DNA of 34,677 bases from Hyphomicrobiales bacterium (GTDB taxonomy: Bacteria > Pseudomonadota > Alphaproteobacteria > Rhizobiales > Beijerinckiaceae). Every line of letters starts with the position of its first letter. Within the stretch, counting starts at the first letter, position 1. Shown here piece after piece: positions 1-34,677 of the stretch. The stretch lies in contig JAQGJX010000189.1 of NCBI GenBank assembly GCA_028290405.1, forward strand, positions 1 to 34,677, given 5' to 3'. Made by a program: the position numbers and the translations under genes. The notes below the pieces were generated by a model, which ran no database searches, was not told the origin of the DNA, and worked only from the letters and a program-made list of their open reading frames with translations.

Positions 1-129
1 CGCCACCGCGTCCAGCACCGCGCCGGGGCCCACCGGCAGGCCGGCGGCGCGCAGCGCGCGCGCGAAGTGCAGGATGTTTTCGGCGAGCGCGCCGCCCGCA
101 GCCTCGTCCTGCGGAGCGGGCGCGTCCAT
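1..129 (-). CDS. coxE: CoxE-like VWA-domain protein, N-terminal fragment
   Basis: The first 43 codons of a minus-strand gene whose remainder lies beyond the left edge. The start ATG (129-127) overlaps the TGA of the preceding gene (131-129), which implies translational coupling. The visible residues include ENILHFARALRAAGLPVGPG, the typical opening of CoxE-like proteins carrying a von Willebrand factor A domain. In Oligotropha-type CO dehydrogenase clusters CoxE works with the AAA ATPase CoxD in maturation of the Mo-Cu active site. The position two genes after a MoxR/CoxD ATPase supports this. The metal-binding VWA motifs are not in the window, so the assignment rests on the N terminus and on context. 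Confidence 0.75.
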   Translation of the reverse strand, partial: MDAPAPQDEAAGGALAENILHFARALRAAGLPVGPGAVLDAVA

Positions 130-644
130 CAGGCCGCCTTCACCACGCGGGCGTGGAAGCGCTGGCCGTCGTGCGACAGCGCGATCTGGTCGCCGGGCGA
201 CAGCACGCCCACGTCCAGTTCCGTGTTCGGCAGGATCACGCTCACGCGCCCGCCGTTGATCAGCAGCACCTGGGAGCGCGCCTCGATGGCCGCGCCCGCC
301 CAGCCGCGGATGGCGGAGTGATACGGCTCGCGCTTCCATGCGGAGGGCTGCGCGGGATCCACCGTGATGGCCAGCACTTCCGAGCCCGCAAAGCTGGACA
401 TGACGAACTTGGCGCGGTCGGGCTTCCATTCCTCGCCAAGCGTGGGATTGCGCATCCACACGCAGAAGAACGCGCTGCACGTGCCCGGGCGCGCGTCATG
501 GATGGAGCAGCCGCGGCCGGCCTTCGCGTGCGTGCACCAGCGCCCGGCGGGCTTGGCGAGCTCCGCCACCGGGAAGGATTTGCAGCACATCATGCACGAG
601 CCGCAGGCGCGGCCGGGCACGGTTTCGTGGAGGACGGGTTCCAT
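129..644 (-). CDS. YkgJ-like cysteine-cluster protein
   Basis: A 171-residue protein with eight cysteines in its first 61 residues: C14, C17, C20 and C21 (CGSCMMCCK), then C37, C46, C56 and C61. This resembles the YkgJ/UPF0153 family of putative zinc- or iron-chelating proteins, whose biochemical role is unknown. The C-terminal 100 residues carry no motif I recognise. An in-frame TTG at 683 would overlap the coxD stop, but the ATG at 644 has a good AGGAG nine bases upstream, so I place the start there. It lies between coxD and coxE and overlaps coxE at its stop, so it is probably co-transcribed. A role in metal handling during cofactor maturation is inference only. Confidence 0.8.
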   Translation of the reverse strand: MEPVLHETVPGRACGSCMMCCKSFPVAELAKPAGRWCTHAKAGRGCSIHDARPGTCSAFFCVWMRNPTLGEEWKPDRAKFVMSSFAGSEVLAITVDPAQPSAWKREPYHSAIRGWAGAAIEARSQVLLINGGRVSVILPNTELDVGVLSPGDQIALSHDGQRFHARVVKAA

Positions 645-679
645 GGCGGCGGTCTCCTGCGGCGCCGTGCGGGCGGCGC

Positions 680-1639
680 TCAAATCTTCATTTGCGCGCG
701 CATGTCCGCGAGCATCCGCTCGGTCTTGGCGCCGCCGATCTTCTCGATGTCGTCCTGGTATTTCAGCAGCACGCCCAGCGTATCCTGCACGGTCTGCGGA
801 TCGAGCGCGACCACGTCGAGTTCATGCAGCGCGCTCGCCCAGTCCAGCGTTTCGGCGACGCCGGGCTGCTTGAACAGGTCCTGCTTGCGCAGGTACTGCA
901 CGAAGGCCACGATCTCCGCCGTGAGCCGCTTGGGGGCGCCGGGCGCGCGGGCCTGCACGATCTTCATCTCGCGCGCCGCGTCCGGGTATCCCACCCAGTG
1001 ATAGAGGCAGCGGCGCTTCAGCGCGTCGTGGACCTCGCGGGTGCGGTTGGACGTGATGACGACGATGGGCGGCTGCGCGGCCGTGACCGCGCCGAGCTCG
1101 GGAATCGTGATCTGGAAGTCCGACAGCACCTCGAGCAGGAACGCCTCGAACGCCTCGTCGGTGCGGTCGAGCTCGTCGATCAGCAGCACCGGCGGGCCCT
1201 CCGCGTGGGGCTCCAGCGCCTGCAGGAGCGGACGGCGCACCAGATAGCGCTCGGAGAACACGTCGTGCTCCAGCCGCTCGCGGTCCGTCTCGCCGGCGGC
1301 TTCCGCCAGCCGGATCGCCATCATCTGCGCGGCGTAGTTCCACTCGTAGACGGCGGACGAAACGTCGAGCCCCTCGTAGCATTGGAGGCGGATGAGCTTG
1401 CGGCCGAGCGTGCGCGACAGGACCTTGGCGATCTCCGTCTTGCCGACGCCCGCCTCGCCTTCCAGGAACAGCGGGCGGCCCATCTTCAGCGCCAGATAGA
1501 GCACCGTCGCGAGCCCGCGATCGGCCACGTAGTCCGCGCCGGTGAGCAGCGCGAGCGTGTCGTCGATAGAGGCCGGGATCTGCCCGGGCGAGCCGGATTT
1601 GGCGGAGGGCTTGGGAGGCACGGATGTTCCTTGCGTCAC
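680..1639 (-). CDS. coxD: MoxR-family AAA+ ATPase (CoxD-like)
   Basis: A 319-residue AAA+ ATPase with Walker A GEAGVGKT at residues 61-68 and Walker B VLLIDELDR at 151-159, followed by a sensor-1-like VVITSNRTREV segment and a RRC arginine-finger-type region. The length and the YLALKMGRPLFLEGEAG context fit the CoxD branch of the MoxR family. CoxD is known in Afipia (Oligotropha) carboxidovorans as an ATP-dependent chaperone that helps insert sulfur and copper into the Mo-Cu site of CO dehydrogenase, partnering a VWA protein (CoxE). Here coxM lies 78 bases upstream and coxE two genes downstream. MoxR proteins also serve unrelated systems, so the symbol depends on context. Confidence 0.88.
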   Translation of the reverse strand: MTQGTSVPPKPSAKSGSPGQIPASIDDTLALLTGADYVADRGLATVLYLALKMGRPLFLEGEAGVGKTEIAKVLSRTLGRKLIRLQCYEGLDVSSAVYEWNYAAQMMAIRLAEAAGETDRERLEHDVFSERYLVRRPLLQALEPHAEGPPVLLIDELDRTDEAFEAFLLEVLSDFQITIPELGAVTAAQPPIVVITSNRTREVHDALKRRCLYHWVGYPDAAREMKIVQARAPGAPKRLTAEIVAFVQYLRKQDLFKQPGVAETLDWASALHELDVVALDPQTVQDTLGVLLKYQDDIEKIGGAKTERMLADMRAQMKI

Positions 1640-1717
1640 GTCGGCGCTTTGTGCGCGTTCCCTCCCCCCAAAGGAAGGGAGCCGCCGCTCACGCGTCCCG
1701 CGGCGACGAGGCGAGGT

Positions 1718-2524
1718 TTACTTCCCCAGCGCCTTGCTCACCGCGCGGCGGGTCATCACTGTGATGAGGTGCGCGCGGTACTCGGCGTCGGCGTGGATGT
1801 CGCTGTTCAGCCCTTCCGCCGGGAACGGCGTCAGGCCGTCGAGGCCCTTCGGGTGGAACCTCGCCGTCAGGGCGGCCTCATACTTGGCGGCGCGGAACAC
1901 GCCGTTGGCCCCGGCGCCCGTCACGGCGACGCGCACCTCCTTGCCCTTCTTGGCGACGAACACGCCCACGATGGCGTAGCGCGAGGCCGGGTTGCGGAAT
2001 TTCTCGTAGGCCGCGCGGTTGGGCACGGGGAACGAGATCTTCGTGACCAGCTCGCCCTCTTCCAGCGCCGTCTCGAACAGGCCGGTGAAGAACTCGTCGG
2101 CGGGCAGCTTGCGCTTGTTGGTGATGATGGTGGCGCCCAGCGCCAGGCACGCGGAGGGATAGTCGGCGGCCGGATCGTTGTTGGCGACCGAGCCCCCGAT
2201 GGTGCCGCGATGGCGCACCGCCGGATCGCCGATCATGCCGGCGAGATCGGCCAGCGCCGGAATCTTCTCCTTCACGAGCGCCGAATTGGCCACATCGAAA
2301 TGGCGCGTCATGGCGCCGATGACGAGGTTGCGGCCCTTCATCTCGACGCCGCGCAGCTCCTCGACCGTCGTCAGGTCGATCAGGCCGGCCGGCGCCGCGA
2401 GGCGCTGCTTCATGGTGGGCAGCAGCGTCATGCCGCCGGCGAGAAACTTCGCGTCCTCGACCTTGCCGATGAGGTTGGCGGCTTTGCGCGCCGTATCGGG
2501 CCGGTGGTACGTGAATGCATACAT
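1718..2524 (-). CDS. coxM: Molybdenum hydroxylase FAD subunit (CoxM-like)
   Basis: A 268-residue medium subunit of the xanthine oxidase/CO dehydrogenase family. FAD-binding motifs are plain: AGGMTLLP at residues 29-36 and TIGGSVANNDPAAD at 108-121. This subunit passes electrons from the iron-sulfur protein to FAD and on to the respiratory chain. A GGGAG precedes the ATG by about 8 bases. coxS ends only 32 bases upstream, leaving no room for the large subunit that often sits between coxS and coxM. Because that subunit is missing, the substrate cannot be read from this window: CO and other aerobic Mo-hydroxylase substrates remain possible. Confidence 0.93.
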   Translation of the reverse strand: MYAFTYHRPDTARKAANLIGKVEDAKFLAGGMTLLPTMKQRLAAPAGLIDLTTVEELRGVEMKGRNLVIGAMTRHFDVANSALVKEKIPALADLAGMIGDPAVRHRGTIGGSVANNDPAADYPSACLALGATIITNKRKLPADEFFTGLFETALEEGELVTKISFPVPNRAAYEKFRNPASRYAIVGVFVAKKGKEVRVAVTGAGANGVFRAAKYEAALTARFHPKGLDGLTPFPAEGLNSDIHADAEYRAHLITVMTRRAVSKALGK

Positions 2525-2556
2525 CGTTCGTCTCCCGGAATTGCGTGCGCGAGGGC

Positions 2557-3051
2557 TTATTCAGCCGCGGCGGCGTGCGCTGTCGCGCCCATCTTCTGCG
2601 CGCCGTCGGCGATCGCCTTCACGATATTGTGGTAGCCCGTGCAGCGGCAGATGTTGCCTTCCAGCTCGTGGCGAATGGTGGCCTCGTCGAGGTCGGAACC
2701 CTTGCGGTTCACGATGTCCACGGCCGACATGATCATGCCCGGCGTGCAGAAGCCGCACTGCAACCCGTGGTTCTCCCGGAAGGCTTCCTGCATCGGGTGC
2801 AGCACGCCCTCGTGCGCCAGTCCCTCGATGGTGGTCACGTCGGCGCCGTCCAGCGACAGGGCGAGCGCCGTGCAGGACTTGATGGCCGCGCCGTTCACAT
2901 GCACCACGCAGCAGCCGCACTGGCTCGTGTCGCAGCCCACATGCGTGCCCGTGAGGCGCAGCTCTTCGCGCAGGAACTGCACCAGCAGCGTGCGGGGGTC
3001 GACGTCGCGGGACACGGCCTTGCTGTTCACCGTCATGGAAACCTTGGGCAT
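2557..3051 (-). CDS. coxS: Molybdenum hydroxylase [2Fe-2S] subunit (CoxS-like)
   Basis: A 164-residue small subunit with two [2Fe-2S] clusters. The plant-ferredoxin-type cluster uses C40, C45, C48 and C60 (motif CDTSQCGCC, with an extra C47). The C-terminal helical cluster uses C99, C102 (QCGFCTPG), C135 and C137 (CRCTGY). It relays electrons from the molybdenum centre to the FAD subunit. The length is normal for the family. A GGGAGG lies nine bases before the ATG. Transcription order is coxG-coxS-coxM, all on the minus strand with short gaps. Confidence 0.95.
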
Positions 3052-3153
3052 TTTCTTGAACCTCCCGAGGGTGTCTCTCCCTCACATGAGCGCCAATGTG
3101 TCGCCGCGCCGCGTTCCGGTCAAGCCGGGCGCGGCGGGCGAGGACGCGTGCGG

Positions 3154-3606
3154 TCAGCCCTTGGCGACCACTTCCACGAATTTGGAGAAGAACGAATCCG
3201 CGTTCTTCTTGGCTACGCCGTCGATGAGGCGCCCGCCGAGCTGGGCGATCTTGCCGCCCACGTTGGCCTCCACGTCATAGGAGAGGACCGTGCCGCCTTC
3301 GGGCGCGTCCGTCAGGGTCACGCGCGCGCCGCCCTTGGCGAAGCCCGCGACGCCGCCCTCGCCCTGGCCGCTGATGCGATAGCCGTTCGGGGGGTCGATC
3401 TCGGACAGTTCGACCGCGCCCTTGAACGTTGCGCCGACCGGCCCGACCTTGATTTTGGCCACGGCGCGGAAGGACGTGTCGGACGTCTTCTCCAGTTCCT
3501 GGCAACCGGGGATGCACTGCTTGAGCACCTCGGGATCGTTGAGCTTGTCCCATACCGTCTGGCGGTCGGCGGGGAGGGTGACCTCCCCCTTCATCGTCAT
3601 GGCCAT
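3154..3606 (-). CDS. coxG: CoxG-like SRPBCC-fold protein
   Basis: A 150-residue protein of the CO dehydrogenase subunit G family (SRPBCC/START-like fold). It begins [19 protein letters not shown] and contains the family pattern of a [12 protein letters not shown] segment near residues 28-37 and a [15 protein letters not shown] strand further on. In Oligotropha CoxG is implicated in anchoring CO dehydrogenase to the membrane. The ATG at 3606 has GAGG seven bases upstream, better than the in-frame ATGs at 3600 and 3594. It is the first gene of the minus-strand cluster, and a 179-base divergent region separates it from the hydrolase at 3786. Normally coxG lies at the far end of cox clusters, so this position is rearranged relative to the type operon. 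Confidence 0.88.
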
Positions 3607-3785
3607 ATGCGTTCCTCACCGGTTGGCTTGTGGGCTCTTATCTCTTGGACGGGCAGGCGAAGTCCAGTGCAGATATGACGCGGCGCCAGTTGCGCGCGGC
3701 CGCCCCGGGCGCTACCCAAAGCGCACCGCCGGGCGCCGCCAAGCCCCCGGACGCATGCACTGACGCGGACTTTTGAGGGGCTGAC

Positions 3786-5027
3786 ATGGCGAACATGAAA
3801 ATCAACGGCGCGACGCTCAACGTCGTGGTGGACGGCCCCGAGGACGCCCCGGCCCTCCTGATGTCGAATTCGCTGGGCTCCAACCTGTCCATGTGGGACC
3901 CGCAGATGGCGTCCCTGGCCCGGCGCTTCCGGGTGATCCGGTATGATTCGCGCGGCCATGGCGCCAGCGAAGTCACCCCCGGCCCCTATTCGGTTGAGCA
4001 ACTGGGCCGCGACGCGCTGGGCGTGCTCGACGCCGTGGGGGTGGAGAAGGCGCACTTCATCGGCCTGTCGCTCGGCGGGGTGGTGGGCATGTGGCTGCTG
4101 CTCAACGCGCCGGAGCGGATCGACCGCGCGGTGCTGTCCAACACCAGCGCCCATTTCGGCAATCCAGACAGCTGGAACGCCCGCATCCGCACCGCCATGG
4201 CCGAGGGGCTCGACGGACTCGCGGACGCCACCATGGACCGCTGGTTCACGGCCGATTTCCAGGAAGCCCATCCCGAAACCGTGGCGCGCATCGCCGACGC
4301 ATTCCGCGCCACCGCCCCGGAAGGCTTCTGCGCCGCCGCCGCCGCCATACGCGACTGCGACCTGCGCGAGGCTATCCGGTCCATCTCGAACCGCGTGCTG
4401 GTGATCGTCGGGACGCAGGACCCCTCCGCCACCCCCTCGGCGGGCGGCCTGATCGCCGAGCACATCCCCGGCGCCCGCCTCGTGGCGCTGGAAGCCGCGC
4501 ACCTGTCGAACACGCAGGCCGAGAACGAGTTCAACCGCGCGGTCGTGGCGTTCCTCACCGCGCCTGCGGCCCAGCCCAAGGCCGAGCGCAAGGCCGAGCC
4601 CGCGGCCCGCGTGAAAGCGGCGAAGAAGTCCGCCAAAAAAACGGCGAAGAAAGCCGCAAAGGCCGGGACGGCCAAGAAGGCCGCCGCCAAGAAGTCTGCG
4701 GCGAAGAAGGCTCCGGCCAAGAAGGGCGGCGCCAAAAAGTCCGTCGCCAAGAAAGCTGCGGCGAAAAAGACCGCGGCCAAGAAATCCGCTGGCAAGAAGG
4801 CGAGCGCCAGGAAGGTCGCCGGCAAGAAGACGGCCAAGTCGTCCTCAACCAGGACAGCAGCCAAGAAGACGGCGAAGAAGGCGGCCGTGAAGACGCCCGC
4901 CAGGAAGTCCGTCAAGAAGGCCGTCAAGCAGGCTGGGACGAAGACGGCCACGAAGATCGCCAAGAAGACGGCGAAGACCTCCGCCAAGAAATCCGCCCGG
5001 AAGGCGGCGAAGAAGTCCCGCCGCTAG
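3786..5027 (+). CDS. pcaD: 3-oxoadipate enol-lactonase-like alpha/beta hydrolase with histone-H1-like tail
   Basis: A 413-residue two-part protein. Residues 1-260 are an alpha/beta hydrolase most like PcaD, which hydrolyses 3-oxoadipate enol-lactone in the beta-ketoadipate pathway: an oxyanion segment near SNSLGSN (27-33), YDSRGHG (53-59), nucleophile elbow GLSLGG with Ser95, acid Asp212 (GTQDPSATP) and His239 (EAAHLSN). PcaD normally ends about here. Residues 263-413 are instead a low-complexity tail of AKK-type repeats, about 150 residues of Lys, Ala, Ser and Thr, like bacterial H1-like proteins, AlgP and the PhaF tail. The start has GAGGGG five bases upstream. No other pca genes are near. 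The catalytic domain is clear, the exact substrate less so, and the tail's role (DNA, polyphosphate or granule binding) is unknown. Confidence 0.85.
   Translation: MANMKINGATLNVVVDGPEDAPALLMSNSLGSNLSMWDPQMASLARRFRVIRYDSRGHGASEVTPGPYSVEQLGRDALGVLDAVGVEKAHFIGLSLGGVVGMWLLLNAPERIDRAVLSNTSAHFGNPDSWNARIRTAMAEGLDGLADATMDRWFTADFQEAHPETVARIADAFRATAPEGFCAAAAAIRDCDLREAIRSISNRVLVIVGTQDPSATPSAGGLIAEHIPGARLVALEAAHLSNTQAENEFNRAVVAFLTAPAAQPKAERKAEPAARVKAAKKSAKKTAKKAAKAGTAKKAAAKKSAAKKAPAKKGGAKKSVAKKAAAKKTAAKKSAGKKASARKVAGKKTAKSSSTRTAAKKTAKKAAVKTPARKSVKKAVKQAGTKTATKIAKKTAKTSAKKSARKAAKKSRR
4570..5024 (+). repeat. Degenerate tandem repeats encoding AKK-rich tail
   Basis: About 450 bases of imperfect tandem units built around GCCAAGAAG, coding for AKK, AAKK and SAKK motifs in the last ~150 residues of the hydrolase. 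The units vary in spacer residue and codon, so this is a coding low-complexity repeat. It is prone to length variation by slippage or recombination. Confidence 0.85.
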
Positions 5028-5054
5028 AAGGCGGGGCGTTCGCCCAGGACCGGC

Positions 5055-5076
5055 CCCGCGTGAACCCTCACGCGGG
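5055..5076. terminator. GC-rich hairpin between convergent genes, possible terminator
   Basis: A perfect 9-bp stem (CCCGCGTGA with TCACGCGGG) closed by an ACCC loop, lying 27 bases after the hydrolase stop and overlapping the last codons and stop of the converging TRAP permease gene. No T run follows on either strand, so it could slow RNA polymerase or protect 3' ends, but it is not a classical intrinsic terminator. Confidence 0.3.
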
Positions 5077-6999
5077 CGCGGCGGCGGTCGGCCTGCGCCG
5101 CAGCATGTAATCGGCCAGAAGCAGGCCCGAGGCCCCAAGAACGAGCGCGACGTCCAGCGCCGTGTTCTCCGGGACCCAGTAGACCAGCAGCAGCACGGCC
5201 AGCGCAGCGGCCGCATAAAGGGCGCGTCCGGCGGCCCTGAGCGGCGCGAACGAATAGCCCACCACAGCCATGCAGCCCAGGTAGATGCCCAGCCCCGTGC
5301 GCAGCACGTCCAGCAACACCGCCAGCCATGGCCCGTCCATCAGCAACGTCGGGCGCCCGACGAACAGGAACGGCAGCACGAAGGCGCTCCAGCCGAACGC
5401 CACCGACGCCCAGCCGGCGTTCCAGCCCGAGACGCGCGCGATGTTGGCCGCCGCGTAGGAGGCCAAGGCGACCGGGGGGGTGATCATCGACAGCATGCCG
5501 TAGTACATGACGAACATGTGCGCAGCCATCGGCTTCACGCCAAGCTGCACCAGCGCCGGCGCGATCAGCGTCGCGGTGAGCACGTAGACGCCCACCGTCG
5601 GCATGCCCATGCCGAGCACGAAACTCAGGATCGCGGTGAGCACCAGGAGCGCCAGCACGCTATCGCCGCTCAGCGTCACGAGTTGCAGCGTGAGGCCGAA
5701 GGCCAGGCCGGTGATGTTGAGCACGCCCACCACCAGCCCGGCGGCGGCGCTGATGAGGATGATGTCGAGCGACGAGCGGCCCGTGTCCAGCACGGCGCGC
5801 CAGAGTTCGCTCACCGTGCAGCGCGAGCCCCGGTAGGTGAACATGAAATTGAACGCCAGCAGCATCAGGGTGGCGTAGATGGCGGCCCGCTCGGCCTGCA
5901 TCTCGAGGAACAACAGGCCGACGATCAGGAAAGCGATGGGCAGAAGGAAGTGCCAGCCGTCGCGCAGCACCGACATGAACCGCAGGTCGTCGTCGGTCTT
6001 GACGGCGCCGATGTGCTGCTTGGCGGCTTCAAGGTCCACGCACATGAACAGCGTGCCGTAATAGAGCAGCGAGGGAATGGTGGCGGCGATCACCACCGCG
6101 CCGTAGCTCGTCTGCAGCAGTTCCGCCATGATGAAGGCAGCGGCGCCCATCACGGGCGGCATGAGCTGCCCGCCCGTGGAGCCCACCGCCTCGATGGCGG
6201 CTGCGCGCGTCGGCGAAAAGCCCGAGCGGATCATCAGCGGAATGGTGACGATGCCCACCGCCATCACGTTGCTCACCGCCGCGCCGGATATCATCCCGAA
6301 CAGGCCCGAGCCGACCACGGCGATCTTGGCCGCCCCGCCCCGGAACGCCCCCATGGCGGACATGGCGAGATCGGCGAAGAACTCCGAGCCACCGGTGCGC
6401 GACAGCACCTGCCCCATGATGGTGAACGGAATGACGATGATGACGCCGACGCCCAGCAGCGACGAGATGAGCCCGTTGATGTCGAGGCCCAGATAGACGA
6501 TGAGCCGCATCGTGCTGACGGGCCGCGTCTGGAAGTCGCCCGGCATGTGCGGGCCGATGAACACGTAGGCGATCATCACCAGCACGATGCCGACCAGCAC
6601 CGGCCCGGCCAGCCGGCGGGTCGCCTCCAGCACCAGCGCCAGCAACAACGCGCTGCCGAGGACGCCGTCCAGCGGCAGCATGGTGAGTTCCTGCGACAGG
6701 GTCGGGTAGCGCAGGGCGATGTAGCCGCACAGCCCGAAGGACAGCGCGGCGGCGATCCAGTCGGCCACGCGCACGCGGCCCCGGGCGCTTTCGTGCAGAT
6801 AGGCGATGACGAGCGCCAGGCCCAGCACGCCGGTCAGCATCTGCTCGGTGTAGAACGAGGTGTTCAGCACCCGGCGCGGCAGGTCCAGCACCCAGCCCGC
6901 CACGATGGCCACCAGCAATCCCTGGCAGACGTCCACGACCAGTGAACCCCAGCGGTCGGGGCTGGGGTTCAGGGTCTTTGCAAGCCCGGCGTCGGTCAT
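5068..6999 (-). CDS. TRAP transporter fused permease (small and large membrane domains)
   Basis: A 643-residue, highly hydrophobic protein with the length and pattern of TRAP permeases in which the small DctQ-like and large DctM-like domains are fused (4TM/12TM type). Recognisable DctM-type segments include GGSEFFADLAMSAMGAFRGG, the GAAVSNVMAVGIVTIPLM region and a long MGMPTVGVYVL membrane stretch. Fused TRAP permeases nearly always pair with TAXI-type binding proteins, and one is encoded 37 bases upstream. The system is a sodium- or proton-driven importer of a small organic anion in the inner membrane. The substrate cannot be predicted. A GAGGA lies eight bases before the ATG. Confidence 0.93.
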   Translation of the reverse strand: MTDAGLAKTLNPSPDRWGSLVVDVCQGLLVAIVAGWVLDLPRRVLNTSFYTEQMLTGVLGLALVIAYLHESARGRVRVADWIAAALSFGLCGYIALRYPTLSQELTMLPLDGVLGSALLLALVLEATRRLAGPVLVGIVLVMIAYVFIGPHMPGDFQTRPVSTMRLIVYLGLDINGLISSLLGVGVIIVIPFTIMGQVLSRTGGSEFFADLAMSAMGAFRGGAAKIAVVGSGLFGMISGAAVSNVMAVGIVTIPLMIRSGFSPTRAAAIEAVGSTGGQLMPPVMGAAAFIMAELLQTSYGAVVIAATIPSLLYYGTLFMCVDLEAAKQHIGAVKTDDDLRFMSVLRDGWHFLLPIAFLIVGLLFLEMQAERAAIYATLMLLAFNFMFTYRGSRCTVSELWRAVLDTGRSSLDIILISAAAGLVVGVLNITGLAFGLTLQLVTLSGDSVLALLVLTAILSFVLGMGMPTVGVYVLTATLIAPALVQLGVKPMAAHMFVMYYGMLSMITPPVALASYAAANIARVSGWNAGWASVAFGWSAFVLPFLFVGRPTLLMDGPWLAVLLDVLRTGLGIYLGCMAVVGYSFAPLRAAGRALYAAAALAVLLLVYWVPENTALDVALVLGASGLLLADYMLRRRPTAAAPA

Positions 7000-7036
7000 G
7001 TGTCGTCCTCGTCGCCGGCGGTCGGCTTGGGCTTGG

Positions 7037-8011
7037 TTACTGCTTGGGCTTGAGGCCCTTGCCTTCGAAATATTTCACCGCGCCCGCGTGGTAGGGAATG
7101 GCGCCGGCCTTGTAGTAATCGGCGACGTCGAATTCCGCCAGCCAGGGGGCGGTCGCCACCATGTCGGGCTTGTTCTTGGCCATCTCGTCCAGCACCTTGG
7201 CGACGACGTCGTCCTTCACGTGCGCGCCGGCCAGCAGCAGGTTGTCGAAGGTCAGCACCGTGGTCGGCTCGGTCACGCCCGCCAGGCCCGGCCGGGGCTT
7301 CACTTCAGTAAAGTAGATCGACGGCGCCACCTTGCGGGCCGCCTCCAGCGCGGCGGGCGCCGACGGCAGCCCCAGGAGGCGCACGCCGCCCACGGAGGCG
7401 TCGGCCTCGTTCACCTTGCCGGCGCCGAGCGCAAAATAGAACACGTCTGCGGCGCCGGAAATGAAATCGTCGGCCGAGCGGATGACGTTAGGCACCATGA
7501 CGGGCTTGATGTCCTTTGGCGTGAGCCCCGCGGCAGCAAGGCTCGCGATCGCCAGGTCGTCGTTGGTGCGCATGGCCGAGAAGCCCAGCGGGAACCGCTT
7601 GCCCTTCACGTCCGCCATGGTCTTCATGTCGCTGTCCTTGCGGGCGAAGAAGCCGACGCGCAGCGGCTGCACGGCGGCCACGACCCGCAACTTCTCCTGC
7701 TTGCCCGCGACAGCCTTGCCCGTATAGGCCTCGATGGCCTCGATGACGTTGGCGATGCCGAAATCCGCCTCGCCGTTGTTGATGAGCGGCAGCAGGGCGG
7801 ATTCGCCCGCGGTCGGCTGGATGCGGGTCTGCATTCCCGCCTTCTGCTGCATGACCTTGGCGATCGCCGCCCCGGTGGAGTTGTTGAGCGTGCCCGGCTG
7901 CATGGTCACGAAGCCGAAGGTCTGCGCGCTGGCCGGCGCAGCCAGCGCCAAGGCCACGAGGGCCGCGCAGGCGGGCGGCAGTCGCTTGGTCAGGAGGCGT
8001 GTCATGGTCAT
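7037..8011 (-). CDS. TAXI-family TRAP solute-binding protein
   Basis: A 324-residue periplasmic binding protein with a signal peptide (basic start, hydrophobic core, cleavage expected after PASAQ or just before it, near residues 27-29). The mature N terminus, FGFVTMQPGTLNNSTGAAIA, and the INNGEADFGIANV segment are typical TAXI family signatures. It captures the ligand for the fused TRAP permease downstream. The frame stays open to 8347, but a GGGGAG nine bases before the ATG at 8011 and the signal peptide fix the start there; a second ATG lies at 8005. The ligand is unknown: characterised TAXI proteins bind glutamate or other carboxylates. Confidence 0.9.
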   Translation of the reverse strand: MTMTRLLTKRLPPACAALVALALAAPASAQTFGFVTMQPGTLNNSTGAAIAKVMQQKAGMQTRIQPTAGESALLPLINNGEADFGIANVIEAIEAYTGKAVAGKQEKLRVVAAVQPLRVGFFARKDSDMKTMADVKGKRFPLGFSAMRTNDDLAIASLAAAGLTPKDIKPVMVPNVIRSADDFISGAADVFYFALGAGKVNEADASVGGVRLLGLPSAPAALEAARKVAPSIYFTEVKPRPGLAGVTEPTTVLTFDNLLLAGAHVKDDVVAKVLDEMAKNKPDMVATAPWLAEFDVADYYKAGAIPYHAGAVKYFEGKGLKPKQ

Positions 8012-8147
8012 TGGTGCGTTCTCCCCGTTCGGCTTCAGATCGCCGTGTCTCGTATGCGTCGATGGCGCAGGCTCGCACGCCGCAACGCGCGCGCCAACGT
8101 CCGCGTGGACGCGATGAACGTCTCTTATCAAGCCTCGCCTGAGCTTT

Positions 8148-8615
8148 CTAGAACTCGCGGCGCATGCGCGCGTCCATCGACAGCGCGCCGCCCCCGCCCA
8201 TCGCGACCCCCAGGCACATGAGCGCCCAGAAAACCGCGAATTCCGCCCCCCGACCCGTCCAGAACCAGCCGAACGGCGCCTGTATGTAGGCCGCGACCGC
8301 CAGCAACACGAAGCACGCGACCGCCGCCGGGCGGGTGAACAGGCCAAGGACGATCAGCAACCCGCCGACCAATTCGACCGCTCCCGTGGTGATCATCCAG
8401 AAATAACCCGGGTTGAACCCCAGTTTGCCGAAGAGCGCGGCGATCTGCTCGGGATTGCCGCCGAACCAGCCGAAGAGTTTCTGGGCTCCGTGGGGCGCCA
8501 GGAACAGTCCGGTGACGATGCGCATCAATGGATACGCGAGCGGCTCAGTGGAAGCGTAGACGCTTGAGACCTGAGGAAAATAATGACGGCTGGGCCGGCT
8601 CTCGATGACGGACAT
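8148..8615 (-). CDS. DoxX-family membrane protein
   Basis: A 155-residue protein with about four membrane segments. The DoxX-family pattern is visible: RIVTGLFLAPHGAQKLFGWFGG (second half of the first membrane helix and following loop), then GxxELVGGLLIVLGLFTRPAA and a final helix. DoxX-type proteins are found with quinone- or thiol-linked redox systems, but their roles are mostly undefined. The ATG at 8615 has GGGAGG seven bases upstream. It reads in the same direction as the TAXI-TRAP genes but is 136 bases away, so co-transcription is uncertain. Confidence 0.88.
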   Translation of the reverse strand: MSVIESRPSRHYFPQVSSVYASTEPLAYPLMRIVTGLFLAPHGAQKLFGWFGGNPEQIAALFGKLGFNPGYFWMITTGAVELVGGLLIVLGLFTRPAAVACFVLLAVAAYIQAPFGWFWTGRGAEFAVFWALMCLGVAMGGGGALSMDARMRREF

Positions 8616-8867
8616 GGCGACCTCCCGCGGCGAATTTCGACTTCGCTCGACACAGCTATGCTTCGCCTGAACCGCCGCCCTGTCAAGGCGGCGCCAGAAT
8701 TGCCCCGCGCGGACCAGAATCCTCCGGCCCGCCCGCCCGATATCCGCCTATTCGGCGCCCAGGCGATTGCCGGGCCCGGATGCGCTTGTTAGCCTCGCGT
8801 CGCGCCCTCAAGGTCGCGCCGGATGAGATTGAGTCGCGACCCTTAAGTCGCAGGAGCCGCGCCCCGC
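8616..8867. other. Divergent intergenic region before liv operon
   Basis: A gap of 252 bases between doxX (minus) and livH (plus) that must hold both promoters. It contains a 7-bp GC hairpin (CGCCGCC with GGCGGCG, 8673-8693). I see no convincing -35/-10 pair and no known operator. Confidence 0.4.
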
Positions 8868-9791
8868 ATGGAGAACTTCGTCCAGCAGATCATCAACGGG
8901 CTGACCCTGGGCTCCATCTACGGCCTCATCGCCATCGGCTACACCATGGTGTTCGGCATCATCGGCATGGTGAACTTCGCCCACGGCGACGTCTTCATGG
9001 TGTCGACCTTCATCGCCCTCATCCTCTTCCTCGCGCTGACGCAATTGCTCGGCCTGCCGTCCATCTACCTGGCGCTGTTCCTCGTGCTGGTCGCCGCCAT
9101 GGTCCTCACCTCACTGTGGAGCTGGGCCATCGAGCGCGTCGCCTACCGGCCCCTGCGGGGCTCCTTCCGCCTTGCGCCGCTCATCTCGGCCATCGGCATG
9201 TCGATCTTCCTCATGAACTTCGTGCAGGTGACGCAGGGACCCCGCAACAAGCCGCTGCCGCCCATGTTCAACGATGTGATCCAGCTCTCGGGCCTGCCGG
9301 GCGCTGCCAATGGAATCACGCTGGCGTGGAAGCAGATTCTCATCATGGCGGTCACCGCCGTCCTGCTCTGCGTGTTCTGGTTCGTGGTGCAGAAGACGGC
9401 GCTCGGCCGGGCGCAGCGCGCGGTGGAGCAGGACCGGCGCATGGCGGCGCTGCTGGGGGTCGACGTCAACCGCACCGTCTCGCTCACCTTCGTCATCGGC
9501 GCAGCGCTAGCGGCCGTCGCCGGCACGCTCTACCTCGTGCAGTACGGCGTCGTGCGCTTCGACGACGGTTTCATTCCCGGCGTGAAGGCCTTCACGGCGG
9601 CGGTGCTGGGCGGCATCGGCTCCATTCCCGGCGCCGTTCTGGGCGGGTTGCTCATCGGCCTCATCGAGGTGCTGTGGTCGGCCTATGTGTCGAGCGACTA
9701 CAAGAACGTCGCGGCCTTCTCCGTCCTCATCGTGGTGCTGATCTTCATGCCCTCCGGCCTGCTGGGCCGTCCGGAAGTCGAGAAGGTCTGA
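8868..9791 (+). CDS. livH: Branched-chain amino acid ABC permease LivH
   Basis: A 307-residue inner-membrane permease opening with the LivH hallmark of a QQIINGLTLGSIYGLIAIGY segment at residues 4-23, followed by the MVFGIIGMVNFAHGD motif. The family's EAA-like loop appears as VEQDRRMAALLGVD around residues 185-198. With LivM it forms the channel of a HAAT-type importer for branched-chain or related amino acids and amides. An AGGAG lies eleven bases before the ATG, a little far. livM follows after four bases. It is the first gene of a six-gene plus-strand operon. Confidence 0.95.
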   Translation: MENFVQQIINGLTLGSIYGLIAIGYTMVFGIIGMVNFAHGDVFMVSTFIALILFLALTQLLGLPSIYLALFLVLVAAMVLTSLWSWAIERVAYRPLRGSFRLAPLISAIGMSIFLMNFVQVTQGPRNKPLPPMFNDVIQLSGLPGAANGITLAWKQILIMAVTAVLLCVFWFVVQKTALGRAQRAVEQDRRMAALLGVDVNRTVSLTFVIGAALAAVAGTLYLVQYGVVRFDDGFIPGVKAFTAAVLGGIGSIPGAVLGGLLIGLIEVLWSAYVSSDYKNVAAFSVLIVVLIFMPSGLLGRPEVEKV

Positions 9792-9795
9792 CGCG

Positions 9796-11306
<1,511 letters not shown>

Positions 11307-11310
<4 letters not shown>

Positions 11311-12193
11311 ACCGCTGGGAAACTGACCCGCTGCTGCGCGTCGAGCATCTCACCATGCGCTTTGGCGGCCTCACGGCGGTCAACGACGTTTCGTTCAGCG
11401 TCGGGCGCGGCGACATCACCGCGCTCATCGGCCCCAACGGGGCGGGCAAGACGACGCTGTTCAACTGCGTCACGGGTTTCTACAAACCCACCCGGGGCCG
11501 CCTCGCCTTCGCCCGCGAGGGCCGCGCGGACGCCTCCGAGGTGCGCGCCCTCACCCGCACCGGCAGGCGCCACGCGCGCCTTGCGTCGGGCGACGTCTAC
11601 CTGCTGGAGCGCATGCCGGACTTCGAGATCGCCGCCCGGGCGAAGGTGGCGCGCACGTTCCAGAACATCCGGCTGTTCACCGGCATGACGGTTCTGGAGA
11701 ACCTCGTGGTGGCGCAGCACAACGCGCTCATGAAGGCCTCGGGCCTCTCCTTTCTCGGCCTGTTCGGCGCGCCCTCGTGGCGGGCCGCCGAGAAGTCCGC
11801 CATCGAGAAGGCGCGGCAGTGGCTGGAGCGCATCGACCTGGTGGACCGCGCGGACGACCCCGCCGGGGCCCTGCCGTATGGCGACCAGCGGCGGCTGGAG
11901 ATCGCCCGCGCCATGTGCGCCGACCCGGTGCTGCTGTGCCTCGACGAGCCCGCCGCCGGGCTCAACCCGCGCGAATCCGCCCAGCTCAATGCGCTGCTGC
12001 GCGGCGTGCGCGACGACCATGGCGCCTCCATCCTCATCATCGAGCACGACATGTCCGTGGTGATGCAGATCTCCGACCACGTGGTGGTGCTGGACTACGG
12101 CGCGCTCATCTCCGACGGCACGCCCGAATTCGTTCGCAACGACCCCCGGGTGATCGCCGCCTATCTGGGCGTGCCGGACGACGAGGTCGCGCC

Positions 12194-12197
<4 letters not shown>
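11307..12197 (+). CDS. livG: Branched-chain amino acid ABC ATPase LivG
   Basis: A 296-residue ABC ATPase: Walker A GPNGAGKT at residues 42-49, the LivG-specific ARTFQNIRLF segment (Q-loop), and Walker B LLCLDEPAAGLNPRES. The usual signature is degenerate here (LPYGDQRRLEIARAM), as is normal for LivG. About 35 residues are inserted between the first strand region and ARTFQN, common in alphaproteobacterial homologues. I set the start at TTG 11307, which overlaps the livM stop and is preceded by AAGGAGGG six bases upstream; the next ATG would remove the first strand. Its end overlaps livF by ATGA. Confidence 0.94.
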
Positions 12198-12919
<722 letters not shown>

Positions 12920-12920
12920 G

Positions 12921-13325
12921 ATGAACGGCCTGTTCTGGGCGGACGGCCCCGCCGCGCCGTGGAGCTTTCTCTTCGTCACCGTCGTCCTGGGCGGCCTCGC
13001 GGCCTTCGCGGCGGGCCGCGCGGTGGCGCAGACGTGGCGCCCGTTCGCGCAGGTCTTCGCCTACGTGGCGCTTCTCGCGCTGGCGGTGGGCTTCCTGCAC
13101 TACGCGCTGTTCGCCGAGGCCGCCATTCCCATGGCGCGCATCGCCGGCGCCGTCGCGCGCCTCCCGCAGTCGCCAGGCTTGGCGTTGGCGGAGCTCGCCG
13201 GGCTGCTGCGCTTCTACGCCGTCATCGCCCTCGTGCTGGCGGGAATCGCCAGCCTGGGGTTCAGCCGAACCCGCGCGCGGCAGATGGCGCGCCAGTACGG
13301 GTTCGAGGCGCCGCCGGCCCCGTAG
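12921..13325 (+). CDS. DUF6867-type small membrane protein in liv operon
   Basis: A 134-residue protein with three predicted membrane segments, near residues 14-34, 44-64 and 92-112, and a basic C-terminal end (RTRARQMARQYG). The TWRPFAQVFAYVALLALAVG region resembles a small uncharacterised family (I believe DUF6867) found next to liv genes in Rhizobiales and relatives. It begins one base after livF with GAAGGAGG in the end of livF as ribosome site, so it is surely co-expressed with the importer. Its role is unknown; an accessory membrane subunit is one possibility. Confidence 0.8.
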   Translation: MNGLFWADGPAAPWSFLFVTVVLGGLAAFAAGRAVAQTWRPFAQVFAYVALLALAVGFLHYALFAEAAIPMARIAGAVARLPQSPGLALAELAGLLRFYAVIALVLAGIASLGFSRTRARQMARQYGFEAPPAP

Positions 13326-13417
13326 AAGCACTGGTGACAACAGCGGCGTTTCCAGCAAGTATCGCGTCGGTTTCGCGCGGGCGGCGCATGCGCCCCGCCG
13401 CAAGAAGGGGAATGTGC

Positions 13418-14533
13418 ATGAAGGCGATCTGGATTTCGGGACTGGCGCTCGCGGCGGCCCTCGGCCTCTCGCAGGCCGCCCACGCGCAGGTCAAAGTGGG
13501 CGTCGCGGGGCCCATCACGGGCTCCAGCGCGGCGTTCGGCGCGCAGCTCAAGAACGGCGCCGAGCAGGCGGTGGAGGACATCAACGCCAGCGGCGGCATC
13601 CTCGGACAGAAGATCGCGCTCAGCATCGGCGACGACGCCTCGCGTCCCGAACAGGGCGTGTCGGTGGCCAACAAGTTCGTGGGCGACGGGGTGAAGTTCG
13701 TCATCGGCCACTTCAACTCGGGCGTCTCGATCCCCGCCTCCGAGGTCTACAACGAAAACGGCATGCTGCAGATTACCCCGGCGTCCACCAACCCCACGTT
13801 CACCGAGCGCAAGCTGTGGAACGTGTTCCGCACCTGCGGGCGCGACGACCAGCAGGGCGACGTGGCGGGCCGCTACATCGCCGAAAAGCTGAAGGGCAAG
13901 AAGGTCGCGGTCGTCCACGACAAGTCGCCCTACGGCAAGGGGCTGGCGGACGAAACCAAGAAGACCATGAACAAGCTCGGCGTCACCGAAGCGCTGTACG
14001 AGGGCGTGAACCAGGGCGAGAAGGACTTCTCGGCGCTGGTCTCCAAGTTCCGCCAGCTCGGCGTCGAAGTGGTGATGTGGGGCGGCCTGCACACGGAAGG
14101 CGGACTCATCGTGCGCCAGATGCGCGACCAGGGCGTGAAGGCCGTGCTGCTGGGCGGCGACGGCATCACCTCCGCAGAATACGCCGCCATCGCGGGCCCG
14201 GGCGCCGAAGGCACGCTGATGACCTACGGCCCCGACCCCACGAAGCGCCCCGGCGCCGCCGCCATCGTGAAGAAGTTCACCGACAAGAAGATCAACCCGG
14301 AGAGCTACACGCTCTACAGCTACGCGTCCGTCGAGATCCTTAAGCAGGCCGCCGAAGCCGCCAAGTCGCTCGACCCCAAGAAGGTCGCCGACACGATGCG
14401 CTCGGGCATGAGGTTCGAAACGGTGCTGGGCACCATCTCGTTCGACGCGAAGGGCGACCGCACGGACTCGGACTACGTCATGTACGAATGGAAGAAAGCC
14501 CCGGACGGCAAGATCATCTACGAACAGATGTAA
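13418..14533 (+). CDS. livJ: Branched-chain amino acid ABC binding protein LivJ-like
   Basis: A 371-residue periplasmic binding protein with a signal peptide ending at AAHAQ (about residues 21-24), followed by VKVGVAGPITGSSAAFG, the standard LivJ-type mature start. Segments such as DDASRPEQGVSVANKFV and HFNSGVSIPASEVYNENG are family hallmarks of the ligand cleft. It delivers leucine, isoleucine, valine or related compounds to LivHMGF. AAGGGG lies seven bases before the ATG at 13418; the ATG at 13412 is too close to it. A bulged GC stem (13380-13399) lies just upstream in the 92-base gap and could tune expression relative to the membrane genes. A hairpin 13 bases past the stop probably ends the operon. 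Confidence 0.95.
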   Translation: MKAIWISGLALAAALGLSQAAHAQVKVGVAGPITGSSAAFGAQLKNGAEQAVEDINASGGILGQKIALSIGDDASRPEQGVSVANKFVGDGVKFVIGHFNSGVSIPASEVYNENGMLQITPASTNPTFTERKLWNVFRTCGRDDQQGDVAGRYIAEKLKGKKVAVVHDKSPYGKGLADETKKTMNKLGVTEALYEGVNQGEKDFSALVSKFRQLGVEVVMWGGLHTEGGLIVRQMRDQGVKAVLLGGDGITSAEYAAIAGPGAEGTLMTYGPDPTKRPGAAAIVKKFTDKKINPESYTLYSYASVEILKQAAEAAKSLDPKKVADTMRSGMRFETVLGTISFDAKGDRTDSDYVMYEWKKAPDGKIIYEQM

Positions 14534-14546
14534 GCCGCGCGCGCCG

Positions 14547-14703
14547 CCCTCTCCCGCACGCGGGAGAGGGTCGCCATTGCGAAGCAAAGGTCGGGTGAGG
14601 GCGCCGGGGCGGAAACGCTTCCAACGCTAGGGGGCGCAGCGGCTCCGCCCTCATCCGAGGCTTGCTGCGCGAGCCCCGCCTTCTCCCGCTCCGCAGGAGA
14701 AGG
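14547..14703. repeat. REP-like inverted repeat pair between livJ and rpe
   Basis: A left hairpin at 14547-14570 (perfect 11-bp stem, CCCTCTCCCGC with GCGGGAGAGGG) and a right hairpin at 14679-14703 (CCTTCTCC with GGAGAAGG plus two inner pairs) bracket the element. The sequences inward of each hairpin are imperfect inverted copies about 40 bases long, both ending in TCGGxTGAGGGC when read inward. This is the build of a REP/BIME-type intergenic element. It sits between convergent livJ and rpe and may act as a two-way terminator or RNA stabiliser. Confidence 0.7.
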
Positions 14704-14715
14704 AAGAAAGCTGCG

Positions 14716-15408
14716 CTAGACCAGCTCCCCGCGCGCGCTCAGCGCCGCTCGGCGGATGGCTTCGATGTTCTTGGCATAGGCTGGAGGCCCACCCTTGAAC
14801 ACGGCCGAGCCCGCCACAAGCCAGTTGGCGCCAGCCGCGGCGATGGCGCCTGCGTTGTCGGCCGTCACGCCGCCGTCCACTTCAAGGTCGATGGGCCGGC
14901 CGCCGATCATCTGGCGGATGCGGGCGATCTTCTCGAGGCCCGAGGGAATGAAGCTCTGGCCGCCGAACCCCGGGTTTACGGTCATCACAAGAATCAGGTC
15001 CACGTCGTCGAGCACGTACTCCAGCACGCTTTCCGGCGTCGCGGGATTGAGCGACACGCCCGCGCGCGTGCCCAGCGCCCGGATGGCCTGGAGCGTGCGG
15101 TGCAGGTGCGGCCCCGCTTCCGCGTGCACGGTGATGACGTCCGCCCCGCCCCGGGCGAACGCCTCAAGGTAAAGATCCACGGGCGAAATCATCAGGTGAA
15201 CGTCGAACGGCTTGGCGGTGATCTTGCGAATCGACTGCATCACCATGGGGCCGAACGAGATGTTGGGCACGAAGTGCCCGTCCATGATGTCCACGTGCAC
15301 GACGTCGCCGCCCGCGTCCATGACGGCGCGGACGTCTTCGCCCAGCGCGGCGAAGTCGGCGGACAGGATCGAGGGGCAGATCTGGAGGGGGCGCGGGGTC
15401 TGGGACAT
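14716..15408 (-). CDS. rpe: Ribulose-phosphate 3-epimerase
   Basis: A 230-residue TIM-barrel enzyme that interconverts ribulose-5-phosphate and xylulose-5-phosphate in the pentose phosphate and Calvin pathways. Visible motifs: [10 protein letters not shown] (residues 9-18, catalytic Asp17), [12 protein letters not shown] (38-49, metal His and Asp), [18 protein letters not shown], and EVDGGV near the C terminus with the second metal Asp. The length is normal. No clear Shine-Dalgarno precedes the ATG, but the N terminus matches the family. It ends 13 bases from the REP-like element, and the MFS gene diverges from it. No Calvin-cycle genes are nearby. Confidence 0.96.
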
Positions 15409-15523
15409 GGCGAGCGGTTAGCATGCAGGGCGTCCGGCGTCCATGCGCGCGCCGCGCTGCGCGCAGGGCTGGCCCGCGCGAACGCGGGTGAGAAAATCCC
15501 CGAATGCCTCTATGTTGCGTTCC

Positions 15524-16777
15524 ATGAAGCCCGCAGAAGACCAAAAACAGCTCAGGTTCAGCGACAACGTCATCGTCTTCGGGCTCGCCATCGGGCAGAT
15601 CCTGAGCTTCGGCGTCCTGTTCCACTCCTTTTCGATTTTCGTGAAGCCCATGCAGGCCGAGTTCGGCTGGACGGTGACGCAGATGACCGGCGCGTTCACG
15701 CTCGGCCTGTTCTGCGCGGACCTGTTCGGCATTCCGGTGGGGCACTGGGTGGATCGGCGCGGCGGGCGCATGGTGATGGCGGCGGGCGCCACGGGCGCGG
15801 CGGCCCTGCTGGTCTTCTGGTCCACGGTCGATTCGCTCGCGGGCTTCTATGCGCTCTGGCTGGCGCTGGGCGTCGCCCAGTCCATGTCGCTGGGCAACGT
15901 CACGGCGGCGGTGGTGACGGCCAATATCCGGGACTTCCGGCGCGGGCTCACCTGGGTGGCGATTCTCTCCGGGCTCTCGTCCATCTCGGTCGTGCCGGTG
16001 GCCAGCCTCGCCGTCACCCATCTGGGCTGGCGGCAGGGGCTGCTGGTGCTGGCGGCGATCCAGTTGCTGGGCCCGGCGCTGATCTACGGCGTGATCCTGC
16101 GCGGCACGGTGGGCAGCCGGACTGCGGAGTTCAAGCGCCGCGAGGCCGCGCTGGCGGAAGGGCGGATGCCCTCCGCCGTCATGGGCCCCTCGCCCCTGCA
16201 GGCGGCCGTCCGCACGCCCGCGTTCTGGCTGCTGGCGGTGGCGTGCTCCGTCCACTGGTTCGTCATCACGGGCGTGCTCATCCACTTCCTGCCGCTGATG
16301 CAGGAATGGAAAGTGCCCTCGGAGATCGCCGTCACGGTGTTCGCCTTCAACGGCCCGGCGGCCGTCGTGGGGCGTCTCGCGCTCTACTACATCGACCCCG
16401 GCGCCTCGGCGAAAAAGACCGGGCGGCTCGCCTTCCCGGTGTTCGGCCTCGGCATCCTGATCCTCATCTACCTCGCGCCGCTGGGCCTGTGGGGGTTGGC
16501 GCTGTTCGCGCTCGTGTACGGCATGGCGGCGGGGGTGATCATGATCGTGCGCCAGACGGCGATCGCGGAAATCTTCGGCATTCGCGGTTACGGCGCCATT
16601 ACGGGCGCTCTGACCACCGTCTGCATCCTGCCGCGCACCATGGCGCCGGTGAGCGTGGCGATGCTGCGCGATTATTTCGGCGCCTACGACCCTGTGCTGT
16701 GGATTCTCTTCGCCGTCATCTGCGTGGGCACGCTCGCCTTCTGGCTCGCCATGGCGGGCCGGCGGCGGGCCGACTGA
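15524..16777 (+). CDS. Major facilitator superfamily transporter
   Basis: A 417-residue, 12-helix carrier. A signature loop between helices 2 and 3 reads GHWVDRRGGRMVM (the GxxxDRxGxR motif), and the long central loop falls near residue 200. The first segment (GQILSFGVLFHSFSIFVKPM) resembles oxalate/formate- or monocarboxylate-type MFS carriers, which would suit an organic acid substrate, but that is inference. The start is uncertain: ATGs at 15524 and 15512 are both plausible and neither has a good ribosome site; a longer frame from 15443 looks unlike a normal N terminus. The small gene at 16784 converges with only six bases between the stops. Confidence 0.88.
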   Translation: MKPAEDQKQLRFSDNVIVFGLAIGQILSFGVLFHSFSIFVKPMQAEFGWTVTQMTGAFTLGLFCADLFGIPVGHWVDRRGGRMVMAAGATGAAALLVFWSTVDSLAGFYALWLALGVAQSMSLGNVTAAVVTANIRDFRRGLTWVAILSGLSSISVVPVASLAVTHLGWRQGLLVLAAIQLLGPALIYGVILRGTVGSRTAEFKRREAALAEGRMPSAVMGPSPLQAAVRTPAFWLLAVACSVHWFVITGVLIHFLPLMQEWKVPSEIAVTVFAFNGPAAVVGRLALYYIDPGASAKKTGRLAFPVFGLGILILIYLAPLGLWGLALFALVYGMAAGVIMIVRQTAIAEIFGIRGYGAITGALTTVCILPRTMAPVSVAMLRDYFGAYDPVLWILFAVICVGTLAFWLAMAGRRRAD

Positions 16778-16783
16778 GCCGCG

Positions 16784-17122
16784 TCAGCGATTGTCGGGGA
16801 TGTCCCGCACGCGCTGCACAGCGTCCGCCATCTCGGCGCAGAAAGCGGCCTTGTCGGCCTCCGCCTCGTATTCGACCTGCGAATAGGCCTCGTCCAGAGC
16901 GTCCTCCGTCAGGCCGGAATTCGCCTCCGCCGCCTCAATGGCGCGCTCCAGCCGCAGCATCTCGGAGGCGCCGGGCTGCACCGCGTCGCATCCGTCGAAC
17001 GCCACGTCGTAACGATAATAGAGGTTGAGCACGTCGCGCCAGCTCGATGGCTGGGCGAAGGACGGCGCGGGCGACAGGGCTGCGACCATCAGGGCGAACA
17101 GGGACGCTTTGGTGAAGGTCAT
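16784..17122 (-). CDS. Small secreted protein of unknown function
   Basis: A 112-residue protein. A signal peptide is clear: MTFTKASLFALMVAALSPAP followed by SFAQ, with cleavage expected near residue 23. The mature part is about 89 residues, mostly acidic, predicted helical, with cysteines in GCDAVQ and FCAEM that could form a disulfide in the periplasm. I do not recognise a family. The frame stays open upstream to 17335, but GAGG five bases before the ATG at 17122 together with the signal peptide decides the start. It lies between the convergent MFS gene and the P1 peptidase gene, on the same strand as the peptidase. Confidence 0.7.
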   Translation of the reverse strand: MTFTKASLFALMVAALSPAPSFAQPSSWRDVLNLYYRYDVAFDGCDAVQPGASEMLRLERAIEAAEANSGLTEDALDEAYSQVEYEAEADKAAFCAEMADAVQRVRDIPDNR

Positions 17123-17238
17123 TCGATCCTCGGATACGCCGCACGCGGCGAAACGCGCCCTGGCGGCATGATGCAGCGCAAACAATGTAGGTCCGCGCGC
17201 CGCCGATGACGAGGGGGCGCGGCCATTCTTGTCATGAA

Positions 17239-18237
17239 CTATTGGCCGAAGAGGTCGCGCCACGCGGGCGGCCCCTTGGCCCCGGGGGGCGCATGCGCTT
17301 CGAAAACAGCGCGCGCCACCGCCCGCGCGAGGCATTCGGCCGCCTCGTGCCCGAGCGCCGCAAGCTCGCGCAGGTCCGGCGCGCGGCCCGCACCGCCGGT
17401 GGCGGCGGCGAACGTCACGTCGCCGTCCATGGGCGCATGGGCGGGCCGCAGCGCCCGCGCGAGCCCATCGTGCGCCATGACGGCGATTCGCTTCGCCTGC
17501 GCCTTCGACAGTGCGGCGTCCGTCGCCACGATGGCGATGGTGGTGTTCTCGCGCGCCGACGGCGAGGGATCGCCCTTAAAGGGCGGCGACAGGGCGGACG
17601 CGTCGATCCGCGCCGGCCAGCCGAGGCCGCCGAACTCCCCTGCCCGCTCATGCGGCGCCGCCCAGAAGTGCGGCCCGTCCCCGATGAGGGCCGAGCCGAC
17701 CGCGTTGACCACCACCAGCGCGCCGACCAGAAACCCGGAAGGCGTGGCGCCGCTGGACGAGCCAAGCCCGCCTTTGACGTTCTGCGTCGTGGCGCCGTAG
17801 CCCGCGCCCGCCGTGCCCAGCGCGAAATCCGCGCTGGCCGCCTGCGCGGCCGCGCGTCCCAGCTCCCACCAGGGCGGATGCGCCCAGTCGCGCGCTCCGC
17901 CCGCCAACAGGTCGAAGATCACCGCACCGGGGACGATCGGCACCCGCAGGTCCCGAACCCGAAAACCGCGCCCCAGGGCGCGCAAATGCGCCATGACGCC
18001 GCCCATGGAATCCAGCCCGAACGCCGACCCGCCCGACAGCACGAGCGCGTCCACCGCCTCGACGGACATCTCAGGTTCCAGAAGCGCCGTGTCGCGGACG
18101 CCCGGCGCGCCGCCGTGTATGGCGACCGAGGCCACGGCGGGGCGGTCGAAGATGAGCGCCGTCACGCCCGTGGCGAGGCGAGAGTCGTGTGCATTGCCCA
18201 CCGCAACGCCGGGAATGTCCGTGATGAGATTGCGCAT
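17239..18237 (-). CDS. P1-family (S58, DmpA-like) peptidase
   Basis: A 332-residue protein of the P1/S58 family, which includes the L-aminopeptidase DmpA and beta-aminopeptidase BapA. Family patterns are MRNLITDIPGVAVGNAHD at the start, ALVLSGGSAFGLDS (66-77), GYGATTQNVKGGLGSSSG (147-162) and GALVVVNAVGS (172-182). In this family the proenzyme cleaves itself and exposes an N-terminal nucleophile; the Gly-Ser in the GGLGSSSG stretch is a candidate region but I cannot fix the residue by eye. I use the ATG at 18237, since the family consensus begins there; an ATG at 18252 is in frame. No signal peptide is seen, so it is probably cytoplasmic. Confidence 0.88.
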   Translation of the reverse strand: MRNLITDIPGVAVGNAHDSRLATGVTALIFDRPAVASVAIHGGAPGVRDTALLEPEMSVEAVDALVLSGGSAFGLDSMGGVMAHLRALGRGFRVRDLRVPIVPGAVIFDLLAGGARDWAHPPWWELGRAAAQAASADFALGTAGAGYGATTQNVKGGLGSSSGATPSGFLVGALVVVNAVGSALIGDGPHFWAAPHERAGEFGGLGWPARIDASALSPPFKGDPSPSARENTTIAIVATDAALSKAQAKRIAVMAHDGLARALRPAHAPMDGDVTFAAATGGAGRAPDLRELAALGHEAAECLARAVARAVFEAHAPPGAKGPPAWRDLFGQ

Positions 18238-18351
18238 GGCGCAGGAAACCACGAATTCGCGCGCGAATCACCTGCCCGCGGGAGCGGGTCGCGTGCCCGG
18301 CGGAACGCAGGCGCGGGCTCCGGGGCGCTGAGATCCGCCTGCGCCCAACGC

Positions 18352-18377
18352 AAAAAGCCCGGCGTTTCCGCCGGGCT
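18352..18377 (-). terminator. Rho-independent terminator of the outer membrane protein gene
   Basis: On the minus strand a perfect 9-bp GC stem (AGCCCGGCG with CGCCGGGCT, 4-base loop) is followed directly by a run of five T. It lies 37 bases after the stop of the gene ending at 18414. Confidence 0.9.
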
Positions 18378-18413
18378 CTCGCAGATCAGCCGCTCTCCAG
18401 GAGAGCGAAGCTC

Positions 18414-19142
18414 TTAGTAGCGGGCGACGACCGGGCCCATGCCGCCGAAGCGGTAGGAGACGCCGACGCGAACCGCGTGGTCGGTGGTCTTGAAGTTGGC
18501 GGTGACGGCGCCGACGCCGCCGCCGACCGTGCCGGCGTAGTTGGACTTGCCGAAGTCCGTGAAGCGGTATTCGGCGCGCGCCGAGATGTTGTTGGTGATG
18601 GCGTATTCAACGCCGGCGCCGAGCGTGTAGCCGTATTCCGTGCCGGAGGTGCTGGTCTTCACGCCAGCGGCGATCACGCTCTCCTTGATGCTCGCGCCGG
18701 CGACGCCGCCGGTCACGTACAGCAGGGTGCGGTCGAACGCGTAGCCGGCGCGCAGGCGCAGCGAGCCCTGGGTGCCGATGCGGCTGCCGAGAACGAGCGC
18801 GGTGCCGCCGATCGTGCGGGCCAGGTTGTCGCGGGCGTTGGCGAGCTCGAGGTCAGCCTCGACGCCGAGGACGATGGAGCCCGTCTGCCAGTTGTAGCCG
18901 GCGTGCACGCCGCCGAGCAGGCCGGCGGGCGAGGTGGAGAACGAATCGACGACGGGCGTCAGCACGGAGAACTTGTCCTTGCCCCAGGCGTAGCCGAGCT
19001 GCGCGCCGACGTAGAAGCCGGACCACGTGAAGATCGGGGCCGCATAGACGGGCGTCGGGGCGGCCGAACGACGGGGGAGGTCAGCCGCCAGGGCGGGGAC
19101 GGACAGAGCGGCGAACGCCGCGGTGAGAAGAACCTTTTTCAT
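18414..19142 (-). CDS. Omp25/Omp31-like outer membrane beta-barrel protein
   Basis: A 242-residue protein with signal peptide MKKVLLTAAFAALSVPALA, cut before ADLPRR. The mature part has the TWSGFYVGAQLGYAWG opening strand, the AGYNWQTGSIVLGVEADLEL and LRAGYAFDRTLLYVTGG strands, and GAGVEYAITNNISARAEYRF, ending in VVARY with the C-terminal aromatic needed for barrel insertion. This is the eight-strand porin-like family common in Rhizobiales (Brucella Omp25/Omp31, Bartonella hemin-binding proteins). An AGGA lies eight bases before the ATG. It has its own terminator. A paralogue lies upstream on the same strand. Confidence 0.93.
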   Translation of the reverse strand: MKKVLLTAAFAALSVPALAADLPRRSAAPTPVYAAPIFTWSGFYVGAQLGYAWGKDKFSVLTPVVDSFSTSPAGLLGGVHAGYNWQTGSIVLGVEADLELANARDNLARTIGGTALVLGSRIGTQGSLRLRAGYAFDRTLLYVTGGVAGASIKESVIAAGVKTSTSGTEYGYTLGAGVEYAITNNISARAEYRFTDFGKSNYAGTVGGGVGAVTANFKTTDHAVRVGVSYRFGGMGPVVARY

Positions 19143-19310
19143 CGAAAATTCCTTTGAATTGACGCCGTTTCTTAAGGCCCGAAGCAGGAACCGGTTGAGC
19201 CGGTTCGCCATAAGCCGATCCGAAGACCGCTAGACCTTCACCATTCTTAACAACGGTTCAGTTCATGCTGCAAGCCCGGTTCACGGCTTGCTGCGCTTAA
19301 GCCCGGCCCT

Positions 19311-19361
19311 GTTGCAAATATGCTTCACCTTGAGCATGAGTCAGGAGTCTGATTTTGCAAC
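19311..19361. repeat. Nested inverted repeat
   Basis: The outer arms GTTGCAAA (19311-19318) and TTTGCAAC (19354-19361) are perfect inverted copies, and inside them ATGCT (19320-19324) pairs with AGCAT (19333-19337). The element lies between tandem OMP genes. It may be a regulatory site or a small structured RNA, or chance. Confidence 0.35.
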
Positions 19362-19373
19362 CACTAACGCCAT

Positions 19374-19395
19374 AAGCCCGCGTGCGGCCGGGCTT
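19374..19395 (-). terminator. Weak terminator-like stem after the upstream OMP gene
   Basis: A 7-bp stem (AAGCCCG with CGGGCTT, 8-base loop) starts 23 bases after the stop of the gene ending at 19419. There is no T run after it on the minus strand, so terminator function is doubtful. Confidence 0.3.
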
Positions 19396-19418
19396 CCCAG
19401 AGCGTTGTTTGGAAACGG

Positions 19419-20111
19419 TTAGTACCGCGCCACCACGGGACCTGCGGCTTCGCCCACCCGGTATGAGGCGCCCACCCGGAGGCTGTGGTCCTTCAGCGCG
19501 TAATGCGCCCCGGCTCCGCTCCACGCGGCGCTCTGGGAGCCAAAGGCGCTGAAGCGGTATTCCGCCCGGGCGGACCAGTTTTCGGCGAGGGCGTATTCGA
19601 CGCCTGCGCCCGCCGTCCAGCCCAGCCGCGTGCTCTCTCCGGTGGAGACCGCCTGGGCGGTGGCGACGCTGCGCTGGACGCGCGCCGCCGCCGCGCCGCC
19701 GGTCACGTAGAGCAGAACGCTGTCGAAGGCGTAACCGGCCCGCAGACGGGCGGAGCTGCGAAAGCCGATCTGCGTCTGGGACAGCGCGCCCAATGCGAAT
19801 CGATGGGCGGAGGCCTTGCCGTACTCCACATCGCCCTCAAGGCCCGCCACGACCTGGCCGAACGTCCAGTTATAGCCGGCGTGCAGGCCAGCCCCGAACC
19901 CGTCCGGCTTCAGGCTTTGCGCAGGCGCCGACCACTTGTCCCGGCCCTGGGCGTAGAACGCCTGGGCGCCCGCGTAATAGCCGGACCACGAGAAGAGCGG
20001 CAGGGAATAGGCAGGGCCCGGCGCCTGCGGGGCGGACCGGCTCGGCAGGTCGGCCCCAAGCGCGGGAGCGGCGATCAGGAGGCACGCGGCGGCGAGCGAA
20101 AACTTGGTCAT
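19419..20111 (-). CDS. Omp25/Omp31-like outer membrane beta-barrel protein, second copy
   Basis: A 230-residue paralogue of the neighbouring OMP. The signal peptide MTKFSLAAACLLIAAPALG is followed by ADLPSRSA; the strands SWSGYYAGAQAFYAQGRDKW, AGYNWTFGQVVAGLEGDVEY, LRAGYAFDSVLLYVTGG and GAGVEYALAENWSARAEYRF match the first copy segment by segment, and it also ends VVARY. I use the ATG at 20111 with GGGA six bases upstream; an in-frame TTG at 20117 is less likely. The two genes read in the same direction 276 bases apart, a tandem duplication that has since diverged. A CtrA-box-like site lies 84 bases upstream. Confidence 0.92.
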   Translation of the reverse strand: MTKFSLAAACLLIAAPALGADLPSRSAPQAPGPAYSLPLFSWSGYYAGAQAFYAQGRDKWSAPAQSLKPDGFGAGLHAGYNWTFGQVVAGLEGDVEYGKASAHRFALGALSQTQIGFRSSARLRAGYAFDSVLLYVTGGAAAARVQRSVATAQAVSTGESTRLGWTAGAGVEYALAENWSARAEYRFSAFGSQSAAWSGAGAHYALKDHSLRVGASYRVGEAAGPVVARY

Positions 20112-20194
20112 GGGCAATCCCGGCAGCGTAAAATGCGACTGCGGGCGAAAAAGGGCGCCCGGCGCGCGTCGTCCCAGCTCTAGCTTGAACGTGG

Positions 20195-20209
20195 CTAACC
20201 GAACGTTAA
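20195..20209. promoter_or_regulatory. CtrA-box-like site upstream of OMP gene
   Basis: Read on the minus strand this is TTAA-N7-TTAG, seven of eight fixed positions of the alphaproteobacterial CtrA consensus TTAA-N7-TTAA, with the spacing exact. It lies about 84 bases before the OMP start. One near-match in a large window is weak evidence. Confidence 0.35.
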
Positions 20210-20300
20210 TGTGTCCGGCCGCCGGGCGTCACGCGTTCGTCATCCGGTGCGGCGGCATGAACGCTTCCGCCGACGTGGCCCGGGCTGCTAAGACGGGCGC

Positions 20301-21029
20301 ATGGCCGACGTGACCTTTCCCGCCGCGATCCTCGCGGGCCTCTTGTCCTTCCTCAGTCCATGCGTGCTGCCGCTGGTGCCGCCCTACCTCACGTTCATCG
20401 CGGGCACGACCATCGAGGAACTCGCGGAAGGCGGCGAACGGCGCGCGCGGCGCGACATCGCGCTGGCGGCCGTGCTGTTCGTGCTGGGGTTCTCCACCGT
20501 GTTCGTGGGGCTTGGCGCCACGGCGTCGGCGTTCGGGCAGGCGATCCGCCAGTACATGGGCGCCCTGTCCGCGCTGGCGGGCCTCGCGATCATCGCCATG
20601 GGCCTGCACTTCCTGGGCGTGTGGCGTCTGGCGCTGCTCTACCGGGAGAAGCGCGTGGCGGTGGAAAAGCCCGTGGGGCTGTGGGGCGCCTACGTGATGG
20701 GCCTCGCGTTCGCGTTCGGCTGGACGCCGTGCATCGGGCCCATTCTGGCGGCCATCCTGGCGGTGGCGGGCAGCGAGGAAACCGTCAGCCAGGGCGCGGC
20801 CCTGCTGGCCGCCTATTCGGCGGGCCTGGGGGCGCCCTTCCTGCTGGCCGCCTTCGCCATCGAGCCGTTCATGGGCTTCCTCAGCCGGTTCAAGAAGAAC
20901 TTCGCGCTGGTCGAGAAGGTCGTGGGCGCGCTGCTGGTCGTCACCGGAATCGCCTTCCTGACGGGCACGATGCAGAACGTCTCGTTCTGGCTGCTGGAAA
21001 CCTTTCCGGCCCTCGCGGCGCTGGGCTGA
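20301..21029 (+). CDS. ccdA: CcdA-type cytochrome c biogenesis / thiol-disulfide transporter
   Basis: A 242-residue, six-helix membrane protein of the CcdA/DsbD-beta family. The two redox cysteines are in place: C21 in LSPCVLPLVPPYL (helix 1) and C144 in WTPCIGP (helix 4). CcdA passes reducing power from cytoplasmic thioredoxin to periplasmic thiol proteins, chiefly for heme attachment to c-type cytochromes. The length is typical. No strong ribosome site precedes the ATG, but the N terminus fits the family. purB follows after 101 bases on the same strand. No other cytochrome c maturation genes are near. Confidence 0.93.
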   Translation: MADVTFPAAILAGLLSFLSPCVLPLVPPYLTFIAGTTIEELAEGGERRARRDIALAAVLFVLGFSTVFVGLGATASAFGQAIRQYMGALSALAGLAIIAMGLHFLGVWRLALLYREKRVAVEKPVGLWGAYVMGLAFAFGWTPCIGPILAAILAVAGSEETVSQGAALLAAYSAGLGAPFLLAAFAIEPFMGFLSRFKKNFALVEKVVGALLVVTGIAFLTGTMQNVSFWLLETFPALAALG

Positions 21030-21130
21030 GCCCCGCCGCGCGCTTTGCCTGCGGGCGCCGCCCGTGTTACGCGACGCCAAATCCTGCAGCCAGCACCCCG
21101 GACCCGCGTCCGCGAGGCGGAGACCCGCAC

Positions 21131-22438
21131 ATGATCCCCCGTTATTCCCGCCCCGAGATGGTGAAGATCTGGGACCCGCAGACGCGCTTCCGGATCTGGT
21201 TCGAGATCGAGGCCCACGCGTGCGACGCGCTGGCGGAGATCGGCGTCATCCCGAAGGAGAGCGCGAAGGCGATCTGGGAGCGGGCCGGGAACGTCACGTT
21301 CGACGTGGACCGCATCGACGAGATCGAGCGCGTGACCAAGCACGACGTCATCGCGTTCCTCACGCATCTCGCCGAATTCATCGGCGAGGATTCGCGCTTC
21401 GTGCATCAGGGCATGACGTCCTCGGACGTGCTCGACACGTGCCTGGCCGTGCAGATGAAGCGCGCCGCCGACATTCTCATCGCCGACGTCGACGCCCTGC
21501 TGGCGGCGCTGAAGACGCGCGCGTTCGAACACAAGATGACGCCCTGCATCGGCCGCTCGCATGGCATCCATGCCGAGCCGGTCACGTTCGGGCTGAAGAT
21601 GGCCCAGGCCCATGCGGAGTTCTCCCGCTGCCGCCAGCGGCTCGTGAACGCCCGCGAGGAGATCGCCACGTGCGCCATTTCAGGCGCCGTCGGCACGTTC
21701 GCCAACATCGATCCGCGCGTGGAGGAGCATGTGGCGGAGAAGATGGGCCTGCAGGCGGAGCCCGTCTCGACGCAGGTCATTCCCCGCGACCGGCACGCCA
21801 TGTTCTTCGCCACGCTGGGCGTCGTCGCGTCCAGCGTCGAGCGCCTCGCGACCGAGATCCGCCATCTGCAGCGCACCGAAGTGCTGGAGGCGGAGGAGTT
21901 CTTCTCGGCGGGCCAGAAGGGCTCCTCGGCCATGCCGCACAAGCGCAATCCCGTGCTGACGGAAAACCTCACCGGCCTCGCGCGCCTCGTGCGCGGCATG
22001 GCGCTGCCGGCCATGGAGAACGTGGCGCTGTGGCACGAGCGCGACATCTCCCATTCCAGCGTCGAGCGCATGATCGGCCCGGACGCGACGGTGACGCTGG
22101 ACTTCGCGCTGGCGCGCCTCACAGGCGTGATCGAAAAGCTGATCGTCTACCCCGAGAACATGCAGAAGAACCTCGACCGCTTGGGCGGCCTCGTGCACTC
22201 CCAGCGCGTGCTGCTCGCCCTGACGCAAAAGGGCGTGTCGCGCGAGGACGCCTACGCGTTCGTGCAGCGCAACGCCATGCCGGTGTGGCGCGGCGAGGGC
22301 GATTTCCTCACCCTGCTGAAAGCCGACAAGGACGTCTCCGCGAAGCTCTCGGACGCGGAGCTCGAAGAGCTCTTCGACCTCGGCTACCACCTGAAGCAGG
22401 TGGACACGATCTTCAGGCGTGTGTTCGGAACGGCCTGA
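21131..22438 (+). CDS. purB: Adenylosuccinate lyase
   Basis: A 435-residue enzyme of the fumarase/aspartase superfamily that cleaves SAICAR to AICAR and adenylosuccinate to AMP in purine synthesis. It begins MIPRYSRPEMVKIWDPQTRF, as other PurB proteins do. The TSSDVLDT segment lies near residue 97, the IGRSHGIHAEP segment with the catalytic His near residue 140, and the superfamily signature GSSAMPHKRNP near 262-272 with the mobile-loop serine. The length is standard. A GGAG lies eight bases before the ATG. The gene ends 20 bases from the converging orphan gene at 22459. Confidence 0.97.
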   Translation: MIPRYSRPEMVKIWDPQTRFRIWFEIEAHACDALAEIGVIPKESAKAIWERAGNVTFDVDRIDEIERVTKHDVIAFLTHLAEFIGEDSRFVHQGMTSSDVLDTCLAVQMKRAADILIADVDALLAALKTRAFEHKMTPCIGRSHGIHAEPVTFGLKMAQAHAEFSRCRQRLVNAREEIATCAISGAVGTFANIDPRVEEHVAEKMGLQAEPVSTQVIPRDRHAMFFATLGVVASSVERLATEIRHLQRTEVLEAEEFFSAGQKGSSAMPHKRNPVLTENLTGLARLVRGMALPAMENVALWHERDISHSSVERMIGPDATVTLDFALARLTGVIEKLIVYPENMQKNLDRLGGLVHSQRVLLALTQKGVSREDAYAFVQRNAMPVWRGEGDFLTLLKADKDVSAKLSDAELEELFDLGYHLKQVDTIFRRVFGTA

Positions 22439-22458
22439 GGGTCGATGGACGCGAGGGG

Positions 22459-23277
22459 CTATTCGAACCCGAGGACTCGTTTCATACTCTTGTGAGTGGG
22501 AAATGAGTTCGAAACTCTTGGACACCACAAATCCACATGTAAATGAAATGCAAAATTAGGGATGTTAATTGGCGAAGGTATGGCGCTTTGCCCTCTCCCA
22601 TATGGAAGAAAGCGCTCAGCCTCAGCGCCTACTTCTAACGCATCGTGAACCACGTCATCAAGATTTCCCCACGACACGATTTTGCCGCTGCCTTGAGACA
22701 TTAATCTCGCCTGGGTGTTTTCGAACCTGGCATGCTGGAGTTGTAAAATTACAACGAGTGCTTTCAGATCCCGTGCAACTTCAGCATCGGCGTATTCAAT
22801 GCACTCTTTAAGGACCAAAAGCGCCGACGGCGGCACGTCAGGAACAACGAAGCTACAGTTCTTCAATGTCGCCAAGCCAGATTGGTCCTGTTTTGATTCG
22901 TATATTTTTTTGATCTCTGAAATGCACAACTCGGCGTAACCAACAATTTGGTCTAGTGCTAAAGGCAATGTTGCGTTCGCCGCGAAACTCCTACGCCGTC
23001 GCTGCTCTTCCACTTGGGTCGAAGACTGTTGGATTTGACGATGAATGAAAACGACGGTCAACAAAGCTCCTACAAAAGCGATCAGGCCCCCGACCAACGT
23101 CTGGTAGCGATTTAACCAGTAATCGGCGCAGCCAAGCGCCTCCCCGCCAGACAGAAAGTCAACGATGGGAAATCGCTCACATGTGCTGATAAAGTAAAGC
23201 AGAATAGTCCATATAACAAATGGCGAAATGACCAAGAAAATACCGATTAAACGTCGACTTACCCCCGGCTCAATCAT
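22459..23277 (-). CDS. Orphan membrane-anchored protein, probably acquired
   Basis: A 272-residue protein I do not recognise. Two N-terminal membrane segments (about residues 11-31 and 60-81) flank a short loop with two cysteines, and a basic, Gln-rich helix (HRQIQQSSTQVEEQRRRRSF) leads to a soluble domain of about 170 residues, presumably cytoplasmic. The start is the ATG at 23277 with GAGGG eight bases upstream; a TTG at 23292 is in frame. Base composition is clearly lower in G+C than its neighbours (22501-22560 has 21 G or C in 60), and codon use differs, which suggests horizontal transfer. This two-helix plus helical domain layout is common among uncharacterised accessory-region proteins. 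Confidence 0.75.
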   Translation of the reverse strand: MIEPGVSRRLIGIFLVISPFVIWTILLYFISTCERFPIVDFLSGGEALGCADYWLNRYQTLVGGLIAFVGALLTVVFIHRQIQQSSTQVEEQRRRRSFAANATLPLALDQIVGYAELCISEIKKIYESKQDQSGLATLKNCSFVVPDVPPSALLVLKECIEYADAEVARDLKALVVILQLQHARFENTQARLMSQGSGKIVSWGNLDDVVHDALEVGAEAERFLPYGRGQSAIPSPINIPNFAFHLHVDLWCPRVSNSFPTHKSMKRVLGFE

Positions 23278-23323
23278 CAGCAAAGCCCTCAAGGAATGTA
23301 AACCTTGAATAAGGCCTTCCTAC

Positions 23324-24346
23324 TCACTTCACCAGCGCCTTCAGCCTCTCCGCCAGCGGCCTTGGCGTGGCGAGGGCCTGCCGCACGATCGCCTGCAGCT
23401 CCTCGCCGATGAGCGGCGCGATCTCGATCTTCAGGGCCTGCGCTTCCTTGACGAACTCGGGGTCGGTCGTCATCGCCCGGTAGGCGGCGATCAGCGCGTC
23501 GAGCCTGTCGGGCGGCGCGCCGGGCGCGGCCACCAGCGGGCGCCCGACCTCCGCCGCGGAGGCCAGAAGCGCGAAGATCCGGCGGTCGTCTTCGTTGGCG
23601 GCGAGGTCGATGAGCAGCGGCGCGTCCTGCAGGTCCGCGGGCTTCTTCAACGCCGATTGCACGAGCGGAACGATCGTCCCGTCGCGGATCCAGTCGGGAT
23701 GCGTGGTCTTCCACGAGGACCAGGTGTTCCAGCGGCCCATGCTCTCGCCGCGCTCCATCGCAAGGTTGATCTGGCTGCCGCCCGGATAGCCCGGCACGAT
23801 CCTGATCCTGGTGCCCAGCAGCGCGTTCATCACCGTGGGCACCATGACGCTCGCCGAGCCTGCGCCGCTGGCGCCCAGCACGAACTGCGTGGAGCGCAGG
23901 TCTTCGAACCGCTTGGCGGGCGCGGTGCGCCACGCCACGAGGTTTTCCTGCGTGGGGGCGATCGTGCCGATCCAGCCGAACTGCGCGGCGTCATAGCGGA
24001 TCGCGTCGTCCCCCAGCGCCTGGAACAGCGCGAGGCTCGACACCATGACGCCCAGCGACGTGCCGTCCTTCGGGGCGATGTTGTAGAGATGGTTGGCGGC
24101 CACCAGCCCGCCGCCGCCCGTCATGGTGGAATGCACCATGGTGGGATGGCCGGGAACGTGGCGGCCCATGTGGCGGCTGACGAGCTTGCCGTGGATGTCG
24201 TATTCGCCGCCCGCCGCCGCCCAGTTGACGATGCGCACCGTGTTGCCGCGATAGAAGTCCGCCACCGGGTCGGCCATCGCGCAAGGCGCGGCTGCGAGCG
24301 CGCCCGCCGCGAGCATGATGGAAGCAAGGCAAGCGCGCGCTTTCAT
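23324..24346 (-). CDS. TctC/Bug-family solute-binding protein, orphan
   Basis: A 340-residue periplasmic binding protein with a signal peptide (basic start, Ala-rich core, cut near CAMA|DPVADF, residue 25). The FYRGNTVRIVNWAAAGGEYD opening, the TGGGGLVAANHLYNIAPKDG segment and the PGYPGGSQINLAMERGE stretch follow the tripartite tricarboxylate transporter (TctC/Bug) pattern. Such proteins bind carboxylates or other small metabolites. A GGAGGAG lies five bases before the ATG. No TctA or TctB membrane genes are adjacent, so it is an orphan that must work with a distant permease or as a sensor. The ligand is unknown. Confidence 0.87.
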   Translation of the reverse strand: MKARACLASIMLAAGALAAAPCAMADPVADFYRGNTVRIVNWAAAGGEYDIHGKLVSRHMGRHVPGHPTMVHSTMTGGGGLVAANHLYNIAPKDGTSLGVMVSSLALFQALGDDAIRYDAAQFGWIGTIAPTQENLVAWRTAPAKRFEDLRSTQFVLGASGAGSASVMVPTVMNALLGTRIRIVPGYPGGSQINLAMERGESMGRWNTWSSWKTTHPDWIRDGTIVPLVQSALKKPADLQDAPLLIDLAANEDDRRIFALLASAAEVGRPLVAAPGAPPDRLDALIAAYRAMTTDPEFVKEAQALKIEIAPLIGEELQAIVRQALATPRPLAERLKALVK

Positions 24347-24427
24347 GCGGTCTCCTCCCGGACGGCGCGTTCGTGCGGCGCGCTCAGGAGGCCAGCATAG
24401 GCCGCGCCTTGCGCGATGCAAACCGCG

Positions 24428-24970
24428 TCAGAGCCGGGACAGAAACGCCCCGAAGCGCATCAGGCCTTCCGGCCACGGCCCATGGCCGGACGCAGCGTCG
24501 ATGTGGCCGACGGCGCCCGCGTCGACGATCTGCGAGCCCCAGTCCAGCGCCATGGCCTCCATCTCCTCATAGGTCGCGTGCGGATCGTCGCGGCTGGCGA
24601 CGAGCAGCGAGGGAAACGGCAACGGCCCCAGCGGCGGCGCGAAGGCGGGGTCCACGTGCGGCAGCGCCTGCAAGCCGCGCTGCGAGGGCGCGCTCACAAA
24701 GAAGCCGCCCCGCACGCGGCCGGGCTCGGCCTGCTCCAGGGCGTGCGCGGCGGCGAGCACGCCCAGCGAATGCGCCACCAGCACCACGGGACGCTGCGCC
24801 TGCGCCACGGCGTCCCGGATGGCCTGCGTCCAGCGGGCATGGTCGGAGGGCTCCGGCGCGCCCACGAGCCGCGCGGTGGAAAGCCGCCCCTCCCAGCGCT
24901 TCAACCAATGGTCGTCGCTGAAGGGGCTCAGCCCCGGCACGCACAGTATGTCGGCTTCGCCTGCGCGCAT
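24428..24970 (-). CDS. RBBP9/YdeN-family serine hydrolase
   Basis: A 180-residue compact alpha/beta hydrolase of the RBBP9/YdeN type. The N terminus has the family's ILCVPGLSPFSDDHWLKRWE region (9-28), the nucleophile elbow VAHSLG places Ser68, the acid is Asp128 or Asp129 in ASRDDPH, and His156 lies in GHIDAASGHGPWPEG, the family's C-terminal pattern. The frame is open to 25051, but the ATG at 24970 matches the normal family length and is preceded by GGGAGCAGGG. It is in the same direction as the TctC-like gene, which starts 81 bases downstream. The substrate is unknown. Confidence 0.85.
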   Translation of the reverse strand: MRAGEADILCVPGLSPFSDDHWLKRWEGRLSTARLVGAPEPSDHARWTQAIRDAVAQAQRPVVLVAHSLGVLAAAHALEQAEPGRVRGGFFVSAPSQRGLQALPHVDPAFAPPLGPLPFPSLLVASRDDPHATYEEMEAMALDWGSQIVDAGAVGHIDAASGHGPWPEGLMRFGAFLSRL

Positions 24971-25094
24971 CGCGCCCTGCTCCCTATGGTTCGTCTCACA
25001 GGCCAGCAGATAGGCGCGCCCGGGCGCGAGCGCAAACGCCCGGGCGGTCACGGCGCATTGTTGAAAACCTGAGCGACGCTACGCGGCGGGCGCC

Positions 25095-25119
25095 GGAACA
25101 ATAACGGGAAGCTCACGTT
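25095..25119 (+). promoter_or_regulatory. EcfG-type general stress promoter
   Basis: GGAAC (25095-25099) and CGTT (25116-25119) are separated by exactly 16 bases, a full match to the alphaproteobacterial EcfG sigma factor consensus GGAAC-N16/17-CGTT. It lies 31 bases before the start codon at 25151, so the leader would be about 25 bases. Confidence 0.75.
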
Positions 25120-25150
25120 GGATTGCCCGGAACCCAATGGAGGTCTTCAC

Positions 25151-25573
25151 ATGATTAAGCAAGTAATCGGCGCCGCCGCCCTCGCGGCTCTTCTCACCGC
25201 TCCCGCTCTCGCCCAGAGCGGCGCGAACGGCGGCGCGGCCGCTGGCGCGGCGACGGGCGCAGTCGGCGGGGCGATTGTCGGCGGGCCTGTGGGCGCTGTC
25301 GTGGGCGGCGCGGCCGGCGCCATCGCGGGCGGCGCGGTCGGGTCGATCTCGGACGCTGACCGCACCTACGTGCGCGGCTACGTCGTGCAGCATCGCCGCC
25401 CGTCCGTTCGCGTCCAGGGCGACGTGGCCGTCGGCGCCGTGCTGCCGCGGGACGTCGAGTTCTACCCGGTGGAAGGCAACGCGGGCCTGGCGAACTATCG
25501 CTACAGCTACGTGAACGACCGCGCCGTGCTGGTCGATCCGTCGTCGCGCCGCGTTGTCTACGTGGTCGAATAA
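25151..25573 (+). CDS. Secreted Gly/Ala-rich DUF1236-type protein
   Basis: A 140-residue exported protein. The signal peptide MIKQVIGAAALAALLTAPALA is cut before QSGANGG. Residues 22-66 are a Gly/Ala/Val-rich stretch with repeated GGxxxGxxxG patterns that could cross or associate with a membrane (glycine-zipper-like). The C-terminal domain (about residues 73-140) ends in YRYSYVNDRAVLVDPSSRRV, characteristic of DUF1236, a family of unknown function frequent in Rhizobiales. A GGAGG lies seven bases before the ATG, and the EcfG-type promoter upstream points to induction by general stress. A strong terminator follows. Confidence 0.85.
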   Translation: MIKQVIGAAALAALLTAPALAQSGANGGAAAGAATGAVGGAIVGGPVGAVVGGAAGAIAGGAVGSISDADRTYVRGYVVQHRRPSVRVQGDVAVGAVLPRDVEFYPVEGNAGLANYRYSYVNDRAVLVDPSSRRVVYVVE

Positions 25574-25628
25574 GCCCACGAACGAAAGTAGCCAGGCGCG
25601 CCGGACGAAAGCCCAGCGCAGTCTGCCG

Positions 25629-25669
25629 AAAGCGAGCGGAGCCGCGAAAGCGAAGTCCGCTCGCTTTTT
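25629..25669 (+). terminator. Rho-independent terminator after DUF1236 gene
   Basis: AAAGCGAGCGGA pairs with TCCGCTCGCTTT across a 15-base loop that itself contains a small stem, and TTTTT follows. It starts 56 bases after the stop at 25573 and lies before the convergent KGG gene. Confidence 0.88.
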
Positions 25670-25684
25670 ATGTCCCGGACCTGC

Positions 25685-25972
25685 CTATTCGGCAGCCAGC
25701 GGCAAGGGCTCGGGCGCAAGGACGGGAGCAGGAGCAGGAGCCGGGGCGGCGGCGACGGCGACGGCTGCGGGCAGAACGATCCTGCGCCTGCGGCGCTTGC
25801 CAGGAGACTGGGCGCCGCCCTTGCGGCCGGCGCTGGACGCCAGATCGCGGTTCTGGGCGAAAGCCCTGTTTTCGGGCTTGACGGACTGGCCGCCTTTTCT
25901 TGCAATTTCTCGACGTTTTTCGAGCGACATAGCCGCGAAACCGCGCTTCGCCTTGCGCTTCCTGGTCTTCAT
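25685..25972 (-). CDS. KGG-motif small basic protein
   Basis: A 95-residue protein. Two KGG motifs of the YciG/GsiB stress-protein type are present: EKRREIARKGGQSVK (18-32) and a second ASSAGRKGGAQS (45-56), with a very basic start (KTRKRKAKRG) and an RRRRR run near 60-64. Residues 67-95 form an Ala/Pro-rich tail, which is not part of the usual family. KGG proteins are induced by general stress in several bacteria; their function is unknown. The ATG at 25972 has GAGG four bases upstream. The frame is open to 26083, but that extension has no family character. No EcfG promoter was found upstream. Confidence 0.75.
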   Translation of the reverse strand: MKTRKRKAKRGFAAMSLEKRREIARKGGQSVKPENRAFAQNRDLASSAGRKGGAQSPGKRRRRRIVLPAAVAVAAAPAPAPAPVLAPEPLPLAAE

Positions 25973-26118
25973 GTTGCCTCTGCTCAAAATGTATTTAGTG
26001 AAAACGTGACTTGGAAAAATTCGACGTCGGACAAGGCGAGGCTTGCAAACGCGAGCCGGCCGAACTGCTTGTAAGGACTTCAAAAAAATCAGACGCCCTT
26101 TAACGGACGCAAGCTAGG

Positions 26119-27192
26119 CTAAACCGAGTCCCGGCGGAAAACAAGCACATGCGCGGGGTCGACATGCAACCCCGTCGCCTCGCCGGGCGCGGGGCCGCGG
26201 CCGGGCGCCAGACGCATCTGCACCGCCGTCTCAAGGCCCTCGACGGCCACCTGGGCGACCTCGTAATCCCCCAGAAAACGGCGCGTCAGCATCACCCCCC
26301 GCGCGCCCGCCTGCGCCTCCTGCGGCGCGATCCCCTGCGGGCGCACGCACACCGTGACGGCGCCGTCGGGAACGCCTGCGGGCGCGGCGAACGTCCCCAG
26401 CGGCGTGACCACGCAGCCGTTCTCCGCCGTCGCAGGAATTTCGTTCAGGTCGCAAAAGAAGCGTGCGGCGAACAGTCCGTTGGGCCGTTCATAAAGCTCC
26501 TGCGCGGTCCCGGCCTGCACGATTCGGCCGGCGCGCATCAGGGCGATGCGGTCGGCCAGCAGCATGGCCTCCTGTGGATCGTGGGTGACCACCAGGGCCG
26601 TGGCGCCTTTTTCACGCAGCAGGCTGGACGTCTCCTGGCGGATGCGCTCGCGCATGCGCTGGTCTAGGTTCGAGAACGGCTCGTCCATCAGCAGGATGCC
26701 GGGATGCGGGGCGAGCGCGCGCGCCAGCGCCACGCGTTGCTGCTCGCCGCCGGACAGCATGTGCGGATAATCCTCCGCATACCGCGCGAGGCCGACGCGG
26801 GCCAGCGCCGCGCGCGCGATGGCGCCAGCCTTCGCGGCCGGCGTCCGCGACAGGCCGAACATGACGTTGTCCACGATGGTCAGGTGCGGGAAGAGCGCGT
26901 AGTCCTGGAACATCATGCCCACGCCCCGCTGCTCTGGCGGCGTGAAGCGCGACGGCCCCGCGACCTCCCGACCGTCCAGCAGCACCCGTCCCGCGCCGGG
27001 GCGCTCCAGCCCCGCCACCACGCGCAGCAGCGTGGTCTTGCCGCAGCCCGAATGGCCCAGCAGGCACACGATTTCGCCCGGCTCCACTCTCAGCGACACG
27101 TCGTCCACGGCCAGCGTCGCGCCGAACGTCTGGCGCACGCCTTCCAGCTCCAGCGACGCCCCGGAGGCGCGCAATTCGCCCGCCTGGCTCAT
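26119..27192 (-). CDS. fbpC: Ferric iron ABC transporter ATPase FbpC
   Basis: A 357-residue ABC ATPase with Walker A GHSGCGKT (46-53), Q-loop MMFQDYALFPHLT (93-105), signature LSGGEQQRVALARAL (146-160) and Walker B GILLMDEPFSNLD (165-177), followed by a C-terminal TOBE-like regulatory region of about 120 residues. This is the CysA/PotA/FbpC type. The ATG at 27192 overlaps the stop of fbpB by ATGA. With FbpB and FbpA it imports ferric iron across the inner membrane. No other metal or anion system can be excluded from the ATPase alone, but the binding protein has the ferric-type tyrosine pair. Confidence 0.92.
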   Translation of the reverse strand: MSQAGELRASGASLELEGVRQTFGATLAVDDVSLRVEPGEIVCLLGHSGCGKTTLLRVVAGLERPGAGRVLLDGREVAGPSRFTPPEQRGVGMMFQDYALFPHLTIVDNVMFGLSRTPAAKAGAIARAALARVGLARYAEDYPHMLSGGEQQRVALARALAPHPGILLMDEPFSNLDQRMRERIRQETSSLLREKGATALVVTHDPQEAMLLADRIALMRAGRIVQAGTAQELYERPNGLFAARFFCDLNEIPATAENGCVVTPLGTFAAPAGVPDGAVTVCVRPQGIAPQEAQAGARGVMLTRRFLGDYEVAQVAVEGLETAVQMRLAPGRGPAPGEATGLHVDPAHVLVFRRDSV

Positions 27193-28949
27193 GGAGCGCC
27201 CCTCTTGGTAGCCATGGTCGGCTGGACGTCGCCCAGCAGCAGGTCGCGCGCCATCTCGTCCCCGGTGGGCGTCACGGCGCCCTTCCAGGCGAGCGAAGGC
27301 CGCCGCCCGAGCCGCGCGAGCAGCATGACGGGAATGAGCCCGACCAGAATGATGCACATGGCCGCCACCGAGCCGTCCTCATACGTGCCCCGCGCCGCCT
27401 CGCCATAAAGGTGCGTGGCCAGCGTCTCGAAGTTCAGCGGACGCAGAAGCAGCGTCGCCGGAAGTTCTTTCATGCAATCCACGAAAACGAGCAAGGCCGC
27501 AGCGCCCAGCGCCGGCCGGATCAGCGGCAGGTGAACGCGCCGCATGGCGCCCCCCGCCGTCTCGCCCAGCGCCCGGGCCGCATGGTCGAGGGAGGGCGAG
27601 AGTTTCGCCAGCCCGGATTCGACGCCGCCCGCCGAGATGGCCAGAAAGCGCGCCACATAGGCGTAGACCAGCGCCGCGCCGGAGCCCGACAGCACGAGGC
27701 CCATGGACACGCCGAACCAGGCGCCCGCGTCCGCCAGCATGTTGTCCAGCGCGAACAGCGGCGTCATCAACCCGATGGCCAGCACCGTACCGGGCACCGC
27801 GTAGCCCAGCGAAGCGAGCCGCAACAGCCCGCCCCCCAGGGCGCCGCGCGACAGCCGCGCCGCGTAGGCCACCAGGAAACCCAGCGCCACGGCGGCCAGC
27901 GTCGCCGCGCTGGCGACCAGGATGGTGGTGAGGATCTCACGTCCGATCTGCGGCGACAGGCCCGCGAACCGCACCCGCTTCACCGCCTCCGCGGCGATGT
28001 GGGCGGCGGGCATCAGGAAGCCGATGAGCACTGGCGCGCTTGCGGCGGCGAGCGCCAGTCCAGCCCGCCAGCCGGTGAGCCGCAGGGGCGCGGCCCGGCG
28101 CGCCCGCTGGGCCTGGCTGACATAGCGCTGGCGGCGGCGGGCCCAGCGCTCGAGCAGCACGAGGGCGACCACGATGGCCAGCATCGCAAGGGCGATCTGC
28201 GCGGCGCCCGGCAGGTTCGAGCGGTTGATCCACGTGGCGTAGATCGACACCGACAGCGTCCTGACGCCGAGGAATTCCGAGGCCCCGATGTCGTTCAGCG
28301 TCTCCATCAGGGCGAGCGACACCCCCACGGCGATGGCGGGCCGCGCCAGCGGCAGGGCGACGCGGAAGAACATGCGCGTACGCCCCGCCCCCAGCATCCG
28401 CGCGGCCTCCAGCAGGCTGCCCGCCTGCATCAGGAACATCGCCCGGGTGGAGAGATAGACGTACGGATAGAGCACGAAGCCCAGCAGCAGGATGCACCCG
28501 CCCATGGAGCGCACGTCCGGAAACCAGAGGGCGCGCGGATCGCTCAGGCCCAGCAGGGCGCGCAGCCCGGACTGGATGGGGCCCAGGGGATGCACGAGAT
28601 CCAGATACGCGAAGGCGACGATATACGTCGGCATGGCGAGCGGCAGCAGCAGCGCCCAGTCGAACGCGCGCCGGCCGGGAAAGTCGTAGGCCGTCACCAG
28701 CCAGGCGAGCCCGACCCCCAGCACGCTGACCACAAGCCCCACGCCCGCCAGCAGGATCGCCGTATCGCGCAGCGCCTGCGGCAGCACGTAAGCGAGGATG
28801 TGCGGCCACAGGTCGCCGGACCCGCGCGCGGCGATGAACGCCAGCGACGCCACCGGCGCCACCACCAGCAGCGCGACGCACGCAGAGGCGGCGATCCATC
28901 TGCGGTCGCCGCCTTTCCCGAACACGCTGTTCATCGCTCTTTGCGCCAT
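27189..28949 (-). CDS. fbpB: Ferric iron ABC transporter permease FbpB
   Basis: A 586-residue permease made of two homologous halves, each with about six membrane segments and its own coupling loop: EAARMLGAGRTRMFFRVALP in the first half and DHAARALGETAGGAMRRVHL in the second. A fused two-domain permease is normal for FbpB. The start is uncertain: ATG 28949 (with a GCGGGG upstream), ATG 28934 and TTG 28985 are all in frame; I prefer 28949. The gene lies 60 bases after fbpA and overlaps fbpC at its end. Confidence 0.92.
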   Translation of the reverse strand: MAQRAMNSVFGKGGDRRWIAASACVALLVVAPVASLAFIAARGSGDLWPHILAYVLPQALRDTAILLAGVGLVVSVLGVGLAWLVTAYDFPGRRAFDWALLLPLAMPTYIVAFAYLDLVHPLGPIQSGLRALLGLSDPRALWFPDVRSMGGCILLLGFVLYPYVYLSTRAMFLMQAGSLLEAARMLGAGRTRMFFRVALPLARPAIAVGVSLALMETLNDIGASEFLGVRTLSVSIYATWINRSNLPGAAQIALAMLAIVVALVLLERWARRRQRYVSQAQRARRAAPLRLTGWRAGLALAAASAPVLIGFLMPAAHIAAEAVKRVRFAGLSPQIGREILTTILVASAATLAAVALGFLVAYAARLSRGALGGGLLRLASLGYAVPGTVLAIGLMTPLFALDNMLADAGAWFGVSMGLVLSGSGAALVYAYVARFLAISAGGVESGLAKLSPSLDHAARALGETAGGAMRRVHLPLIRPALGAAALLVFVDCMKELPATLLLRPLNFETLATHLYGEAARGTYEDGSVAAMCIILVGLIPVMLLARLGRRPSLAWKGAVTPTGDEMARDLLLGDVQPTMATKRGAP

Positions 28950-29009
28950 GGGCCCCGCCTGCGCCGGCCAGACGCGCCAGCGCAAGCGCCCCGCATACCC
29001 CGCTTGGGG

Positions 29010-30038
29010 TTAATTGTCGAAGCCGACCTTGTCGACGAGCTCGCTGGCCTGCTTGCGGTTGCGCACCACGTCGCCCAGCGGCAGCGGGTCGATCCTGAGT
29101 TCGCCCAGCGCGGCGATGATCGGGCTCATGGCGGCCGCCTTGGTGACCGGATATTCGTACACGCCGTTGGCGTACACCGCCTGCGCGTCCGCCGAGACCA
29201 GCCATTCCATGAACTTCACCGCCATCTCGCGGTTCGGCGCGTTCTTGGCGACCGCCGCCCCGGACACGTTGACGTGCGTGCCTTTGCCCTCGAACGTCGG
29301 CAGCACGACGTCGATGGCGTCGCCCCACTTCTTCTGGTCCGGCCCGCCCTCGCCCGAGCGCATCAGGCCGACATAGTAGGAATTGCCCAGGCCGATCTCG
29401 CAAATGCCCGCCAGGATGTCGCGCGCGACCTCGCGGTCGCCGCCCGAGGGCTTGCGGGCGAGATTGGCCTTCACGCCCCGCAGCCACGCCTCGGCCTTCT
29501 CCGCGCCGTGATGCGCGATATAGGCTGCGATCAGCGCGGTGTTGTAGGGATGCTGGCCCGAGCGCAGGCAGACCTTGCCCTTGTACTTGGGGTCCGCGAG
29601 GTCTTCATAGCCGATGCTCTTCAGGCCCAGCGCCTTGGCGGCGTAAACCGTACGGGCGCGCATGGAGAGCGCGAACCAGCGGCCTTCCGGATCGCGCAGG
29701 TTCGCCGGCACCGCCGCCTCCAGGGCGCCCGACTTGACCGGCTGGGCGACGCCGCGGTCCACGAGGTCGAGCAGGTTGCCAGCGTCCACCGCCATCAGCA
29801 CGTCGGCCGGGGAACGCTCCCCTTCGGCCGCCACGCGCTCGGCGAGCCCGTCCTTTACGAACACCGTGTTGACCTTGACGCCCGTGCTCTTGGTGAACGC
29901 CTCGATGAGCGGACGCACCAGGCCCGGCTCGCGGGTGGTGTACAGGTTCACCGCCTGCTGGGCCGCCGCAGGAACCGCGAGGGCCAGGAGGCTGGCGCCG
30001 GCCAGCGCGAGGTTCGTCAAGGTGCGTCGGGCGATCAT
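29010..30038 (-). CDS. fbpA: Ferric iron ABC transporter binding protein FbpA
   Basis: A 342-residue periplasmic ferric-binding protein with a signal peptide (MIARRTLTNLALAG onward, cut near PAAAQ, residue 27). The mature start NLYTTREPGLV is the FbpA/FutA opening, and the paired iron-ligand tyrosines are Y221 and Y222 in GLGNSYYVGLM, with further conserved segments TVYAAKALG and LRSGQHPYN. A strong AAGGAGA eight bases before the ATG at 30038 fixes the start; the frame is open further upstream. It is the first gene of fbpABC. An AT-rich palindrome that overlaps a TATAAT box 82 bases upstream suggests iron-dependent control. Confidence 0.94.
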   Translation of the reverse strand: MIARRTLTNLALAGASLLALAVPAAAQQAVNLYTTREPGLVRPLIEAFTKSTGVKVNTVFVKDGLAERVAAEGERSPADVLMAVDAGNLLDLVDRGVAQPVKSGALEAAVPANLRDPEGRWFALSMRARTVYAAKALGLKSIGYEDLADPKYKGKVCLRSGQHPYNTALIAAYIAHHGAEKAEAWLRGVKANLARKPSGGDREVARDILAGICEIGLGNSYYVGLMRSGEGGPDQKKWGDAIDVVLPTFEGKGTHVNVSGAAVAKNAPNREMAVKFMEWLVSADAQAVYANGVYEYPVTKAAAMSPIIAALGELRIDPLPLGDVVRNRKQASELVDKVGFDN

Positions 30039-30119
30039 TCGGGTCTCCTTGTGGAATTCGTTTCGGACAGGATGCGCCACAATCGCCATCTCGCCAGGAA
30101 GTTCAAGCAAAATCAGTAC

Positions 30120-30136
30120 ATTATAATTCTTCTAAA
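30120..30136 (-). promoter_or_regulatory. Iron-control-element-like palindrome at fbpA promoter
   Basis: Read on the plus strand, ATTATAA-TTC-TTCTAAA matches 12 of 14 fixed positions of the rhizobial Irr/ICE consensus as I recall it (TTTAGAA-N3-TTCTAAA). On the minus strand it overlaps a perfect TATAAT (30125-30120), about 82 bases before the fbpA start. It stands out as AT-rich in GC-rich surroundings. The matching -35 is poor. Confidence 0.5.
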
Positions 30137-30501
30137 TTGAAGCTTGCGTCCCGCTCGTGCGCCATGCCCTTGATCCGCCTAGCCCTGCGGGGCTTCGCAG
30201 CCCGCGAGAAAAACCCGTCGGCTGCGCGCGCGAGAGCGCCCGATTGACTTTCAGGCGCCCGCCCTCTATCCACCCCTCATCGCGCGCCTCTCTGGGGCGC
30301 GTGTTGCATTCAACGCACCCGTGGCCGCTCCCGCATGCCGGTGAGCAGCCTGTCGGTCCCGAGCCTTCCTTGCGGAAGACGAGAGACAGAGGAGGGCGCG
30401 TTCCTCCGCCACCTGCCGGCGGGAGGAGACGCGGACCTGAGCGGCGCTTTCGCGCCCGCTGACCCGTGGCCTCGCCGGCGATCCAAACACGGGGAACCGC
30501 G
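30137..30501 (+). other. Gene-free region: rpsD promoter and long structured leader
   Basis: A gap of 365 bases between the fbpA promoter and rpsD, with no credible gene. From the presumed promoter (30244-30272) a leader of about 225 bases precedes rpsD. It contains successive small hairpins: CTTCC/GGAAG (30365-30378), GGAGG/CCTCC (30391-30407) and a bulged 8-bp stem (30440-30460). S4 often represses its own operon by binding leader RNA, so this is a candidate S4 autoregulatory leader; no known motif was matched. Confidence 0.45.
30244..30272 (+). promoter_or_regulatory. Candidate sigma-70 promoter of rpsD
   Basis: TTGACT (30244-30249) is followed after exactly 17 bases by TATCCA (30267-30272). 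The -35 is strong and the -10 weak, which is common for alphaproteobacterial housekeeping promoters. Confidence 0.4.
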
Positions 30502-31119
30502 ATGACGAAGCGCGCAGAATCCAAGTATAAAATCGACCGCCGCATGGGCCAGAACATCTGGGGCCGTCCGAAGAGCCCGGTCAACCGCCGCGAATACGGC
30601 CCCGGCCAGCACGGCCAGCGCCGCAAGGGCAAGATGTCCGACTTCGGCACCCAGCTGAAGGCGAAGCAGAAGCTCAAGGGCTATTACGGCAACATCTCCG
30701 AGAAGCAGTTCCGCAAGTACTACGCGGAAGCCATCCGCATGAAGGGCGACTCGGGCGACAACCTGATCGGCTTGCTGGAGCGTCGCCTCGACGCGGTGGT
30801 GTACCGCGCCAAGTTCGCCCCGACGCCGTTCGCCGCGCGCCAGTTCGTCAACCACGGCCACATCCGCGTCAACGGCCGCCGCGTGAACATCGCATCCTAT
30901 CTGGTGAAGCCCGGCGACCTCGTCGAAGTGAAGGACAGCTCCAAGCAGCTCGTGATCCTGCTTGAGTCCGTCGGTCTCGCCGAGCGCGACGTGCCGGACT
31001 ATTACGAGGCCGACCACTCCAAGATGACCGCCAAGATGACCCGCATTCCGCTTCCCTCGGAAGTGCCCTACCCGGTCATGATGGAACCGAACCTCGTGAT
31101 CGAGTTCTATTCGCGCTAA
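30502..31119 (+). CDS. rpsD: 30S ribosomal protein S4
   Basis: A 205-residue primary 16S rRNA-binding protein of the small subunit and a translational fidelity factor. It opens [20 protein letters not shown] and has the S4 domain near residues 94-155, with [17 protein letters not shown] and [21 protein letters not shown], and the usual [10 protein letters not shown] end. The length is standard for alphaproteobacteria, and it lacks the zinc-finger N-terminal cysteines. GGGGA lies six bases before the ATG. It stands alone here rather than in the alpha operon, as is usual in Hyphomicrobiales. A strong terminator follows. Confidence 0.98.
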
Positions 31120-31161
31120 ACCGACAGAGCGTCGGACATCGCGATCGCTCAAGTTACAAAC

Positions 31162-31204
31162 ATCAGGGCCGTCACATGCGAATGTGGCGGCCCTGATTGC
31201 TTTT
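31162..31204 (+). terminator. Rho-independent terminator of rpsD
   Basis: A 16-bp stem (31162-31177 with 31182-31197, one T-G pair, GCGA loop) is followed by TGCTTTT. It lies 42 bases after the rpsD stop, and no other strong stem competes. Confidence 0.92.
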
Positions 31205-31314
31205 GCGAACGCTGGATCCGAATGCGAAGCGCGCGGCCTTGTGCGGCGCGTGTTCCACGGCGGACCGGCCCGCCCGCGGGCCTTTGGCGGCGGCCCCGAA
31301 GCTACGCCGGTCGA

Positions 31315-31343
31315 TTGACCTTGACGGGGCGCCGGCGCATAGA
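31315..31343 (+). promoter_or_regulatory. Candidate sigma-70 promoter of folE-BLUF
   Basis: TTGACC (31315-31320) and CATAGA (31338-31343) are spaced by exactly 17 bases. Transcription would start about 25 bases before the folE ATG at 31375, downstream of the rpsD terminator, so the pair has its own promoter. Confidence 0.45.
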
Positions 31344-31374
31344 AACCCTCGTCAGCAGGGATTTGCGAGCGACC

Positions 31375-32085
31375 ATGAACGACACACCCAAAAAGGCGGA
31401 AGAAGAAACTGTCGCCGTATCCGCCAAGATCCGCGCCAGAATCGTCACCTCGAAGCAGAGGTTCAACGCGAACGACAACATCTCAGACTTCATCGAACCG
31501 GGCGAACTGGAGGCGCTTCTCGACGAAGTGGCCGGCAAGTTCGACGCGGTGCTTGAAAGCCTGGTGATCGACACCACGACGGACCACAACACGCAGGACA
31601 CCGCGCGCCGCGTCGCCAAGATGTACCTCAACGAGGTGTTTCGCGGCCGCTATGTGGCGCCCCCTCCGGTCACGGAATTCCCGAACGCGGAAGGCCTGAA
31701 CGAGCTGATGATCGTGGGGCCCATCACGGTGCGCAGCGCGTGCAGCCACCACTTCTGCCCCATCATGGGCCGCCTGTGGATCGGTATCATGCCCAACCAG
31801 CATTCGAACCTCATCGGCCTGTCGAAGTATTCGCGCCTGGCCGAATGGATCATGAGCCGCCCGCAAATCCAGGAAGAGGCCATCACGCAGGTCGCCGATC
31901 TCCTGATGTCGAAAGTGAGCCCGGACGGATTGGCGGTCGTCATGGAAGCGGATCACTTCTGCATGCACTGGCGCGGCGTGAAGGACCTCACGACGAAAAT
32001 GGTCAACAGCGTGATGCGCGGCTCATTCCTCAAGGACCCGGGCCTGCGCAGAGAGTTTCTCTCGCTCATCAATCTGAAGCACTGA
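31375..32085 (+). CDS. folE: GTP cyclohydrolase I
   Basis: A 236-residue enzyme that converts GTP to dihydroneopterin triphosphate, the first step to folate and other pterins. The zinc ligands are all visible: C123 and H126 in SACSHHFCP and C196 in DHFCMHWRGV. DTARRVAKMYLNEVF (75-89), SKYSRLAEW (150-158) and SRPQIQEE (161-168) follow the family. The C-terminal active-site region is family-like but its HFCMHWRGV form differs from the E. coli HYCVKARG. I use the ATG at 31375; the upstream frame to 31222 has no family character, and the ribosome site is weak. BLUF follows after seven bases, with its ribosome site overlapping the folE stop. Confidence 0.94.
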   Translation: MNDTPKKAEEETVAVSAKIRARIVTSKQRFNANDNISDFIEPGELEALLDEVAGKFDAVLESLVIDTTTDHNTQDTARRVAKMYLNEVFRGRYVAPPPVTEFPNAEGLNELMIVGPITVRSACSHHFCPIMGRLWIGIMPNQHSNLIGLSKYSRLAEWIMSRPQIQEEAITQVADLLMSKVSPDGLAVVMEADHFCMHWRGVKDLTTKMVNSVMRGSFLKDPGLRREFLSLINLKH

Positions 32086-32092
32086 GGTCGCC

Positions 32093-32521
32093 ATGCTCGT
32101 TCATTGCCTTTACGCCAGCCGGCCGACAGCGCCGCTCGCCGCGCCGCTGATCGACACGATCCTTCAGAAGTCGCGCAAGAACAACGTCGCCGTGGGCATC
32201 ACCGGCGCCCTATGCTTCACCGAGGACGTGTTCATCCAGGTGCTCGAGGGCGGCCGCGACGCGGTCTGCGATCTCTACAACACCATCGCCCAGGACGATC
32301 GGCATCACCACGTCCGCCTGCTGGTGTACGGGGAGATTTCCGAGCGCCGCTTCGGCGGCTGGACCATGGGGCACGTGGACCTGACCCGCATCAATCCGGG
32401 CCTGCTGCTGAAGTACTCCGAAATGCCGGTCCTCAACCCCTTCCTGACGCCCGGCAGCGCCACCATGGCGTTGCTGGACGAGCTTGTCTCATCGGCCGCC
32501 ATCGGCAGCAAAGGCGCCTGA
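32093..32521 (+). CDS. BLUF-domain blue-light sensor
   Basis: A 142-residue stand-alone BLUF (sensor of blue light using FAD) protein. All photochemical residues are present at the same spacing as in AppA: Tyr7 (AppA Tyr21), Asn31 (Asn45), Gln49 (Gln63), Trp90 (Trp104) and Met92 (Met106), in SRKNNVAVGITGAL, FIQVLEG and RFGGWTMG. After the domain (about residues 1-95) comes a short C-terminal helical cap and no output domain, so it acts on a partner protein. GAGG overlaps the folE stop and lies before the ATG, giving a coupled start. No adjacent cyclase, phosphodiesterase or regulator gene is present. Confidence 0.93.
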   Translation: MLVHCLYASRPTAPLAAPLIDTILQKSRKNNVAVGITGALCFTEDVFIQVLEGGRDAVCDLYNTIAQDDRHHHVRLLVYGEISERRFGGWTMGHVDLTRINPGLLLKYSEMPVLNPFLTPGSATMALLDELVSSAAIGSKGA

Positions 32522-32546
32522 GCGCGCAGCGGGGCCGGCCTGCCGT

Positions 32547-34274
32547 CTAGCGCAGGCGCACAAGGCCCCGCTCCACCAGCGCGCGATGAAAGCGCCGCTT
32601 GCGTTCCGACCGCGACTGGAAATAACCCGCGCCGCACTCCGCCATCAGGCTCGCCCGCGTGGCGAAGACCTCGTCGAGCGGCAGGCCCGAGACCTGCATG
32701 GCGAGCGCGCCCAGCAACGAGATGTCGAGGTCCGCGCCGCGCCCGGCGGCGAACGGCCTGCCGGGCATGTTGAGCGCCTCCACCGCATAGAAGGTGCGAA
32801 ATTGCCGGCGCGCATCCTGCGCAGGCGCGACATGCGGTTCAAGACGCCTGACCATAACGGGCTGGTGGTCGCCGTAATGAACGACCACCATGGGCCGGTC
32901 AGGATAGCGCTGCGCCAGTTGGTCCGACAGCGCGCGCCATGTCGCGGCCGTTTGGGAGAGCCGCGCGTAATATTCGGCGTATTGATCGTCCGGCAGGCTT
33001 GCAATGGCGTGCGCGCGCGCAGCCGCGCCGAGCGTTGCGTCCGCACGGGACGCGTCATGCGGGCCATGGTTGAAATTGGTCAGCGCATACAGGAATTGCG
33101 GCGACGAACTACGATCCATGCGGGCGGTCAACGCGTCCATGGCCGCAGGGAGGAAGAGCGCGTCGGAACTCGTCGCCTCGAACGCCTCAAGGTCGAAGGG
33201 CGCCGCGAGGTCGTCGGTGAAGACGCGTTCCTTCACGCCGATGGATGCGTAGAACTTCTCATAATGCAGGAAGCTCCTGCGGCAGGCCGCCACGAGGGTC
33301 GTGTCGTAGCCCATCGCGGCGAGCGCATGGGGCAAGCTGTGGCCGAAGCGGCCCGCGCCTCTGTCGAAGATGTGATAGGCGTCGCGCCCGAAGCTGGCGC
33401 TGGACAGCCCCGTGAGCAGGCTGAACTCGGACTGCCATGAGCCGCCCCCGAAAATATCCACGTTGAGCGCGCCCCAGAAGCCTTCGGGCGGCGAGAGAAA
33501 GCGCTGCACGCCAGCGTCCACCGGAAGGCCGAACGTGCGCGGATCGAACACCGATTCATGCTGGATGACGATGATGTCCGGCTGCACGTCCCTGCGGGCC
33601 GCCACCGGCCGCGAGAGAGTCAGCGGCTCGTCCGCGATGTCGCTCATCGTGAGCGCGTTCCCGCCACGCGCGCGCAGGACGGACGACAACAGCGAGGCCA
33701 CGAAGGTGGAGAAGTGCGAGTGACGCTGGCTGAGCGTGGCGCGCGTGCGCTCCTCCACGTCCGTCAACCTGTACAGCAGCGCGCAGGAGGTGACGGCCAC
33801 CATGAAGAACGCGATGCGATGCTCCAGCAGCGTCGGGGTGCGGACCGCGTAGATGACGATGGCGACGCACAGCAGGACGACGATCGTCGCCGCCAGGAAA
33901 TAGGTCAGCATCGCGCGCCGGTATTGTTCGAAGATGAATTTCGCCGTACCGGCGAAAATCAGCGGGACGTCGGACGCCGACAGCTTGAAGCCGCTCAAGT
34001 CGTGCTTGAACGACGACGTGCCGGCGATGGCCGCAACGAGCATCAACGCCAGCGCGGTGGACGCCGCGACATCGTCGACCACGAACAGGAAGGTCGCCGT
34101 GATGGACGCGAACGCCGTCAGCCCAAAGAGCAGATGTTCGAACTTGCGCTCGGAGAGCGCGACAGCCCCCAGGCTCGCGACCAGGGCGAGTACGACGGTC
34201 ATTGCAAATAGCTCATGGTAAGATGGAAAAAAGGCCGCCGTGCGTGTCCGGGCGGCAGCTGCCGTCCGCGCCAT
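32547..34274 (-). CDS. LtaS-like membrane sulfatase-fold transferase
   Basis: A 575-residue inner-membrane protein with about five N-terminal membrane segments (roughly residues 22-41, 45-66, 70-86, 122-144, 153-170) and a periplasmic alkaline phosphatase/sulfatase-type domain from about 230. Metal-site residues fit the LtaS/OpgB group: E240 in IQHES, Ser279 in GGGSWQSEF at the place of the LtaS nucleophile threonine, and D469-H470 in HYGDHQP. Such enzymes move phosphoglycerol or phosphoethanolamine onto polysaccharides or lipids. The start at 34274 lacks a good ribosome site, and 34202 is an alternative. The substrate is unknown; the gene converges on the BLUF gene. Confidence 0.85.
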   Translation of the reverse strand: MARTAAAARTRTAAFFPSYHELFAMTVVLALVASLGAVALSERKFEHLLFGLTAFASITATFLFVVDDVAASTALALMLVAAIAGTSSFKHDLSGFKLSASDVPLIFAGTAKFIFEQYRRAMLTYFLAATIVVLLCVAIVIYAVRTPTLLEHRIAFFMVAVTSCALLYRLTDVEERTRATLSQRHSHFSTFVASLLSSVLRARGGNALTMSDIADEPLTLSRPVAARRDVQPDIIVIQHESVFDPRTFGLPVDAGVQRFLSPPEGFWGALNVDIFGGGSWQSEFSLLTGLSSASFGRDAYHIFDRGAGRFGHSLPHALAAMGYDTTLVAACRRSFLHYEKFYASIGVKERVFTDDLAAPFDLEAFEATSSDALFLPAAMDALTARMDRSSSPQFLYALTNFNHGPHDASRADATLGAAARAHAIASLPDDQYAEYYARLSQTAATWRALSDQLAQRYPDRPMVVVHYGDHQPVMVRRLEPHVAPAQDARRQFRTFYAVEALNMPGRPFAAGRGADLDISLLGALAMQVSGLPLDEVFATRASLMAECGAGYFQSRSERKRRFHRALVERGLVRLR

Positions 34275-34531
34275 GCGCTGTCGAGACGACCTGCGCCGTG
34301 CGGCTTACTAACCGATAAGGCCCGCGCAGACCATCGGCATTCTTGCAATCGACGCGCCGATAACCGGAGTTAGTTACATATGTAAATTATGATCGCTCCC
34401 GCTCATCGGGATTAAACCGCGCCGGGTCAATTTTCTCCCCCGCGCGAAGCGGAGCCGTATCGGAATTGCGCCCGTGCTGATATGATCGACGCTCAATGCA
34501 CACGGCGCGCGGCCTTTTGGGGAACAGACTC
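34275..34531. other. Divergent intergenic region at the right end
   Basis: A gap of 257 bases between the LtaS-like gene (minus) and the secreted-protein gene (plus). It must carry both promoters. It contains the 12-bp palindrome at 34374-34385 within an AT-rich patch. I saw no convincing -35/-10 pair. Confidence 0.4.
34374..34385. promoter_or_regulatory. 12-bp perfect palindrome, candidate operator
   Basis: TTACATATGTAA is a perfect inverted repeat in an AT-rich patch midway between two divergent genes, a usual place for a dimeric regulator to bind. The regulator is unknown. Confidence 0.3.
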
Positions 34532-34677
34532 ATGTTGAACGTTCATGCAGGCACGATGCGGCTGCTTGCTCTCTCCCTCGTCATCGGCGCCGCCGCCCCG
34601 GGGATCGCCCACGCCGATCCGGGCTTTCGCAACGTCGTTCTCGCATCGGCACAGGACGGCGGGCCGGAGACCGTTTT
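34532..34677 (+). CDS. Secreted protein, N-terminal fragment
   Basis: The first 48 codons of a gene running off the right edge. GGGGA lies eight bases before the ATG. Residues 1-28 form a signal peptide (RLLALSLVIGAAAPG core, cleavage expected after AHA), followed by DPGFRNVVLASAQDGG. Too little of the mature protein is visible to name a family. An ATG at codon 9 could also serve as start and would give a tighter signal peptide. Confidence 0.7.
   Translation, partial: MLNVHAGTMRLLALSLVIGAAAPGIAHADPGFRNVVLASAQDGGPETV

Follow-up and report, generated by a model that had tools for sequence, protein, structure and literature searches.

A lysine/alanine-rich polycationic tail on a PcaD-type hydrolase in one clade of Hyphomicrobiales

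Why should a metabolic hydrolase end in a tail like those of bacterial histone H1-like proteins? The question is raised by an open reading frame (ORF) of a Hyphomicrobiales bacterium, located on contig JAQGJX010000189.1 (the window, meaning the whole stretch of 34,677 nucleotides that was analysed), in which the first-pass annotation had recognised a PcaD-like enzyme followed by AKK repeats. Enzymes of the PcaD kind take part in degrading aromatic compounds of plant origin. The two parts of the protein, the spread of the tail among relatives, the pathway genes around it and the other proteins with similar tails are considered in turn below.

The hydrolase domain and its tail

The gene forms one uninterrupted frame from an ATG at 3786 to a stop codon at 5025-5027 and encodes 413 aa. 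Its features are as follows:

3786..5027, forward strand: complete ORF in an intact reading frame, coding for a PcaD-type hydrolase of 413 aa that ends in a K/A-rich tail
3786..4565, forward strand: PcaD-family catalytic domain (aa 1-260) with an alpha/beta hydrolase fold (from TIGR02427, pLDDT and 2xua)
4068..4070, forward strand: codon of Ser95, the nucleophile, in GLSLGG, invariant in 30/30 aligned sequences
4419..4421, forward strand: codon of Asp212, invariant in 30/30
4500..4502, forward strand: codon of His239, invariant in 30/30
4560..5027, forward strand: tail, aa 259-413 plus stop, predicted to be disordered, 33% Lys, 32% Ala, net charge +57

That the N-terminal part is a complete PcaD-like hydrolase with the triad Ser95-Asp212-His239, as first proposed, is borne out by family model, alignment and fold. 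The protocat_pcaD model TIGR02427 matches residues 11-258 with 293.3 bits, over its curated cut-off of 255.85, and for the ORF Pfam returned families of alpha/beta hydrolases and, below threshold, Ndr, and nothing else. Besides the triad, R133 is likewise invariant in the 30 aligned sequences. The nearest solved structures by sequence are 2xua, the enol-lactonase of Burkholderia xenovorans LB400, and 3om8. In an AlphaFold2 model built from 23 aligned orthologues, the 10-residue means of pLDDT are 89-98 up to residue 260, and Foldseek placed 2xua at the top, with an rmsd of 0.8 A and a TM-score by target of 0.97. A second PcaD-family match in the same genome (C83) is weaker, with 218.3 bits, and lies below the cut-off.

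The tail comprises 155 residues, including 51 Lys, 49 Ala and two acidic residues, and on its own matched no Pfam or NCBIfam family. In the model its pLDDT blocks are at 43-62 without secondary structure, indicating predicted disorder. A long, Lys/Ala-rich, acid-poor and disordered terminal region is what characterises H1-like K/A tails, and the likeness to bacterial H1-like proteins that had been claimed for it is genuine. At the DNA level, Tandem Repeats Finder detected units of 12, 15 and 45 bases with 67-71% match, as well as a short 12-base row at 4568-4601 with 86% match. Lysine is encoded by AAG 42 times and by AAA nine times, and all four alanine codons are used.

Spread and variation of the tail

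Orthologues were searched for in 61 genomes, consisting of the window's own genome, 36 labelled as the same genus and 24 labelled as the same order. Among the own genome and the 36 of the same genus, 26 contain a close orthologue (at least 43% identity); the other 11 gave either no match at 1e-30 (nine) or a distant one at 34-36% (two). The K/A tail was found in 23 of these 26, with identities of 43-67% and with one of them (L026) truncated where its contig ends, and the three tail-less ones (G025, G002, G014) end directly after the domain. All four same-order orthologues that were read (L034-L037) are tail-less. Among the best 80 of 595 related stretches in a collection of 84,980 species genomes, 12 bear a K/A tail (one of them cut short) and the other 68 stop no more than 8 residues past the domain, in agreement with the first impression that such a tail is unusual for a metabolic hydrolase. 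By record title, these 12 are assigned to Rhizobiales/Hyphomicrobiales, Roseiarcaceae, Beijerinckiaceae, one 'Proteobacteria' MAG and one Rhizobium sp. MAG; five are additional genomes, bringing the tailed genomes to at least 28 altogether.

On a tree of 57 rows (28 tailed), computed without the tail residues, the tail label requires two changes, namely one gain (node support 97/96) and one loss (node 100/98), and the rows of Chelatococcus, Variibacter, Rhodoplanes and Pseudomonas fall outside the gain node. The tail is a real and old trait of one Hyphomicrobiales clade, and not the one-off fusion that the earlier reading implied. Because the subclade that lost it has kept the adjacent PcaC-like gene, the tail is dispensable there. 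A frameshift or assembly fusion is ruled out by the identical architecture in separate genomes, and the sequencing or assembly error that the first-pass annotation had named as a possible refutation can be excluded in practice, since 23 of the 26 orthologues from separate genomes are tailed and the AKKxAKK pattern is rare in the window's genome. It had also been allowed that the tail might prove common and already characterised. Common it is, within one clade, but the open-access literature, among the matches listed and at the level of titles and abstract starts, describes no tailed enol-lactonase and no K/A tail on protocatechuate enzymes.

The 22 complete tails (the 23 tailed orthologues minus L026) vary in length from 90 to 227 residues, with a median of 126.5. 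They contain 22-45% Lys, 0-8 acidic residues and, summed over F, W, Y, C, M, I, L and H, 0-5 residues of these kinds, and their net charge ranges from +35 to +62; with one another they align poorly. Judged from these sequences, the tail drifts in sequence while its charge persists, and the pattern looks like selection on composition. In one Beijerinckiaceae MAG (L095) the PcaD tail differs from the others in having an acidic stretch ahead of its basic part; 21 of the tail's 186 residues are acidic. The idea that the domain is more acidic in order to balance the tail found no support: the median net charge is -2.0 for 28 tailed domains versus -6.5 for 28 tail-less ones, in a comparison whose tail-less set includes one sequence twice (L034, L172) and from which L169 is omitted.

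A tail of this kind could also be a near-neutral passenger, that is, a K/A codon repeat that arose by slippage at the 3' end of pcaD or as a copy from TopA or an H1-like gene and is tolerated without having any target. The repeats in its DNA, its variable length, its loss in one subclade and the patchiness of the LigB and UbiD tails described below would all be expected of such a passenger. Retention in 23 of 26 close orthologues that are 43-67% identical, within a narrow range of charge, would not, nor would the persistence of the K/A composition in repeat units that are merely 67-71% alike in DNA, and we regard this explanation as unlikely.

Pathway genes and neighbourhood

The statement that no pca genes lie nearby stands for the window but fails for most tailed relatives. 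Within the window, tblastn at E<=1e-5 detected no PcaC, and the only PcaB-family match (21146-22135) has 185.6 bits against a cut-off of 355.75. A PcaC-like gene lies directly downstream in 15 of the 23 tailed genomes; the eight without it include the window's own genome and one cut by a contig end. It is also adjacent to the tail-less close orthologues (3/3). These PcaC-like neighbours in tailed genomes score 134.7-154.9 bits, all below the PcaC cut-off of 155.7. Counted by distinct tailed loci, the gene is present at 15 of the 26 examined, and at 10 of those 15 it overlaps the hydrolase gene by one base of stop and start. The site of the relatives' PcaC-like gene is occupied in the window by a TRAP pair (5068-8347, reverse strand), which suggests that pcaC may have been lost here through an insertion or replacement.

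The adjacency and the overlap are what would be expected if the polycation captured anionic lactone intermediates and guided them from PcaC to PcaD, in loose replacement of the covalent joining of PcaD and PcaC in other bacteria, a known type of fusion (NF051488). However, eight tailed genomes have no adjacent PcaC and three tail-less orthologues have one, and channelling of this sort appears quite improbable to us.

The remainder of the beta-ketoadipate pathway, a supporting feature outside the PcaD model, was not found in the window's own genome (99.65% complete). PcaC and CatC were not detected there, no PcaB match passes the cut-off, and the two intradiol-dioxygenase matches are single, leaving no PcaGH pair. 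PcaB-family matches above 250 bits occur in 12 of the 23 tailed genomes, and over cut-off only in G031. Adjacent PcaGH-like pairs are present in 5 of the 23 tailed genomes and in 3/3 tail-less ones. CatC was found in none of the 23 own or same-genus genomes searched (15 of them tailed) and in 2 of the 14 same-order genomes searched.

Because these partners were not found in its genome, another substrate for the enzyme is conceivable here. It might be an orphan hydrolase whose substrate is some lactone or ester different from 3-oxoadipate enol-lactone, the role of the tail being a separate matter, and the low number of tailed genomes with a PcaGH-like pair would agree with this. On the other hand, the PcaD model is matched over its cut-off, the triad and R133 are invariant, 2xua is closest by both sequence and fold, and two plasmid homologues (52% and 47% identical) lie in annotated pca operons; a third plasmid record carried no annotation. 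The plasmid tblastn was run with the low-complexity filter on, and its coverage carries no weight about tails. We consider the orphan reading possible, if on the doubtful side. The enzyme would most probably act on 3-oxoadipate enol-lactone or a closely similar carboxylated lactone, with less certainty in this genome than elsewhere.

The hydrolase gene is transcribed away from a cox-like molybdenum-hydroxylase cluster, and liv-type transporter genes are located downstream of it. The genes around it are:

680..1639, reverse strand: AAA ATPase, MadB/CoxD-like (PF07728; MadB model 273.9 bits, below its cut-off of 475)
1718..2524, reverse strand: CoxM-like FAD subunit (PF00941)
2557..3051, reverse strand: CoxS-like [2Fe-2S] subunit (PF01799)
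3154..3606, reverse strand: CoxG-like gene, the divergent neighbour (PF06240, 132.5 bits)
5068..6999, reverse strand: fused TRAP transporter permease (TIGR02123, 518 bits)
7037..8347, reverse strand: TAXI-family TRAP solute-binding subunit (TIGR02122, 133 bits; frame limits, start provisional)
8868-9791, forward strand: LivH-like permease (PF02653)
9796-11310, forward strand: LivM-like permease (PF02653)

CoxG-like, LivH-like and LivM-like genes are each present in 27 of the 31 compared loci, four of which repeat a genome, and in some of them the liv genes have the opposite orientation or lie several kb away. A CoxL-like large-subunit gene occurs in 22 of the 31; no such gene (~792 aa) lies between the CoxS-like and CoxM-like genes in the window (1718-3606, reverse strand) or in the relatives L055 and L056. 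In several genomes the same block, on the same contig, also contains a PurB-like gene, read from PcaB-family matches of 170-190 bits, and this weakens the neighbourhood as functional evidence. The block may be plain chromosomal synteny, and PcaC adjacency alone was used as evidence from the neighbourhood.

Other lysine-rich tails and the role of the tail

In the whole genome of the window, the strict AKKxAKK pattern occurs 15 times in the DNA and at three places only; the reversed control pattern gave 0. One place is the hydrolase gene, and the other two encode the C-terminal end of a TopA-like protein and a free H1-like protein of 100 aa. A relaxed pattern added two places, one with a frame-breaking length and one in a frame of 3% Lys without a tail. 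The strict pattern gave 0 matches in the tail-less genomes G002, G014 and G025, and also 0 in four tailed genomes (G010, G017, G018, G026), hence it measures repeat spacing. The suggestion that tail-less genomes are devoid of AKK proteins was ruled out by the relaxed pattern, by which G002 and G025 have a tailed TopA and H1-like proteins, and G002 additionally a LigD-like AKK-tailed protein.

A sample of 40 AKK places other than the PcaD gene was read in the genomes sampled and classed by eye: 25 of 40 look DNA-binding by name (8 TopA-like, 15 free H1-like, 1 Ku-like and 1 LigD-like), 12 are not obviously DNA-binding and 3 are apparent chance frames. The 12 comprise two LigB, one UbiD, two TfoX-like, a pyrophosphatase-like and a carboxypeptidase-like protein and several places with an N-terminal position; among the identities assigned to AKK places, only those of LigB and UbiD are backed by Pfam and NCBIfam matches. 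The LigB protein, a class III extradiol dioxygenase, bears a K/A-rich C-terminal tail at L203, L204 and L205 of the closely related genomes G022, G024 and G031. As a clade-wide companion of the tailed PcaD it was ruled out, with a tail in only 3 of 28 readable loci (30 fetched, 2 cut by contig ends). A further LigB locus, L211, has a short KK-containing end of 28 aa, and the LigB of the window's own genome (L213) is without a tail. A UbiD-family decarboxylase of G003 (L191:403-2043, forward strand) has a short AKK tail at its end. The free H1-like proteins at L235, L187 and L188 (G022, G024 and G031) are very short, at ~41 aa.

Tethering to a polyanion, as first proposed, is still the most plausible role of the tail. 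Its composition and its company of mainly DNA-binding AKK proteins make the nucleoid the likeliest electrostatic anchor, with polyphosphate as the next candidate. The ancestor of one Hyphomicrobiales clade would have acquired, at the C-terminus of its PcaD-lineage alpha/beta hydrolase, a tail that is intrinsically disordered and polycationic, and it is the charge of this tail, rather than its sequence, that would have been kept. The tail would bind polyanions without sequence specificity, nucleoid DNA first and polyphosphate or RNA second, and would thereby hold the enzyme at the nucleoid rather than let it diffuse freely, while the folded domain would retain lactone-hydrolase chemistry. Taken as a whole, we would put the case for this reading at evenly balanced. 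We are aware of no reason why a catabolic enzyme should reside on DNA, which counts against it, as do the 12 of 40 AKK places that are not obviously DNA-binding and the 3 apparent chance frames, the fact that one subclade has lost the tail, the scores of the PcaC-like neighbours below the PcaC cut-off and the absence of any visible enol-lactone source from the window's own genome. K-rich low-complexity tails of histone-like proteins, topoisomerases and Ku have been linked to non-specific DNA binding (PMC6821194), and lysine repeats of TopA occur also in Caulobacter and Bordetella (PMC7398561).

The tail might instead attach the hydrolase to granules of polyphosphate (or PHA), as for AlgP and PhaF. 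Its size and composition are similar to those of the AlgP tail, and one study reports that AlgP associates with polyphosphate granules and needs its repeat tail for their positioning, and also that fragments of the repeat region bind DNA (PMC9239181). Pfam returned no phasin or other granule-binding domain, and the AKK proteins of these genomes are, by look, mainly DNA-binding, both of which stand against a granule tether; we hold it to be distinctly unlikely. A long shot is that PcaD, LigB and UbiD separately gained H1-like tails and share a polyanionic scaffold as a nucleoid-templated catabolic cluster, in which the nucleoid or polyphosphate would keep labile ring-cleavage intermediates close. 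The tails in question are clade-wide in PcaD and are found in three genomes for the LigB extradiol dioxygenase and in one for the UbiD-family decarboxylase.

If the tail does anchor the enzyme to DNA or polyphosphate, it would be a natural and easily removed case of a generic electrostatic tag that places a soluble metabolic enzyme, and would make it possible to examine whether metabolism is organised in part by the nucleoid. The tailed clade with its tail-less sister group (G025, G002, G014) permits a direct comparison. Should the cluster reading hold, bacterial chromatin would be a platform for a catabolic pathway. There is a warning as well, in that a K/A tail by itself is no proof that a protein acts on DNA.

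Compared with known systems, the ORF shares with PcaD (TIGR02427; 2xua) the fold, the triad, the domain length and an HMM score over cut-off, whereas it adds the 155-residue K/A tail and lies in a genome without a pca operon. Bifunctional PcaDC and PcaCD fusions (NF051488, NF051487) likewise consist of PcaD plus a C-terminal or N-terminal addition. Here, however, the addition is the tail, and PcaC, where present in relatives, is a separate gene; NF051488 gave 263.2 bits against a cut-off of 390 and covered only positions 2-255 of its 375, and NF051487 gave 201.3 against 430. AlgP of Pseudomonas aeruginosa and PhaF also possess a long, disordered, Lys/Ala-rich C-terminal repeat region (PMC9239181 for AlgP). 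The N-terminal part of the ORF is an enzyme of the alpha/beta hydrolase type instead of the helical domain that precedes the KPAA repeats in AlgP or the phasin domain of PhaF, for which Pfam gave no match, and its own repeats are of the AKK type. The lysine-repeat tails of bacterial TopA, HU/HupB and Ku have the same composition and C-terminal position (PMC7398561; PMC6821194). The TopA of the window's own genome has one too. Those are DNA-acting proteins, whereas the tailed ORF is a metabolic hydrolase. Both of its parts are of known kinds; their combination and its clade-wide retention appear new against the open-access literature matches listed.
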